Shown: piece by piece, positions 1-64,000 of the stretch
Layout: each line of letters begins with the position of its first letter
How positions within the stretch are numbered: position 1 is the first letter of the stretch
Source: Methylococcales bacterium
GTDB lineage: Bacteria; Pseudomonadota; Gammaproteobacteria; Methylococcales; Methylomonadaceae
DNA: 64,000 bases
Assembly (NCBI GenBank): GCA_026399015.1
Contig: JAPLRS010000034.1
Location: 1 to 64,000 of the forward strand
Reading direction: 5' to 3'
The notes under the pieces: model-generated
Told to the model about the DNA's origin: nothing
Seen by the model: only the letters and a program-made list of their open reading frames with translations
The model's database searches: none
Translations under genes and position numbers: made by a program

Positions 1-55
1 AACCCCCGACCCTCGCCTTGTAAGGGCGATGCTCTCCCAGCTGAGCTAAGCACCC
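1..55 (-). tRNA. tRNA-Val (anticodon TAC), 3' end outside window
   Basis: Read on the minus strand, the sequence starts with the acceptor strand GGGTGCT, then a D-arm (AGCTCAGCTGGGAGAGCA) and an anticodon arm TCGCC-CTTACAA-GGCGA with TAC in the anticodon position, which decodes valine GTA. The T-arm begins (GTCGGGGGTT) but the rest, the closing acceptor strand and CCA lie beyond the window edge. It lies downstream of hup in the same direction. Confidence 0.92.
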
Positions 56-123
56 GACTAAAAAAATCATTATACAGTGTTTATTTTAAAATGCAAACTA
101 AATAACAATTTTTTTTAATTCAG

Positions 124-148
124 TGTTGGGTCTAATCGGTCACCCAAC
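124..148 (-). terminator. possible hairpin terminator after hup
   Basis: A 7-bp inverted repeat (GTTGGGT, 10-base loop, ACCCAAC) lies 10 bp past the hup stop codon. The T-run expected right after the stem on the minus strand is weak, so this may be a poor terminator or an RNA-stabilising 3' hairpin. Confidence 0.35.
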
Positions 149-158
149 AAAGAAAAAA

Positions 159-431
159 TTATTGTACAGCATCCTTTAAAGATTTACCAGCCTTAAACGA
201 AGGAATTTTTGCTGCTTTGATAGTAATTTCTTCACCTGATTGAGGATTACGACCTTTACGCTCTGCTCTTTCTTTAACTGCGAAAGTACCAAAACCAACT
301 AAAGCCACTGAATCACCTTTACTTAAAGCACCTGTTACTGCACTTAAAAAACCGTCTAGAGCACGTCCTGCATCAGCTTTAGTTAAACTTGCTGACTCTG
401 CAATTGCATCGATAAGTTCCGATTTATTCAT
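159..431 (-). CDS. hupB: DNA-binding protein HU (beta type)
   Basis: This 90-residue protein is a typical HU/IHF-family histone-like protein that bends and compacts DNA in the nucleoid. It opens with [12 protein letters not shown] and contains the family signature [21 protein letters not shown], which forms the DNA-embracing beta arm, with the proline-bearing RNPQSGEE tip. The start is well supported by a strong ribosome binding site (AGGAGG) 5-6 bases upstream. It lies after lon in the conserved tig-clpP-clpX-lon-hupB order of gammaproteobacteria, and a 181-bp gap suggests its own promoter. The position next to lon favours the HU-beta paralogue. Confidence 0.96.
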
Positions 432-612
432 TACTCCTCCTAAAGAAGTTGTTTTTAATGTTTATTATGAAAACGCTTATGTCTATTCTTATCCACGATT
501 GCATGCACCAAAATAAACAAGTACATTTATATCAAGTGTAGTGAGATGGTGTCAAGCTTTAATACCCTCAAGGCCTTTGTTTTTAAGGTTTTGTCACAAT
601 AACGAAACATTC

Positions 613-3045
613 TTAATGTGCAAGCTGACCTGGCTGTAACTTTTTAATTGCCTCAGCCTCTACCTTAGTCAACTCATCATCAGTTTTTTTCACAACGGGT
701 GTAGGCAAATACTGTAAAGCCACTTCTAATACCTCATCAATCCAACGCACCGGCTTAATGTCTAAATGCTCTTTAATATTCTCAGGTATTTCGACTAAAT
801 CTTTTTCATTGTCTGCAGGAATAACTACCGTTGTAATACCACCACGATGAGCCGCTAACAATTTTTCTTTTAAACCACCAATGGGCAAAACTTCACCTCT
901 TAAAGTAATCTCACCAGTCATTGCTACATTCGCTCTAACAGGAATTTGAGTTAACGCCGAAATAATAGCTGTACACATACCAATTCCCGCACTTGGACCA
1001 TCTTTTGGTGTAGCACCTTCAGGTACATGAATATGTATATCGTTATTTTGGAACATATCGTTCTCTATACCGAGCACTTGCGAACGACTTCTTACAACGG
1101 TCATCGCAGCTTCTATAGACTCCTTCATAACATCACCTAACTTACCCGTAGCTGATTGCTTACCCTTACCAGGAATGACTGCAGTTTCAATACTTAATAA
1201 CTCACCACCCACCTCTGTCCAAGCTAATCCAGTTACCCGCCCAATTTGATCCTGTTCTTCCGCTAAACCATATTTAAATCGCTTAACACCTAAATAATCA
1301 TTTAAATTTTCTGCTGTTACTACGACTTTATCATTAGCTGATTTTAACAATAAGGCTTTAACCACTTTACGACACACCTTAGATATATCTCGTTCTAAAT
1401 TACGTACACCAGCTTCTCGCGAATAGTAACGGATCATATCTCGTACGGCAGATTCAGTAATTTCAATTTCTTTTACTAATAAGCCATTATTCTTTATCTG
1501 CTTTGGAATTAAATAACGGACTGCAATATTTATTTTTTCATCTTCTGTGTAACCCGCTAAACGAATAACTTCCATTCTATCCAGCAATGCTGGCGGAATA
1601 TTCATACTATTTGCAGTAGCTACAAACATTACATCAGAAAGATCAAAATCGACCTCTAAATAATGATCAGAAAATGTGTGATTCTGTTCTGGATCTAGCA
1701 CCTCTAGTAATGCAGAAGCAGGATCCCCACGAAAATCCGCCGCCATCTTGTCAATTTCATCTAACAAGAACAATGGATTACGCGTTTTAACTTTTGTTAA
1801 GCTTTGTAAAATCTTCCCAGGCATAGAGCCAATATAAGTTCGTCTATGGCCACGAATCTCAGCTTCATCTCTCACACCGCCCAAAGCCATACGCACATAG
1901 GTACGATTTGTAGCGCGCGCAATAGACTCACCAAGCGATGTTTTACCTACCCCTGGAGGCCCGACCAAGCATAGAATTGGACCTTTAAGCTGTTTAACTC
2001 TTTGATGAACGGCAAGATACTCTAGAATTCGTTCTTTTACTTTATCTAAACCATAATGCTCAGATTCTAAAACTTGCTCTGCAATTTTAAGATCATGTCT
2101 CACCTTGGTTTTTTTCTTCCAAGGTACATTTGTCATCCAATCGATATAGTTACGCACCACTGTTGCTTCAGCAGACATGGGTGGCATTAACTTCAACTTA
2201 TTAAACTCTGCATCTGCCTTAGCTTTTGCTTCTTTAGACATACCCGCATTAGCTATTTTCTTTTCTAATTCGGCCATTTCATTAGGTGACTCATCCATAT
2301 CACCCAACTCTTTGTGAATTGCTTTAATTTGTTCGTTTAAATAGTATTCCCTTTGATTTTTTTCCATCTGCTGCTTAACGCGCACCCGGATTTTCTTTTC
2401 CATTTCTAATAAATCAACCTCTCCTTCCATCAAGGTCATTAAATCTTCTAAGCGTTGTTCAATATCTGCTGTTTCTAAAATTATCTGCTTATCACTGACT
2501 TTTAAAATCATGTGAGCCGCCATGGTATCTGCAAGTCGACTGGGATCATCGATACCGGCTAAAGCGTTTAATACCTCTGCAGGAACTTTACCATTGAGTT
2601 TTACATATTGATCAAATGAATCCAAGACTGTGCGTTGCAACACTTCCTGTTCTTTTGGAGATAACTTATACACATCTTCAATTTTTTCCACTTCTGCTGA
2701 AAAAAATGTATCAGTCTCTTTATAACTAAGAACCTTACTACGCTCACTACCTTCGACAAGCACTTTAACAGTACCATCTGGAAGTTTTAATAGTTGTAGA
2801 ATATTGGCTAAGGTACCAATTTCATATAAATCATTAAACTCTGGCTCGTCGACTTCAGCTTCTCTTTGAGCCACTAACAAAACCTGTTTATTGTCTTCCA
2901 TAGCCGCAAAGAGCGCATCAATGGATTTTTCTCTACCCACAAATAGAGGTATTACCATATGGGGATAGACGACCACATCTCTTAGTGGTAACACTGGAAT
3001 TAAGTTATCTTTTTGGAGCAACGGTTTCATAGTGTGCATTTCCAT
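613..3045 (-). CDS. lon: ATP-dependent protease Lon
   Basis: This 810-residue protein matches LonA in length and layout: N-terminal substrate-binding LON domain ([20 protein letters not shown] near residue 17), coiled-coil region around 200-290, AAA+ module with Walker A GPPGVGKT and Walker [11 protein letters not shown], and a C-terminal serine-lysine protease. The catalytic serine is in DGPSAG (about S685) and the lysine in GGLKEKL (about K728). Lon degrades misfolded and regulatory proteins in the cytoplasm. Three methionines lie near the start (1, 3 and 6); Met6 (MKPLLQKDN) at 3030 is an equally good start and no convincing ribosome binding site decides between them. A sigma-32-like promoter lies just upstream, fitting heat-shock control. 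Confidence 0.97.
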
Positions 3046-3081
3046 AAACGGAGGGCGTTAAACAATTTTCAATCTCGAATA

Positions 3082-3108
3082 ATGGGGACAGCTTATTTAA
3101 ATAGCAAG
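3082..3108 (-). promoter_or_regulatory. sigma-32 (heat-shock) type promoter of lon
   Basis: On the minus strand a -35-like box CTTGCTA is followed after 14 bases by CCCCATTA. The sigma-32 consensus is CTTGAAA, 13-15 bases, CCCCATNT. The -10 box matches almost fully and the -35 box at 5 of 7. Transcription would start near 3074, giving a 30-45 base leader for lon. The window also encodes rpoH, the cognate sigma factor. Confidence 0.6.
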
Positions 3109-3371
3109 GCACCACATTATTTTTATTACAAAATATCCAAAGTTTCCGCAAGTATTGCATGGATATTTATAAAGATATTGGGGAAATATTACAATAATCT
3201 ATAAAAATAGCGAACGACTAATTACAGATTAATAGATTAAATTTTAGAAAAACGTTAAAGAATAGGTTTAACAGCATTATTACTAAAGGCAATATACATC
3301 CAAATTTACTGTTACAGCTTTTTTATGACACTGAGGATCACCTCAGAAATTTGATATACTTATTGGTTCAA

Positions 3372-3408
3372 CAAAAAAGCTCAACCCTGTTTTACCGGGG
3401 TTGAGCTT
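3372..3408 (-). terminator. Rho-independent terminator of clpX
   Basis: A GC-rich stem (AAGCTCAACCC with GGGGTTGAGCTT) lies directly after the clpX stop codon and is followed on the minus strand by six T residues. Confidence 0.88.
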
Positions 3409-3414
3409 AATTAT

Positions 3415-4692
3415 TTATGACTCTACTGCTAGATTTTTCTTTTCGGTTTCGTAAACTAACAAAGGTTCAGTTTCACCTAAAATAACACTTTCATCAATAA
3501 CCACTTTGCTAATATTTTCTGCAGAAGGTAATTCATACATCGTGTTTAATAAGACATTCTCAACAATTGTCCTTAATCCACGAGCACCTGTCTTTCTTTC
3601 CATCGCCTTACGCGCAATAGCAACAAGTGATTCATCTCTAAACTCAAGTTCTGCACCTTCCATTTCAAACAAATGTTTGTATTGCTTAGTTAGGGCATTT
3701 TTAGGTTCAGTTAATATTTGTACTAAAGCTTCTTCATCCAACTCTTCTAGAGTTGCGATGATGGGCAATCGTCCAACAAACTCAGGAATTAAACCATACT
3801 TGATTAAATCATCTGACTCAACTTCTGCAAACAACTGACCGACGTTTTTTGTATCATCTTTCGTCTTAACTTCTGCAGAGAAGCCAATGCCACCTTTTTC
3901 TGATCTAGCTTTAATTACTTTATCTAATCCAGCAAAAGCGCCACCGACAATAAAAAGTATATTTGCAGTGTTAACTTGCAAAAAATCACCCTGTGGATGT
4001 TTACGCCCACCTTGAGGAGGAACAGAAGCAACCGTGCCTTCAATCAATTTTAAAAGTGCTTGTTGAACACCCTCACCTGATACATCTCGAGTAATAGATG
4101 GATTATCAGACTTTCTAGAAATCTTATCAATCTCATCGATATAAACAATGCCTGTTTCAGCTTTTTCTACATCGTAATCACATTTTTGTAAGATTTTTTG
4201 AATGATGTTTTCAACATCCTCACCCACATAACCCGCTTCAGTTAGCGTAGTTGCATCAGCAATAGTGAATGGTACATCTAACAGTCTTGCCAATGTCTCA
4301 GCTAATAATGTTTTACCAGAACCAGTAGGGCCAATCAGTAAAATATTACTCTTTGCTAATTCAACACCGTCATTTTTAGATTTACTTCTTAGGCGTTTAT
4401 AATGATTATAAACAGCAACCGCTAATATCTTTTTCGCTCTATCCTGACCGATAACATAACCATCTAACTCTTCTTTAATTTCTTTAGGTTTAGGCAATTT
4501 GTTACCAGCAAATGAAGACTCTTCATCCTCATCAATCTCATCTTTTATAATATCATTACAGAGTTCAACACACTCATCACACACATAAACTGATGGACCA
4601 GCAATCAATTTTTTTACTTCTTGTTGGCTCTTGCCACAAAAAGAACAGTAAAGCAGTTTTTCACTGTCTTTACCGCCTTTATCATTACTCAT
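3415..4692 (-). CDS. clpX: ATP-dependent Clp protease ATP-binding subunit ClpX
   Basis: ClpX is the AAA+ unfoldase that feeds tagged proteins to ClpP. The 425-residue protein has the expected N-terminal zinc-binding domain ([11 protein letters not shown] and CDECVELC, four cysteines), Walker A GPTGSGKT, Walker [10 protein letters not shown], the pore-loop region and the IGF-like ClpP-docking segment (GGIGFSAEV). The length equals that of E. coli ClpX within a residue or two. It follows clpP after a 73-bp gap that holds a terminator-like hairpin, so it is probably transcribed both by read-through and from its own promoter. Confidence 0.98.
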
Positions 4693-4719
4693 AAATCAAC
4701 CCTCATACTTTTACTGGCT

Positions 4720-4758
4720 TTATAAATTAAAATAGACGCATAGTAAACTATGCGTCTA
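4720..4758 (-). terminator. hairpin terminator or attenuator between clpP and clpX
   Basis: A perfect 11-bp inverted repeat (TAGACGCATAG, 4-base loop, CTATGCGTCTA, 4733-4758) lies just past the clpP stop. On the minus strand it is followed by TTTTAATTTATAA, a moderate T-rich tail, so partial termination between tig-clpP and clpX is likely. Confidence 0.7.
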
Positions 4759-4765
4759 TAACATT

Positions 4766-5413
4766 TTATAAATCAGAACCTGCTGTTCTATTTGTTAATA
4801 CTTTATCAATCAAACCATAAGCAACCGCATCATCAGCACTTAAGAAATTGTCTCTATCAGTGTCTTGTTGAACCTTTTCTATGGGTTGACCAGTATGATG
4901 AGATAATACTTTATTTAGCTTATCTCTTATTAACAATATTTCTCTTGCATGAATATCAAAATCAGAAGCTTGACCTTGGAAACCACCTAAAGGTTGGTGA
5001 ATCATCATTCTGGAATGTGGCAAACAGTAACGCTTATCTTTTGCGCCACCTGTTAACAATAAAGCTCCCATACTAGCCGCTTGTCCAATACATAGAGTAC
5101 TGACATCTGGCTTAATGAACTGCATAGTGTCATAAATTGACATACCTGCAGTCACTGATCCACCTGGAGAATTGATATATAAATGTATATCTTTATCAGG
5201 ATTTTCGGATTCTAAAAACAGCAACTGAGCAACAACTAAGTTAGCCATATAATCTTCAACTTGACCAACTAAGAAAATAACACGCTCTTTTAATAGCCTT
5301 GAATAGATATCAAAAGATCTTTCCCCTCTAGCGGTTTGCTCAATAACCATAGGGACTAGACCGCCTGCGGCTTCTAGTGCTCTTGCTTGATTCATTACAT
5401 GCTGTTTATACAT
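4766..5413 (-). CDS. clpP: ATP-dependent Clp protease proteolytic subunit ClpP
   Basis: ClpP forms the barrel-shaped serine peptidase that works with ClpX. The 215-residue sequence carries the whole catalytic triad in family motifs: Ser114 in [11 protein letters not shown], His139 in MMIHQPLGG and Asp188 in [10 protein letters not shown] short propeptide precedes the conserved LVPMVIEQT segment, as in E. coli. The gene starts 9 bp after tig in the same direction, so tig and clpP are surely co-transcribed. Confidence 0.98.
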
Positions 5414-5422
5414 TTAAAAACC

Positions 5423-6724
5423 TTAACGTTGTTGCTTATCCATAACATCACTAAAATTTACTGATTTATCAGATACTTTGGCCTTTTCGATCAATGATTC
5501 TACCACTTGATCTTCTAAAACCATTTGCTGTACATCATTCAAACGTGACTCGTCTGCATAATACCAAGCAACTACATCATCTGGGCGCTCGTAACTTTTA
5601 GCCATGTCTTCAATGGTAGAGCGTACTTTATTTGCATCCAATTGAATAGCATTTTTTTGAATTACTTCACCTAAAATAAGACCTAAGGCTACTCTTCGTG
5701 TAGCTTGTGCTTCAAACATTTCTCTAGGTAATTTTAAATCCTCTAGTTTCATGTTTTGTCTTTTAGCTGTTTCTAAATACGGTTTCATCATTTCTTCGAC
5801 TTCAACATCGACTAATGAATTTGGCACTGTAATTTTTACATTTTCGTAAACAGCATCCATAACAGCATTTTTTAATTTACCACGTAAAGCCTGAACCAAC
5901 TCTCTATCCATGTTGTTTCTAACATCAACCCGGAAAGAATCCACTGAACCATCTTCAACGCCATAAGCCTTAACAAATTCTTCGTTAATTTCAGCTAAAA
6001 CAGCCTCTTCAACTTTAGATACCGTTACTTCGAATTCAGCTGCTTTACCAGCTAGTTTTTCATTACCGTAATCTTCAGGAAAACTTACTGTAAAAGTTTT
6101 ATTGTCACCTGCACTTAAACCTAACAAATTACCTTCAAAACCAGGGATCATTTTGTTTGAACCCAAAACAACTGGAAAGTCGTCAACTTGACCATCAGTA
6201 AAATTCTCACCTTCTGATGTGCCAGAGAAACTAATTGTGATGGTATCTTTGTCTTGAGCTGCGCGCTCAACAACTTGCAGAGTTTGTTTTTGCGCTCTTA
6301 ATTTTTCAATCATTTCTTCAACATCAGCATCAGTGACGCTAGAAACAGGACGCTCAACTTCTAATTTATCAAGACCCTCTAAAGAAATTTCTGGATAAAC
6401 TTCAAAAACAGCTGTGTATTTGAAGCCCTCAGTTTCTTCTAGTGGTTCAATGTGAGGATAGCCAGCAGGCTTTAAATCTTGATCTTGTAAAGCATCATAA
6501 TAAGTATCTTTGATCAAATCACCAGTGATTTCACCGCGAATACGCTCGCCGTACATTTTTTTAACGACATGTTGAGGCACTTTACCAGGACGAAAGCCAT
6601 CAATTTTTACTTCACGGGCCAAAGCTTTTAAACGTTCAGCAATTTTCTCCTGAACAACAGTTTCGGGCACGCTTACAGTCATTTTTCTGCTTAGTTCTGA
6701 TGTTTTTTCAACAGAAATTTGCAT
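5423..6724 (-). CDS. tig: trigger factor (ribosome-associated chaperone)
   Basis: Trigger factor binds nascent chains at the ribosome exit tunnel and has peptidyl-prolyl isomerase activity. The 433-residue protein shows the N-terminal ribosome-binding domain with its signature GFRPGKVP (about residues 43-50), a central FKBP-like domain (KDTITISFSGT to FPEDYGNEKLAGKAAEFEV, about 155-245) and a helical C-terminal domain. Length matches the E. coli protein (432). First gene of the tig-clpP unit. Confidence 0.98.
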   Translation of the reverse strand: MQISVEKTSELSRKMTVSVPETVVQEKIAERLKALAREVKIDGFRPGKVPQHVVKKMYGERIRGEITGDLIKDTYYDALQDQDLKPAGYPHIEPLEETEGFKYTAVFEVYPEISLEGLDKLEVERPVSSVTDADVEEMIEKLRAQKQTLQVVERAAQDKDTITISFSGTSEGENFTDGQVDDFPVVLGSNKMIPGFEGNLLGLSAGDNKTFTVSFPEDYGNEKLAGKAAEFEVTVSKVEEAVLAEINEEFVKAYGVEDGSVDSFRVDVRNNMDRELVQALRGKLKNAVMDAVYENVKITVPNSLVDVEVEEMMKPYLETAKRQNMKLEDLKLPREMFEAQATRRVALGLILGEVIQKNAIQLDANKVRSTIEDMAKSYERPDDVVAWYYADESRLNDVQQMVLEDQVVESLIEKAKVSDKSVNFSDVMDKQQR

Positions 6725-6799
6725 CTCTTTACCTCACATATTTTATAGAAGAATTTTATGGATACTGATATAGATATATAATCAATCTAATTTTGAAGA

Positions 6800-6819
6800 T
6801 AGAACGAAGACTCGTTCTA
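6800..6819 (-). terminator. small hairpin downstream of tRNA-Leu
   Basis: An 8-bp perfect inverted repeat (TAGAACGA, AGAC loop, TCGTTCTA) lies between tRNA-Leu and tig on the minus strand. Its T-tail is poor, so a role in ending or processing the tRNA transcript is only possible. Confidence 0.35.
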
Positions 6820-6832
6820 TTTAAAATAAGGG

Positions 6833-6917
6833 TGGTACGAATGGAGAGACTCGAACTCTCACAGGGTTACCTACTGGAACCTAAATCCAGCGCGTCTACC
6901 AGTTTCGCCACATTCGC
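6833..6917 (-). tRNA. tRNA-Leu (anticodon TAG)
   Basis: Read on the minus strand this 85-base sequence has acceptor strands GCGAATG and CATTCGT with one G-T pair, discriminator A and an encoded CCA end. The anticodon arm CTGGA-TTTAGGT-TCCAG gives anticodon TAG, decoding CTA leucine. A long variable arm, as expected for tRNA-Leu, follows. Confidence 0.95.
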
Positions 6918-6991
6918 ACATCAATGAGCGGACTATTATAGTGAGTACTTTCCAAGATAACAAGATAAAATTACAAATCCTGTCATATTTG

Positions 6992-7843
6992 TTAATTTAC
7001 GCTCACATTAAAGCCCATTTCTTTTATTTCATGAGCAAAGGCATTAAGCACCTCTAAATCCAAAGCGACTAAGTGCCCAGCTTCCGGCTGTAAAGAAGGC
7101 CTTGCCAAGGTATATAGCATAATGTCTTGCACATTAACGAACTCAGCTTGTAATTGCCTTAAAAAACCTAAATAAGCGTCATGCTCCTGTTGTAAAAAGC
7201 CTTGTTGATTATAATTAACTAAACAGGTTTGGATTTTTGTCTTACAAAGTTGACTAGCTAATTTCAAGTTCTGGAAGCTTGCCTGATAACTCTGAGCGGT
7301 ATTATTAATGGATGACCGTCCCTCATAATTTGCACTATCAAACTTAAACCATACCTCACCGCCATATGAATTTAATACTTTTAAACCCTCTTCTACTTTA
7401 GCTTGATGCACCAAACTACCATTTGTAATTAAGACAAACTGACTCTTTGGAAACACACCCATTTCTGTGGCTATACGCCCAATTAACTCAATAGCGACAG
7501 CGAACTCTTTTAAACTCGTTGGCTCACCATTACCTGCGATCGCAATATCTTTAATAACGCGTTTCTCTTTATCAACACTAAAACGTTCATAAAAATCGCC
7601 TTGTAACACATCATTAAGAAAAAAACGTAACTCTACTTCTAATAACTCTGCATCCAATTTAGGGGCAGCACCTAATTTTAAATCGGGTACCTGACAATAA
7701 ATACAGCGCCAATTACAAGCATTGTTTATATTGAAATTAACCCCAATCGACAAACCGCCTAATCGTCTAGAAATAACTGGATAGACATAAGTTAAACCTA
7801 CTACGTCCGTAGCATGATTGGTCGTGGTTAATTGCGTTGTCAT
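6992..7843 (-). CDS. radical SAM protein of unknown substrate
   Basis: A 283-residue iron-sulfur enzyme of the radical S-adenosylmethionine superfamily. The cluster-binding CxxxCxxC motif is CNWRCIYC (about residues 43-50), followed by the glycine-rich SAM-binding GNGEPTS segment. The overall pattern recalls the COG0731-type branch (related to wybutosine-pathway Fe-S oxidoreductases), but such homologues in bacteria have no agreed function and I cannot name a substrate. It stands alone between tRNA-Leu and the divergent efflux operon. No signal peptide or membrane segment, so cytoplasmic. Confidence 0.8.
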   Translation of the reverse strand: MTTQLTTTNHATDVVGLTYVYPVISRRLGGLSIGVNFNINNACNWRCIYCQVPDLKLGAAPKLDAELLEVELRFFLNDVLQGDFYERFSVDKEKRVIKDIAIAGNGEPTSLKEFAVAIELIGRIATEMGVFPKSQFVLITNGSLVHQAKVEEGLKVLNSYGGEVWFKFDSANYEGRSSINNTAQSYQASFQNLKLASQLCKTKIQTCLVNYNQQGFLQQEHDAYLGFLRQLQAEFVNVQDIMLYTLARPSLQPEAGHLVALDLEVLNAFAHEIKEMGFNVSVN

Positions 7844-7972
7844 AATTTTTCAAAAATTTTATAGTTAAGTCGTATTTTACGAGTTAATGCTATTCTAATT
7901 CAATGTTTTAACGTTGCTCAAAGCAATGCACACTATAAAACACTATCTATTAAGCCTAGCTTCCGTCTTTAA

Positions 7973-8001
7973 TTGCCATTTAAATTTGATAACACTATAA
8001 T
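7973..8001 (+). promoter_or_regulatory. sigma-70 promoter of the efflux operon
   Basis: TTGCCA (7973-7978), a 17-base spacer and a perfect TATAAT (7996-8001) lie about 60 bases before the permease start codon. Confidence 0.65.
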
Positions 8002-8062
8002 CGATTAATTAGTCGTAAGTAGCACCTAATCCCCTTAACACAGCACATTAATAGTCATCACT

Positions 8063-9223
8063 ATGAATTACATCGCTATAAAAATGCTTATGGGAGATAA
8101 AGGTAAATATATTGGCATTATTATGGGACTTACTTTTGCCTCATTAATTATGACCCAACAACCGGCTATCTTTGTTGGCTTAATGGCTCGGTCTTATAGT
8201 TTTATATCTGACCTAGGCTTACCTGATATTTGGGTAATGGATCCTAAAGTCCAATTTGTTGATGACATTAAACCCTTACAGGACACAGAACTCTATCGGG
8301 TACGAGGTGTTAGTGGGGTAGAATGGGCCACACCTTTATATAAAGGTTTACTTAAAGCCAGACTAACAGACGGTACCTTTCAAACGTGTAATGTTATAGG
8401 CTTGGATGATGCCACTTTAATTGGCGGTCCACCTATTATGTTAGAAGGGCAATTAGACGACTTAAGGCGTAGTGATAGTGTGATTGTTGATATTGATGGA
8501 GCCACCGAAAAACTCGGCAAACCATCGCTGATCCCGGGAGAAAAACCTACGCCTCTTAAAATAGGTGACAGTTTAGAACTTAACGATCGCCGAGCCATAG
8601 TGGTTGGCATTGCTAAATCTACTCGTACTTTTCAATCTCAGCCTGTCGTGTATACAACCTACAGTCGAGCCAAAAACTACGCACCCAAAGAGAGAAAACT
8701 TCTATCGTTTATTTTAGTAAAAACTAAACAAGGCCAAGACCCTCATGAATTAGCGAGACGCATTAAGCAACACACAGGGCCTGCTGCCTATACTCAAGCT
8801 GAGTTTAAAGAACTTACCTATCAATATTTTATGCACAACACGGGCATTCCCATCAATTTTGGTATTTCTATCCTACTCGGTTTTATCGTTGGTGCAGCTA
8901 TTGCAGGCCAAACTTTTTACAACTTTACTTTAGACAATATTCGCCAATTTGGTGTGCTTAAAGCAATGGGCACGGGCAACCTTGTATTATTAAGAATGAT
9001 TTTATTGCAAGCGGTATTGGTTGGAAGTATTGGCTATGGCTTGGGGGTGGGCCTCACCGCCTTATTTGGCTTTGCAACCCGCCATACTATTTTAGCGTTT
9101 AAATTTCCCTGGCAACTCTTACTCTTTAGTGGCACCGGAGTTAGTATCATATGTATATTTGCAGCTTTAATTAGTATTTTTAAAGTGTTTCGTTTAGAAC
9201 CTGCCATCGTATTTAAAGGCTAA
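8063..9223 (+). CDS. ABC exporter permease, DevC/MacB (FtsX-like) family
   Basis: A 386-residue inner membrane permease with the MacB-type layout: one N-terminal membrane helix (about 15-40), a large periplasmic domain (about 45-265) and three C-terminal helices (about 270-380). Such permeases do not carry substrate through a membrane channel; they couple ATP hydrolysis to a periplasmic adaptor and outer membrane channel. The next genes supply exactly those parts (ATPase, HlyD-like adaptor, NodT channel). Family resemblance is to DevC of heterocystous cyanobacteria, which exports glycolipids, but the cargo here cannot be told from sequence. Confidence 0.85.
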   Translation: MNYIAIKMLMGDKGKYIGIIMGLTFASLIMTQQPAIFVGLMARSYSFISDLGLPDIWVMDPKVQFVDDIKPLQDTELYRVRGVSGVEWATPLYKGLLKARLTDGTFQTCNVIGLDDATLIGGPPIMLEGQLDDLRRSDSVIVDIDGATEKLGKPSLIPGEKPTPLKIGDSLELNDRRAIVVGIAKSTRTFQSQPVVYTTYSRAKNYAPKERKLLSFILVKTKQGQDPHELARRIKQHTGPAAYTQAEFKELTYQYFMHNTGIPINFGISILLGFIVGAAIAGQTFYNFTLDNIRQFGVLKAMGTGNLVLLRMILLQAVLVGSIGYGLGVGLTALFGFATRHTILAFKFPWQLLLFSGTGVSIICIFAALISIFKVFRLEPAIVFKG

Positions 9224-9224
9224 C

Positions 9225-9923
9225 ATGAGTTTAGCCGTTCGCTGTCAAAACTTAACAAAAACTTATCATACCGGCGGTCAAATTGTCACTGCCCTTAACA
9301 ACATCAATTTAGAAATCACTATGGGTGAACTTATGATGTTAGTGGGTCCTTCAGGTTGTGGTAAAACGACGCTAATTTCTGTGATTGCTGGCATTCTGAA
9401 TCAAGATTCGGGACTCTGTGAAATTTTTGGCATTGATCTACAAAAGCTCTCAAATAAAGAAAAACTAAACTTTAGAGCCAGAAATATTGGCTTTGTCTTC
9501 CAAACTTTTAATCTATTACCCGCACTCAATGCGGCGGAGAATGTTTCTATTCCCCTTATTATTAACGGCGTTAAACGCAGTATTGCCGAACGAAAAGCCA
9601 TTGAACTATTAACTCAAGTAGGCTTGGGAGATCGGTGGAAATCTTTACCATCTCAACTATCTGGCGGACAACAGCAGCGCGTCGCTATTGCTCGAGCCCT
9701 AATTCACAATCCTAAACTAATTGTTTGCGATGAACCTACCAGTGCCTTAGACCATGAAAGTGGACGCAATGTTATGAATTTACTTAAAGCCGTTGCACTC
9801 CAAAAAGACCGTTCACTTGTTATAGTGACTCATGATGCGCGAATTTTTGAGTTTGCAGATCAAGTTGCCGAAATGGACGATGGCCATATTATTAAAGTAA
9901 GAAACTCACTCAGTAGGATGTAA
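9225..9923 (+). CDS. ABC transporter ATP-binding protein, DevA/MacB-like
   Basis: A 232-residue ABC ATPase with Walker A GPSGCGKT, signature LSGGQQQRVAIARAL and Walker B LIVCDEPTSALDHESG followed by the switch histidine (VIVTHD). It begins one base after the permease stop codon and its own stop overlaps the next start (TAATG), so the products are made in step. It powers the exporter of this operon. Closest families are DevA, LolD and MacB ATPase domains. Confidence 0.93.
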   Translation: MSLAVRCQNLTKTYHTGGQIVTALNNINLEITMGELMMLVGPSGCGKTTLISVIAGILNQDSGLCEIFGIDLQKLSNKEKLNFRARNIGFVFQTFNLLPALNAAENVSIPLIINGVKRSIAERKAIELLTQVGLGDRWKSLPSQLSGGQQQRVAIARALIHNPKLIVCDEPTSALDHESGRNVMNLLKAVALQKDRSLVIVTHDARIFEFADQVAEMDDGHIIKVRNSLSRM

Positions 9924-10930
9924 TGAGCATGCTAAATTTTAACTATAAACTGCCCTTGCTAGCCTTGATTGGATTAATTTTTGCCATTTTCAGTATTATT
10001 AATAGTAATCAACCGACACCTATCGCACCCGCGGTGGTAGAACCTGCTTCTGCACCTTACAAAAATTTTATTGCAGGCGCTGGGATTATTGAAGCCCAAA
10101 CCCGCAACATTCAAATCGGTACACCTTTACCAGGCATTATTAAAACCATCAATGTAAAAGTCGGGGACAAAATAACAACGGGCACCCTATTATTCACTAT
10201 AGATGACCGCGAGACACGCGCCACACTTTCGATTAAAAAAGCCGACTTAAGTAAGGCTAATGCGGAATTATTAATTGCCAAAGCCAATTTAAATGATGCT
10301 CGCACGCTAAACGACCTAGCCAAAGCCGTAACTGATCGACGCGCTATAAGTGCAGAAGAAATTTTAAAACGGCAGAATACGGTTGCTATTGCGGAGGCTC
10401 GTTTAGAAAGCGCAAAAGCCTCAATCAAACAAGCTGAAGCCAATTTAGCAGACAGTCTTACCACGCTTGAGCGTTTAACTATTCAAGCACCTGTGAATGG
10501 TAATGTATTACAAGTTAATATTCGCCCCGGCGAATACGCCCAAGCCAGTACCTTAAACGCACCTTTATTAGTGATTGGAAATTTAGATAAAGTCCATGTG
10601 CGTGTTGATATTGATGAGAATGATGCCTGGCGATTCGATAAATCTCGGCATGCCGTGGCTTTTTTACGGGGCAATAGAAACTTTAAAGTTGAGCTAGAAT
10701 TAGCTTATGTTGAACCTTACGTCATTCCTAAACGGTCATTAACAGGGGATAGCAATGAGCGGGTTGATACTCGGGTTTTACAAGCCCTGTACCGCTTTGA
10801 TCGCAAGCAACTGCCCATTTATGTTGGGCAACAAATGGATGTTTTTATTGAAGCAGAAGACTACCCTGATGCAACAAACAATAAGAATACCCGCGTTGAT
10901 CAAGTAATACAAACAGGTCAACATTCATGA
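9923..10930 (+). CDS. periplasmic adaptor (membrane fusion protein, HlyD/DevB family)
   Basis: A 335-residue adaptor that links the inner membrane pump to the outer membrane channel. It has an N-terminal membrane anchor (about residues 8-25), a biotinyl-lipoyl half motif (GIIKTINVKVGDKITTGTLL), an alanine-rich coiled-coil hairpin (about 95-170), the second lipoyl half (APVNGNVLQVNIRPGEY) and a beta-barrel region. The start overlaps the stop of the ATPase gene and its end overlaps the channel gene start (ATGA). Confidence 0.9.
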   Translation: MSMLNFNYKLPLLALIGLIFAIFSIINSNQPTPIAPAVVEPASAPYKNFIAGAGIIEAQTRNIQIGTPLPGIIKTINVKVGDKITTGTLLFTIDDRETRATLSIKKADLSKANAELLIAKANLNDARTLNDLAKAVTDRRAISAEEILKRQNTVAIAEARLESAKASIKQAEANLADSLTTLERLTIQAPVNGNVLQVNIRPGEYAQASTLNAPLLVIGNLDKVHVRVDIDENDAWRFDKSRHAVAFLRGNRNFKVELELAYVEPYVIPKRSLTGDSNERVDTRVLQALYRFDRKQLPIYVGQQMDVFIEAEDYPDATNNKNTRVDQVIQTGQHS

Positions 10931-12387
10931 TGCAAAAAACTATCATTTTAGGGATAGGGTTAATACTTTTTGGTTGCACGGTAGGCCCAAATTACACTGC
11001 GCCAACCTTAGCAAACACTCCTAAACAATGGTCAACAGACTTATCACCCAACACGACCACGCATAATCTGCTTGCCGAAGAATGGTGGCTTGCTTTTAAC
11101 GACCCGATACTTAAGCAACTGGTTAAAGACGCAATCGCCGCTAACTTAGATTTAAAACAAGCAGCTTTACGTATCAAAGAAGCCAGAACCCAACGCTGGA
11201 TTACTCTAACTGCAGGCCTACCCTCACTAAGCGCTAAAAGTTCTGTCACTAAACGCTTTAATAATTTTCAAACAGGTGGTCAACCTACCGCCTCAGGTAG
11301 TTCTTTTGGTGCCGGCAACCAAGTCATGAATATTTTTCAAATGGGCTTTGACGCACAATGGGAGCTTGATTTATTTGGGGGGGAAAGACGCGCCCTAGAA
11401 GCTGCAGATGCCACGATTGACTCTGAAATAGAAAATAGTCGACAAATACTAGTGACCTTACTGGGTGAGGTAGCAAATAATTACATACAGTTACGCAATT
11501 ATCAGCAACTGAGTTTAATCACTCAAAATAATTTAAAATCTCAACAAGATACGGTAAGTCTGACTAAAACTCGTCAACAAGCTGGATTTATTAGCTACTT
11601 AGAAGTTGCTCAAGCCCAAACAGAAGCCGCTAATACGGAAGCCTTTTTACCTGATTACGATACTATCGTAAAACAATCACTGCATAGTCTAAGTATTTTA
11701 CTAAATAAAGCGCCCAATGCTTTAGCGCCCTTATTAACGCAACCCCAAGCCATTCCGCAACTGCATAATCCAGAACTCAGTACGCTACCTTCTGAACTAT
11801 TAACACGTAGACCTGATATTCGCTTAGCAGAACGTTTAATTGCAAAAGCTAGCGCGAACATAGGCGTGACTACTGCCGACTTATATCCACGCGTTAATTT
11901 GGCCGCCTTTATAGGCTTACAAAACAGTAAACTTACCGACTTTACCCCAGTAGGTAAATCATGGTCTGCGGCATCTTCTCTCAGTCTACCTATATTTAAT
12001 TGGGGTAAAATTAACGCGAATATCAAGAGTAAAAAGATCCAACATGAACTGGCTTTTTTAGACTATCAAAAAACAGTATTAAGTGCATTTAAAGAAGTCG
12101 AGGATGCTCTTATCGCCTATAAAAACGAACAAACTCGGCATCAAACCCTCACTATGGCGGTCAATAGCAGTCAATTAGCTTTAGAAATGGCAAATGAACG
12201 TTATAACAAAGGGTTGACGATGTTTCTAGATGTATTACAATCCCAGAATAGCCTCTACCAAACCCAAAGAGATTTAGTCGATAGCCAAGCAAAACTTGCA
12301 GTTGATTTAGTCGCACTTTATAAAGCACTCGGTGGTGGATGGCAAAACCAACTCAATACAAATAAAGACGCAGTCCCAAAATCTTGA
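10927..12387 (+). CDS. outer membrane efflux lipoprotein, NodT/OprM family
   Basis: A 486-residue TolC-like channel. The N terminus is a lipoprotein signal ending in a lipobox (LFGCTVGPNY; acylated Cys about residue 17), followed by the NodT-family pattern GPNYTAPT and two OEP repeats rich in long amphipathic helices. The motifs LLTRRPDIRLAERLI and LPIFNWG are typical of the family. It completes a tripartite exporter with the three genes before it. Its stop codon overlaps the start of mtgA. Confidence 0.92.
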   Translation: MMQKTIILGIGLILFGCTVGPNYTAPTLANTPKQWSTDLSPNTTTHNLLAEEWWLAFNDPILKQLVKDAIAANLDLKQAALRIKEARTQRWITLTAGLPSLSAKSSVTKRFNNFQTGGQPTASGSSFGAGNQVMNIFQMGFDAQWELDLFGGERRALEAADATIDSEIENSRQILVTLLGEVANNYIQLRNYQQLSLITQNNLKSQQDTVSLTKTRQQAGFISYLEVAQAQTEAANTEAFLPDYDTIVKQSLHSLSILLNKAPNALAPLLTQPQAIPQLHNPELSTLPSELLTRRPDIRLAERLIAKASANIGVTTADLYPRVNLAAFIGLQNSKLTDFTPVGKSWSAASSLSLPIFNWGKINANIKSKKIQHELAFLDYQKTVLSAFKEVEDALIAYKNEQTRHQTLTMAVNSSQLALEMANERYNKGLTMFLDVLQSQNSLYQTQRDLVDSQAKLAVDLVALYKALGGGWQNQLNTNKDAVPKS

Positions 12388-13091
12388 GCAAAAAATCTCG
12401 TTACTCGCAAATCTCACTATCGGCAGGATTTTCAGTCCGACGCATAGTCAAAATATGTATCGCCTATTTTGTCGCCGCATCACTTATACCCGTAGTGGTC
12501 TATAGATTTGTGCCTGTGCCGACCAGTACATTTATGCTGTATCGACATTATGAAGATTTACTCTACAACCAGACCTACGAGACTATTGATTATCAATGGG
12601 TAAACCCTGGCAGAATTTCGCCAAACGCCGCGGCAGCCGTCATTGCGTCAGAAGACCAACTTTTTTATGAGCATTTTGGCTTTGATTTAAAAGCCATAAA
12701 GTCTGCAGCCAATGCCTATATTAACGGCAGTAAAAAACTAAGAGGCGCCAGCACCATTACCCAGCAAGTGGCCAAAAACTTATTTTTAACGCCCGCTAAA
12801 AGCTTTTTCCGGAAGGGGCTTGAGGCTTGGTTTACCTTATTAATTGAAATATTCTGGTCTAAAGACAGAATAATGGGCGTGTATTTAAATATTGCCGAGT
12901 TTGGCGACCATCTGTTTGGTATTGAAGCGGCTAGCCAAAGATACTTTAATACCTCCGCTAAAAACCTAAGTCGCGCTCAAGCTGCCATACTAGCCGCCAA
13001 TCTACCCAATCCTCTAAGACTTAAAGCAGATAAACCCAGCGCTTATGTCAATAGTCGCCAAAACTGGATACTAAGACAAATGCGCAATTAA
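12384..13091 (+). CDS. mtgA: monofunctional peptidoglycan glycosyltransferase MtgA
   Basis: A 235-residue GT51-family enzyme that polymerises lipid II into glycan strands at the inner membrane. It has one N-terminal membrane helix (about 23-42) and the family motifs EDQLFYEHFGFD (with the catalytic glutamate), GASTITQQVAKNLFL and a later KDRIMGVYLNIAEFG. Length and order match E. coli MtgA. The start is TTG, overlapping the TGA of the efflux channel gene, with no separate ribosome binding site, so translation is probably coupled. Finding mtgA as the last gene of an efflux operon is unusual. A short inverted repeat (TGCGCA-ATTAA-TGCGCA, 13081-13097) spans the stop codon. Confidence 0.92.
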   Translation: MSKKSRYSQISLSAGFSVRRIVKICIAYFVAASLIPVVVYRFVPVPTSTFMLYRHYEDLLYNQTYETIDYQWVNPGRISPNAAAAVIASEDQLFYEHFGFDLKAIKSAANAYINGSKKLRGASTITQQVAKNLFLTPAKSFFRKGLEAWFTLLIEIFWSKDRIMGVYLNIAEFGDHLFGIEAASQRYFNTSAKNLSRAQAAILAANLPNPLRLKADKPSAYVNSRQNWILRQMRN

Positions 13092-13122
13092 TGCGCACGG
13101 TCTTAGCTGATTGCTTACAAAT

Positions 13123-13740
13123 TTAAGCTGTTGTTAACATCCCTGCATCAATAATAAATTGTCTGATCTGATCCAGACCTAAACCCGTTTTAAGATTTGA
13201 AAATACAAATGGACGTTCTCCGCGCATTTTTTTAGCATCTCGGTCCATCACCTCTAATGAAGCACCCACATAAGGTGCTAAATCTATTTTGTTTATCACT
13301 AATAAATCAGATCGGGTAATACCAGGACCACCTTTACGTGGAATTTTGTCGCCAGCAGACACATCAATTACATAAATGGTTAAATCAGCTAACTCTGGAC
13401 TAAACGTAGCGCTTAAATTATCTCCACCACTCTCAACCATTATAAAATCTAGATTTTGCCAACGCTCACATAACTCATCCACTGCCGCCAAGTTCATCGA
13501 TGCATCTTCTCTAATAGCGGTATGAGGGCATCCACCGGTTTCTACGCCCATAATTCTGTCTTCTGGTAGCGCTTGACTACGAATTAAAAACTGCTGATCT
13601 TCACGGGTATAGATATCGTTTGTTACCACAGCAATATCAAACTCATCACGCATCAGTTTGCATAAAGCATCCACTAAAGCTGTCTTACCTGAACCAACGG
13701 GTCCGCCAATACCTACTCGAAGTACTTGTTTCTTAATCAT
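13123..13740 (-). CDS. ureG: urease accessory GTPase UreG
   Basis: UreG is the SIMIBI-class GTPase that drives nickel delivery into apo-urease. The 205-residue protein opens with the P-loop [11 protein letters not shown], carries the nickel-binding Cys-Pro-His motif ([15 protein letters not shown]), the switch VESGGDNL and the guanine-recognition motif NKID. Last gene of the ureDABCEFG cluster, 12 bp after ureF. Confidence 0.98.
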
Positions 13741-13752
13741 TATCTACTCACT

Positions 13753-14427
13753 TTATGATCGAAATAATCTAGAATATTGCATCTCATGACGAGAACTTAA
13801 TAACGCCAAACTAAAAGCACTGCCCCCAATATCCTCATCTGAAATTAACAAAGCTTGATTCACCTGTACCGGTAATTGATCGGCTAAGGCCATCAATAAG
13901 CGTTGCCCAGCTACTTGCCCTAAAGGGACTAATTTAACCGCACACAACACTTGGTTTTCTAACCAACTCCATACATAACCTAACATAGCTTGTTGTTTAG
14001 GAATGCCCCATCGTACTGCGGCAAGACTATACAAAGTGGCTAATGTTGCGTCTGATCTGCGCAACCAAAATCGAGCTTCTTCTATCCCTAACTCCACCAA
14101 CAAACGCGCTAAGGCTTGACCGGCTTGCCTATCTTCGGCACGCAACTCAAAAGTTTCACGATAAGCCATTAAAGTTGCACTCCAAACCAGCACGGCCGCG
14201 TCATCATTTAATGTCCAAGCATCAAATAAGCGTGCCAAAATGGGTAAATCTATCTGAGCTAAGCCCTGCTGCAACAAGCCATCTATCCATTCATAAGCCT
14301 GATCAACAGTCGTCACCAACTGTTCTTCAACGGCGCCTTCCATGCCTTGTGAATAACTGTATAATCCAATCGGTAAACCAGGGCTTACCAGCTGTAATAG
14401 GCGTAATAATGCCATATCCTTAATCAT
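13753..14427 (-). CDS. ureF: urease accessory protein UreF
   Basis: UreF is an all-helical activation-complex protein that bridges UreD and UreG and controls UreG GTPase activity. Family motifs LVSPGLPIGLYSYSQGME near the N terminus and the C-terminal region PRQ-like stretch to SSRHEMQYSRLFRS are present. The frame is open upstream to 14472, but that start would overlap ureE by about 50 bases. I prefer the ATG at 14427 (MIKDMALLRLLQ), which overlaps the last codons of ureE; Met at 14415 (MALLRLLQ) is the alternative. Confidence 0.93.
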   Translation of the reverse strand: MIKDMALLRLLQLVSPGLPIGLYSYSQGMEGAVEEQLVTTVDQAYEWIDGLLQQGLAQIDLPILARLFDAWTLNDDAAVLVWSATLMAYRETFELRAEDRQAGQALARLLVELGIEEARFWLRRSDATLATLYSLAAVRWGIPKQQAMLGYVWSWLENQVLCAVKLVPLGQVAGQRLLMALADQLPVQVNQALLISDEDIGGSAFSLALLSSRHEMQYSRLFRS

Positions 14428-14857
14428 GACTATGATAAGCACCCGCTTCTGGCTCAAAGGGCAAAACCTCATGACTAACCGCCAAGCCTAAACCTTTTAC
14501 CATATGATCCAAAACATGATCACTTAAATAACGTAATTCATTCGGTAATATTTGTAAGGCCACATGCCGATTACCCAAATGATAACAAGTCCGGGCAAAT
14601 TGCAAAGCATCATCACAATGCACCACTGATACTGTCTCTGCAGCCGCCTTTATTAACACTTTAAACTGATCAGTACCCGTTAAAATAACTCCAGAATGTA
14701 ATCTCTGGCCACGTGGCAAAAACAAACCTACTTTAACACCGCCATCCGTTTGTGCCGGCAACCTGCTCTTTTGCCGATATTCATAAGATAAAGTCAGCAC
14801 ATCATCGGCTTGCGCTTCTGAGGTAGCTACTTCTGTTAACTTCAACAAATCAGTCAT
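14420..14857 (-). CDS. ureE: urease accessory nickel metallochaperone UreE
   Basis: A 145-residue UreE, which carries nickel to the UreDFG complex. It has the N-terminal peptide-binding-like domain (LTLSYEYRQKSR, GLFLPRGQ) and the C-terminal metal-binding domain with CYHLGNRHVALQI, the conserved histidine region. The tail is short (AYHSHD), with only two histidines near the end instead of the long His-rich tail of Klebsiella UreE. It overlaps the start of ureF and follows ureC by 22 bp. Confidence 0.95.
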   Translation of the reverse strand: MTDLLKLTEVATSEAQADDVLTLSYEYRQKSRLPAQTDGGVKVGLFLPRGQRLHSGVILTGTDQFKVLIKAAAETVSVVHCDDALQFARTCYHLGNRHVALQILPNELRYLSDHVLDHMVKGLGLAVSHEVLPFEPEAGAYHSHD

Positions 14858-14879
14858 GAGTCTTTATTTAAATCAAGGA

Positions 14880-16583
14880 TTAAAACAGAAAATAACGCTG
14901 TGCAAACGGTAATACCGCCACTGGCTCACAGGTCAGTAATTGACCATCAGCACGCACAGAATAAGTTTGGGGATCCACTTCAATATGCGGTTGGTAAAAA
15001 TTATGTATCAAATCTTTCTTACCGATATTACGCGTATTCTTAACCGTACCTACGCGTTTACGTAAACCCAAGCGACTGGCCACCCCATCATCAATGGCTA
15101 GTTGAGGTAAGAAAATCATAGAAGAGTTTGCAGATGTATCACCAAAAGAGCCAAACATAGGACGATAATGCACGGGTTGTGGCGTAGGAATTGAGGCGTT
15201 CGCGTCCCCCATTGCAGCAGATGCAATCACACCCCCTTTAATAATTAAACTGGGTTTAACGGCAAAAAATGCCGGATTCCATAGCACTAAATCCGCTAAT
15301 TTACCCACTTCAATAGACCCTACTTCGTGAGAAATACCATGACTGATAGCCGGATTAATGGTGTATTTAGCGATATAACGCTTAATACGAAAGTTGTCAT
15401 TGTTTGCCGAGTCTTCAGCCAAACTACCGCGTTGCAACTTCATTTTATGCGCAGTTTGCCAAGTACGAATGACTACCTCACCTACCCGACCCATCGCTTG
15501 AGAATCCGATGAAATCATAGAAAAAGCGCCTAAGTCATGCAGAATATCTTCGGCTGCAATGGTTTCTCGGCGAATACGAGATTCAGCAAACGCCACATCT
15601 TCTGGAATACTGGGATCAAGATGATGACAAACCATTAACATATCTAAATGCTCATCAACCGTATTAATTGTAAACGGGCGAGTTGGATTTGTTGACGAAG
15701 GTAAAACATTAGCTAGACCACAGGCTCTAATAATATCTGGGGCGTGTCCACCACCTGCACCTTCGGTATGATAAGTATGAATCGTACGATCTTTAAAGGC
15801 GGCAATAGTGTCTTCAACAAAACCCGATTCATTTAAAGTATCGGTATGAATCGCCACCTGCACATCAAAACGTTCTGCCACTGACAAGCAACAATCAATA
15901 GCAGCTGGAGTTGTGCCCCAATCTTCATGAAGCTTTAAGCCCATGGCTCCGGCACGCACTTGCTCTTCTAAAGCGCCAGGTAAACTGGCATTACCCTTAC
16001 CTAACAAACCAAAATTCATCGGAAAGCCATCCAAGGCACGCAACATCTGTTCAATATTCCACGGTCCAGGAGTACAGGTCGTAGCATTAGTTCCTGTTGC
16101 AGGGCCAGTACCACCACCGATCATAGTTGTGACACCCGATGATAAGGCTTCTTCTATTTGTTGCGGACAAATAAAATGTATATGCGCATCAATGCCACCT
16201 GCCGTTAATATTTGCCCCTCTCCTGCCAGAACTTCAGTGCCGGGGCCAATAATAATATCCACGCCATTTTGTACATCAGGATTGCCTGCTTTACCAATGG
16301 CGGCAATGCGACCGCTTTTAATCCCGACATCGGCTTTAATAATGCCCCAATAATCCACGATTAAGGCATTGGTAATCACTAAATCCATTGCTTTAGAAGA
16401 ATCAACCTGACTTTGACCCATACCATCACGGATAACCTTACCACCACCAAACTTTACTTCTTCTCCGTAAATGGTGCGATCCGCTTCAACTTCTAAAAAC
16501 AAACCACTATCACCTAATCGGACTTTATCACCCGTAGTGGGGCCAAACATATCACTATAGGCTTGTCGACTCATTCTACTCAT
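14880..16583 (-). CDS. ureC: urease catalytic subunit alpha UreC
   Basis: UreC holds the dinuclear nickel site that hydrolyses urea to ammonia and carbamate. At 567 residues it has standard length. The metal ligands appear in family motifs: the HIH pair in [12 protein letters not shown], the carbamylated lysine in GLKLHEDWG, histidines in [12 protein letters not shown] and [15 protein letters not shown], and the flap histidine in [22 protein letters not shown]. Its ATG overlaps the ureB stop. No loss of any catalytic residue was seen. Confidence 0.99.
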
Positions 16584-16897
16584 ACAGACTCCTTTAATTC
16601 GCCCATAACCGCTTGTCGAAAACCATAAACCCGCCGTAATCCTGTGTAAGGCACTAACTGAATCTCGCGCAATTGGCCTGGCTCAAATCGGACGGCAGTT
16701 CCAGAGGGTATATCTAATCTAAACCCTAAGGCTTTATCTCGTTCAAAAACCAAAGCCGGATTTGTTTCATAAAAGTGATAATGTGAGCCGACTTGTATCG
16801 GTCTATCACCTTGGTTGGCCACCGTTAATTTAATAACTTCTAGGCCCACATTTAGTTCGATATCCCCATCTGCGGGAATAGTTTCACCTGGAATCAT
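16580..16897 (-). CDS. ureB: urease subunit beta UreB
   Basis: A 105-residue structural subunit of urease. It opens with [16 protein letters not shown] and contains the family segments [21 protein letters not shown] and FEPGQ, and ends in the conserved VYGFR region. Length and motifs are as in other bacterial UreB proteins. Overlaps ureC (ATGA) and follows ureA by 60 bp. Confidence 0.98.
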
Positions 16898-16957
16898 AGT
16901 TAAGCTCCATCTATTGGATCTATAGTATTGAGGTAAAGATAAGACACACTGATTAAA

Positions 16958-17260
16958 CTATTCAATCGGATTGTGAACAGTAACCAACTTAGTTCCATCG
17001 GGGAAAGTGGCTTCTACTTGTACGTCTGGCAACATTTCAGAAACGCCTTCCATCACATCATCACGATTTAACAAAGTTCGCCCATAATCCATAATTTCAG
17101 CGACAGTTCGCCCATCGCGTGCGCCTTCCATAATGGCAGAAGTAATATAAGCAATAGCTTCAGGGTAGTTTAATTTTAAACCTCTAGCTTTGCGGCGCTC
17201 AGCTAATAATCCAGCCGTAAAAATGAGTAATTTATCTTTTTCACGTGGTGTTAAATGCAT
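16958..17260 (-). CDS. ureA: urease subunit gamma UreA
   Basis: A 100-residue structural subunit of urease. The opening [16 protein letters not shown], the central [22 protein letters not shown] and the terminal [18 protein letters not shown] are the family hallmarks. It is separate from ureB, as in most Proteobacteria, and follows ureD by 22 bp. Confidence 0.98.
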
Positions 17261-17282
17261 AATAAATCCTTAATTTCTGTCT

Positions 17283-18104
17283 TTAGGTTGCCCAAATTCG
17301 AGGCTCACACGCCCTGCGTTGCATCACCTCAGGCCTTAATAAAGCCCATACTTGCTGAAAAAATCCTCGTAAGCGATCCGCACGGTCATCCAAGGCTCGA
17401 CAAATAAGCAGATCCTCTATTAAAGTCACGCCGCGTCCGTACTGCTCATCAATTAAACTCTGCACTGTTTGTAATTGCGCAGGTAAAACCGGATACACAA
17501 ATAAAGTCCCAAAAGCGGAATGATTATTTAAACCCCAACGCGCCATAAAAGCCTGGGTATCTAATTTAATTCGTTCTTGATAAAAGAGTTGCTCTGCACG
17601 AAATATTTGCCAATTTAACTGCACCTCACCGGTAGCAAAGCCTTCATTGGCGGCTGGTCGGCCCAAAACTTGTACCTCCCAACCTATAAAACGCGCCTTC
17701 GCATCTAACTCAACACAAATATCAGAACGAACTCTGGCTCCCTCATACATTATCGTTTCTTGGGGCACCCACTCAAAAGTAGCGCCAGCAGCCACTTTAA
17801 TGTTAACTATTTGTCGTGCTATCGCACCATCACTTCGATAAAACTTATTAGCCGCCGGTGTGGTAACTAATGCAGCGGTATTGGCCTTTGCGACTATATT
17901 TAAAGTTAAACTGTCGCCAGCCACCACTCCACCAGGAGGATGCAGAATATACAGATGACAGACTTCACCTTCTGGATAAAAAGGCCTTTGAATCGTTAAA
18001 GGCCCTTTATGTCGGCGCTGAGAAAGGACCGTTTTTTGTTGACTTACCCCAAATTCTAAATCTAACTGGGCCTGCCAACCTTCCGACATATTACCTGTCG
18101 TCAT
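17283..18104 (-). CDS. ureD: urease accessory protein UreD
   Basis: UreD (UreH) is the scaffold that binds apo-urease and recruits UreF and UreG for nickel insertion. The 273-residue sequence shows the family motifs HKGPLTIQRPFYPEGEVCHLYILHPPGGVVAGDSL, shown here only in part as GPLTIQRPFYPEG and HPPGGVVAGD, followed by TTPAANKFYRS and the QETIMYEGARVRS segment. First gene of the urease cluster. Confidence 0.96.
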   Translation of the reverse strand: MTTGNMSEGWQAQLDLEFGVSQQKTVLSQRRHKGPLTIQRPFYPEGEVCHLYILHPPGGVVAGDSLTLNIVAKANTAALVTTPAANKFYRSDGAIARQIVNIKVAAGATFEWVPQETIMYEGARVRSDICVELDAKARFIGWEVQVLGRPAANEGFATGEVQLNWQIFRAEQLFYQERIKLDTQAFMARWGLNNHSAFGTLFVYPVLPAQLQTVQSLIDEQYGRGVTLIEDLLICRALDDRADRLRGFFQQVWALLRPEVMQRRACEPRIWAT

Positions 18105-18117
18105 AACTGTTTAGCGC

Positions 18118-18348
18118 TCAATTAAATCTTCTCACTGATAAATATTGAGAGAATAGCGCCACTAAATTTGCTACACCCCATACAGCTACAGCCAAACTAA
18201 TGTTCAATAAAATATGCTCAAAACCCAATAAATGCGTCAGCAAATTAGTCACTGAACTATGATCTGCATTGGCACCCGTATGAGCAAAAACAGGTCCAGA
18301 CATCAATGAGATTAAACCGATCAATACCAGTAAACACTGCACTTTCAT
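18118..18348 (-). CDS. small membrane protein between urt and ure genes
   Basis: A 76-residue protein with an N-terminal signal-like helix ending in VFA-HTG, a short hydrophilic His-containing stretch and one clear membrane helix (about residues 46-68). The AHTG after the signal and the LLGFEHILLN segment faintly recall the start of HupE/UreJ nickel-related membrane proteins, but those are about 190 residues long with six helices, so this would be a truncated or only distantly related form. It starts 13 bp before ureD in the same direction. A role in nickel or urea handling is context-based inference only. Confidence 0.6.
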   Translation of the reverse strand: MKVQCLLVLIGLISLMSGPVFAHTGANADHSSVTNLLTHLLGFEHILLNISLAVAVWGVANLVALFSQYLSVRRFN

Positions 18349-18463
18349 AATAAGTCCTCTTTAATACACGCTTAAATTCATCCTAAGTGCGGCTAAAGTT
18401 ACCACACTCAAACACTGTCTCAAACTTAGATTTATTGCCTTTAGTATAAAATCCGTAAAGATA

Positions 18464-19246
18464 TTACACGGTCAAATAGCGTTTTACCATATCCTCAGCC
18501 AATTGATCCATGTCACCAATCGCCACATTCCGACCTCTATCCATAATACAAAATCGGTCGGCTACTTTACGGGCAAACGGTAGTTTTTGCTCAACTAACA
18601 ACACCGTAACCCCTAATTGGTGATTGATTTTAGAAATGGCTTCATGCACCTCACCCAAATCATGGGGATTTGTTTTAGGTAGGGTGACTGGCGTACCTAA
18701 AGAGCGATTTAGACGAATAATCACGTCGCCAATTTCACTCACAATATTTGGCTGAATACCTTCAGTAGGTTCATCCAAAATTAATAAACGCGGATTTAAA
18801 ACTAAAGCGCGACCAATAGCGAGTTGTTGTTGTTGACCACCGGACAAGTCCCCACCGCGTCTATTTAACATTTGTTTTAAAACCGGAAAGATCTCATAAA
18901 TATGCTCAGGTACCTTTTTTATACCGTGCCGACTTGCTGCACGCAAACCAGTTTTTAGATTTTCTTCGACGGTTAATAAAGGGAAAATCTCACGACCTTG
19001 GGGTACATAACCAATGCCTAACTCAGCCCGTTTTTCGGCTTTTGCATTTACTAAAGATTCACCATCAATTTCTAAAACGCCATCTCTAACGGGCACTAAG
19101 CCCATAATAGCTTTTAATAAAGTCGTTTTACCTACGCCGTTTCTGCCCATCAAACACACGCAAGACCCTTTAGGAACATCCAACTGAAAATCCCATAAAG
19201 TATGACTTTCACCGTAATACTGTTGTAAGCCGTTAATTTTAAGCAT
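18464..19246 (-). CDS. urtE: urea ABC transporter ATP-binding protein UrtE (with internal insertion)
   Basis: Second ATPase of the urea importer. Walker A GRNGVGKTT (about 35-42), signature LSGGQ (134-138) and Walker B LLILDEP (154-160) are intact, followed by TEGIQPNIVSEIG, the UrtE signature. Length is 260 residues against about 230 for typical UrtE. The extra about 28 residues sit at about 182-210 before the switch segment LLVEQ, and the flanks look alike (LNRSLGTPVTL and INHQLGVTVLL, offset 28), suggesting an old in-frame partial duplication. Starts right at the end of urtD. Confidence 0.95.
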   Translation of the reverse strand: MLKINGLQQYYGESHTLWDFQLDVPKGSCVCLMGRNGVGKTTLLKAIMGLVPVRDGVLEIDGESLVNAKAEKRAELGIGYVPQGREIFPLLTVEENLKTGLRAASRHGIKKVPEHIYEIFPVLKQMLNRRGGDLSGGQQQQLAIGRALVLNPRLLILDEPTEGIQPNIVSEIGDVIIRLNRSLGTPVTLPKTNPHDLGEVHEAISKINHQLGVTVLLVEQKLPFARKVADRFCIMDRGRNVAIGDMDQLAEDMVKRYLTV

Positions 19247-20028
19247 TAGCCCCCCAAATAAACTTGAATAACACGTGGATCATTTTGCACCTCATCCATC
19301 GTGCCTTCGGTTAACACAGAGCCTTCATGTAATACCGTTACTTTACTAGCAATTGATCGCACAAACTCCATATCGTGCTCAACCACCACGATAGAATGCT
19401 GACCTTGTAATGAAAGTAATAATTCTGCAGTCCGCTCCACTTCTTGATGCGTCATCCCTGCTATCGGCTCATCCACTAACATGACCTTGGGTTCTTGCAT
19501 CAACAACATACCTATTTCTAACCATTGTTTTTGACCGTGCGAAAGAATCCCCGCTCGATGCTGATTACAAGACATTAAGCCTATTGTTTCAATCACATGA
19601 TTAATACGATCGTATTGGGTAGCACTTAAACGATGAAACAAAGTAGGCCAAGTTCGTTTATCCGCTTTAAGAGCGAGTTCTAAATTTTCAAATACCGTTA
19701 ACGCATCAAAAACACTAGGCTTTTGAAATTTACGACAAATACCTGCTTGGGCAATCTCCGGCTCATCCATTTTTAACAAATCGATAGTTTGTCCAAAAAA
19801 CACCGAACCTGTATCAGGACGAGTTTTACCGGTTATCACATCCATTAAAGTGGTTTTTCCAGCGCCATTTGGGCCAATTAAGCAGCGTAATTCACCCGCA
19901 TCAATATACAGAGACAAATCATTCAGTGCTTTAAAGCCATCAAAACTTACACTGACATCTTCGAGATATAAAATAGGGCCATGTCGTGTATCGAGTTGCC
20001 CTTCAATAGTTTCAGCAAATGTATTCAT
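19246..20028 (-). CDS. urtD: urea ABC transporter ATP-binding protein UrtD
   Basis: First ATPase of the urea importer, LivG-like. The 260-residue protein has Walker A GPNGAGKTT, signature region LSHGQKQWLEIGMLL (the SHGQ variant is typical of UrtD) and Walker B VMLVDEPIAGMT with switch VVVEHD. Overlaps urtC at its start (ATGA-like, 4 bases) and abuts urtE. Confidence 0.97.
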   Translation of the reverse strand: MNTFAETIEGQLDTRHGPILYLEDVSVSFDGFKALNDLSLYIDAGELRCLIGPNGAGKTTLMDVITGKTRPDTGSVFFGQTIDLLKMDEPEIAQAGICRKFQKPSVFDALTVFENLELALKADKRTWPTLFHRLSATQYDRINHVIETIGLMSCNQHRAGILSHGQKQWLEIGMLLMQEPKVMLVDEPIAGMTHQEVERTAELLLSLQGQHSIVVVEHDMEFVRSIASKVTVLHEGSVLTEGTMDEVQNDPRVIQVYLGG

Positions 20029-21116
20029 GCTGCACGCTCCTGAAGTTTACGACGCATTAAACCCACAATACCATCGGGTAAAAAGACGGTAACAAACACA
20101 AATATAGCACCTAAACTAAATAACCAAATTTCTGGTAATAAGCCAGTTAATACCGTTTTACTAAAATTGACTAAAACCGCTCCAATAATCGCCCCATATA
20201 AAGTACCGCGTCCACCCATTGCTACCCAAATAACGATCTCTAAAGAATTAAGAGGTGAAAACTCACTCGGATTAATAATACCTACTTGAGGCACATACAA
20301 AGCACCTGCGACACCCGCTATCATGGCCGCAAACACAAAAATCCACAGTTTATACATTTCTACTCGATAACCTAAAAAGCGCACCCGTGATTCTTGATCT
20401 CTGATAGCAGTCACTACTCGGCCTAACTTAGTATTAACCACCCAGCGACTCAATACAAAAGTCGCCATGAGCGTAATTCCAGTTACCCCCAATAAAACAG
20501 CTCTTAAGTCTTCTGATTGGATATTAAAGCCTAACAACTCTTTAAAATCCGTTAAGCCATTGTTACCACCAAAGCCCATTTCATTCCGAAAAAAAGCCAA
20601 TAACAACGCATAAGTTAAAGCTTGAGTAATAATTGATAGATACACCCCGGTTACTCTTGATCGAAATGCCAACCAACCAAATACAAATGCCAACACACCT
20701 GGCACTAAAACAACCATCAAAAGTGCAAACCAAAATTGATCAAAACCTAACCAATACCACGGCAATTCTTTCCAGTTTAAAAACACCATAAAGTCAGGTA
20801 ATAATGGGTCGCCATAAACACCCCGCGTACCAATCTGCCGCATTAGATACATGCCCATAGCATAACCACCCAAGGCGAAGAAAGCCCCCTGCCCTAACGC
20901 TAAAATACCGCAATAGCCCCAAACTAAATCTAAAGACAAGCCCAGCAAAGCAAACGTTAAATATTTACCAATAAGAGAAACGGTATACGCCGAAAAATGC
21001 AAAGCAGAATCAACTGGTAAAGCCAAATTACAGAACGGAATAACAAAACTGACTAAACCCAATGCCAGTAAAACGGACGAGGCAATTTTATCTGAGCCAA
21101 AAGTTATTAATTTCAT
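20025..21116 (-). CDS. urtC: urea ABC transporter permease UrtC
   Basis: Inner membrane permease of the LivM family, 363 residues with about ten hydrophobic segments. The family segment VVTAIRDQESRVRFLGYRVEMYKLW matches the LivM/UrtC cytoplasmic coupling region; it is preceded by DLVWGYCGILALGQGAFFALG, a UrtC hallmark. Follows urtB by 48 bp. Confidence 0.97.
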   Translation of the reverse strand: MKLITFGSDKIASSVLLALGLVSFVIPFCNLALPVDSALHFSAYTVSLIGKYLTFALLGLSLDLVWGYCGILALGQGAFFALGGYAMGMYLMRQIGTRGVYGDPLLPDFMVFLNWKELPWYWLGFDQFWFALLMVVLVPGVLAFVFGWLAFRSRVTGVYLSIITQALTYALLLAFFRNEMGFGGNNGLTDFKELLGFNIQSEDLRAVLLGVTGITLMATFVLSRWVVNTKLGRVVTAIRDQESRVRFLGYRVEMYKLWIFVFAAMIAGVAGALYVPQVGIINPSEFSPLNSLEIVIWVAMGGRGTLYGAIIGAVLVNFSKTVLTGLLPEIWLFSLGAIFVFVTVFLPDGIVGLMRRKLQERAA

Positions 21117-21164
21117 ATCAAACCCACTATTAAGTTATAAGATTTCTATCATTCTTAGGATTAA

Positions 21165-22811
21165 TTAAGAATCAGCCGCACGGCCTTTTTGTGGAAATAA
21201 TCCGCGTGGCCGCTTCTGAATAAACAAAATGATAAAGATCAGTACCAATATTTTTGCTAACACTGCACCGGCAAAAGGCTCCAGAAACTTATTAGCAATG
21301 CCTAATATAAATCCAGCGACTAAAGTGCCCCATAAATTACCTACACCACCAAACACCACCACCATAAATGAGTCAACTATATAAGCCTGACCTAAATTAG
21401 GTCCTACATTGGTAATTTGACTTAAAGCCACACCAGCAACGCCGGCAATTCCAGACCCCAAACCAAACGTCATTGCATCAACCCTAGATGTAGGAATACC
21501 CATCGCCTTAGCCATATTCCGATTCTGAGCCACCGCTCTTACTTCTAAGCCTAACCGCGTATGTTTAAGAATTTGTAACAATAATAAGAACACCATCAAA
21601 CAAAACACTAAAATATAAAAACGATTCCAAGTAAGTGATAAGAAATCATTAATTTGCCAAGAACCACTCATCCATTCTGGCGTAGCAACACTTCTGTTTA
21701 AGGGTGAAAAAATGGAACGCACACTTTGTTGCAGTATTAAACTAACCCCAAAAGTCGCTAATAAAGTTTCTAAAGGTCGACCGTATAGAAATCGTATAAT
21801 GCCCCGCTCAATGGCAATACCCACTGCTGCAGAAATAACAAAAGCCACGGGTATGGATAACAAGACCGAAATACCCAAATGATTAGGTAACAATTGTTGC
21901 ATCACATAAGTGGTGTAAGCACCCAGCATCATTAACTCACCGTGCGCCATATTAATAACGCCCATCACCCCAAATGTAATGGCTAAACCGATGGCAGCTA
22001 ACACTAAAACAGCTCCTAAACTTAAGCCAAAGAACACCGTTTCAACTGAGCTATAGAACTGCAAACGCGTGTTAATATTAATTAAAGCTGCTTTAGCCGC
22101 ATTTCTTATATCGGCATCCGCCTCTATAAAATTACCGGCTTCATCTTTTTCAACCATCGCGTTTAAACGATTCACTACATCTAAACTGTTTTGGGCTTTT
22201 AAAGCCTCAATTGCCTTAACACGTAAAGATTTGTCACTACTATTCATATCCTTTAACAAGAACACAACCTGAATGGCTTGCTTAACCGTTACATCTTTTT
22301 CAAGCTCTAAACGCGCTTTTAACAAGGCTAAAGCACTTTCGTCATCCTCATTTCCCATCGCTTTAACGGCTGCCAAACGAATGGCAGGATCTTCAGCTGT
22401 CAATTGCAATTGACCTATCGTTCTCCTTAAAGAAACGCGTAATTTGTTGGTTAAATTAATCTTATTAACCGAGCCACGCTCCATCGCACCAAGGGCGGTT
22501 CCTGTTAAGGCGTCCCGCACATCGTATCCTTGATTATTATCAACACCGATGACCAATGTCATATCGGTTTTAAGTGTAAATAACTGCCCATCTAACAAGG
22601 CCTGTAAGATAGCCAAACTTGCACTGCCATTTTCAGCTAACTGATTAATAGCCTGCTCTCGCTCAGCCATAGAACCTTGTTTTAAATTTATGATGGCCGT
22701 TTGAAAAGGGGGTTGTGTCGATACATCCTGATCGCCATGAATAGCTAGCGAAAATAACAGCGTTAAAACCGCTGTCATACGACAAGATCCCTTAATTAAA
22801 TTCGCTTTCAT
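21165..22811 (-). CDS. urtB: urea ABC transporter permease UrtB
   Basis: Inner membrane permease of the LivH family with the UrtB-specific extension: 548 residues, of which about the first 250 form a secreted helical (HEAT-like) periplasmic region after a signal peptide, and the rest is the permease (AIGLAITFGVMGVINMAHGE, LGLEVRAVAQNRNMAKAMGI, VVFGGVGNLWGT). This long N-terminal part separates UrtB from amino acid LivH proteins. Follows urtA after 135 bp with hairpins between them. Confidence 0.96.
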   Translation of the reverse strand: MKANLIKGSCRMTAVLTLLFSLAIHGDQDVSTQPPFQTAIINLKQGSMAEREQAINQLAENGSASLAILQALLDGQLFTLKTDMTLVIGVDNNQGYDVRDALTGTALGAMERGSVNKINLTNKLRVSLRRTIGQLQLTAEDPAIRLAAVKAMGNEDDESALALLKARLELEKDVTVKQAIQVVFLLKDMNSSDKSLRVKAIEALKAQNSLDVVNRLNAMVEKDEAGNFIEADADIRNAAKAALININTRLQFYSSVETVFFGLSLGAVLVLAAIGLAITFGVMGVINMAHGELMMLGAYTTYVMQQLLPNHLGISVLLSIPVAFVISAAVGIAIERGIIRFLYGRPLETLLATFGVSLILQQSVRSIFSPLNRSVATPEWMSGSWQINDFLSLTWNRFYILVFCLMVFLLLLQILKHTRLGLEVRAVAQNRNMAKAMGIPTSRVDAMTFGLGSGIAGVAGVALSQITNVGPNLGQAYIVDSFMVVVFGGVGNLWGTLVAGFILGIANKFLEPFAGAVLAKILVLIFIILFIQKRPRGLFPQKGRAADS

Positions 22812-22825
22812 GTTATCTCCAGAAT

Positions 22826-22862
22826 GACAAGTTAGCCCTCAACTGAGACAGACTAACTTGTC
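22826..22862 (-). repeat. inverted repeat before urtB
   Basis: A 10-bp inverted repeat (GACAAGTTAG, 17-base spacer, CTAACTTGTC) lies between urtA and urtB, next to the urtB ribosome binding site. With the hairpin at 22886-22930 it may stabilise the urtA part of the message or tune urtB translation. Confidence 0.5.
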
Positions 22863-22885
22863 TAACTTTAAAATATTACTTACTA

Positions 22886-22930
22886 GAAAAGCGGGGGCCG
22901 AGGTTAGTAAGACTGGGGTGGCCACCCGCT
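22886..22930 (-). terminator. partial terminator/attenuator after urtA
   Basis: On the minus strand a GC-rich stem (AGCGGGTGGCC with GGCCCCCGCT) ends in TTTTC just past the urtA stop codon. In binding-protein-dependent transporters such a hairpin often lets the solute-binding protein be made in excess over the membrane parts; that role is inferred. Confidence 0.65.
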
Positions 22931-22946
22931 AAGTGACGCTAATCTA

Positions 22947-24245
22947 TCAATATTTTTGACCTGAACACTTTTTAGTCTTAGTGTTATAATTACCGCAGTT
23001 AATTGGTGAAGTCCAATCTGCAATAATCGGTTTACTTTCTGGCAAGAAGTCAGACCAAGCATCACCATCAACCAAAGTATTTGTTTGCCAAACTGTCATT
23101 AACTGACCATCATCTTGAATCTCACCAATTAAAACTGGTTTGCTAATGTGATGGTTAGGTAACATTTTAGCGGTACCACCGGTTAAGTTTGGATAATCCA
23201 CACCGATGATTGTTTTTTGTACTGCATCAGGATCTGTAGTACCGGCTTTCTCAACCGCTTTTACCCACATATTGAAACCGATGTAATGCGCTTCCATTGG
23301 ATCGTTAGTCGTGCGTTTTGGGTTTTTAGTGTACTCATGCCATTTATCAATAAATGCCGCATTTTTAGTACTATCAACACTCATGAAATAGTTCCAAGCC
23401 GCTAAATGACCTACCAATGGCTTAGTGTCCATTCCCGATAACTCTTCCTCTCCCACTGAAAAGGCAATAACAGGAATTTTTTCTGCAGAAACACCTTGGT
23501 TACCCAATTCTTTATAAAAAGGAATGTTAGCATCACCGTTAATAGTCGATACAACCGCTGTCTTTTTACCAGCAGAACCAAATTTCTTAACATCAGCCAC
23601 AATACTTTGCCAATCTGAATGACCAAATGGCGTGTAATTGATCATGATATCTTTTGAAGCAACACCTTTAGATTTTAAATAAGCTTCTAAAATCTTGTTA
23701 GTCGTTCTTGGATACACATAGTCAGTACCTGCTAATACCCAACGTTTTACTTTAAGATCATTCATCAAATAATCGACAGCAGGAATCGCTTGTTGGTTAG
23801 GCGCCGCACCAGTATAGAATACGTTTTTAGATGATTCTTCACCTTCATATTGCACTGGGTAAAACAACAAACCGTTTAACTCTTCAATCACAGGTAATAC
23901 TGATTTACGTGATACAGAAGTCCAGCAGCCAAAAATAGCGGATACTTTATCTTTAGTTAATAACTCACGCGCTTTCTCAGCAAATAATGGCCAGTTAGAT
24001 GCAGGGTCAACGACAACCGCTTCTAATTTTTTACCTAACAAACCGCCTTTTTTGTTTTGTTCATCAATCAACATCAACATAGTGTCTTTCAGTGTTGTTT
24101 CACTGATAGCCATGGTGCCAGATAAAGAATGTAAAACACCCACTTTAATAGTATCTTCTGCTCTAACGGTGCCAGTAGCTACTGTTAATGCAGCTAACGC
24201 ACCCACAATACTTAATTTACGTAATTTTGTAGAAATTCTGTTCAT
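22947..24245 (-). CDS. urtA: urea ABC transporter substrate-binding protein UrtA
   Basis: Periplasmic urea-binding protein, 432 residues. A signal peptide (hydrophobic 12-27, cleavage near VRA-EDT) precedes the family start TIKVGVLHSLSGTMAISE. The segments GCWTSVSRKSVLPVIE, LLFYPVQYEGEESS and the YIGFNMWVKAVEKAG region mark UrtA rather than LivJ/AmiC. It starts 28 bp after the porin gene, so porin and transporter share a transcript. Confidence 0.97.
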   Translation of the reverse strand: MNRISTKLRKLSIVGALAALTVATGTVRAEDTIKVGVLHSLSGTMAISETTLKDTMLMLIDEQNKKGGLLGKKLEAVVVDPASNWPLFAEKARELLTKDKVSAIFGCWTSVSRKSVLPVIEELNGLLFYPVQYEGEESSKNVFYTGAAPNQQAIPAVDYLMNDLKVKRWVLAGTDYVYPRTTNKILEAYLKSKGVASKDIMINYTPFGHSDWQSIVADVKKFGSAGKKTAVVSTINGDANIPFYKELGNQGVSAEKIPVIAFSVGEEELSGMDTKPLVGHLAAWNYFMSVDSTKNAAFIDKWHEYTKNPKRTTNDPMEAHYIGFNMWVKAVEKAGTTDPDAVQKTIIGVDYPNLTGGTAKMLPNHHISKPVLIGEIQDDGQLMTVWQTNTLVDGDAWSDFLPESKPIIADWTSPINCGNYNTKTKKCSGQKY

Positions 24246-24273
24246 AGATTTATCCTAAAGTATTATATGAAAA

Positions 24274-25512
24274 TTAGATTTGCCATTGGAAGCCAAGCAT
24301 CAGCGTGCTTGCACTGTCACCTTTTACACCAGCTGTGTAATTAGTAATACCTTTTGTAGCCATATCGCCATAGATATAATTCAATGAAACAACCGCGTTA
24401 TGACCGTCGATCACGTAATTAATACCGGTTTGATAAGAGTTACGATTAGTACTACCATTTGGATTAATATTCACATAACGTAAATAAGGTTGTACAAAAC
24501 CATAGCCTAGTTTTTCTGGGAACATATACATACCACTTACGTCGTAAGCTTGACCCGCGAACATATCGAACCCACCAGGTTTGGTGTTTCTAGCTATTTC
24601 GTTATAAGCGCCATTAAATCCATAATTTTTATAATCACCTTCTAATGTTAATACGGCTTTATTAGGCAATATTTTTTCCATCAAAATATCTACACCAGTA
24701 CCTCTAAAGTCAGCTGGCGTGCCCAATACACCCGCACCTTGATTTTGATACTGATTATTTCCAGATATCGTTAAGATATCGCCACCTTTACCGTAATAGG
24801 TGCCAGAAGTGTAATAACCTGGATTCTTTTCAACTTCCCAAAAGTTATAAGAAACTTTTTGCGCATACATAATATTATCGTTTACGTTAGCACCACCTCT
24901 TAAACCACGGAAGAAACCAAAAGCGTATTGCAAACGATCACTAAAAGCCGCACCCCAGATAGTCGCACCATCATCACGACCAAAAGATCCAGCAGAAGTA
25001 CCATCGTTTTTGATTGTTAAATTGTAATCAGCGGGCTCAAAAGGTGTACCAGCACCAAAAGTTTGATAAATACCGCTGTAGAACGGACCGTTCATTTCGC
25101 GACGCTCACCCGGCACTAACATACGACCCACCCAAAGATTGGCATAATTGTTATATTCAACTTTCGCAATCGCATCTAATATTCTGACCTCACCACCATT
25201 ATTGGCAGTCTGTGTTTCAGTGTTAAATTCAACTTTTAAGTATTTATGCAATTGACCCGCAAAATACAAACGTGCGTTATCCAAAGCAAAATCATTACTC
25301 CACTGATTACCTGTAGGTCCTGCCGCACCTTCAGTTGTCGTAAAGCTACTACGTAAACCTAAACCCAAACTGACCCATTTAGTATCATCAATTTTAAAAG
25401 TGGCACCCGCATGCGAATTGGCCATATGACCCATAGCAAGAGCAGAAACAACTGCAGTGCAAAGTAGACGTTTATTAAAACCGCCTACAGCATGGTTAAT
25501 ATAACTTTTCAT
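24274..25512 (-). CDS. outer membrane porin of the urea-uptake locus
   Basis: A 412-residue protein with a signal peptide (about 1-36, cleavage after SHA) and a beta-barrel composition with alternating hydrophobic residues and a C-terminal aromatic-type ending FQWQI. It belongs to the porin type related to phosphate-selective OprO/OprP proteins, though no family name is certain. As the first gene of the porin-urtABCDE run it likely gives urea or short amides passage across the outer membrane. Its upstream region is shared with the divergent sensor operon. Confidence 0.85.
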   Translation of the reverse strand: MKSYINHAVGGFNKRLLCTAVVSALAMGHMANSHAGATFKIDDTKWVSLGLGLRSSFTTTEGAAGPTGNQWSNDFALDNARLYFAGQLHKYLKVEFNTETQTANNGGEVRILDAIAKVEYNNYANLWVGRMLVPGERREMNGPFYSGIYQTFGAGTPFEPADYNLTIKNDGTSAGSFGRDDGATIWGAAFSDRLQYAFGFFRGLRGGANVNDNIMYAQKVSYNFWEVEKNPGYYTSGTYYGKGGDILTISGNNQYQNQGAGVLGTPADFRGTGVDILMEKILPNKAVLTLEGDYKNYGFNGAYNEIARNTKPGGFDMFAGQAYDVSGMYMFPEKLGYGFVQPYLRYVNINPNGSTNRNSYQTGINYVIDGHNAVVSLNYIYGDMATKGITNYTAGVKGDSASTLMLGFQWQI

Positions 25513-25602
25513 CTATAATCCCCTTTTTGATCCGCTAAAATAATTGCAAGCGCCTTAAAGCGATGCTGCCAAAGCTGGCAGGGTTCATTATTCAGATTCA
25601 AA

Positions 25603-25628
25603 GTTATCTGCACAATCCGTCAGATAAC
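25603..25628. promoter_or_regulatory. inverted repeat, candidate operator between porin and sensor operon
   Basis: GTTATCTG, a 10-base spacer and CAGATAAC form an 8-bp inverted repeat in the 189-bp divergent intergenic region. A second palindrome (CTGCCA-AAGC-TGGCAG) lies nearby at about 25567-25582. The spacing suits a dimeric regulator such as the LuxR-type protein encoded at 29922-30851; binding is inference. Confidence 0.4.
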
Positions 25629-25701
25629 TATCAGTTATTTGACGTATAGTGACGCACAAGTTGTTGTCTTATAATATAAAAACACTTATTGAGGGGATAC
25701 T

Positions 25702-26511
25702 ATGACTTTGCAAAACTCACCAAAATACATCCACACACTGAGCATTTTGGCTATTGCCTTATTACATGAAAACGATGTCTCTGCTACGCCGGTTAATGCC
25801 AATGAGATTAACGCCGTTACCAGTATCAACTTTAGCGTAGATTCAAATCACCTTGCGCAACTTAAAATACCTGTCACGGCAACACAACTCTCTGAACGCG
25901 TTATCGCAAACCTTAGCGAATGGCATTATCCACTGCAACAAGCTGCACCTAATGCATCACATAACTTGGTAGCCAGCTTAGGAGAAATAAGCCATGAAAG
26001 TACGCCAGTAGGCTTCTCTTTTTCTAGAGGTAACTCAGATCCCAGATCCGCAGAGTTTCAAAAAGCTAATGTATTACCCATCACCTGTACTTTAAGTACT
26101 AAAGGCTCGACACTCCCTCCCATTACCCATAAAATGACCTTTAGTACAGAAGCCTTTTTTTCTGGCTTTACTGATACCCATACGACCGATAAATTAGTGG
26201 ATCAAATAACCACCACCTGCTTTACCTTGTTGGATAATTTAAAAACCCCGCTTATAGACAAACCGGCACAAACTACCACCTTTAAGCCCGCATGGATGCC
26301 CAGCGTACAAGTTGTTGTAAAACCGATTAAACCCACTGTTGCGCAAGCCATTAACCCCGAACCCTTATCAGGAAAAACCGCCATTGGTAAAGAACCCATC
26401 CTCATTAAGACTGAAGCGGTTGATGAAGCAAACACCGAGGTTGATAAAGAATTAATTATTAACAATCAAGGTTCACCACTCACCCTACATCTTGGACATG
26501 AACGCCGCTAA
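25702..26511 (+). CDS. secreted protein of unknown function in the sensor operon
   Basis: A 269-residue protein not recognised from any family. The N terminus has a short hydrophobic stretch (IHTLSILAIALL) and a plausible cleavage near VSATP, so it is probably periplasmic. The middle (about 40-190) looks folded, with two cysteines about 40 residues apart (ITCTLS and TTCFTLL); the tail is Pro/Lys/Glu-rich. A ribosome binding site (GAGGGG) precedes the ATG. It ends 3 bp before the permease-kinase gene, so it may be an accessory sensor or ligand-handling partner of that kinase. Confidence 0.7.
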   Translation: MTLQNSPKYIHTLSILAIALLHENDVSATPVNANEINAVTSINFSVDSNHLAQLKIPVTATQLSERVIANLSEWHYPLQQAAPNASHNLVASLGEISHESTPVGFSFSRGNSDPRSAEFQKANVLPITCTLSTKGSTLPPITHKMTFSTEAFFSGFTDTHTTDKLVDQITTTCFTLLDNLKTPLIDKPAQTTTFKPAWMPSVQVVVKPIKPTVAQAINPEPLSGKTAIGKEPILIKTEAVDEANTEVDKELIINNQGSPLTLHLGHERR

Positions 26512-26514
26512 ACT

Positions 26515-29500
26515 GTGAAAACTGATATTCATCAACATGTCACCAATATCCGTCGTGAATACAACTCCTTTGTTGCTAACGAAACGATGGAAGACTATGC
26601 CTTACGCTATGCACCTCGTAGTTTTAGAAAATGGTCTGAGTTTGAAGTAGCCAATGCCGCCTTGGGGTCAACAGCTTTTTTAGTACTGGAGGCTATTGGC
26701 GGATTTTTATCTATTAACTACGGTTTTACTAATGCCGTTTGGGCTATCCTTGCCGTTACGTTAATTATATTTATTACCAGCTTTCCGATTAGTTATTATG
26801 CGGCGCGCTATCATATTGATATTGATTTGCTCACTCGTAGCGCTGGCTTCGGCTATATAGGCTCAACGGTTACCTCTCTTATCTACGCGTCCTTTACGTT
26901 CACGTTATTTGCTTTAGAAGCGTCAATCATGTCGCTGGCGCTAGAACTATATTTTCATATACCTTTGGCCATAGCCCATGTTATCAGTGCTATTTTGGTC
27001 ATTCCTTTAGTAACTTTCGGTATTACCACCATTAGTCGCGTGCAGTTATGGACTCAACCCCTTTGGCTCATCTTATTTCTAGCACCCTACATTGCTATTG
27101 CACAACATGAACCCAATGCGCTAAATACCTTAACTGACTATTTTTGGTCCACTAGCCAAGGTGTTGGCTTTGATTGGATGCTATTTGGCACCGCAGCTAC
27201 CGTGGCATTTTCGATGATGGCGCAGATTGGTGAACAAGTCGATTTTTTACGTTTCATGCCCGATAAGACACCAGAAAACAAAGTGCGCTGGTGGTTAGCA
27301 CTCTTAGCGGGCGGTCCAGGTTGGGTTTTATTTGGCGCAGTTCGACAAATATTGGGGGCTTTATTAGCGGATTTGGCTATTCACCATGGGATCAGTCCAA
27401 TTCATGCCCATGAACCGACGCAAATGTATTTAACCGCCTATAAAGAACTCTTTGTTAATCCAAAATTGGCGATAGCAGGCACCACCCTCTTTGTGATTAT
27501 CAGTCAAATCAAAATCAATGTAACCAATGCTTATGCGGGCTCTTTAGCGTGGTCTAATTTCTTTTCCAGATTAACGCACAGTCATCCTGGGCGAGTGATA
27601 TGGCTGTTGTTTAATGTGTTAATTGCACTTCTGCTCATGGAGTTTGGCGTTTTTAGTGCCTTAGAAAAAGTATTGGGCTTGTTTTCTCACATGTCTATCG
27701 CTTGGATATGTAGGATTGCTGCAGAACTAATGATTAATAAACCGTTAGGCTTAAGTCCTAACATGATTGAATTTAAAAGGGCCTATTTACCCGATCTTAA
27801 TCCGGTAGGGATTATTTCTACCCTAACCGCATCTTTAATATCCATTCTTGCTTACGCCGATATTTTTGGTGAGGTTGCAAAAGCCTTTTCAGGATTTATT
27901 GCCTTAGGTCTGGCTTTTATTCTGACACCTACCATGGCTTGGTTGTTTGGCAAAAAACATTACATTGCCCGAGATCGTAATAAAAATAATGTCGGTAATG
28001 ATAAAAAATGTACGATTTGCGAGAACACCTTTGAACACGAAGACATGGCGTACTGCCCTGCTTATCGAGGTTCGATCTGTTCACTGTGCTGTACTTTAGA
28101 CGCGCGTTGCTTAGATGTTTGTAAAACTGGTTTTAGGTTTGATGATTACTTAAGGGCATTAGCAGAACGTGTTTTACCCTCTAGAATAAAAATGACTGCA
28201 AAACTACGTTTACTGCGTTTTGCTCTGATGTTTTTATTCTTATCCGTTTTAACGGGTATTTTTATCAGTATCATTTACTATCAAGACTTATTGACTGTAC
28301 AGCATAATTTTGACGCTTTTCAGTTACTCTTAAAAAACTTCTTTAAAATTTATGCCTCTTTACTTGTGTTTATTGGCTTATGTACTTGGTGGCTGATTTT
28401 AAATGCCGAAAGTAGACAAGTAGCACAACAAGAAACCGCGAAACAAACACAACTTTTGTTACTTGAAATAGAAAAACACAAAAAGACCGACAGCAAGCTA
28501 CAAGAAACCATGCGCATCGCCAATTCAGCCAATCAGGCTAAAAGTCGATTCCTAAGTAATATGAGCCATGAAATCCGTTCGCCACTCAATAGTATTGTCG
28601 GCTATTCTTATATTTTACAAAAAGACCCCACGATTCCTGAACATAGAAGACAAGCGGTTGATACGCTTAAACGCAGTGGCGAGCATTTATCTGCGCTAAT
28701 TGAAGATATTCTTGATATCGCGCGCATTGAAGCCCGTAAATTTGAACTCAGTTATGAAGCCTTTGACTTTCATGCCTTAATTGAACATCTCGTGAATGTG
28801 TATAAAACTCAAGCCGAAGATAAAGGTTTGTATTTTAATTGCAAAATTATCAATACCCTACCCAAAAGAATTAAAGCCGATGAAAAACGCGTCGGGCAAA
28901 TTTTAATCAACATTTTAAGTAATGCGATTAAATTTACCCAAACGGGTGGTATTCTTTTTAGTATTAGTTACAGTGCCGGCGTGGCCAAATTTGAAATCAC
29001 CGACACCGGTGACGGAATGGATGAAAAACAATTGCAAGTTATTTTTGAACCCTTTACCCGACTTAACACGGTAACGGGTAATGCCATTTCTGGGAGTGGT
29101 TTAGGTTTAACCATTAGTAAAATCCTGGCCGAAATCATGGGTGGTGAACTAAACGTGGTTAGCCAAGTGGGCGTTGGTTCTACTTTTACAGTACGCTTAT
29201 TCTTAGCTAATTTAGGTACGGATTCTGAACACTATGCCACAGAAAACATTACTGGCTATCAAGGTAAAAGACTAAAAATACTTACAGTTGATGATCAATC
29301 AGACCATCGTGAACTGATTAAATCATTGCTAACCCCACTAGGTTTTCTAATGAGTGAAGCCAGTTCAGGCGAAGATTGCCTAGAAAGAATAGCCGAACTG
29401 CAACCCGACTTAATCTTATTGGATTTAGCAATGACAGGCATAGATGGCACAGAAACGGCCTATCAATTACGTTTACAAAAATATCTAATTCCAATTATCA

Positions 29501-29871
29501 TTTTAAGCGCGAATGCCTATCCCGCAGACCGAGTTAAAGCCATGAATGCCGGTGCAAGTGACTTTTTAGCCAAACCGATTCAAGTCCAAAACTTACTCAA
29601 TAAACTCAAACTGCATCTAGGTTTAACTTGGGTATATCAAACAGATACTAATGAACCAACTATAAACACCATAGAACCCCCATTAATACGCCCTACTGAT
29701 GAAATTATTTCGGCATTAATGCACTTTGTACGCATTGGTGATTTACGTAGTTTAGTTAAACATATTGACAATTTAAGTACACAGCATCCTGAATATCATG
29801 TGTTTTTTGAGAAAATTAAACAATTTGCTAAAGATTTTCGCATGGCTGAAATCAAAAAATTACTGCTTTAA
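26515..29871 (+). CDS. NCS1-permease/hybrid histidine kinase fusion (candidate urea or amide sensor)
   Basis: A 1118-residue membrane sensor. Residues about 20-480 look like an NCS1 (purine/cytosine/allantoin) permease with about 12 helices and the family start YNSFVANETMEDYALRYAPRS. Next is a cysteine cluster (about 499-545) with CTICENTF, CPAY, CSLCC and CLDVC, then two more helices (about 565-640), a HisKA domain with His685 in NMSHEIRSPL, an HATPase domain (N box NILSNAIKF, G boxes DTGDGMDE and GSGLGLTIS) and a receiver with phospho-acceptor Asp970 in LILLDLAM. The start is GTG. The layout resembles transporter-sensor kinases such as CbrA. Beside the urea locus it probably senses urea or a related compound; the ligand is inferred. 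Confidence 0.88.
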   Translation: MKTDIHQHVTNIRREYNSFVANETMEDYALRYAPRSFRKWSEFEVANAALGSTAFLVLEAIGGFLSINYGFTNAVWAILAVTLIIFITSFPISYYAARYHIDIDLLTRSAGFGYIGSTVTSLIYASFTFTLFALEASIMSLALELYFHIPLAIAHVISAILVIPLVTFGITTISRVQLWTQPLWLILFLAPYIAIAQHEPNALNTLTDYFWSTSQGVGFDWMLFGTAATVAFSMMAQIGEQVDFLRFMPDKTPENKVRWWLALLAGGPGWVLFGAVRQILGALLADLAIHHGISPIHAHEPTQMYLTAYKELFVNPKLAIAGTTLFVIISQIKINVTNAYAGSLAWSNFFSRLTHSHPGRVIWLLFNVLIALLLMEFGVFSALEKVLGLFSHMSIAWICRIAAELMINKPLGLSPNMIEFKRAYLPDLNPVGIISTLTASLISILAYADIFGEVAKAFSGFIALGLAFILTPTMAWLFGKKHYIARDRNKNNVGNDKKCTICENTFEHEDMAYCPAYRGSICSLCCTLDARCLDVCKTGFRFDDYLRALAERVLPSRIKMTAKLRLLRFALMFLFLSVLTGIFISIIYYQDLLTVQHNFDAFQLLLKNFFKIYASLLVFIGLCTWWLILNAESRQVAQQETAKQTQLLLLEIEKHKKTDSKLQETMRIANSANQAKSRFLSNMSHEIRSPLNSIVGYSYILQKDPTIPEHRRQAVDTLKRSGEHLSALIEDILDIARIEARKFELSYEAFDFHALIEHLVNVYKTQAEDKGLYFNCKIINTLPKRIKADEKRVGQILINILSNAIKFTQTGGILFSISYSAGVAKFEITDTGDGMDEKQLQVIFEPFTRLNTVTGNAISGSGLGLTISKILAEIMGGELNVVSQVGVGSTFTVRLFLANLGTDSEHYATENITGYQGKRLKILTVDDQSDHRELIKSLLTPLGFLMSEASSGEDCLERIAELQPDLILLDLAMTGIDGTETAYQLRLQKYLIPIIILSANAYPADRVKAMNAGASDFLAKPIQVQNLLNKLKLHLGLTWVYQTDTNEPTINTIEPPLIRPTDEIISALMHFVRIGDLRSLVKHIDNLSTQHPEYHVFFEKIKQFAKDFRMAEIKKLLL

Positions 29872-29921
29872 AATACTATTTTTTAAAAATAATAACCCCC
29901 AGACTTTCAAGAGATAACCCC

Positions 29922-30851
29922 ATGGAATCCGTTTACAATGGCACTATCATGATTGTTGATGATACCCCAGGTAATCTAGCCCTACTGTCAGATACTTTAT
30001 CTGAGGCTGGATACCGCGTGCTTGTTGCTACTGATGGCTTAGCGGCCCTAGAGCAAGTCACTTATTTAAAGCCCGATATTATCTTAATGGATGTCGTGAT
30101 GCCGGGTATCGATGGTTTTGAAACATGTAAACGCTTAAAAGCAAACACGCAAACCGAAGATATTCCCGTGCTATTTATGACCGGACTAAGTGAATTAGAT
30201 GATTTATTACGAGGCTTTAATGAAGGCGGTCTTGATTACATTATAAAACCCATCCGGCCACAAGAAGTTTTAGCCCGCATTGACGTACATCTTGGCTTAG
30301 CGCGTAATAAAAAACGTGCTGAAAATGCCCTAAGTCTAAGTACTTTTTCGGCTTTAACCATTAATGCAGCTGGTTGCATCTCTTGGCTGAGTCCTTCGGC
30401 TAAAAGCTTAATCACTGAAATGATGGTGCTTCCCTCTTCTATAGCCATCAACGATTTTTTACCAGAACCCATATTAAGCTGGGCAAAAGCACGTATTGCT
30501 CTGACTGGCGAAATGCAAAAAGACTCAAATGAAGAGTTTCAAACAAATACTGGCTTGTGTTTAAAGTTAGCGAGTTGCCAAGATTCAAATGAATATTTAT
30601 TGCTAGTAAAAAAAGACTCACAAGACTGGGATCTACCCTTTTTAAAAGATGCACTAGGATTAACCCTAAGAGAGGTTGAAATATTAATGTGGATTTCGCG
30701 GGGCAAAACTAATAAAGAAATTGGTAATATTCTCCAGAGTAGTCACCGCACCGTTAATAAACACCTAGAACACATCTTTGAAAAACTAGGCGTCAGCACG
30801 CGTGCCGCGGCGGTTGCGATAGTTCAGCAAAGAGCTAGCTCAACGCTTTAA
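29922..30851 (+). CDS. response regulator, receiver plus LuxR-type HTH
   Basis: A 309-residue response regulator. The receiver domain (about 8-125) has the acid pair DD (IMIVDDTPGN), phospho-acceptor Asp57 in IILMDVVMPGIDG and the conserved Lys in YIIKPI. The C terminus (about 240-305) is a LuxR/NarL helix-turn-helix (LTLREVEILMWISRGKTNKEIG, here only in part: LTLREVEIL and GKTNKEIG, ending KHLEHIFEKLGVSTRA). It follows the permease-kinase gene by 50 bp and is very likely its partner, acting on the porin-urt-ure genes. Confidence 0.93.
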   Translation: MESVYNGTIMIVDDTPGNLALLSDTLSEAGYRVLVATDGLAALEQVTYLKPDIILMDVVMPGIDGFETCKRLKANTQTEDIPVLFMTGLSELDDLLRGFNEGGLDYIIKPIRPQEVLARIDVHLGLARNKKRAENALSLSTFSALTINAAGCISWLSPSAKSLITEMMVLPSSIAINDFLPEPILSWAKARIALTGEMQKDSNEEFQTNTGLCLKLASCQDSNEYLLLVKKDSQDWDLPFLKDALGLTLREVEILMWISRGKTNKEIGNILQSSHRTVNKHLEHIFEKLGVSTRAAAVAIVQQRASSTL

Positions 30852-30877
30852 GTGATACATCAAGCATCAAACCCTCA

Positions 30878-31141
30878 TCAAGCCGTCTTTCTTTTCACTA
30901 AGGCATTCGGCGTGACTACATCGACATTAATACCTAGTAAATTTTTCAACTCAAGGCTGATTGCGCCCATATCCATCAATGATATATTTGGTGTAGAGTC
31001 TACTAATAAATAAAGATCACTGGTTTTAGTAACTTTATTATGGATGACTGAACCAAAAACTCGTGCGTTGGTTGTGTGGTGCGCTAAAACAATGGCTTTA
31101 ATTTGCTCCCGGTATGTATTTAAAGCTATTGAGGGACACAT
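30878..31141 (-). CDS. orphan, degenerate MntA-type nucleotidyltransferase-domain protein
   Basis: An 87-residue protein with the minimal nucleotidyltransferase fold seen in MntA antitoxins: ARVFGSV, then SDLYLLVD where the family has SDxDLLV. The second aspartate of the metal-binding pair is replaced by tyrosine, so enzyme activity is doubtful. No HepT-like toxin gene is found on either side. It points toward the end of the response regulator gene. Confidence 0.65.
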   Translation of the reverse strand: MCPSIALNTYREQIKAIVLAHHTTNARVFGSVIHNKVTKTSDLYLLVDSTPNISLMDMGAISLELKNLLGINVDVVTPNALVKRKTA

Positions 31142-31899
31142 GTTATAAACCTTGGAATATTAATTTAACCGAAGTTTAGATTTAGCGTTATGCTTACTTA
31201 TGTGTTGTTGATGTGCGGTATTGTGCCATTAGAGAGGGGATTAGACTATAGAAACCTAATCAAAGTTGAAGGCTTAGAGGGCAGTATTATTGTTAACGCC
31301 CTAATAGCCCGTGCTTAAACTAACATCATCAATAGTGTCGCCAGAACAGATGGCATTATCAATGGTCTTACCCGTGTAATGCATAAGACTGTTAGTATGG
31401 TAACTGTGGATATGGGTGATCTCGCTAACATAGTGGGCATTACTGCTGTCGCTGTTAGCACGTTGACTAACTGGCGCAGTGTTCTTGCTGACGTTGTCGG
31501 CGTAACTCCTAGACCTTTTAGTGTGCTTCCTGACGTAATCAGCATACTTGCGCACATCGTGAGTATGTATACTCATAACTCCAGCATGATACCCATCACT
31601 TTCACCGACCCGCACCAATACCTCATCGCACATCCTAACATTGTGAGCAATGCTACTGACAACTCCGGCACCCTGCTAACAATCTCAGTAATACTACTCA
31701 CAACGTCAGTAGACTTACTCAAACCATTAGTATCACTGCTCACAATGTTAGCAAGCTTACTGAACATGGGAGCATAGTCACCAACTAACCGATTTATCGA
31801 AATTTAAGCCAACTATCTTTCTTATATCCAACTGCGGGTTATGGTTCGGCTCTGCTTGTAGTAAAATACAATTAATTTTAATAAGTGAATGGAGGAAAC
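31142..31899. other. 758-bp region without a supported gene; holds the 21-bp repeat array
   Basis: Apart from the tandem repeat array (31304-31765), the left part holds a 42-codon + strand frame (31190-31318, starting MLTYVLLMCG and ending VNALIARA) that runs straight into the array but stops there and has no ribosome binding site. Several overlapping frames of 60-130 codons exist inside the array on both strands, but all are by-products of the repeat. Confidence 0.6.
31304..31765. repeat. array of about 22 diverged 21-bp tandem repeats
   Basis: The sequence falls into successive 21-base units with the rough pattern ATNGTNAGCATNCTTGCTGAC. Examples at exact 21-base spacing: ATAGTGGGCATTACTGCTGTC split as 31430-31450, GCTGTTAGCACGTTGACTAAC as 31451-31471, TGGCGCAGTG... 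as 31472-31492, ATTGTGAGCAATGCTACTGAC as 31640-31660. One unit (31661-31680) is 20 bases, shifting the phase by one. Each unit is an imperfect palindrome (GTNAG near the left, CTNAC at the right), so both strands read as heptads such as IVSNATD and VSSITEI. Read as DNA it could be spaced binding sites; as protein it could be a dead heptad-repeat gene. Confidence 0.75.
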
Positions 31900-32613
31900 A
31901 TGTGTTTTAGTGCTGATATGTCGCTAGGATTAGGGGTTATTGGATTAGCGGCTTCAGGGGTAACTTTTCTAGATAAAACTGAATCTTTTTGGGTACGCTC
32001 TGCAAGAGCTTATGCTATTTTTCATTTTGCTCTGATGGAGTTTATTCAATATTTCGCTTATCCCGTAGCGGATCAATGTGGTTATGGTCTTAACGCCTTT
32101 TTAAGTGAAGTATCCACCTACCATATTGCCTTACAAGCCTTTGCCATTATGCCGGCTTTAGCTACTTATTCATCTGATAAAACCGCACTTAAAAAAGCCA
32201 CTATCTTGGGTGCTTGTTTAAGTGGCTTCTTTATCCTGTGTGCCTTTTTACCTAAAGAATGGCAAGTGATTGATGCATCGCCTAACTTTATCGGCAACAT
32301 GATTGCCTGCTTGTTTATGGGCAAATATCATATTGGTTATCACATTTCTAGCGCCTTTGGCACGTTAGTTACCCATGGCTCTTTATTTGGCTTAGCTTTA
32401 AGTGGTTTTGTTTGGAAACATAACTATAAAATCGCCAGTTACCATTGCTTTATGGCGTTAATGACTTTATTTATGCCGCAATGGATGTTCGGTGTATCTA
32501 CTGGCGAGGCAGCGGCTATTTATTGCTTCTATTCCATTCCGACCACTATTAGTTTTATGCCCTATTTTAAAAATTTTTTTAGCGCATCCAATCAAGTGGC
32601 TACCGTTGTTTAA
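31900..32613 (+). CDS. DUF5765-like integral membrane protein
   Basis: A 237-residue polytopic membrane protein with about seven hydrophobic segments and the unusual cysteine-bearing start MCFSADMSL, a hallmark of the MCFSA-type membrane family. A strong ribosome binding site (GGAGGA) precedes the ATG at 31900, which I prefer to the in-frame ATG 15 bases upstream. Function is unknown. It stands alone, with a terminator about 105 bp downstream. Confidence 0.8.
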   Translation: MCFSADMSLGLGVIGLAASGVTFLDKTESFWVRSARAYAIFHFALMEFIQYFAYPVADQCGYGLNAFLSEVSTYHIALQAFAIMPALATYSSDKTALKKATILGACLSGFFILCAFLPKEWQVIDASPNFIGNMIACLFMGKYHIGYHISSAFGTLVTHGSLFGLALSGFVWKHNYKIASYHCFMALMTLFMPQWMFGVSTGEAAAIYCFYSIPTTISFMPYFKNFFSASNQVATVV

Positions 32614-32718
32614 TAAGCAAGTTAAACTGATTTAATACGTTATTATTGAGAAATAAAATACAACAGGCTTGCAATTACAAAAAAAACAGTTACCTTAACT
32701 ACTGATTTTATAAATATC

Positions 32719-32761
32719 GGCCGTGTTATTGCTCCTAATAGTGCCAATAACACGGCCTTTT
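32719..32761 (+). terminator. Rho-independent terminator
   Basis: A perfect 13-bp stem (GGCCGTGTTATTG, 13-base loop, CAATAACACGGCC) is followed by TTTTGCTTT on the + strand. It ends the upstream membrane-protein gene and lies about 30 bp before the CheB-CheR start. Confidence 0.8.
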
Positions 32762-32789
32762 GCTTTGTACACTACCTGAGACCCTGTTA

Positions 32790-35126
32790 ATGAGTAGCAA
32801 GACCAAAGCAATAAAAAAACCAAATGAGTCAAAAATCTTTAGCGATACCGCTAACAGCAACTTTCCTATTATTGCTATAGGCGCCTCCGCAGGTGGACTT
32901 GCGGCATTTGAAAACTTTTTCTCCGGTTTGCCACTAGACACTCTGCCCAATATGGCTTTTGTGTTAATTCAACACCTCGCGCCAGATAGACCCAGTCTTT
33001 TATCTCAACTGCTGACCCATTACTGTCACTTGCCAGTGTTTGAAATTATTAATGAGATGCGCATTGAGAATAATTGTATTTATATTATTCCACCCGATTT
33101 TGATATCTCTATCCAAAACGGACACCTCTATTTAAAGCAACCTATTGCAGCACGTGGCCACCGCCACCCTATTGATTTCTTTTTTAAATCCCTTGCCCAG
33201 CAGCAACATGAAAACGCTATTGGTATTATTTTATCGGGTAGTGGTCATGATGGCTGTGAAGGTGCGCGAGTTATTAAAGAAGAGGGTGGACTGTTACTAG
33301 CTCAAACAATTGAGTCTGCTGAGTTTCGTGATATGCCGGCTAGCTTGATTGCGACTGGCTTAACAGATTATGTTTTAGCGCCTAAAGACATGTTTCCAAA
33401 ATTGTTAGAGACAATTGAAAACAAAAAAACGCATCCCGCAAACCCCACCCTAATTAAACCCTCTTTGACTTCAGTTGATGCTTTAAAAAAAATAGTCGGC
33501 TTACTACAGTCAGAAACCCAACACGATTTTTCACTGTATAAACCCAATACAATTTATCGACGTATTGAGCGACGTATGCTGGTACTTAACCAGCATACAA
33601 TAGCCGAATACACTCATTTTTTGGAACATAATCCAAGTGAAATACAGCATTTATTTAACGATTTATTAATTGGCGTCACCCAGTTCTTTAGAGACGAAAC
33701 GGCCTTTAAAACCTTAGAACAAGAAATTATTCCTAGCCTCTTTAAAGACAAATCCGCAAATAATGTGGTTAGAGTCTGGACACCTGGCTGTTCAACAGGT
33801 CAAGAACCTTATTCTATCGCCATATTGTTACAAGATTATCTGGATAAGCAACACTTAAAAACCAAGGTACAGATATTTGCTACGGATATAGACCCTGTTG
33901 CTCTTAATAAAGCCCGCGCTGGTTTGTATCCTCTCAGTATTAGTTCTGATCTATCTGCACAACATTTAGAAAAATTCTTTACTTTAGAACCTGATGGTAA
34001 AAGCTATCGCATTAGTAAATGTATCAGAGACAAAGTAATTTTTTCTGAACACAATGTAATCAAAGACCCGCCGTTTTCTAAATTAGATTTGATTAGCTGC
34101 CGAAATTTATTAATTTATATGACAGCCGATTTGCAAAATCAGTTAATCCCCCTATTCCATTACGCCTTAAAACCCAATGGCATATTATTTTTAGGTAGCT
34201 CTGAAACTATTGGTGAATTCGATAGTTTATTTCAAACACTACACCGTCATACCAAACTTTACTGCAGCAAAAAACGCCCACATATTAACCAACTAAAACA
34301 TATTGGGAGTTACCTTAAATCAAACGACACCTCACTTTTTAATAGGATTCAAGTTGATCAAGATAAAAATTCTCAATTGTTTGGCAACAAAACCTCAGCA
34401 ACACTTTTAACTCAATCTTTGCATAATCCACTGATGACTCTTGATGATAATACCGAAATCACTACCCGTGTTACAGCCTTACATAACGCCTTAAAATTAA
34501 AAGATGATTATATGCAGGCAATACAAGAAGAGTTGGAAACTACTAATGCTGAACTCAGATGCTCGATAGAGGAGTTACAATCTGTTAATGAAGAGCTGCA
34601 ATCAACGAATGAAGAACTTGAAACTTCTAAAGAAGAAGCTCAATGTATTAATGAAGAACTCAATATCGTCAATACCGAATTAGAAACGCGCCTTAACGAA
34701 TTATCAAAAGCCAACAACGACATGAATAATCTTTTAGCTGGGACGGGCATAGCCACCCTGTTTTTAGATACTAAATTGAATATTTTACGCTTTACGCCTA
34801 CCGCTTGTCAGGTGATAAATCTTATTCCAAGTGATGTTGGCCGCCCAGTAAATCATCTAGCACTCAATTTACTGAATTACCAACATTTAACGACAGATAT
34901 TAGTGCAGTATTAATAGATCTAGTACCAAAAACCATCGAAATATGTACGGTACAGCATAAATGGCTAAGAATGTGTATTCAGCCTTATCGAACATTAAAT
35001 AATGTTATTGAAGGGATTGTTATCACTTTTATAGATATAAACGAGATTATTGAATTGCGTAAGCTAGTCAATAATCTTCAAAATCCAAAACCAACCAACC
35101 GTCCATCTCCTCACTCACTAACTTGA
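32790..35126 (+). CDS. CheB-CheR fusion protein with coiled coil and PAS domain
   Basis: A 778-residue signalling protein. First a CheB-type methylesterase domain without receiver ([34 protein letters not shown]), then a CheR-type SAM methyltransferase ([48 protein letters not shown]), a long glutamate-rich coiled coil ([27 protein letters not shown]) and a PAS domain. No chemotaxis genes surround it, so it probably modifies some other receptor or controls the kinase that follows. I take the ATG at 32790; a TTG 30 bases upstream lies in the preceding terminator. Confidence 0.9.
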
Positions 35127-35134
35127 GCTTAATC

Positions 35135-37405
35135 ATGAATAAATCGTCTATTATCGAAGAAGCTCTTACTCCATCAGCGCTCAGTTTTCGACTTAAAGCT
35201 GAAGAACTTTGTAAATCTAGAAATAATATACCTACTGATAAACCAGATGAGATAAGCTCTTGTGCAGTCATGCACATGACTCAACAATTACAATTACACC
35301 AAGTTGAACTTGAAATACAAAATGAGGAATTACTGCGTATCCAAATGGAATTACAATCCACACAATTACGCTATAAAGAACTCTATGATCTAGCGCCTGT
35401 GGGTTATTGCACCTTAAATGAATTTAGTATTATTCTTGAAAATAATCAGTTGGCTGATAACTTATTAAGCGATAATAACCACAGTTTAATAGGCCGAGTT
35501 TTTACTGATTTTATTTACCCAGAAGATCAAGATATCTATTACTTGCATTGTAAAAATCGACGTTTAAATATTAAGCCACTTAGCTGTGAAATTAGACTAT
35601 TAAGACCTACTGGCAAACTTGACTGGGTCTTACTTGAAGAAAACCTAGGTAAAGACAAAAAAGGTCGCCCACTTTATTATCTGGCCTTAAGTAATATTAG
35701 CGACCGTAAAAAAGCCCAACTAGATCTAGATATCTATTATCAAAATATTAATAAACTCGTTGAATCACGCACTAAAGAGCTCATTCAAACCAAAGAACAA
35801 GCTGAAGCAACTAACCATGCTAAAAGTCAATTTTTAGCTAAAATGAGTCATGAAATACGCACACCCATGGCTGCCATTATTGGCCTAACGCATTTATTAA
35901 AGCGGAGTACCTTAACCCCAGAACAAGCCAACAAATTAGCTCAGATTGATGTTGCATCGAAACATCTACTCTCTATCATCAATGACATCTTGGATATTTC
36001 AAAAATTGAAGCCGGTAAAATGCAACTAGATGTAGTTGATTTTCATCTCGCTGACATTCTTAAAAATGCAGAAATTATCATCAAACAAATGGCTGATGAT
36101 AAAAACCTGAGTATTATTGTTGATAGAGACACTGTCCCTGAGTACCTAATAGGCGACCCCACTCGTCTTCGACAAGCATTAATTAATTTTGCGAGTAATG
36201 CTGTTAAATTTACAGACCAGGGTTCAATCACCATTAAAACAGAAGTATTGGAAGATATCGAAGATAACTTATTAGTCCGCTTTCTAGTCACCGATACGGG
36301 CATAGGTATCGCACCAGAAAAAATAAATCTATTATTTCAAGCCTTTGAACAAGGTCATGTTTTAAGTAAAAACAACTATGGTGGCACCGGCTTAGGCTTA
36401 GCTATTACCAAGCACCTAGTTGAACTTATGCAAGGTGAAGTGGGTGTATCGAGTCAAATAGGCATCGGGAGTACATTTTGGTTTACAGCTCGGTTACAAC
36501 GCTTTAAAAAATCCAATGAACATATTATCAATCTTCCAGAAACACTTGAATGCACTAACTCAGAACAGCAATTAAGTCATGATCATCAAGGTGCTAGATT
36601 ATTAATAGTTGAAGATAATATTGTGATTAGAGAAATTATTCGAGATTTATTAAGCAATTCTAATTTCATTATTGATGAAGCTAGCGACGGCATCGGAGCT
36701 ATTAAAAAAGCTAAACAGCACCGTTATGATTTAATCTTAATGGATATTCAAATGCCGCAAATGGATGGATTAGAAGCGACAAAAATTATCCGCAGTTTAC
36801 CTGGATGGGCAACAACTCCCATTATTGCCTTGACTGCGAATGCGTTTACTGAAGATCAGTCTGCTTGTTTTAATGCGGGCATGACCGATTTTCTTGCTAA
36901 ACCTATTGATACACAGAAGTTTTTTGAAACATTACTTAAATGGCTACCACAAAAGCACACTAAACCTGCAACCTCCGCATCACCTATACCTATACCTATA
37001 CCTATACCGACTCAACTTGGACAAAAAAAGTCATCAAAACTTAGCGACAATGATCGCATGGCAAAAATCCCCGGTATAAACCTAGATTACTGCCTAGCCC
37101 TTATGAACAATGATGCAAATAAATATTTAGAACTAATGTCCATATTTATTGAAACTCATCAAAATGACATGGATGATTTCTATAGCGCTTTTATCATGGG
37201 TAATTACACTAAAGCAAGACGTATAGCGCATACTCTAAAAGGATCTGCAGCCACCATGGGCATTGAAACAATCGCAGAACTTACCGCAGAACTAGAAAGT
37301 TTATTAAAGGATAAAACAATCTCAATACTCCGATTAGTCATTGAAAGCCACATACTTATCATTAAAAATGAACTAATAGCGATTGCTGAGGTGTTGGAGC
37401 TCTAA
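35135..37405 (+). CDS. PAS-hybrid histidine kinase with receiver and HPt domains
   Basis: A 756-residue predicted cytoplasmic kinase without membrane helices. Order: N-terminal coiled coil, PAS domain (about 75-190), HisKA with His239 in [10 protein letters not shown], HATPase ([29 protein letters not shown]), receiver with Asp537 in [12 protein letters not shown], and a C-terminal HPt domain with His699 in [13 protein letters not shown]. It can thus run a whole phosphorelay except for an output domain. The start ATG lies 8 bases after the CheB-CheR stop codon; a TTG overlapping that stop (35123) is possible. No output regulator is encoded beside it. Confidence 0.92.
36982..37008 (+). repeat. 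hexanucleotide microsatellite in kinase linker
   Basis: About four and a half copies of ACCTAT lie in the linker between receiver and HPt domain, encoding PIPIPIPIP. Because the unit is six bases, copy-number change would lengthen or shorten the proline-isoleucine linker without shifting the frame. Confidence 0.85.
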
Positions 37406-37455
37406 AATCTATGGGTATTTTGAATAAATTTTATGTTAAATGGTATAAGGCTATG

Positions 37456-38553
37456 TTACTTTTGCTGCTCTAAAGCCCAAATTACATGCTCTTTTACTAA
37501 ATCTGAACAATCTAATAGCTTGGCCTTTAACGCCGCTTTAATCGTTTCAGATTGCGGGGCGTTACCTAAAGCAACCGCAATATTTCTTAACCAACGTTGA
37601 TAACCAATACGCCGGATAGCGGAACCTTCGGTTTTTGTTAAAAAAGTCGCTTCAGTCCAGGCAAATACATCTAACAATTGTTGGGTATTTAACTGCTGTC
37701 TAGGATTAAAATCAGCTTCTGCTGTTGATTTAGCAAAACGATTCCACGGACAAATAATCTGACAATCATCACAACCATAGATACGGTTTCCTATTAAGGA
37801 GCGATATTGCTCTGGAATAGCACCCTGTAATTCGATAGTCAAATAAGACACACAACGGCGAGCATCAACTTGATAAGGCGCTACAATGGCTTGAGTAGGA
37901 CAAATGTTAATACATGCCGTGCAATCACCACAGTGCGCAGAAGTTGCTTCATCAATGGGCAAAGGTAAAGCCGTATATATTTCCCCTAAAAAAAACCACG
38001 ACCCCGCTTTACGATTGATTAAATTAGAATGCTTTCCTATCCAACCTAAGCCCGCTTTTTCTGCCAAAGCTTTCTCTAGAACTGGCGCACTATCTACAAA
38101 AGGTCGCATTTCTAAATTAAATAAATCAGCATCAAATGTTAAAGGTAACGCTGTATTAATTTTATCGACTAATTTTTGCAAACGATTGCGCATTAATTTA
38201 TGATAATCACGACCTAAGGCATATCGAGAAATATAAGCAGCATTTGGTGCATCTAAAAGCTTTACCATATCGGCCACAGATTCGGTTTGATAGTCCATAC
38301 GCACCGAAATAACGCGAATTGTCCCGTCTCGTAATAACTCTGGACGACTGCGTTTTAAACCATGTCGATGCATATAATCCATCTCACCATGAAAGCCTTT
38401 CTCTAGCCAATTGTTAAGATGTTGCTCTGCTACAGAAAGATTAGTATCAGCAATACCTACTTGCTGAAACCCCAGGTCTTGTCCCCATTGCTTAATTTGC
38501 AAAGATAAGCGTTGTAGTGCTTGAGTATTGAATGGTAAATCTAACTGTTCCAT
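37456..38553 (-). CDS. queG: epoxyqueuosine reductase QueG
   Basis: QueG carries out the last step of queuosine synthesis in tRNA, reducing epoxyqueuosine with cobalamin and two 4Fe-4S clusters. The 365-residue protein has the ferredoxin-like cluster motifs CGDCTACINICPTQAI and CDDCQIICPWN, the N-terminal family motif HGEMDYMHRH and a C-terminal HEAT-like repeat. Length is as in E. coli. It is a single gene; gluQ, which also acts in queuosine modification, is about 1.5 kb away on the same strand. Confidence 0.97.
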   Translation of the reverse strand: MEQLDLPFNTQALQRLSLQIKQWGQDLGFQQVGIADTNLSVAEQHLNNWLEKGFHGEMDYMHRHGLKRSRPELLRDGTIRVISVRMDYQTESVADMVKLLDAPNAAYISRYALGRDYHKLMRNRLQKLVDKINTALPLTFDADLFNLEMRPFVDSAPVLEKALAEKAGLGWIGKHSNLINRKAGSWFFLGEIYTALPLPIDEATSAHCGDCTACINICPTQAIVAPYQVDARRCVSYLTIELQGAIPEQYRSLIGNRIYGCDDCQIICPWNRFAKSTAEADFNPRQQLNTQQLLDVFAWTEATFLTKTEGSAIRRIGYQRWLRNIAVALGNAPQSETIKAALKAKLLDCSDLVKEHVIWALEQQK

Positions 38554-38892
38554 GGTTTTATTAATGATTTGAGAAATTTATCCATGATTTATCAGGGACT
38601 AAGGGACTACCAGAATTTAAAGCCAATTTAAGCTTGTTATTTAAGCATAATTACTGGCTATTAATAATTAATTTAGAGTCCTAAGTCACGCAGAATCAAT
38701 ATTATAAGGATTTAATGATAATTAATATTGACTTGTACTTACTTTTACCGTTTAATAACCATCAAAGGGGTAGGGAGTCATTACAAATTTGAATCATGTA
38801 TCAATTACAACTACCGCTTATACTTAGCCCAGCTAAATACACCCCCAACCTTATTACTTTTAAACTTAACTAAACAAGTGAGCTCAAATACC
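38554..38892. other. intergenic region before the alanine-rich repeat gene
   Basis: The 339 bases hold a sigma-70-like promoter (38728-38756) and a leader of about 130 bases for the gene at 38893. The frame of that gene is open upstream, but codon content and the signal peptide show that coding begins at 38893. Nothing else is seen. Confidence 0.6.
38728..38756 (+). promoter_or_regulatory. sigma-70-like promoter of the repeat-protein gene
   Basis: TTGACT (38728-38733), a 17-base spacer and TTTAAT (38751-38756); each box matches the consensus at five of six bases. Confidence 0.5.
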
Positions 38893-39576
38893 ATGAATGC
38901 ACATACTAAGTCATTTAAAACCGCTCTATTAATCGCAGCATTGGCAATGCCAATGGCTGTATTTGCTGACGATCAATCTGATGCTGATAATGCAAGTAGT
39001 TCAATAGAAAAAAATAATAGTAAGGCAGCCTCCATTATTACATCCGCTATAAAAAAAGCCACAACAGACTCAGCAAAACTTTTGATAGTTAGCACAGCAA
39101 TCACTAATAGCCCTGATTTAGCAGCGATAATAACAACTGCAGCAATAAAAGCCGCTCCTGACTTAGCCGCCGACATCGCTTCAGAAGCAGTAAAAGCAGC
39201 TCCAAACTCTGCAGCAGCTATTATTTCTGCAGCTATCAGCGCAGCACCTAGTTCTGCAAAAGATATAACAACAAAAGCCATATCAGATAACGCTTCTTAT
39301 ACAAATGCAATTATAGCGGCATCTGTATCTTCAGTTACTGAGCAAGCTGCAGCAAATTCAGCGGTTAAAGGTAATGAAAAAAGCACTGAAGGAGCAACTG
39401 CAAGTTCCGATGTACTTAAAGAAGTCATTCTTGCTGAGTTTAATGCAGCTTGTCCCACAATTGTTGCAAGTGAAGCATGTACAGCAGCCGCAACTAAAGC
39501 AGTTAAAAGAGCTGGTGCAGCAGCAAATGTAGATGGTTTTATTGATGAAATAAAAGTAGCGGTAAGTGCAAATTAA
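38893..39576 (+). CDS. secreted alanine-rich helical repeat protein
   Basis: A 227-residue protein with a clear signal peptide (ALLIAALAMPMAVFA, cleavage before DDQSD). The mature part has about seven repeats of 15 residues with the pattern APDLAADIASEAVKA, APNSAAAIISAAISA, APSSAKDITTKAISD, predicted as short amphipathic helices. The C-terminal segment has two cysteines (NAACPTIV, SEACTAA) that could form a disulfide. Similar Ala-rich repeat proteins occur in many Proteobacteria without known function. It has its own promoter and terminator, so it is monocistronic. Confidence 0.8.
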   Translation: MNAHTKSFKTALLIAALAMPMAVFADDQSDADNASSSIEKNNSKAASIITSAIKKATTDSAKLLIVSTAITNSPDLAAIITTAAIKAAPDLAADIASEAVKAAPNSAAAIISAAISAAPSSAKDITTKAISDNASYTNAIIAASVSSVTEQAAANSAVKGNEKSTEGATASSDVLKEVILAEFNAACPTIVASEACTAAATKAVKRAGAAANVDGFIDEIKVAVSAN

Positions 39577-39986
39577 AAAGTGTTAGCAATTTAACTATCA
39601 GCCTGATGGCGTCTATTTAAAAGATGTCATCAGGCTTTTAATTTTTTGGTCATATAAAACATCTGCTCCATCCCCCCTCTTTTCCTAAATAACTAAATTT
39701 AAACCTACTCCCATATATAATTCAAAACTCCTGCCCCCCCTGATAAATTATCAAGAAGATCAAAGCGGAACCTACATTTAATAAAGGCATTTCAACTGTC
39801 CTTATTAAACATAACCTATGATAATTATTTAGAAATTATAAACGATCAGAACACCAAACTTTTACAGAAAACTTTACATTAAATTTACTTGTTTGTTTGT
39901 TTGTTTGACGTCGAATATTAAATAAACTTTAACCAATACACAATCAAAACCCATCCAGATAAGCAGTGATCAAAGATTCAGCATCA
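39577..39986. other. intergenic region after the repeat gene
   Basis: These 410 bases between convergent genes hold the terminator at 39600-39646 and a short tetranucleotide run, (TTTG) repeated four to five times at 39889-39907. No open frame, RNA structure or promoter of note is seen. Confidence 0.55.
39600..39646 (+). terminator. Rho-independent terminator of the repeat-protein gene
   Basis: The stem AGCCTGATGGC pairs with GTCATCAGGCT with one G-T type mismatch and is followed by TTTTAATTTTTT. Confidence 0.85.
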
Positions 39987-40859
39987 CTAACCCTGAACTA
40001 TCGACTGCCTGTGCTTTAAGGCACTAGGGTTCCAATGTTGAACCGCCCACTCTAACAATTCCAACACTGGTGCGTTATAAAGTTCTTTTGGCGGACTTTG
40101 CCACAATAAACCTAATAACTTAAAAATGATCTTCTGAGAGTCTTTTAAGTTAACACCCTCTGCTAGGGTTTGCTTACTTAACTTAAAGCCATGAGCATCC
40201 TTTATAACCGGCACATGCATATAAACCGGCAATGCAAAGCCCAATAGTTTTTGAAGGTAAATTTGTTTAGGCGTTGAATCTAATAAATCACAACCTCGAA
40301 CGACATGATTAACGCCTTTGATATGATCATCCACCACCACGGCAAACTGATAAGCGAGAATCTGATCTTTTCTTTTTAAAATAAAATCGGCTTGCTCAGC
40401 CATAGAAATCGATACCAAACCCTGTATCTGATCAACAAATTGAATTAAGCTTTGATCAGTTTTAACTCTATAGGCATGTGGAACTGTAAGATCAATTTGC
40501 TTATTAATACAATAACACTCTCCATCAGTAGCCAAAGTTTTTCGACTACAAGCACAAGGATAAATTATTTGTGTATTGATTAATCGAGCCAGTTCGGCTT
40601 CATAAAAAGCAATGCAATCACTCTGATAGGTAACGCCACCATCCCAATGCAAACCAAAAGCATCTAAGGTGCTTAAAATATAATCGGCAGCGCCGCTTAA
40701 ATTACGAGGAGTGTCTAGATCATCAATTCTCAATGACCACTGCCCTTGATGAGATTTAGCATCAAGATAACTCGCCAAAGCGGTATAAAGAGATCCTAAA
40801 TGCAGGGGGCCGGTAGGTGAAGGTGCAAACCGGCCGATATAGGGTTGTTTATCAGTCAC
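39987..40859 (-). CDS. gluQ: glutamyl-queuosine tRNA(Asp) synthetase
   Basis: GluQ-RS attaches glutamate to the queuosine base of tRNA(Asp). It is a truncated glutamyl-tRNA synthetase: the 290-residue protein has the catalytic core with PSPTGPLHLGSLYTALASY (HIGH-type motif HLGS), a zinc site (CACSRKT with GECYC) and the KLSKQ form of the KMSKS loop, but no anticodon-binding domain. It follows dksA by 9 bp, the common gammaproteobacterial pairing. Confidence 0.96.
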   Translation of the reverse strand: MTDKQPYIGRFAPSPTGPLHLGSLYTALASYLDAKSHQGQWSLRIDDLDTPRNLSGAADYILSTLDAFGLHWDGGVTYQSDCIAFYEAELARLINTQIIYPCACSRKTLATDGECYCINKQIDLTVPHAYRVKTDQSLIQFVDQIQGLVSISMAEQADFILKRKDQILAYQFAVVVDDHIKGVNHVVRGCDLLDSTPKQIYLQKLLGFALPVYMHVPVIKDAHGFKLSKQTLAEGVNLKDSQKIIFKLLGLLWQSPPKELYNAPVLELLEWAVQHWNPSALKHRQSIVQG

Positions 40860-40868
40860 GATAAACGC

Positions 40869-41303
40869 TTAACCCATTTGTTTTTCCCTAATTTCGTCCA
40901 ACGTTTTACAGTCTATGCATAAACTTGCTGTAGGACGAGCTTCAAGACGGCGAATTCCAATTTCTATGCCACAGGCTTCACAAAAACCATAATCACCCGA
41001 CTCTATTTCTTTAAGCGATTCATCAATCTTTTTGATTAATTTACGCTCACGATCACGAGTTCTTAATTCAAGACTAAACTCTGATTCTTGCGTTGCACGA
41101 TCATTTGGATCAGGAAAGTTAGCCGCATCATCTTTCATGTGTGATACGGTGCGATCTACTTCATGCATCAACTCAGCTTTCCAATTATTTAAGATTGCTT
41201 CAAAATGCTTTAATTGCGCCGGACTCATGTATTCTTCATCTTGCACTTCAACATATGGTGCAAAACTAAAAGGTGACGCGGTCGATTTAGTACTATCGGA
41301 CAT
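40869..41303 (-). CDS. dksA: RNA polymerase-binding transcription factor DksA
   Basis: DksA enters the RNA polymerase secondary channel and, with ppGpp, mediates the stringent response. The 144-residue protein has the coiled coil with the DxxDxA tip ([12 protein letters not shown]) and a four-cysteine zinc finger (CEACGIEIG and CIDCK). Length and motifs fit canonical DksA. First gene of the dksA-gluQ unit. Confidence 0.97.
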
Positions 41304-41458
41304 CCATTAACTCCTAAGGACAGGATAAATAAAAACCGGACATTTTTATCAGAATAACGCCCAATAAGCAAGTTTTATTGGTATCATTCCTTCTATAATC
41401 CCTCTTATTCATATTAAAGATTCAACTAACACCTTGAAAGATTACATTAAGGATACCC

Positions 41459-41782
41459 ATGACTGTTAAACAAATCTCAGCACTAGAACTACAAGCAAAA
41501 CTAAACCAAAATGAAAATTTATGCTTACTTGATGTAAGAGAACTTAACGAATATGAATATACGCATATTTCTGATAGTAAATTAATTCCACTTAGACAAA
41601 TTCCTAGCTGCCTAAATGAACTTAATATTGAAGATGAAATTATTGTTATCTGTCATCACGGGATGAGAAGTCAACAAGCCGCCGAATTTTTAGTCCACGC
41701 GGGTTTCAATAATATATCTAATCTATCTGGAGGAATTGACGCATGGTCTTGCCAATGCGATCCAACAATTAGACGCTACTAA
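41459..41782 (+). CDS. rhodanese-domain protein
   Basis: A single-domain rhodanese of 107 residues with the active-site loop CHHGMRSQ (cysteine persulfide site) and the family motifs LLDVRE and LSGGIDAW. Such small proteins carry sulfane sulfur in the cytoplasm. GlpE-like sulfurtransferases are close in size, but the exact partner is unknown. A ribosome binding site (AAGGA) precedes the ATG. Confidence 0.93.
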   Translation: MTVKQISALELQAKLNQNENLCLLDVRELNEYEYTHISDSKLIPLRQIPSCLNELNIEDEIIVICHHGMRSQQAAEFLVHAGFNNISNLSGGIDAWSCQCDPTIRRY

Positions 41783-41921
41783 AAAGAAAAACTAAAACCC
41801 TTTATTTAATAAGACTTTAATGCTTAGACAATATACTTTTAGAATATTTATTCAAAAAACATATTACCTTAATCAAAAATAGCATTATCATGCACCACTC
41901 TACTGATCAATTTAAGGAATA

Positions 41922-42161
41922 ATGATGCCATACACACAAGACATTGTAGATGAAATTAACATTTTGGTTCGCTACAACCTTAGTACTACTCAAGAGGGAA
42001 TCAAAGTACATAAAACAGCGGCACCTGAGTGCATAGAAGCAACTAAACGTCTATTTGCCAAGGGCCTAGTCACTCAAGAAGATGGCGGGTACTTAACGAG
42101 CCTAGGGCATGAAGCCGCAGAACAAGCACAAACAGTCCTGAGCCTGCTAAATCCGGCCTAA
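41922..42161 (+). CDS. TIGR02647 family small protein
   Basis: A 79-residue conserved protein of gammaproteobacteria. The segments LSTTQEGIKVHK, ATKRLFAKGLVTQEDGGYLTSLG and AAEQAQ match the TIGR02647 family as I know it from Pseudomonas. The family has been described as possibly DNA-binding because of a winged-helix-like pattern, but no function is established. AAGGAA precedes the tandem ATG codons; either may be used. Confidence 0.85.
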   Translation: MMPYTQDIVDEINILVRYNLSTTQEGIKVHKTAAPECIEATKRLFAKGLVTQEDGGYLTSLGHEAAEQAQTVLSLLNPA

Positions 42162-42196
42162 TTAAGTCTCTTAATACATTAAGACGTCTGACAAAA

Positions 42197-42229
42197 ATAA
42201 AGCTTAGCAGTTCAATCGCTAAGCTTTAT
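42197..42229. terminator. bidirectional terminator between converging genes
   Basis: A perfect 12-bp stem (ATAAAGCTTAGC, 9-base loop, GCTAAGCTTTAT) with A-rich left and T-rich right flanks separates the TIGR02647 gene from rpoH and can stop transcription from both sides. Confidence 0.85.
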
Positions 42230-42257
42230 TAGTATTTTAGATATGAGCTTAATACCG

Positions 42258-43112
42258 CTAAGCAACTAAGGTCATAGAGGCTTTAAGCTTTTTCATCGCA
42301 TTTTGCTCTAACTGCCTAATTCTTTCTGCTGAAACATTATATTTCTCAGCTAATTCATGTAGGGTAGCTTTATCCTCCGCCAACCAACGGCTCGTTAAAA
42401 TATCAATACTTCGCGCATCAAGTTTTTCCATGGCTTCAGATAGTAAATCATGACCATGACCTTCCCAATCTGCATTTTCAAGTAACTCCGAGGGATCCGC
42501 ACCGTACTGTTGTAAATAACTTGCTGGATAAAAAGCACCCTCTTCGGAAGCATCATCTGTTGGCATATCAAAAGACATGTCATGACTACTTAAGCGCTTC
42601 TCCATTTCATAAACATCACTTAAATCAACATTTAAATCATCTGCTATTGCCATTGCTTCAGCATTTGATAACCAACCTAAATCTTGTTTTGATTTACGTA
42701 AATTAAAAAATAATTTACGTTGGGCCTTTGTTGTAGCTATCTTAACGATGCCCCAGTTCTTAATAACATATTCATGAATTTCGGCTTTAATCCAATGTAC
42801 AGCAAACGATACTAAACGCACACCCACATCTGGATCAAAGCGCTTAACCGCCTTCATTAAGCCTATATTACCTTCTTGAATAATATCCGGCATTGACAGA
42901 CCGTATCCACTATAACCTCTGGCAACATGTACCACAAAGCGTAAATTGGTCATTACCAATTCTCTAGCTGCATCCAAATCGCCTTGATCTCTGAATCTTA
43001 GCGTTAGTTCACGCTCTTCTTCAACCGTTAATCTGGGCATTTGTCTTACTAAATTAAGATAAGCATCAAATGTTCCAACTGACAAATTAACAGGTAATGC
43101 TAATGTGCTCAC
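42258..43112 (-). CDS. rpoH: heat-shock sigma factor RpoH (sigma-32)
   Basis: RpoH directs RNA polymerase to heat-shock promoters. From the GTG at 43112 the protein has 284 residues, the length of E. coli RpoH, and a good ribosome binding site (AGGAG, 8 bases away) supports this over the longer frame to 43154. Regions 1.2-2 (DLIQEG-like DIIQEGNIGLMKAVKRFD), the RpoH box QRKLFFNLRKSKQ and the region 4 helix-turn-helix (LHELAEKYNVSAERIRQLEQNAM) are seen. A CIRCE operator lies 36 bases upstream of the start, which points to HrcA repression. Confidence 0.97.
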   Translation of the reverse strand: MSTLALPVNLSVGTFDAYLNLVRQMPRLTVEEERELTLRFRDQGDLDAARELVMTNLRFVVHVARGYSGYGLSMPDIIQEGNIGLMKAVKRFDPDVGVRLVSFAVHWIKAEIHEYVIKNWGIVKIATTKAQRKLFFNLRKSKQDLGWLSNAEAMAIADDLNVDLSDVYEMEKRLSSHDMSFDMPTDDASEEGAFYPASYLQQYGADPSELLENADWEGHGHDLLSEAMEKLDARSIDILTSRWLAEDKATLHELAEKYNVSAERIRQLEQNAMKKLKASMTLVA

Positions 43113-43147
43113 TATCTTATCTCCTAATAAAAGAATTTTTTGCGATT

Positions 43148-43174
43148 CTAGCACTCTCTAACAAAGAGTGCTAA
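43148..43174. promoter_or_regulatory. CIRCE element (HrcA operator) upstream of rpoH
   Basis: CTAGCACTC-N9-GAGTGCTAA matches the CIRCE consensus TTAGCACTC-N9-GAGTGCTAA at 17 of 18 arm positions with the exact 9-base spacer. It lies between ftsX and rpoH, 36 bases before the rpoH start codon, where bound HrcA would block transcription or initiation. Confidence 0.88.
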
Positions 43175-43196
43175 TAATTTTTAATTTACCCTTTTA

Positions 43197-44213
43197 TTAA
43201 GACTTAGCAACTCTAAGTTCAAAATATAAAACTACCCAAGCACCTAGAATACCCAAAATGGAAGATGCAGAAATCAAAAATAATGTTTCAGTAAAACTCA
43301 AAAACAACAGATGCATATCATTTTGAAAAAGACCTGATACCCTTTCTACAGATCCTCTTAAAATTAACATTAAGATTGTGACAATAAACCAAGCACTGAC
43401 TCCGGATATAAAACCTATCCAAAAGCCTGTATACAAAAAAGGCCTTCTAATAAACGCGTTAGTGGCGCCCACTAATTTAGAAATAACAACTTCAGATCGA
43501 CGACCATAAAACTCTAGACGCACTGTATTACCAATGACAAATAATACGGCTGCCGCTAATAAAATGTTTAATAACGATGCAAATAACTGCGCCACATCTA
43601 CAATAGCCTGCAAGCGCTCGACCCACTCCAAATCCAATTGAGCAAAATCCACCTCTGGTAATTGCTGAAAGCTTTTTAGCAATTCATCCAAACCTTGCTT
43701 ATCATTTAAAGTATTCTTAGGTAAAACCTCTATTACGATAGGCAGTGGATTCTTTTTTAGGGCGTTTATAGCTCCCCCAAAACCACTGTACTCCTTAAAA
43801 TCCGCTAACCCCTGCTCTTTACTTATCAATTTGATATTCTGCACACTTTCATTACCGCGAATATTTTCAAATAATTTTTTTGCATGAACATCGTTTACAT
43901 CATCTCTTAAAAACAATGAAATTTGATTGCTGGTTTCAAGATTACCCGTTAACTGCTGAATATTAACGACAACAATATAAAAACCACTGGCTAATGAAAT
44001 TGAAATCGCGAGAACTGCAATCGTCATTATTGAACTAAAGGGGGTGGCGATCATACGACTAAGACTTGAAAAAAACGCATGGACATGTAAATCCCTATAA
44101 GCTATTAACTTATCCTTAATACCACCACCAGCAATAGTAGTTTGTCTTTTTTCTTGCTTAATCGTCTTGATTGGAGGATCTTTTTTAATTCGATTCTTAT
44201 TAAGTCTTTTCAT
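43197..44213 (-). CDS. ftsX: cell division protein FtsX
   Basis: FtsX is the permease-like partner of FtsE that activates septal cell-wall hydrolases from the inner membrane. The 338-residue protein has a long basic cytoplasmic N terminus, a first membrane helix (about 62-85), a periplasmic loop with the conserved NQISLFLRDD and four-helix layout ending in the C-terminal FtsX domain (RLEFYGRRSEVVISKLVGATNAFIRRPF in part). Starts 3 bp after ftsE. Confidence 0.96.
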   Translation of the reverse strand: MKRLNKNRIKKDPPIKTIKQEKRQTTIAGGGIKDKLIAYRDLHVHAFFSSLSRMIATPFSSIMTIAVLAISISLASGFYIVVVNIQQLTGNLETSNQISLFLRDDVNDVHAKKLFENIRGNESVQNIKLISKEQGLADFKEYSGFGGAINALKKNPLPIVIEVLPKNTLNDKQGLDELLKSFQQLPEVDFAQLDLEWVERLQAIVDVAQLFASLLNILLAAAVLFVIGNTVRLEFYGRRSEVVISKLVGATNAFIRRPFLYTGFWIGFISGVSAWFIVTILMLILRGSVERVSGLFQNDMHLLFLSFTETLFLISASSILGILGAWVVLYFELRVAKS

Positions 44214-44216
44214 ACC

Positions 44217-44873
44217 TTAACTCTGCACCAACTGACCATGGTCCAATTTTAAAACCCGGTTATCTAATTGCGAAATTAAAGAAATATCATGAGTTGCAAT
44301 GAGTATAGTTACACCCACCTGTTGAAATTGACGAAACAAATGCATTATCTCTGCAGATAACTCGGGATCTAAATTACCTGTTGGTTCATCAGCAATAATA
44401 ATAGGTGGTTTATTAACAACAGCTCGAGCAATGCCAACGCGTTGTTGTTCCCCACCAGACAAAGCCAAGGGGTACTTCCTTTCTTTTCCGTGCAAACTAA
44501 CTTTTTCTAATGCTGCTCTAACACGTCTTGCAACTTCTTGGTGCCCATAACCAGCAATAATTAAGGGTAATGCCACATTATCAAATACTGTTCTGTCATG
44601 AAGCAATTTATAATCTTGATAGATGAACCCCATTTTCCGCCTTATATAAGGCAACTGACTTTCTTTTGCTGCATTTAAATCTTGACCATCAACAACGATT
44701 TGTCCACGGGAGCAACGTTCCATAGCAGCGATAAGCCGTAATAACGTACTTTTTCCAGCTCCCGAGTGTCCAGTGAGAAAAGCCATATCACCTTTCTCTA
44801 ACTGAAAACTAACGTTACGCAAAACATCGCCCGTTTCTTCATAACGCTTAGTTACATTTGCAAAACTAATCAT
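44217..44873 (-). CDS. ftsE: cell division ATP-binding protein FtsE
   Basis: A 218-residue ABC ATPase with Walker A GHSGAGKST, signature LSGGEQQRVGIARAVV, Walker B IIIADEPTGNLDPE and switch ATHD. The segment MGFIYQDYKLLHDRTVFDNVALPL is the FtsE hallmark. It starts 5 bp after the ctaA-ftsY fusion gene and joins ftsX, as in the conserved ftsY-ftsE-ftsX-rpoH order. Confidence 0.97.
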   Translation of the reverse strand: MISFANVTKRYEETGDVLRNVSFQLEKGDMAFLTGHSGAGKSTLLRLIAAMERCSRGQIVVDGQDLNAAKESQLPYIRRKMGFIYQDYKLLHDRTVFDNVALPLIIAGYGHQEVARRVRAALEKVSLHGKERKYPLALSGGEQQRVGIARAVVNKPPIIIADEPTGNLDPELSAEIMHLFRQFQQVGVTILIATHDISLISQLDNRVLKLDHGQLVQS

Positions 44874-44878
44874 AACTA

Positions 44879-46822
44879 CTATTCATTCACAAATAAGGCA
44901 TCAACAAATAATTCCGCATCAAAATCTTGCAGGTCATCAATCCCTTCACCTATACCAATAAACCTAATTGGTGTTCCTGTATGTTTGGCCAAAGCAAAAA
45001 TCACCCCACCCTTCGCAGTACCATCCAATTTTGTCAAAACTAACCCAGATAAAGAGACTGCTTCATTAAATAATTTTGCTTGTGAAAGGGCATTCTGACC
45101 CGTACCCGCATCTAAAACCAACAAAACCTCATGAGGGGCAGATGAATCTAATTTACCCATAATTCTCTTAATCTTCTTTAACTCTTCCATCAAGTTTGAT
45201 TTTGTATGCAATCTTCCAGCAGTATCGGCTATTAACACATCAACACCTTTGGCTTTAGCTGATTGTAATCCATCATATATAACTGAGGCAGAATCGGCAC
45301 CCGTATGCTGAGCAACAACAGGAATATTATTTCGCTCACCCCATACCTGCAATTGTTCTACTGCTGCCGCTCTAAATGTATCACCAGCAGCCAACATAAC
45401 AGTATGTCCTTGAGCTTGTAAGCGTTTAGCTAACTTACCAATAGTCGTTGTTTTACCTGCACCATTAACGCCGACTACTAATATTACAAATGGTTCATCT
45501 TGTTTGGGTATTTGTAAAGGCTCACTACAGGGTTTTAGTATTCTATAAAGCTCAGCCTTTAATGCTTTTGACAAAGCTTCACCATCTTTTAATTGATGAC
45601 GCTCCAAGTTATTACTTAAATGTCTAATTATTTCGTTAGTTGCATCGATACCGACATCAGCCATTAATAAATTAGCTTCTATTTCTTCAAGCAATTCATC
45701 GTTAATTGAGCTTTGACCTAATTGTAAACCAGATAAAACACCACTTAATCCCGAGCGAGTTCTATGTAATTGTGCTTTAAGCCTACTATATAAAGATTCC
45801 GGTAAAGGCTCTACATAATCTTCCTCTTGAATACTATCGGAAGATACAAAAACATCTTCAGTTAACTGTTCTTTCTGAACTAGATCTTTTGAGTGTATTT
45901 CACTGGTATCTAATTGACTATAACGACTATAAAAGCTGATACCTAAAAGAGGTAACATCAAGATAGCAGCAAACAAATAATGCACTGCAGTCATCCAAAC
46001 TGGCAATTCATATTTAATAGTTACTATTTCTAACCCTATTAATACAAATAAAAAAGCGCCAAGAAGATATCCGAATCTACTGACTGATTTTACTGACCCG
46101 ATTGCTGTAGCACTAAACATTACCAAACTCAGCAATAAGAATACCGCTATTGCTACAACCCTGTGCAACCAATTAACTGCTACTTGAGCATCATATGAAA
46201 TAATTCCGTTATAAGAATTTAATAGGCCTTTAAAGAAATCAAGTGCATTTAGATAATCTGCGACAGGTATCCATTGACCATTACATTGCGGAAAACCCAC
46301 ACAAGCAAGACCAGCATGATTTGCGCTTAACCAAGTACCCAAAAATATTTGTATGCCTAAAAGTAACATTGCTAACCGACTAGTAAAAATGAGTCGATTA
46401 TTTCGATTTTCTTTATCTAATACATAATGACTTTCAACTGTAGTCGCGCGTAAAAATAGGCCGTAAAGTAACCAAAAAGTGCATAAACCCAATAAAACAT
46501 GAAATGTAGTTACTATAGGAAAGCTCAGATAGAAGCCCCCCCAGTAACCCAGCGTAGCTTGAACGCCTACTAGAATGAAAACTAATGTGGAGGTAATAAC
46601 GAATGTTATTTTGTTATTTTTTTGCCACCATGAAAGTGACCACAACAAAAAAACTGAAAAACCAAAAGTGGCCGTTAAATAGTTATGAATTTGGACTTTT
46701 AATAACTGGTGCAAATTCTGCTCAATTAAACTAGGGTAGATATCTCCTATTCGAATAACTGAACCCAACAAAATAATGATTAAAGCTAAAACTACGCTGA
46801 ACAGTGTTATTTTTCTGAACAT
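44879..46822 (-). CDS. ctaA-ftsY: heme A synthase-FtsY (SRP receptor) fusion protein
   Basis: One uninterrupted 647-residue frame. Residues 1-300 are a CtaA/COX15-type heme A synthase with about eight helices and all four heme-ligand histidines in family positions (H46, H108, H220, H281), plus LACVGFPQCNGQW in the second half. Residues 301-345 form an acidic linker. Residues about 345-647 are the FtsY NG GTPase: GVNGAGKTT (451-459), DTFRAAAVEQL, DTAGR (533-537), TKLDGTAKGG (597-606). No ATG occurs between Met290 and Met387, so a separate FtsY start would need a rare codon. The normal FtsY membrane-targeting region is replaced by covalent anchoring. The first periplasmic loop of CtaA is missing, with its cysteines and the glutamate three residues before the first histidine (here Val43). 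Confidence 0.92.
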   Translation of the reverse strand: MFRKITLFSVVLALIIILLGSVIRIGDIYPSLIEQNLHQLLKVQIHNYLTATFGFSVFLLWSLSWWQKNNKITFVITSTLVFILVGVQATLGYWGGFYLSFPIVTTFHVLLGLCTFWLLYGLFLRATTVESHYVLDKENRNNRLIFTSRLAMLLLGIQIFLGTWLSANHAGLACVGFPQCNGQWIPVADYLNALDFFKGLLNSYNGIISYDAQVAVNWLHRVVAIAVFLLLSLVMFSATAIGSVKSVSRFGYLLGAFLFVLIGLEIVTIKYELPVWMTAVHYLFAAILMLPLLGISFYSRYSQLDTSEIHSKDLVQKEQLTEDVFVSSDSIQEEDYVEPLPESLYSRLKAQLHRTRSGLSGVLSGLQLGQSSINDELLEEIEANLLMADVGIDATNEIIRHLSNNLERHQLKDGEALSKALKAELYRILKPCSEPLQIPKQDEPFVILVVGVNGAGKTTTIGKLAKRLQAQGHTVMLAAGDTFRAAAVEQLQVWGERNNIPVVAQHTGADSASVIYDGLQSAKAKGVDVLIADTAGRLHTKSNLMEELKKIKRIMGKLDSSAPHEVLLVLDAGTGQNALSQAKLFNEAVSLSGLVLTKLDGTAKGGVIFALAKHTGTPIRFIGIGEGIDDLQDFDAELFVDALFVNE

Positions 46823-46832
46823 TCTTTATTCT

Positions 46833-47570
46833 CTACCCAATTTGTGAAATTCTAAGTAAATGCATAAGGTCATCTTTTACTTTATAAGTATTAAATCCAG
46901 ATTCATATTGCATCATTAAATTACCTAAAGGATCTATTAAAAACAACATCCCATCTGATATACCACCTTTACTAACCGCTGCTATTTTATTAATAAACTC
47001 AGCACCGACCTTAACTCGAATTAAATCAGAGTTAAGTGCAACTTCTTTATTTTCATTTTTTATAAGCTTATCTATCAGAGATGTATCAATTTTATTGTCT
47101 TCATGTAATAGACTGGAATACAAGGTCTGACTCTCTTTATCATCAGGTCGATTTAAGCGCCATAACAAGGTATCTTTTAACCACCACTGATTCGATATTT
47201 CTTCAGATGGATTTTTAATAATAATTGCAACTCTTCGAGTGCGTGGTAATTCTTTATTTAACATCAAGCGTAATTGTTTTGTCTTGAGTAATGCTTCGAG
47301 ACAAATTTCATTACACCCCTCATTTGGTATTACATTGACAATTAACCAATGTCCTCGTAATTCTTTAATATTATTACTAGAAAAGTCATCAAATCCCAAA
47401 ATATCTTCTGGAGGAATAGTAATTGGCGGAACAACTAATTGCCCGCGGTTTGTTGTACCCTTAACCAAAGATGGATTCTCTTTTAATCCCCAAGCAATTA
47501 AGAAAGGAATAATAGTCATACTAAATATCGCTATTATTAAAATCTGATTTTTCTTCTGTTGTTTATTCAT
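46833..47570 (-). CDS. thioredoxin-fold cytochrome oxidase assembly protein
   Basis: A 245-residue protein with one N-terminal membrane helix (about 10-27) and a periplasmic domain of thioredoxin/SCO-like fold. The candidate redox or copper site is CNEICLEAL (CxxxC spacing as in SCO1), preceded by WLIVNVIP and followed by LFLIDPLGNLMMQY, a pattern typical of the small hypothetical protein that sits between SURF1 and ctaA in gammaproteobacterial cox operons. It overlaps SURF1 by 8 bases and lies 10 bp before ctaA-ftsY. Likely helps build the CuA site or matures the oxidase, by context. Confidence 0.8.
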   Translation of the reverse strand: MNKQQKKNQILIIAIFSMTIIPFLIAWGLKENPSLVKGTTNRGQLVVPPITIPPEDILGFDDFSSNNIKELRGHWLIVNVIPNEGCNEICLEALLKTKQLRLMLNKELPRTRRVAIIIKNPSEEISNQWWLKDTLLWRLNRPDDKESQTLYSSLLHEDNKIDTSLIDKLIKNENKEVALNSDLIRVKVGAEFINKIAAVSKGGISDGMLFLIDPLGNLMMQYESGFNTYKVKDDLMHLLRISQIG

Positions 47571-48276
47571 CTCTATTTTTCTTACTATACCAATAAAACA
47601 ACGCGGTTAACGCGATTGCCAATGCAAACCATTGTAAGGCGTAAGCCTTGTGTTGATCGGGTGACATAATTTTATTTGTTTGCCACTCGCGCTTAAATCC
47701 TTCAGGACTCTCTTTATCTAACTCAACTTGAAAAGAGAATAATTTATAACCCACCTTTTCCGCTAATATTTTCGTATCAACTATTTGCAATACAGATGGC
47801 CATCCTTCGCCTGGAGTTTCAGACCCTGCCAACTTAATACCTACACTTGGAAAACTATTAATTCGCCCAGTAATTTGTACTGGCAAAACACTCATTTTCA
47901 ACATAGGTAAGTCTTCTCTATGCTGATTTATGGGCAACCAACCTCTATTTACCAAAACTGCCCTAGATTGATCAGCCAAAATAAAAGGAGTCAAAACCAA
48001 ATATCCCACTTTACCAGCACTGATTTGATTATCAATTAGAAACTGATGATCTTCATCATAATGTCCAACGACTTTTACTTTTTTATATTTAATTTGCTCA
48101 ATATTATCTTCAGTTGTACCGGTTAAATTTAAAATATCAGGCGATGCCAATACTGTTTCTTTGTGGTCCATATAACTTTGCTTCTCAACAGCACGCCTCA
48201 ATTGCCATAAACCTAAGTTAATTAACAATAGCAACACGCACACATAAATGAGTATTCCGATTTTTTTTGCCTTCAT
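47563..48276 (-). CDS. SURF1 family cytochrome oxidase assembly protein
   Basis: SURF1 helps insert heme A into subunit I. The 237-residue protein has the two-helix layout (about 5-22 and 210-230) with a periplasmic domain between and the family motifs NLGLWQLRRAVEKQ, GHYDEDHQFLIDNQ, VLVNRGWLP and HKAYALQWFALA. First gene of the assembly group that runs on to ctaA-ftsY, ftsE and ftsX; its promoter lies in the 105-bp gap shared with the divergent DUF2909 gene. Confidence 0.94.
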   Translation of the reverse strand: MKAKKIGILIYVCVLLLLINLGLWQLRRAVEKQSYMDHKETVLASPDILNLTGTTEDNIEQIKYKKVKVVGHYDEDHQFLIDNQISAGKVGYLVLTPFILADQSRAVLVNRGWLPINQHREDLPMLKMSVLPVQITGRINSFPSVGIKLAGSETPGEGWPSVLQIVDTKILAEKVGYKLFSFQVELDKESPEGFKREWQTNKIMSPDQHKAYALQWFALAIALTALFYWYSKKNRDE

Positions 48277-48381
48277 TTATAAACAACCTGCTTCATAAGC
48301 ATACTTTTATTCTTGATCTAGTTGGCATAAGTGCATTAATAAACGAAAATAGAGTACACATTAATCTTTATAAACTTTACC

Positions 48382-48642
48382 ATGATTATACAAAGCATCG
48401 TCATAATTACCTTTTTTCTAATAATAATTAGCCTTGGTTCCGCTCTATTTCATCTAATTAATCATAAATCTGAAGAACAATCTAAAAAAACAGTAAAATC
48501 ACTGACTTTTCGTATTGCTCTTTCATTAATACTATTTATCTTTATTTTTATTGCCTTTAGCACCGGTCTTATCAGACCCCATGGACTGGGTGCAAATATA
48601 ATGCGTCAACATTTAACTCAAGTTGAAACTACAACCCCATAA
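48382..48642 (+). CDS. DUF2909 twin transmembrane protein
   Basis: An 86-residue protein with two membrane helices (about 4-26 and 47-65) and the conserved RTGL-like end TGLIRPHGLG. This family is regularly found inside cox operons, on the opposite strand between coxC and SURF1, exactly as here. Its function is unknown; a link with oxidase assembly is inferred from position. Confidence 0.85.
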   Translation: MIIQSIVIITFFLIIISLGSALFHLINHKSEEQSKKTVKSLTFRIALSLILFIFIFIAFSTGLIRPHGLGANIMRQHLTQVETTTP

Positions 48643-48651
48643 AACTTACTG

Positions 48652-48691
48652 ACAAAAAAAAAGCGCCGCCTGATAAAGGCCGCGCTTTTTA
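48652..48691. terminator. bidirectional terminator between DUF2909 gene and coxC
   Basis: The stem AAAGCGCCGCC pairs imperfectly with GGCCGCGCTTT around a short loop. A run of A on the left and T on the right allows it to end the DUF2909 transcript and the coxB-coxC operon. Confidence 0.85.
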
Positions 48692-48707
48692 AATCCTTAA
48701 TGATTAT

Positions 48708-49559
48708 TTACATTAAATAGACAAATATAAATAAACCTAACCAAACCACGTCAACAAAATGCCAGTACCAAGCCGCGGCCTCAAATGCAAAATGATTCTC
48801 TGGTGAAAAATGACCTTTTGTACTACGGAACAATACAACACTTAAGATAATTGCCCCAACACAAACGTGAAAACCGTGAAAGCCAGTTAACATAAAGAAT
48901 GTTGAACCGTAAACCCCAGAACCTAATGTTAAGCCCATCTCTGAATAAGCTTCATGATATTCAAGTGCTTGAAAGCATACAAATAAAAATCCTAATGCTA
49001 CAGTGGCAAGCAAACCTTTAATCAACTGATCACGATTTTTAGCTAAAAGCCCATGATGCGCCCAAGTACATGTCACGCCACTAGTTAATAATAATAAAGT
49101 ATTAACGAAAGGTAATCCCCATGCACCCATAGGTTCAAATTCACCACCCACTTTACCAGGACCATTTGTTGGCCATACCGCGTCAAAACTCGGCCATAAT
49201 AATTCTTTAGTAGCACCCTCACCTAACCATGGCACTGATAAATTACGGGTGTACCACAAGGTACCAAAGAAAACCGCGAAGAATACTATTTCAGAAAAAA
49301 TGAACCACATCATGCCATGACGATAAGAAATTCCTACCTCATGATTGTACATACCAGATTCACTTTCTTTTGCTTGTAGAGTAAACCAACCTACTAACAT
49401 AGCAACAAAAACTAATAAACCAGCTATCATTAAAGGCTGTCCAATTGAAGAGCCATTTAAGAAGTTAGCAAATCCAGCGAGCATAATCATCAACCCAACC
49501 GTACCAATAATAGGCCAAGTCGCTTTATGCGGTATATAATAGGTACTGTTTGTAGACAT
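48708..49559 (-). CDS. coxC: cytochrome c oxidase subunit III
   Basis: A 283-residue inner membrane subunit with seven helices, as in bacterial aa3 oxidases. Family landmarks are RHGMMWFIFSEIVFF, GVTCTWAHHGLL, FFMLTGFHGFHVCVG and the terminal FEAAAWYWHFVDVVWLGLF. Subunit III stabilises proton uptake and structure. It follows ctaG by 13 bp. Confidence 0.97.
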   Translation of the reverse strand: MSTNSTYYIPHKATWPIIGTVGLMIMLAGFANFLNGSSIGQPLMIAGLLVFVAMLVGWFTLQAKESESGMYNHEVGISYRHGMMWFIFSEIVFFAVFFGTLWYTRNLSVPWLGEGATKELLWPSFDAVWPTNGPGKVGGEFEPMGAWGLPFVNTLLLLTSGVTCTWAHHGLLAKNRDQLIKGLLATVALGFLFVCFQALEYHEAYSEMGLTLGSGVYGSTFFMLTGFHGFHVCVGAIILSVVLFRSTKGHFSPENHFAFEAAAWYWHFVDVVWLGLFIFVYLM

Positions 49560-49572
49560 AAGATTCCCCTTT

Positions 49573-50124
49573 TTAATTTTTTACTGATCTTTCAGTATTA
49601 TCGAAAAATGTGTATGACAGTGTTATCGTTTTATATTGTTCAGGCATTTCTGGATTTATAACAAAACGCATTGGCATTATCTTCACTTCATTAGCCTTAA
49701 AATTTTGTTCTGTAAAACAGAAACATTCAATTTTTTCAAAATATTGACTTATAAGCGCAGGGGAAAAACTAGCTATTGCCCTAGCTTTTATTTCTTTATT
49801 TGTTTTATTTTTAGCGTAAAAGTTTACCGTATAGTATTCGCCTGGATGTACTTTTAAACTTTTTGTCTCTGCATGAAAGTCCATGGGTGTTGATTCATTT
49901 AATATTGTCATGAACTCAACAGTCACCTCTCTATTTACATCAACCTTATAAGCAATTTCTGGTGCTTTTTTTATGTCATCAGGCCTGTCACGCTGAATCC
50001 ATTTCCATTCACATAAAACGTCATAAATTGGAACTAGTGCATATCCAAAACCAAACATACCTACTGCAACTAATAGCAAGGTCCTAGCAAGCTTAATATT
50101 TTTATTTGTTACAGAATCTTTCAT
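49573..50124 (-). CDS. ctaG: cytochrome c oxidase copper chaperone CtaG (Cox11)
   Basis: CtaG delivers copper to the CuB site of subunit I. The 183-residue protein has one N-terminal helix (about 12-30) and a periplasmic immunoglobulin-like domain with the copper-binding motif IECFCFTEQ (CxC) and MPMRFVINPEMP, both Cox11 hallmarks. Its ATG overlaps the stop of the 31-residue gene before it (TAATG). Confidence 0.96.
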   Translation of the reverse strand: MKDSVTNKNIKLARTLLLVAVGMFGFGYALVPIYDVLCEWKWIQRDRPDDIKKAPEIAYKVDVNREVTVEFMTILNESTPMDFHAETKSLKVHPGEYYTVNFYAKNKTNKEIKARAIASFSPALISQYFEKIECFCFTEQNFKANEVKIMPMRFVINPEMPEQYKTITLSYTFFDNTERSVKN

Positions 50125-50219
50125 TAAGAAACTGCTTGCGCAACAGCGAATAAATAGAAAATTAAAGTAATAGCACCCAAAATTACAGCAGTTAAAATAT
50201 TCTTATTTTTTGTTGTCAT
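50124..50219 (-). CDS. 31-residue cytochrome oxidase small assembly protein
   Basis: Between coxA and ctaG lies a 31-codon gene. It starts MTTKNKNILTAVILG and ends FAVAQAVS, with one membrane helix (about residues 8-26). Its stop overlaps the ctaG start codon (TAATG), which strongly supports real translation. Small single-helix proteins at this spot are known in beta- and gammaproteobacterial cox operons as small assembly proteins. It was found by reading the gap directly because it is very short. Confidence 0.75.
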   Translation of the reverse strand: MTTKNKNILTAVILGAITLIFYLFAVAQAVS

Positions 50220-50281
50220 AGTTACATTGTAAGTTACCTTGCGTAGTTATTTTCATAACTACGCAATTGTATGGTTATGTC

Positions 50282-51922
50282 TTAATGCGAATCTAAAACA
50301 TGCTCTGTAGGAACAATTGTTGGCGGTGTAGTCCAAGTATGATACGGAGTTGGAGAAGGCAAAGTCCACTCTAAACCATGCTTAGCAGCGTCTTCCCAAA
50401 CCTCATCAGATACTTTCTCACCAGTACCACCTCTAATTGTATCAATCACTATGTATAAGAATAATAACTGACTTGCACCAAATATAAATCCACCTACACT
50501 TGAAATCATATTCCAGTCAGCAAATTGCACTGCATAATCTGGAATTCTTCTTGGCATACCAGCCAAACCTAAAAAGTGTTGCGGGAAAAATAAAATATTT
50601 ACAGATATAACTGACAACCAAAAATGTAATTGGCCAATCTTTTCGTTATACATGTGGCCAGTCCATTTAGGTAACCAAAAATACCCAGCAGCCATCAAAA
50701 TAAACACCGAAGCAGGAACTAGTGTGTAATGGAAATGTGCAACAATAAAGTAGGTATCGTGATATTGGAAATCAGATGGCGCAATAGACATCATTAAACC
50801 AGTAAAACCACCAAGCGTGAATAAAACCACAAATGCTATTGAAAATAACATGGGGGTTTCAAATGTCATAGCACCTTTCCACATAGTAGCAGTCCAGTTA
50901 AAGACTTTTACACCTGTTGGTACGGCAATAATCATCGTTGCATACATAAAGTACAACTCACCCGCTATAGGCATACCCACAGTAAACATGTGATGAGCCC
51001 AAACAATAAACGATAAAAATGCAATTGAAGCAGTCGCCCAAACCATTGACGCATAACCGAACAAAGGTTTACGAGCAAATACAGGAATAATTGTTGATGC
51101 AACACCAAAAGTTGGCAGAATCATGATGTAAACTTCTGGATGCCCAAAGAACCAGAAGATATGTTCATACAATACAGGGTCACCACCGCCAGCAGCATTA
51201 AAGAAACTAGTGTGGAAAAATTTATCAGTCAACAACATAGTTACTGCACCAGCAAATACCGGCATTACAGCAATCAATAAGAATGCAGTAATCAACCAAG
51301 TCCAAACAAATAATGGCATATCCATCATTTTCATGGCTGGCGCACGCATATTAAAAATAGTTGCGATTATATTAATCGCTCCCATGATTGATGAAATACC
51401 TAACAAATGCACTGAAAAAATTGCAAATGGTAAAGCTTTACCAACCGTAATTGGTTGCAATACTAGAGGTGGATATAAAGTCCAGCCACCATTAGGCGCA
51501 CCACCTTCCATAAATAAAGTACTCGCCAGTAACAACACACCCGCAACTAACATCCAAAAACTCATATTATTCATACGAGGTAAGGCCATATCAGTCGCGC
51601 CAATCATTAAAGGGATTTGCCAGTTAGCCAAACCAACAAAAGCTGGCATAACCGCACCAAATACCATGACTAATGCATGCATTGTAGTCATTGAGTTAAA
51701 GAATGCTGGATCTACAAATTGCAAACCTGGTTCAAACAATTCAGCACGAATAACCATCGCCATTGTTCCGCCAATAAAAAACATGGCTAAAGCAAACAAT
51801 AAGTACATCGTACCAATGTCTTTATGATTTGTAGTAATAACCCATCTCAATAGACCTTTTTCAGGACCATGATCGTGGTGATCATCAGCATGGTGATCGT
51901 GTTCATCTACAGCAGCAGACAT
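50282..51922 (-). CDS. coxA: cytochrome c oxidase subunit I
   Basis: The catalytic subunit, 546 residues and about twelve helices, holding heme a and the heme a3-CuB site. Landmarks are FWFFGHPEVYIMILP (CuB histidine and cross-linked tyrosine), WAHHMFTVG, the paired histidines in HFHYTLVP and an early MTTMHALVMVF. The GHPEVY form with tyrosine fits the A-type heme-copper family. The N terminus is rich in histidine and aspartate (EHDHHADDHHDHG), which may bind metal. Follows coxB by 55 bp. Confidence 0.98.
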   Translation of the reverse strand: MSAAVDEHDHHADDHHDHGPEKGLLRWVITTNHKDIGTMYLLFALAMFFIGGTMAMVIRAELFEPGLQFVDPAFFNSMTTMHALVMVFGAVMPAFVGLANWQIPLMIGATDMALPRMNNMSFWMLVAGVLLLASTLFMEGGAPNGGWTLYPPLVLQPITVGKALPFAIFSVHLLGISSIMGAINIIATIFNMRAPAMKMMDMPLFVWTWLITAFLLIAVMPVFAGAVTMLLTDKFFHTSFFNAAGGGDPVLYEHIFWFFGHPEVYIMILPTFGVASTIIPVFARKPLFGYASMVWATASIAFLSFIVWAHHMFTVGMPIAGELYFMYATMIIAVPTGVKVFNWTATMWKGAMTFETPMLFSIAFVVLFTLGGFTGLMMSIAPSDFQYHDTYFIVAHFHYTLVPASVFILMAAGYFWLPKWTGHMYNEKIGQLHFWLSVISVNILFFPQHFLGLAGMPRRIPDYAVQFADWNMISSVGGFIFGASQLLFLYIVIDTIRGGTGEKVSDEVWEDAAKHGLEWTLPSPTPYHTWTTPPTIVPTEHVLDSH

Positions 51923-51977
51923 AATTTATACCTCTAAAATTATTAAAAAAGAGTAAGTTGATAGCAGAATCTTAAAT

Positions 51978-53102
51978 CTATTCATCATCATCATCTGGTA
52001 AGGCAGTTTGTTTAGGCTGTAGTTCGTCGCCCACTTTATTACCAAGATTATTACGAACGTAAGTCATCAACTCAGCAAACTCTTTACCATTGAGCTTTTC
52101 GAACTTCGGCATTTTTGAAGTACCTGCACGTAAGAAGCCATCTAATGACTCCCACTTACCTGTTGCTATAGCACTACCTGTTAATGCAGGAATCAAACCT
52201 GGCACACCTGAGCCATCAATCTGATGACAACCCACACAATTCTTTAGATAGACTGATTCGCCATGAGCCATCAATTGTTGACGTGTTTGATCGCTTAAAT
52301 CAGGCTTTTGTTTTTGTTGCTCTAAAGTTCTTGCAACCCAAGCATCATAATCAACTTGCTCCATAGCAATAACGACAATAGGCATGAATCCATGATCACG
52401 ACCACACAATTCTGTACATTGCCCGCGGTAAGTACCTGGCTTTTCTACGTTAGTCCAAGCCTCGTTGATAAAACCGGGATTTGCATCTTTTTTCCAACCT
52501 AGATCAGGAACCCACCAAGAATGGATAACATCAGTTGAAGTTAATACAAAACGAACTTTTTTATTAACTGGAATAACTAATGGCTTGTCAACATTCAATA
52601 AATAATTTGGCACAGACCGAGGATCAGCACCAACTGTTCTATGAACTCTTTCACTCGCTTCATCCAAATGACTTTCGAAGTGAATGTCGCTGTCTAGGTA
52701 CTTATATTCCCAATACCATTGACGCCCCGTTACTTGGATAGTCATGTCTGATTTTTCAACTTCATGCAATTCCAATAATGTTTTAGTTGCAGGAATCGCC
52801 ATAGCCACCAAAATTAAAGTTGGAATAATTGTCCAGATTATCTCAACTGTTGTATTTTCATGAAATTGCGCTGCAACATGCCCTTTAGATTTACGGTGAT
52901 ATATAATCGAATAAAACATTGCGCCAAAAACCACAATGCCGATCAATACACAGATCCATAAGATCAGCATATGTAGGTCATAAATGTCATTACTGACCTT
53001 TGTAACCCCTTTCATTAAATTGAGCGTGTAGTCCGCATGTGCTGTTCCAAGCCCTAAAGCCAATAAAATCAGACCTGCGAATAGTTGCTTTGCTTTGTTC
53101 AC
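51978..53102 (-). CDS. coxB: cytochrome c oxidase subunit II with fused cytochrome c domain
   Basis: Subunit II takes electrons from cytochrome c at the CuA centre. After a signal peptide (cleavage near AHA-DYT) come two helices, the CuA domain with CTELCGRDHGFMP and an additional C-terminal class I cytochrome c domain with the heme motif CVGCH and distal methionine region SKMPKFEKL. Such a caa3-type fusion is common in gammaproteobacteria. I prefer the GTG at 53102, which follows AAGGGG and gives a normal signal peptide; an ATG at 53144 would add 14 residues. Confidence 0.95.
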   Translation of the reverse strand: MNKAKQLFAGLILLALGLGTAHADYTLNLMKGVTKVSNDIYDLHMLILWICVLIGIVVFGAMFYSIIYHRKSKGHVAAQFHENTTVEIIWTIIPTLILVAMAIPATKTLLELHEVEKSDMTIQVTGRQWYWEYKYLDSDIHFESHLDEASERVHRTVGADPRSVPNYLLNVDKPLVIPVNKKVRFVLTSTDVIHSWWVPDLGWKKDANPGFINEAWTNVEKPGTYRGQCTELCGRDHGFMPIVVIAMEQVDYDAWVARTLEQQKQKPDLSDQTRQQLMAHGESVYLKNCVGCHQIDGSGVPGLIPALTGSAIATGKWESLDGFLRAGTSKMPKFEKLNGKEFAELMTYVRNNLGNKVGDELQPKQTALPDDDDE

Positions 53103-53163
53103 GGAGCAGCCCCTTCGATAGTAGTTATAAAACTTTTTAGTCATAAGCCTATATATAAATCGT

Positions 53164-53193
53164 AATATAATGCCGACCTAAAATTGCCGACAA
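53164..53193 (-). promoter_or_regulatory. candidate sigma-70 promoter of the cox operon
   Basis: On the minus strand TTGTCG, an 18-base spacer and TATATT lie 62-91 bases upstream of the coxB GTG. Both boxes are partial matches. Confidence 0.4.
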
Positions 53194-53292
53194 ATTTCCT
53201 TTTACGTAATAATTATCTTAAAAAACGTGTAGATTTTAACCTATGCAGACAATCTATACCAGACGTCCTTTGCTCGATTTTAACAAGAATTG

Positions 53293-53333
53293 TCAAAAAA
53301 AAAGCTTGTGACCTCCTCAAGACACAAGCTTTT
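53293..53333 (-). terminator. Rho-independent terminator of the hemerythrin gene
   Basis: A perfect 10-bp stem (AAAGCTTGTG with CACAAGCTTT) is followed on the minus strand by a run of T residues, 22 bp past the stop codon of the hemerythrin frame. The T-run favours the minus strand. Confidence 0.88.
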
Positions 53334-53354
53334 AGTATTTGATATAGTACTTTA

Positions 53355-53752
53355 TTAGCTATTCAAAGCTTCTGCATAAGCCTTATCAAAAGTAGGGATA
53401 TGACTATCAAGCCATACTTTTACCAATTGACCTACTTCCTCTCTAACTTCTGCCTCTCCGGCATGAAACTTAGCTTGTAAACCGCCACAAATACCAATTA
53501 ATGCAAGATGTTCTTCTTTGTGCCGATCAAATCCAGAATAATTTTTAGCTATCATCTCTTTTTCTTCATGATCAAAATGCCCTTCCACATATGCAATTAA
53601 ATAATCTAATGATTACCAATATCAGAGCGCACCGCACCCCCCATAGTTAAATCGTGTAACTTATTCAATTTATAGAATAAAATTTTGTGATCATCATCCG
53701 CAAAACCTACATTGGTACCATACTGACTTGCTGGCCAAGTAATTAAAGCCAT
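53355..53752 (-). pseudogene. bacteriohemerythrin gene broken by a one-base frameshift
   Basis: Reading from ATG 53752 (with AGGAG before it) gives MALITWPASQYGTNVGFADDDHK and on to VRSDIGNH then a stop; a frame change near 53610 restores LDYLIAYVEGHFDHEEKEM and the rest to the end. Joined, it makes about 131 residues, the length of the Methylococcus bacteriohemerythrin, with iron ligands H22 (DDDHK), the HxxxE of GHFDHEE, HKEEH and SHIPTFDK. One base, probably the G of an Ala codon (NAL), is missing. The second frame alone has 77 codons. Bacteriohemerythrin carries oxygen, and in methanotrophs it is thought to serve methane monooxygenase. It may be a true mutation or a sequence error. Confidence 0.85.
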
Positions 53753-53826
53753 TATTCTTCTCCTCTGTGTATGCGGCCAAATTAACCTGAAAAAAAGAAC
53801 GGTATATATACAGAAACAAGTCGATC

Positions 53827-55713
53827 TTAATGTAATTGATTTATAAACTCCGGTTTAATTGCACATCCGCCCATTGCCGGATGACTCAAAACATCCTGCT
53901 CAAAATCCTTGTAAGTTGATAATTGAAATGCAATACGATTAATTTTTCCTGATGAAAATTCAAATTCAATTGCCCCCCCTTTGGACCTTGGACTACCCAA
54001 CCTTGTTGTAAACAATAAAATTCCATCATTAAAAATCGTCTGACCTTGATGATCAGTTAAAAAACGAGCACAACTAAACTCACTAAATGCCATGACAGAT
54101 ATAACATTCGCTAACTGATGAGCCGTTATGACAAGCCCTTCACCAGGGATTTTAATCGGCTCAACTATTGCTGTATTTATCGAAGAAACTGAATCTGTAC
54201 TTCCTAAATTTTTACTTCCATCAACCACGACCTCTGGAGCACGAGGTTCCAATAACATCTTATCTAACCCAAACTCACCTAAATAATTTTGAAGCAATAC
54301 TGTGCCATCACCTTTACTATCTGTATGTATTAAAGGATACAGTTGTTGTTCGACTTCTACTTTATTTGGATTGGTTAAAACAGATGAAAATTGTCTTTCA
54401 ATTGATTTCAAGGGTATCAAAATTTGATCTTTTTTATGACCTGATTCTTGTATTTTCTGCCAGTCTTCGGGCAAATTGATCTGCAACCCCATTGACTTCA
54501 TAACATCATAATCTTCGGGTAACAAACAAGATCCAAAACTTTTTGACTTATAGATATCTACTGTTTTAGTAGGAGTCTCTTCAATCTGCAATTGCTGAAT
54601 TGTCTTATTATAATTTAACCAATCAGGACTGTTTTTTAGAAAATAAAAAAGAAATGCATTTCTATCAAATTTATTAAAACCTAAATCCTTCAACATTAAT
54701 TTAATGGTTCTGCAATTAACTTCAACATCAGCATAACTATTCCAGTCAGGCTTCAAATTAGGCTTATTAGTGTTTTTTGAATCCTCAATTAACTCAGCCA
54801 ATTTTACTTCTCCAACAGTTGATTTACTAGGTAAATAACCAATTTCTTCTAAAGACAAATTTCTAGCATCAGGAACGCCATCAACAGTAGTTTTTAATAA
54901 CAAGGATGGCGTAATTTCAGGATAAACCTTTAAATCACCTAAATTCTGACTTTCAGCACCTAACACATTAAGACCACCTTCTGCGACACTATAAACTTGA
55001 AATTTAACTTGATTTAAAACGCCTTTTTTAGCCGAATAATCAACTAAAGTCGCCAAAGAATGTGATTCTGAACTTTGTTTTACTGAAGATTTAGAGGCGG
55101 GCCGACTTGCAGCAGAATTCTTCGCCCATTGACCTGCTATCTGCCCAACAGCGGCTACCCCAACACCCACTCCAGTCAAAGCTAATAAATTACTTGCAGC
55201 AGTCACATCTCCAGCAACTCCATTCATATTAACTTCACTATTTGCGCTTGTAACAAAACTATAATCAATCAGTGTTTCTATACCTGAATCCAAGCGCATC
55301 CAAGGGGTCAATACCGTTTTTTTGGCTTCAAATTTATAATTACATTTCCCTGTAGTCGCTTGATAAAGAAACCCAGTTGTTTCATTCTTAAATTTGAGCG
55401 CATCATTTCTAATATTAAAAATTAGAGAGGACGTTAAATCACCATTCTCATAATTAGGTGACATTTCACTACACCCATCCTTCAGAACACTCTCACCTTT
55501 AAAATCAAATTCTGAAATGAACCTTATGTAATAATCATCGCCGTCAATAAGCTTAAAACCTGAAATAGGCTCAAATTGATGAGATAGACTTGACGGCCCC
55601 ATTTCTTTAGCATCCTTCTGTTTAGAAGGATAGTCCAATGCAATCTGCCGAGTTGGCGCACAAGCAACCAAAACTGAAGTGGCTACCAAACTAGCTAAAT
55701 TACGCTTAAACAT
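53827..55713 (-). CDS. large lipoprotein of unknown function
   Basis: A 628-residue protein starting at MFKRNLASLVATSVLVAC, a lipoprotein signal with lipobox LVAC and acylated cysteine at residue 18, followed by APTR. AAGG precedes this ATG, so I prefer it to one 51 bases upstream. A hydrophobic glycine-rich segment lies at about 170-190 (LLALTGVGVGVAAVGQIAG). The remainder is hydrophilic, with scattered cysteines, and matches no family that I recognise. The aspartate after the cysteine seen in inner membrane lipoproteins is absent, so the outer membrane is the likely site. Confidence 0.75.
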   Translation of the reverse strand: MFKRNLASLVATSVLVACAPTRQIALDYPSKQKDAKEMGPSSLSHQFEPISGFKLIDGDDYYIRFISEFDFKGESVLKDGCSEMSPNYENGDLTSSLIFNIRNDALKFKNETTGFLYQATTGKCNYKFEAKKTVLTPWMRLDSGIETLIDYSFVTSANSEVNMNGVAGDVTAASNLLALTGVGVGVAAVGQIAGQWAKNSAASRPASKSSVKQSSESHSLATLVDYSAKKGVLNQVKFQVYSVAEGGLNVLGAESQNLGDLKVYPEITPSLLLKTTVDGVPDARNLSLEEIGYLPSKSTVGEVKLAELIEDSKNTNKPNLKPDWNSYADVEVNCRTIKLMLKDLGFNKFDRNAFLFYFLKNSPDWLNYNKTIQQLQIEETPTKTVDIYKSKSFGSCLLPEDYDVMKSMGLQINLPEDWQKIQESGHKKDQILIPLKSIERQFSSVLTNPNKVEVEQQLYPLIHTDSKGDGTVLLQNYLGEFGLDKMLLEPRAPEVVVDGSKNLGSTDSVSSINTAIVEPIKIPGEGLVITAHQLANVISVMAFSEFSCARFLTDHQGQTIFNDGILLFTTRLGSPRSKGGAIEFEFSSGKINRIAFQLSTYKDFEQDVLSHPAMGGCAIKPEFINQLH

Positions 55714-55934
55714 TTTTAAACCTTGCCTATATTTCTTCAAAAATTCAATCCCCCTAAAAATCAAGATAATAGAACCTTACATCTGTACTTGTCATTTATT
55801 ATTTCAAAATATTAACTTTAAAACGCCCTATTATTTCTAGAATATTACTTCCAGAATCCAACATTTTTTTCCCACATTTTAAATTCATACCATGTAAAAT
55901 CAGCAACCTGTTTTTGTTATTTGGGATAAATAAA

Positions 55935-56480
55935 GTGTTTAGAGGAACAACAATACTTTCGGTTCGTCGCGGCGACAAAGTTGTGATCGGTGGAGACGGC
56001 CAAGTAACGCTTGGAAATACCGTAATGAAAGGCAATGCACGTAAAGTCCGTCGCCTATACCACGATAAAGTTATAGCTGGGTTCGCAGGCGCAACTGCAG
56101 ATGCATTTACCCTATTTGAACACTTTGAAGGTAAACTTGAAAAGCATCGGGGCAACTTAACCAGAGCCGCTGTTGAAATGGCTAAAGACTGGCGTACCGA
56201 CAGAGCCCTTCGGAAACTCGAAGCCTTACTAACAATTGCTGATGCAAAAACATCACTCATCATATCAGGTACCGGAGATGTTATTGAACCTGAATACGAT
56301 TTAATGGCTATTGGATCCGGAGGCGCGTTTGCTCAAGCAGCAGCTAGAGCCTTGTTAGAAAACACAGACTTAAGCGCCCGAGAAATTGTAGAGAGATCTT
56401 TAAATATCGCGGCAGATATTTGTATTTATACTAATCATAATCTACGAATTGAAGAACTTGACGCAGAACCAAACGAGTAA
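55935..56480 (+). CDS. hslV: ATP-dependent protease subunit HslV
   Basis: HslV is the threonine peptidase of the HslVU (ClpQY) complex. From the GTG at 55935 the protein is 181 residues, opening [23 protein letters not shown]; removal of the short leader exposes the catalytic threonine. The frame is open upstream to 55914, but the leader and length favour the GTG. Other hallmarks are [11 protein letters not shown] and [14 protein letters not shown]. hslU starts 5 bases after its stop codon. Confidence 0.96.
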
Positions 56481-56484
56481 ACGC

Positions 56485-57810
56485 ATGACACACATGACCC
56501 CAAAAGAAATAGTAAGCGAACTAGACAAACACATTATTGGTCAAGCCAGTGCTAAAAGATCTGTAGCAATTGCCCTTAGAAACCGCTGGCGCCGTCAACA
56601 AGTTGACTCTGCATTACGTAACGAGATCACTCCCAAAAACATCCTAATGATTGGCCCAACGGGTGTGGGTAAAACAGAAATCGCACGCAGACTCGCTCGC
56701 CTTGCAAATGCTCCATTTATCAAAATTGAAGCCACTAAATTTACTGAAGTGGGCTATGTCGGTAGAGATGTTGAATCTATTATTCGCGACCTAATTGACA
56801 CTGCCGTTAAAATGACGCGCATAACAGAAATGGATAAGGTTGAAAATAGAGCCTATGAGGCAGCTGAAGAAAAAATCTTAGACATCTTGTTACCAAGAGC
56901 CGAAGGCGGCATGTTATCTGATACGGAAGAGTCTACCCGCCAAAAAATGCGTAAAAAACTGCGTGAAGGTGATTTAGACTTAAAAGAAGTTGAAATTGAC
57001 ATCCATGTTGCACCCATGGGCGTTGAAATCATGGCGCCTCCTGGAATGGAAGAAATGACCAGCCAACTTCAAGGCATGTTCCAGAACATTAGTTCAGGCA
57101 AGACCAAATCTCGGAAAATGCCCATTAAAAAAGCCTTACAATCTTTAAAAGAAGAGGCCGCTGGTAAACTCATAAATGAAGATGATATTCGTTTTAGAGC
57201 AGTAGAGTCTGTAGAACAAAATGGCATTGTTTTCTTAGATGAAATTGACAAAATTTGTAAACGCTCTGAACTAGGCGGTGGCGGTGGAGAAGTTTCTAGA
57301 GAAGGTGTACAAAGAGATTTATTACCGTTAGTGGAAGGCAGTACAGTTAGCACAAAATATGGTGCGATCAAAACCGATCATATTTTATTTATTGCCTCTG
57401 GCGCATTTCATGTTGCAAAACCCTCTGATCTTATTCCAGAACTACAAGGTCGATTTCCAATTCGAGTAGAACTTAGCGCTTTAACAGCGGAGGATTTCGT
57501 TCGCATTTTAACAGAGCCTAACGCCTCATTAACTGAGCAATATGTTGCTTTATTGGCTACTGAAGGTGTTAATTTGTCATTCTCAGCTGACGGCATTAAA
57601 CGCATAGCCGAACTTGGCTGGCAAGTAAATGAACAAGTTGAAAATATTGGTGCGAGAAGATTACACACACTTTTAGAAAGACTTCTTGAAGAAATCTCAT
57701 ATAATGCGCCCGACCTTGCAGATAAAAGCATCGTCATCAACGCAGATTATGTTGATCTACATCTCACAGAATTTGCAGATGATGAAGATTTAAGTCGTTA
57801 TATTCTATAA
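56485..57810 (+). CDS. hslU: ATP-dependent protease ATPase subunit HslU
   Basis: The AAA+ unfoldase of HslVU, 441 residues from the ATG at 56485 ([20 protein letters not shown]). Walker [10 protein letters not shown], Walker [10 protein letters not shown], the conserved [14 protein letters not shown], an I domain (about 110-240) and the C-terminal tail DEDLSRYIL that activates HslV are all present. Same length as E. coli HslU within two residues. Confidence 0.98.
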
Positions 57811-57840
57811 TGTAACTCAAAATAAATTATATCAATCCTT

Positions 57841-58230
57841 ATGCGCCTAACAGTTCAACCATGTAATACTTGGCCTACAGAAATAAAACTACATCAATTA
57901 TCAAACATCCTCGAGATCAGTTTTGATAATGGTAGCGAGTTTCAACTACCCTGTGAATATCTGCGTGTCTATACGCCCTCGGCAGAAGCAGTTGGGCATG
58001 GCCCAGGGCAAGAAGTTTTACAATTAAACAAAGAAAATGTTGGCATCATAGAAATAAAACCAATTGGTAATTATGCAATTAGTCCAGTCTTTAGTGATGG
58101 ACATGACAGCGGAATTTATACATGGGATTTACTCTACAAATTGGGCGCTGAATATCAAGAATTATGGGTTAATTACCTTAATGAACTTGAAACGGCAGGA
58201 CATAAGCGCAAAGAAATTTTAAAAAACTAG
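57841..58230 (+). CDS. DUF971 domain protein
   Basis: A 129-residue protein of the DUF971 family (gamma-butyrobetaine hydroxylase-like N-terminal domain). The segments [20 protein letters not shown] and the closing [23 protein letters not shown] (shown in part) fit the family fold. It occurs between hslU and ubiE in other gammaproteobacteria. In eukaryotes the domain is part of larger oxygenases or Fe-S related proteins; in bacteria the role is open. Gap to ubiE is 8 bp. Confidence 0.88.
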
Positions 58231-58238
58231 GCATAAAA

Positions 58239-58988
58239 ATGACAAACGACAACACCACCCACTTTGGTTTCAAACAAGTTGCTACAGAAGAAAAAGTTAA
58301 TCTAGTACGCGGTGTATTCGATTCAGTTGCCGGACAATACGACATCATGAATGACTTGATGTCTTTAGGCATACACAGAATATGGAAACGCGTTGCTGTT
58401 CAATTAAGTAACGTACGTAAAGGTGAAAAAGTTCTTGATTTGGCAGGCGGTACGGGCGACTTAACTATTCTCTTCGAACAACGCGTGGGCAAGGATGGTC
58501 AAGTAGTTTTAGCCGATATTAATTCTGAGATGTTACGTACCGGCCGAGATAGATTAATCAATAAAGGCTTAATTGGTAATATTCGTTATGCTCAAGTCAA
58601 TGCAGAATGCTTACCTTTTGAAGATAATACATTCGACTGTGTTTGTATTGCGTTTGGGCTTAGAAATGTCACTGACAAAGATGCAGCCCTACGTTCAATG
58701 TATCGAGTCCTTAAACCAGGTGGTCGCGTTATCGTTCTTGAGTTCTCACACCCCATCGACAAAATCACTGAGACTGTTTACGACTTCTATTCATTCAAAT
58801 TACTTCCCAAAATAGGAAAAGTAGTTGCAAAAGATGAAGATAGCTACAGATATTTAGCAGAATCAATCCGTATGCACCCTAAACAAGACGATTTAAAAAA
58901 TATGATGATAAACGCAGGCTTAGAGCGTTGCGAATATTTTAATTTGACACAAGGTATTGTGGCTGTGCATCGAGGCTACAAAATATAA
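58239..58988 (+). CDS. ubiE: ubiquinone/menaquinone C-methyltransferase UbiE
   Basis: UbiE methylates the benzoquinone ring in ubiquinone synthesis with S-adenosylmethionine. The 249-residue protein has the class I methyltransferase motif [12 protein letters not shown] and the UbiE signatures [18 protein letters not shown] and [17 protein letters not shown]. Only ubiquinone use is expected here. The next gene starts one base after its stop codon. Confidence 0.98.
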
Positions 58989-58989
58989 C

Positions 58990-59613
58990 ATGGTTATCAA
59001 ACCCTTGTTAATGAGTGCATTAGAAAATGCACTCAATAGTTTTCTTAGCTTAGATGCTCAGAGTGCTAAATATTTGGCACCTTTAGCAGGTAAAGTGATT
59101 TCAATAACCATTCAACCCTTTAACGAAACACTTTACCTCTGCCCCTCTGATGATTCTATCCAAATATTGGATTATAGTTCAATAAAAGCTGACACCCAAC
59201 TAACTGGATCCGCATTCGCGTTTGGATTAATGGGCATAAGTGCTAGCCCCATGCGCTCAATTTTTTCGGGAAGCGTCAAAATTGAAGGTGACATGCACAC
59301 TGGCAGAAAGTTTCAAGAATTATTTGCTCAATTAGAACTTAATTTAGAACCCCTGCTTGCACGCTATACGGGCGATACAATCGCGAACAACCTAAGTCAA
59401 CTTTTCCGCAGTGGAAAAAATTGGGGCAATGAATCAGTTGAAACATTTAACCTGAACCTGTCTGAATTTCTTCAAGAAGAAACTCGCGACCTACCTTCCG
59501 CACCTGAAATAGATATTTTTTATACTCAGGTAGACAATCTGCGTACTGATTTTGATCGCTTACAAAGTCGCATAGAACGCATACAAAAAACTCATTCCAA
59601 AGGTAACTCGTGA
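58990..59613 (+). CDS. ubiJ: ubiquinone biosynthesis accessory factor UbiJ
   Basis: UbiJ is an SCP2-domain lipid-binding protein that holds ubiquinone intermediates in the soluble Ubi complex. The 207-residue protein starts MVIKPLLMSALENALNSFL, directly after ubiE, and has the SCP2 region (ALMGISASPMRSIFSG-like FGLMGISASPMRSIFSGSV and IEGD) and a C-terminal coiled coil. Its end overlaps the ubiB start (GTGA). The ubiE-ubiJ-ubiB order is the classic one. Confidence 0.95.
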   Translation: MVIKPLLMSALENALNSFLSLDAQSAKYLAPLAGKVISITIQPFNETLYLCPSDDSIQILDYSSIKADTQLTGSAFAFGLMGISASPMRSIFSGSVKIEGDMHTGRKFQELFAQLELNLEPLLARYTGDTIANNLSQLFRSGKNWGNESVETFNLNLSEFLQEETRDLPSAPEIDIFYTQVDNLRTDFDRLQSRIERIQKTHSKGNS

Positions 59614-61160
59614 CTCGACCCAAAATTATCTTACGCCTAATTCATATCAATTGGGTGCTTATGTATCATGGATTAGATGAAATCGTTTTAAAAACCAATC
59701 TTTTCCGCCCTATAAGATACCTAGCATTTGTAACGCCAAGTTTTTGGCTAAAATCAAGAAAAGACTCACAAGCTGTTAGGATTAGACGCTCCTTAGAAGA
59801 TCTAGGTCCCATTTATGTAAAATTTGGCCAAGCTTTATCAACACGCAAAGATATACTGCCTGATGACATCGCCGATGAATTAGTCAAACTCCAAGACCGA
59901 GTCCCACCCTTTGCTAACGAAATTGCTAAAGGAATCATTGAAAAAGAACTCGAAATGTCTATTGAAGAGGCATTTGCAGAATTTGACCCTACACCATTAG
60001 CATCAGCCTCTGTTGCCCAAGTTCACACAGCTGTTTTACATAGCGGTGAAAACGTTATTGTTAAAGTATTGCGCCCCAATATTGAGAAGCAGATTCAGTC
60101 TGATATTGCTTTATTATATGAACTAGCTCGCTTTGCCGAAAAATTCTGGCCTGATGCCAAAAGATTACGCGCAACTGAAGTTGTATCTGAATTTGAAAAA
60201 ACCACCTTAGACGAACTAGACCTAATTAGAGAAGCCGCAAACGCTGCTAAATTACGCCGTAATTTTGAGAACTCTGAACAACTCTACATTCCAGAAGTTT
60301 ATTGGGCCTTTACCCGAAAAAACGTCATGGTTATGGAAAGAATTCATGGCATTCCAGTCGGTGAAATAGACCAATTAAAAGCGGGCGGCGCTAATTTTAA
60401 AGTTTTAGCTGAGCGCGGAGTTGAAATATTTTTTACGCAAGTCTTTAGAGATAACTTTTTCCATGCCGATATGCACCCAGGCAATATATTTGTAGAACTA
60501 CCTGACAAATATATTGCCGTAGATTTTGGTATTGTCGGCACTCTATCATTATCAGATCAACGTTATTTAGCCGAAAACTTCTTGGCATTTTTTAACCGCG
60601 ACTACCGCAAAGTTGCAGAAATGCATGTCGAATCAGGCTGGGTGCCCAGCAGCACAAGAATAGAAGAGTTTGAATCAGCCATTCGTAGTGTTTGCGAACC
60701 CATCTTTGAAAAACCGCTTAAAGACATTTCATTTGGCCAACTTTTATTAAGACTTTTTCAGACTGCGCGTCGTTTTGACATGGTAGTACAACCCCAACTC
60801 GTGCTACTCCAAAAAACCTTATTAAATATTGAAGGCTTAGGAAGACAACTCTATCCAGAACTTGATTTATGGCAAACAGCTAAACCTTATCTTGAACAAT
60901 GGTTTCATGATCGAATTGGTCCCAAAGCAAAAATTAACAAGCTCATAAAGCAGTTCCCAGAGTTCGCAGAGCAATTCCCAGAAGTACCATCGCTCGTATA
61001 TAAGGCACTCAATAATGCCGCACAAGCTCAACAACAAGCTGAGGCGCAACAGCGAGAACTTTTAAAACTTAGACAACAGATTAACGACAATCACAGGTCC
61101 ACCGTCTGGACCATGATTATAAGCACAATTGTGATTAGTCTTGTTGTCATATTTCGGTAA
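59610..61160 (+). CDS. ubiB: ubiquinone biosynthesis protein kinase-like UbiB
   Basis: UbiB is an atypical kinase-like ATPase (ABC1/ADCK family) needed for ubiquinone synthesis at the inner membrane. The 516-residue protein shows the family motifs KFGQALSTRKDILPDD, ASASVAQVHTA, VKVLRP, HADMHPGNIFV and AVDFGIVG, and one C-terminal hydrophobic helix (VWTMIISTIVISLVVIF). The start is GTG overlapping the ubiJ stop. It is a little shorter than E. coli UbiB (546), mainly at the C-terminal end. Confidence 0.96.
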   Translation: MTRPKIILRLIHINWVLMYHGLDEIVLKTNLFRPIRYLAFVTPSFWLKSRKDSQAVRIRRSLEDLGPIYVKFGQALSTRKDILPDDIADELVKLQDRVPPFANEIAKGIIEKELEMSIEEAFAEFDPTPLASASVAQVHTAVLHSGENVIVKVLRPNIEKQIQSDIALLYELARFAEKFWPDAKRLRATEVVSEFEKTTLDELDLIREAANAAKLRRNFENSEQLYIPEVYWAFTRKNVMVMERIHGIPVGEIDQLKAGGANFKVLAERGVEIFFTQVFRDNFFHADMHPGNIFVELPDKYIAVDFGIVGTLSLSDQRYLAENFLAFFNRDYRKVAEMHVESGWVPSSTRIEEFESAIRSVCEPIFEKPLKDISFGQLLLRLFQTARRFDMVVQPQLVLLQKTLLNIEGLGRQLYPELDLWQTAKPYLEQWFHDRIGPKAKINKLIKQFPEFAEQFPEVPSLVYKALNNAAQAQQQAEAQQRELLKLRQQINDNHRSTVWTMIISTIVISLVVIFR

Positions 61161-61396
61161 TATACAATTTTCGTCCTGAACTTGTAGGTATCTTGCAAGT
61201 AACTAACAATGATTATTATTGACTTTATTTACCCATAACTATAGAATCCACTCAGCTTGAAAATAGTTTTACCGTTATGCTTATCTTTACGAAGTTTTTT
61301 CCAAATTGCTCGTCCTGTTTATCATTAAGTAAATCTTAAATTTCCCAGCGATACCCGCCTATTAAGGCTTACTTACACAATTAATTAGGACTAAAC

Positions 61397-61597
61397 ATGA
61401 CAACTGGTACAGTTAAATTGTTTAACGCAGAGAAAGGTTTTGGTTTCATTCAACAAGAGAATGGTCCAGACGTTTTCGTACATTTCCGTAACATTAACAG
61501 CTCTGGCTTCAAATCTCTAGATGAAGGCCAAAAAGTGCAATTTAATGTGACTCAAGGTCAAAAAGGCCCACAAGCAGAAGACGTAACAATCATCTAA
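61397..61597 (+). CDS. CspA-family cold-shock protein
   Basis: A 66-residue RNA-binding protein with the two RNP motifs of the cold-shock domain (KGFGFI and VFVHF). It acts as an RNA chaperone. The start follows AGGA by 8 bases. A 236-bp upstream gap leaves room for the long structured leader usual for cold-induced csp genes, but I cannot prove a cold-box. A terminator follows directly. Confidence 0.96.
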
Positions 61598-61606
61598 TGC
61601 TTTCGA

Positions 61607-61645
61607 ATCTGTAGCCTTACATTAAGGCTACAGATTTATCTTTCT
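61607..61645 (+). terminator. Rho-independent terminator of the cold-shock gene
   Basis: A perfect 13-bp stem (ATCTGTAGCCTTA, CAT loop, TAAGGCTACAGAT) lies 10 bp after the stop codon and is followed by TTATCTTTC. Confidence 0.82.
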
Positions 61646-61958
61646 CCAAGCTTCCTCTCCCCAAAAAAATAAACCCACCAATTTAAATACTGCTTTTTTA
61701 AAAGCAATAGACACTGCTGTGCACTCAATTTACATATAATTTAAAGATTAACTATGCATTATATGCGCATTATTAATCTATTTATTTCCTAAAATGAAAT
61801 GGTTTCTCAAGCCGTTTATTTCTCTACTCTCTGTCATAAAACTTACATATTGTGTCTTTTACACATAAATTTTCTTGTGCTATGCTAGGCGATATTTTTA
61901 AGATGGCACTAGGGATAGGTGTTTCTTTAGCAAACAAAATTGGCGTTGAGACAAGAGA
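61636..61958. other. intergenic region before the formate dehydrogenase genes
   Basis: These 323 bases hold a sigma-70-type promoter (61858-61886) close to fdsG and otherwise AT-rich sequence. No open frame or clear operator is seen. Confidence 0.55.
61858..61886 (+). promoter_or_regulatory. sigma-70 promoter of the fds operon
   Basis: TTTACA (61858-61863), a 17-base spacer and TATGCT (61881-61886). Transcription would start near 61893, about 66 bases before the fdsG start codon. Confidence 0.55.
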
Positions 61959-62435
61959 ATGAGTGAATTGAACACAATGGAAACGACAGTGCAAACTATC
62001 ATCACTGCACTTAAGGACAAACCAGGCGCACTATTACCTATTTTACATGCGGTTCAAGATGCATTAGGTTATGTTCCTGCCGAAAGCGTTCCTGCTATAG
62101 CTAAAGCACTCCAACTGTCTCGCGCCGAAGTACATGGCGTCATCAGTTTTTATCATTACTTTCGTGATACAGCTCCGGGCAAACAAACTATTCATCTTTG
62201 CCGAGCCGAATCTTGCCAAGCAATGGGTGGAAAAAATTTAGAATCCCATGTTAAAGCGCATTTAGGTATCGACTACCATGAAACTACAGCGGATGGAAAA
62301 TTCTCATTAGAACCCGTTTACTGTTTAGGTAATTGCGCATGCTCGCCCGCAATGCAAATTGGTCATGAAATTTACGGACGAGTTTCTACAGAAAACTTTG
62401 AAAGCATCATCAATCAAGCAGAGGATCTTGCATGA
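61959..62435 (+). CDS. fdsG: NAD-dependent formate dehydrogenase gamma subunit (NuoE-like)
   Basis: A 158-residue thioredoxin-like 2Fe-2S protein that forms, with FdsB, the NADH-side module of a soluble molybdenum (or tungsten) formate dehydrogenase. The four cluster cysteines are in CRAESCQ and CLGNCAC. Relatives are NuoE and HoxE, but the fdsB gene next to it, and no other nuo genes in sight, point to fds. In methylotrophs this enzyme oxidises formate to CO2 with NADH formation. Ends with ATGA overlap to fdsB. Confidence 0.92.
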
Positions 62436-63988
62436 GTATTACCATTTTCGTCCCTTGTGACTCTACCGCAATATCTATTGGTGCTGATCGCGTTGCAAAA
62501 GCAATTACTCAAGAAGCCCAAAAACGTAACATCACTATTAAGCTAATTCGCAACGGTTCAAGAGGTCTCTACTGGTTAGAACCCATGGTTGAGGTACTTA
62601 CCGATGCTGGTAGAATAGCTTACGGTCCAGTTCAAGTAAGTGATGTAACTAGCCTTTTTGACGCCGACTTTGTAAACGGTGGAGCACACCCTCTATATCT
62701 TGGCTTAACAGAAGAGATTGAGTACTTAAAAAAACAACAACGCTTAACATTTGCCCGAATTGGTATAACTGACCCAATTAGCTTAGAAGACTATATCAGT
62801 CATGAAGGTTACCAAGGCTTAAGTAATGCACTAAAATTATCGCAAGCAGATATAGTTAAAGCCGTAACCGACTCAGGCTTACGAGGCCGTGGTGGCGCAG
62901 CATTCCCTACAGGTATCAAATGGAATACTGTTCTTAATACACCTTCTGAACAAAAATATATTATTTGTAACGCTGATGAAGGAGATTCAGGCACCTTCTC
63001 AGACAGAATGGTCATGGAAAGCGACCCATTCGTATTAATTGAAGGCATGACTATCGCCGGTATCGCAGTTGGTGCTACGCAAGGTTATATCTACCTCCGC
63101 GTAGAATACCCGCATGCACACGTAGCTTTAAATACAGCTATTGAAAAGGCTTATGCTGCTGGTTATTTAGGTGACAACATTCAAGGTAGTGGTAAAACTT
63201 TTAACTTAGAAGTCCGCTTAGGTGCTGGCGCCTATGTTTGTGGTGAAGAAACCTCTCTTATGGAAAGCTTAGAGGGCAAACGAGGCTTAGTTCGTTTTAA
63301 ACCACCTCTACCTGCCATTAGCGGTTTGTTTGGCAAACCTACTGTCGTTAACAACGTTATATCTTTAGCCTCTGTGCCCATTATTTTAGACAAAGGCGGT
63401 GATTATTACCGTGACTTTGGCATGGGAAGATCAAGAGGCACACTCCCCTTACAACTAGCTGGCAATATTAAACGTACTGGCCTAGTTGAAGTAGCGTTTG
63501 GCATGACCTTACGTGAACTTTTATATGATTTTGGTGGTGGCTCAGCTACAGGTAAAACCATTAAAGCTGTCCAAGTTGGTGGACCATTGGGCTCCTATTT
63601 ACCAGAATCACAATTCGATACTCCATTAGACTATGAAGCTTTTGCAGCTAATTGGACAGTTTTAGGCCATGGAGGTGTTGTTGCATTTGATGACACAGCA
63701 AATATGGCTGAGTTAGCGCGTTATAACATGGAGTTTTGTGCGGCTGAATCTTGTGGCAAATGTACACCTTGCCGTATCGGTTCAACCCGTGGATATGAAG
63801 TCATGGACGAAATTATTGCTGGGCAAGCATTGGATAAAAACATCCCTTTATTGCGTGACCTTTGCAATACCTTACTAAACGGATCACTTTGTGCATTAGG
63901 TGGCATGACGCCTTATCCTGTATTAAGTGCTTTAAATCATTTCCCGAAAGATTTCGGCATAGATGATCAAGCTAACACAGCCGTATAA
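62432..63988 (+). CDS. fdsB: NAD-dependent formate dehydrogenase beta subunit (NuoF-like)
   Basis: A 518-residue flavoprotein that binds FMN, NAD and a 4Fe-4S cluster. An N-terminal thioredoxin-like domain (1-130) precedes the NuoF-like core with [16 protein letters not shown] (FMN/NAD), [36 protein letters not shown] and the cluster motif [12 protein letters not shown] plus a later CALGG. The extra N-terminal domain separates FdsB from plain NuoF. The catalytic subunit gene fdsA is expected just beyond the window edge. Confidence 0.94.
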
Positions 63989-64000
63989 AGATACGAGGAA

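Follow-up and report, generated by a model that had tools for sequence, protein, structure and literature searches.

A heme A synthase domain fused to the SRP receptor FtsY across Methylococcales, probably retained as a membrane anchor

In protein targeting, the SRP receptor FtsY is a nearly universal component. Its need for a soluble phase or for a dedicated anchor has been argued from engineered constructs, one of which, reportedly made by Zelazny in 1997, joined the FtsY NG domain to an unrelated membrane polypeptide. As described in PMC2780400, lipid binding by E. coli FtsY involves two cooperating domains, and derivatives of this receptor that are tethered by a transmembrane segment work in vivo (Zelazny 1997, as cited there); FtsY from Gram-positive bacteria and archaea is described with a single true transmembrane helix, which fixes the receptor to the membrane, and in the eukaryotic SRP receptor alpha-beta the GTPase is permanently tethered by an integral membrane partner. 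Heme A synthase (CtaA/Cox15; structures 6a2j and 8aw5) is built of two four-helix bundles. In the accounts of the B. subtilis enzyme given in PMC8239418, PMC12808453, and PMC7327177, the C-terminal bundle binds heme b via H216 and H278, the N-terminal bundle contributes E57, H60, and H123 to the substrate site, and the loop-1 cysteines matter for activity whereas the loop-3 cysteines do not. The C-bundle heme ligands and loop-3 cysteines are presented as the part dispensable for B. subtilis activity (PMC8239418), and Table 1 of the same paper includes fusions of CtaA to CtaB. Among the open-access papers listed by our searches, no title or abstract describes a CtaA-FtsY protein; the original prediction knew of none either.

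Here we describe such a protein from the window, by which we mean the whole 64,000-nucleotide stretch of a Methylococcales genome that was analyzed. It is encoded on the minus strand by a stop-free ORF of 647 codons with an ATG start (Table 1). Like E. coli FtsY, it has a complete NG GTPase with its G motifs and an amphipathic helix ahead of NG, but an eight-helix membrane domain stands in place of the N-terminal lipid-binding domain. The proposed fixation to the membrane recalls that of Gram-positive and archaeal FtsY, although here the anchor is polytopic and enzyme-derived, and that of the eukaryotic receptor, although the tether here is a covalent one, with no relation to SR-beta. The NG domain sits on a foreign polytopic anchor, as in the laboratory construct of Zelazny, but this fusion arose in nature and extends across an order. 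With heme A synthase it shares the two four-helix bundles, the heme-b histidines of the C bundle, and the loop-3 Cys pair; unlike that enzyme, the protein in the window lacks the N-bundle Glu and the loop-1 Cys pair and carries FtsY at its C-terminus.

Table 1. Features of the ctaA-ftsY locus in the window and the stand-alone CtaA gene of the same genome
Feature	Coordinates	Strand	Evidence or remark
rpoH-like sigma factor gene	42258..43154	-	Sigma70_r2, Sigma70_r4
ftsX gene	43197..44213	-	FtsX_ECD match
FtsE-like ABC ATPase gene	44217..44873	-	5 bases downstream of fusion
ctaA-ftsY fusion gene, 647 aa	44879..46822	-	Pfam, TIGR00064; common to 50/61 genomes of the order
FtsY NG GTPase domain, residues 358-647	44882..45751	-	Pfam, TIGR00064, structure match
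Amphipathic membrane-targeting-helix region, start of FtsY NG, residues 343-362	45737..45796	-	Residue conservation
Acidic, variable, predicted disordered linker, residues 301-342	45797..45922	-	pLDDT <50 at 310-341
CtaA/COX15-like eight-helix membrane domain, residues 1-300	45923..46822	-	PF02628 45-290; AF2; 6a2j TM 0.71
Upstream gene	46833..47570	-	Ends 10 bases before fusion start; without Pfam match at 1e-8
Cytochrome oxidase cluster: SURF1, COX3, CtaG/Cox11, COX1	47563..51922	-	Pfam; order kept in relatives
Stand-alone CtaA, Asn-for-H60 class	G000 contig 36, 68363-69340 (L184:5941-6918)	minus	PF02628

The fusion lies on the same strand as, and between, the oxidase genes and the ftsE-ftsX-sigma genes, which puts the SRP receptor in line with the cytochrome oxidase cluster. 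The sigma factor gene is presumably rpoH, a name that we give it from its position, and ctaB is located elsewhere in this genome (C37). A single 647-residue frame holding both proteins was the central claim of the original prediction, and the domain matches bear it out: Pfam finds COX15-CtaA (E 1e-29; 104 bits against a cut-off of 29.9, which places this part in the heme A synthase family), SRP54_N at 358-425, and SRP54 at 444-644, and the TIGR00064 ftsY equivalog scores 369.3 bits against a cut-off of 260.7, which with the NG architecture identifies FtsY. The predicted eight-helix domain appears in the AlphaFold2 model of residues 1-310 (pLDDT 84.9, pTM 0.84) as eight long helices, with an N bundle at about 1-155 and a C bundle at about 156-300 and with H46, H108, H220, and H281 in helices 2, 4, 6, and 8; its best PDB match is B. 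subtilis heme A synthase (16% identity). In the full-length model (pLDDT 72, pTM 0.48), the NG part matches E. coli FtsY 7o9h with a TM of 0.95 by target length. A PDB search with the fused sequence gave E. coli FtsY at 391 bits and no CtaA chain among the best 60 of the 76 matches listed. If the N-terminus is inside, the inner loops of the CtaA part hold 10 Lys and Arg residues and the outer loops 2, which argues for FtsY in the cytoplasm.

The fusion is no peculiarity of one genome but spans an order, which the original prediction had no means of knowing. The two-domain architecture, which that prediction proposed to look for in related genomes, occurs as a single ORF in 50 of 61 genomes, in one of which (G004) the match begins only at residue 156. 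The gene is interrupted by contig ends in four more (G005, G023, G024, and G028), and the remaining seven, all sampled members of families f7 and f8, have unfused ctaA and ftsY. Three carriers are single-contig chromosomes (G019, G039, and G054). The carriers with names, drawn from the best 80 of 561 loci, are methanotrophs: Methylobacter sp. KS41, a Methylomagnum ishizawai MAG, an uncultured Methylococcaceae MAG, Methyloglobulus sp., and Methyloprofundus sp. PF02461, which we take as a marker gene for methane oxidation, is present in 38 of 43 genomes, including the unfused ones of f7 (5/7) and f8 (2/2), and is absent from the fused drafts G037, G040, and G045; the fusion thus does not simply track it. 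In a wider draw, 291 of 301 genomes of the order match at 1e-60 (the match in G301 has an internal TGA), and the gene of the draft assembly G112 looks frameshifted. An FtsY-level match was absent in 10 of the 301, second look included, which we tentatively put down to gaps, although one of them (G241) is rated 100% complete. Outside the order, the fusion was found in none of 135 matched genomes of the class, all of which match only from residue 296 on: the search at 1e-70 covered 151 genomes, with 14 unmatched and so outside the count, and the two of 137 matches that span both domains are from this order, as are all three matches among 274 genomes at E 1e-132. Two short fragments that match the NG part occur among the rows listed (G016:C84, 49%; G021:C118, 46%). 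Elsewhere in Gammaproteobacteria, long FtsY frames with no CtaA match, in G389 contig 40 (993 aa), G391 contig 5 (1,047 aa), and G314 contig 31 (652 aa), would represent other long N-terminal extensions or fusions.

For the comparison of residues and trees we used 91 fused rows, that is, distinct ORFs no shorter than 560 aa, taken from 183 loci (94 before duplicates and the copy of the window's own locus were removed), with contig-cut copies left out and 29 rows from the window's genus. In a 123-row tree built from the FtsY part, whose bootstrap is not fully settled, the 91 fused rows form one clade with support 93/96, and the f8 row and then f7 lie next to it, which gives the fusion an apparent single origin. 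The gene order points the same way. In f7 and f8 it is ftsY>ftsE>ftsX>rpoH> <ctaB<ctaA<cox genes (L144, L145, and L148, with SURF1, COX3, and COX1 after ctaA), and the fused clade has cox genes>ctaA-ftsY>ftsE>ftsX>rpoH> <ctaB (the f6 genomes L141 and L143). A single inversion, with one breakpoint between ctaA and ctaB and the other immediately ahead of ftsY, fits both, converting the unfused order into the fused one. FtsY of f7 and f8 begins with MFGFGKKK..., and the inversion would have swapped this short N-terminus for eight transmembrane helices, leaving the amphipathic helix at the NG start in place. The CtaA tree has many weak or long branches, so the argument for the origin rests on the FtsY tree; in the CtaA tree the fused rows need two changes, one of them being the unfused third CtaA of G105. 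This further CtaA (L200), from genus g45, groups with the fused type, and a similar unfused match, with no FtsY-level match, is found on contig 4 of G124.

The CtaA part of the fusion has changed most where the enzyme has its substrate site. Residues were mapped by motif and by alignment to the unfused CtaA of f7, f8, and Burkholderiales rather than directly to B. subtilis, and nine positions, loop-1 Cys pair included, are kept in all eight of these unfused outgroup sequences. In the window, two of the three substrate-side residues are kept (H46 and H108), Val stands at the E57 equivalent (V43), and the absence of Cys from residues 25-38 means that the loop-1 pair of type 1 enzymes is missing, whereas the heme-b histidines H220 and H281 and the loop-3 cysteines C174 and C180 are present. 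The four histidines that the original prediction reported as conserved are thus all in place, but they do not imply an intact enzyme, because neither the Glu at the E57 position nor the loop-1 Cys pair remains. Across the 91 fused rows, the Glu is kept in 19, the H60 equivalent in 65, the H123 equivalent in 56, both N-bundle histidines in 51 (window included), and the loop-1 cysteines in 46 and 44 (both in 44); in the window's genus, neither the Glu nor the loop-1 pair is found in any of 29 rows. The loop-3 cysteines, by comparison, are kept in 90 and 90 rows, the heme-b histidines also in 90 and 90, and the four together in 89; both C-bundle histidines are missing from row L161 and the loop-3 cysteines from L172, one of three rows (with L176 and L177) whose CtaA parts are of doubtful alignment. 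All nine residues survive in 13 rows. On the FtsY tree, the minimum number of changes is 15 for the Glu, 17 for H60, and 16 for H123 versus 1 for each C-side residue. Here and in most sampled relatives, the fused CtaA looks catalytically worn out. Table 1 of PMC8239418 lists natural CtaA variants with E57N or with E57K and H123N together, as well as type 2/Cox15 enzymes that lack Cys pairs, so such losses are not proof of inactivity. That the enzyme joined to the receptor still works in respiratory assembly is wrong or unproven, given V43, the lost loop-1 pair, and the repeated loss of the N-bundle histidines in relatives. Some fused N-terminal halves are more divergent in genus g36, where that of G189 (L172, L207) is not recognized as COX15-CtaA and that of G231 (L169) barely so (E 3.4e-9); 7-8 membrane segments are still visible in the hydropathy of both. 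In genus g32 (L130, L131, L158, and L159), the fused frames are only 565-571 aa long with a shortened N bundle, and L158 has 6 hydropathy segments.

Most of the fused genomes tested have another CtaA. Two or more PF02628 matches occur in 59 of 67 genomes and in 19 of 30 of a further set, a few of them being fragments (G008, G009, and G063). The window's genome, for which the original prediction suggested a search for a second ctaA and counted only a second ftsY as fatal, does have a second ctaA: a gene of 339 codons on C36 that matches PF02628 across the whole model (E 1.5e-55), compared with E 1.5e-30 over model positions 80-319 for the fused copy in the same search. It adjoins an ORF with a GCV_T domain, an AcrB-type transporter, and an HflK-like gene. 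Nineteen of 20 stand-alone copies form one class with the loop-1 Cys pair, the Glu, Asn at H60, and no loop-3 pair, which resembles type 1.3 as given in PMC8239418, Table 1. The stand-alone CtaA matches the Aquifex and Bacillus heme A synthases in a PDB search, and we infer that heme A is made by this protein; with Asn at H60 in 19 of 20 copies and no NCBIfam match of the class at 1e-10, its activity is likewise deduced. Five genomes that are at least 90% complete, from only two lineages, have no CtaA other than the fused one: G179, G196, G213, and G258 of genus g34, and G040 of family f5. The N-bundle motifs persist in every one of them (all nine positions were compared in three, and G213 and G258 were covered by a motif search excluding the last histidine). 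The fused copy is also alone in G007, G011, and G050, which are 65-85% complete, and this we attribute to gaps; the rows of G007 and G011 are degenerate. Ten fused rows from genomes with a stand-alone CtaA still keep all nine residues.

Substitution patterns set the parts of the protein apart. In 15 pairs (Nei-Gojobori), dN/dS ranged from 0.07 to 0.47 in the N half of CtaA and from 0.04 to 0.31 in the C half; FtsY gave 0-0.13 and the linker 0.16-1.04, with one linker pair undefined, and in most pairs FtsY was lowest, followed by the C half and then the N half. With values below 0.5, the CtaA halves belong to a constrained protein, looser than FtsY and not dead weight; even the N half is under purifying selection and not decaying freely. 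Values below 0.5 for both halves in 15 of 15 pairs, together with the ORF shared by 50 of 61 genomes, argue that the fusion is not due to chance. Between the window and G006, identity is 91% for FtsY and 92% for the stand-alone CtaA versus 53% and 61% for the fused N and C halves. The FtsY part is the complete NG GTPase that had been predicted: GVNGAGKTT, DTAGR, and TKLD (G1, G3, and G4) and DTFRAAA are all present, and the G-motif residues are invariant over 92 rows, the window counted twice, except V452 (86/92) and A455 (61/92). In the same rows, the helix motif RLKxxLxxTRxGL that precedes NG keeps R347, L348, and L352 in all 92 and T355, R356, and G358 in 90; guided by alignment, we take this region to be the putative equivalent of the E. 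coli FtsY membrane-targeting helix. The linker between the two halves is 17-56 residues long in the 91 fused rows (304-342 equivalents) and, as predicted, acidic (median net charge -5).

We consider it likely that the SRP receptor of this clade became, in a single event, a polytopic protein held permanently in the membrane by a domesticated heme A synthase. The fused CtaA probably now serves as the receptor's anchor, and mainly so, probably holding one heme b for stability. The GTPase would stand on the cytoplasmic face on its acidic flexible linker and catch SRP-ribosome complexes at the membrane with no cytosolic phase, and the retained amphipathic helix would perform the usual lipid contact. 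Such an anchored receptor fits the in vivo function of TM-tethered E. coli FtsY as related in PMC2780400. The protein could be bifunctional in this organism too, with CtaA making heme A, FtsY targeting, and their joining coupling oxidase assembly to subunit insertion. The four histidines kept in the window, the cox cluster immediately upstream, the five genomes at least 90% complete with no other CtaA, and the purifying selection on the N half speak for this; we nevertheless regard it as unlikely, since the Glu and the loop-1 pair are missing throughout the window's own genus, a second CtaA is present, and the fused copy evolves far faster than the stand-alone one in the comparison with G006. 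For genus g34 and G040, which have no stand-alone CtaA, the fused protein is probably still enzyme and receptor, and this is likely the ancestral state. The fusion most likely began in that form and would have become a heme-b-bearing anchor wherever a stand-alone CtaA took over.

Two other readings concern how the two halves came to share a frame or how they part. An assembly or annotation artefact, for which only the 47-contig draft state of the window's genome (2.70 Mb, rated 86.5% complete) would speak, has next to no probability; a chimera or slip is excluded by the ORF shared among independent assemblies, single-contig ones included, and by the matching change in gene order. It is quite improbable, too, that the fusion is a precursor from which linker proteolysis or internal initiation frees an ordinary FtsY, the CtaA part being baggage. 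The linker is disordered and variable, and E. coli FtsY is said to have a cleavable N-terminal anchor (Weiche 2008). Internal initiation gains little from the sequence: the stretch between codons 289 and 387 holds no in-frame ATG, as the original prediction had stated for Met290 to Met387, and TTG occurs at 288 and 377. ATG, GTG, or TTG with an SD-like motif is found in 15 of 91 linkers, close to the 13, 6, 34, and 33 of 91 in control stretches, and ATG with such a motif in only 1 of 91, so that no conserved internal start emerged and a separate FtsY start is indeed unlikely. A mere leader would, moreover, need neither a frame kept in 50 of 61 genomes nor purifying selection on both halves. 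A second ftsY was also looked for in the window's genome, at its completeness of 86.5%, and Ffh was the only other FtsY-type match. The most constrained features of the anchor are the heme ligands and the loop-3 disulfide cysteines, which sets apart from a plain anchor a further idea, to which we give a small chance: that the heme-b C bundle is kept for more than anchoring, FtsY being an obligate oligomer or the SRP receptor being heme- or redox-gated, with insertion following heme or oxygen supply. The core of the Aquifex CtaA trimer is described as formed by C bundles (PMC7327177).

If the anchored-receptor reading is right, the fusion would be a natural anchoring experiment on FtsY, done once and kept in many genera of bacteria that, as methanotrophs, crowd copper monooxygenase and oxidase into their membranes. 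The gene order still records the inversion behind it, and sister families survive in the unfused state. It may also offer a dated case of an enzyme turning into a membrane anchor, losing its active site stepwise once a second copy exists while the heme-b half stays. In practice, an annotation of the fused gene in a methanotroph should not be read as a sign of heme A synthesis, nor should the gene be split as an error.
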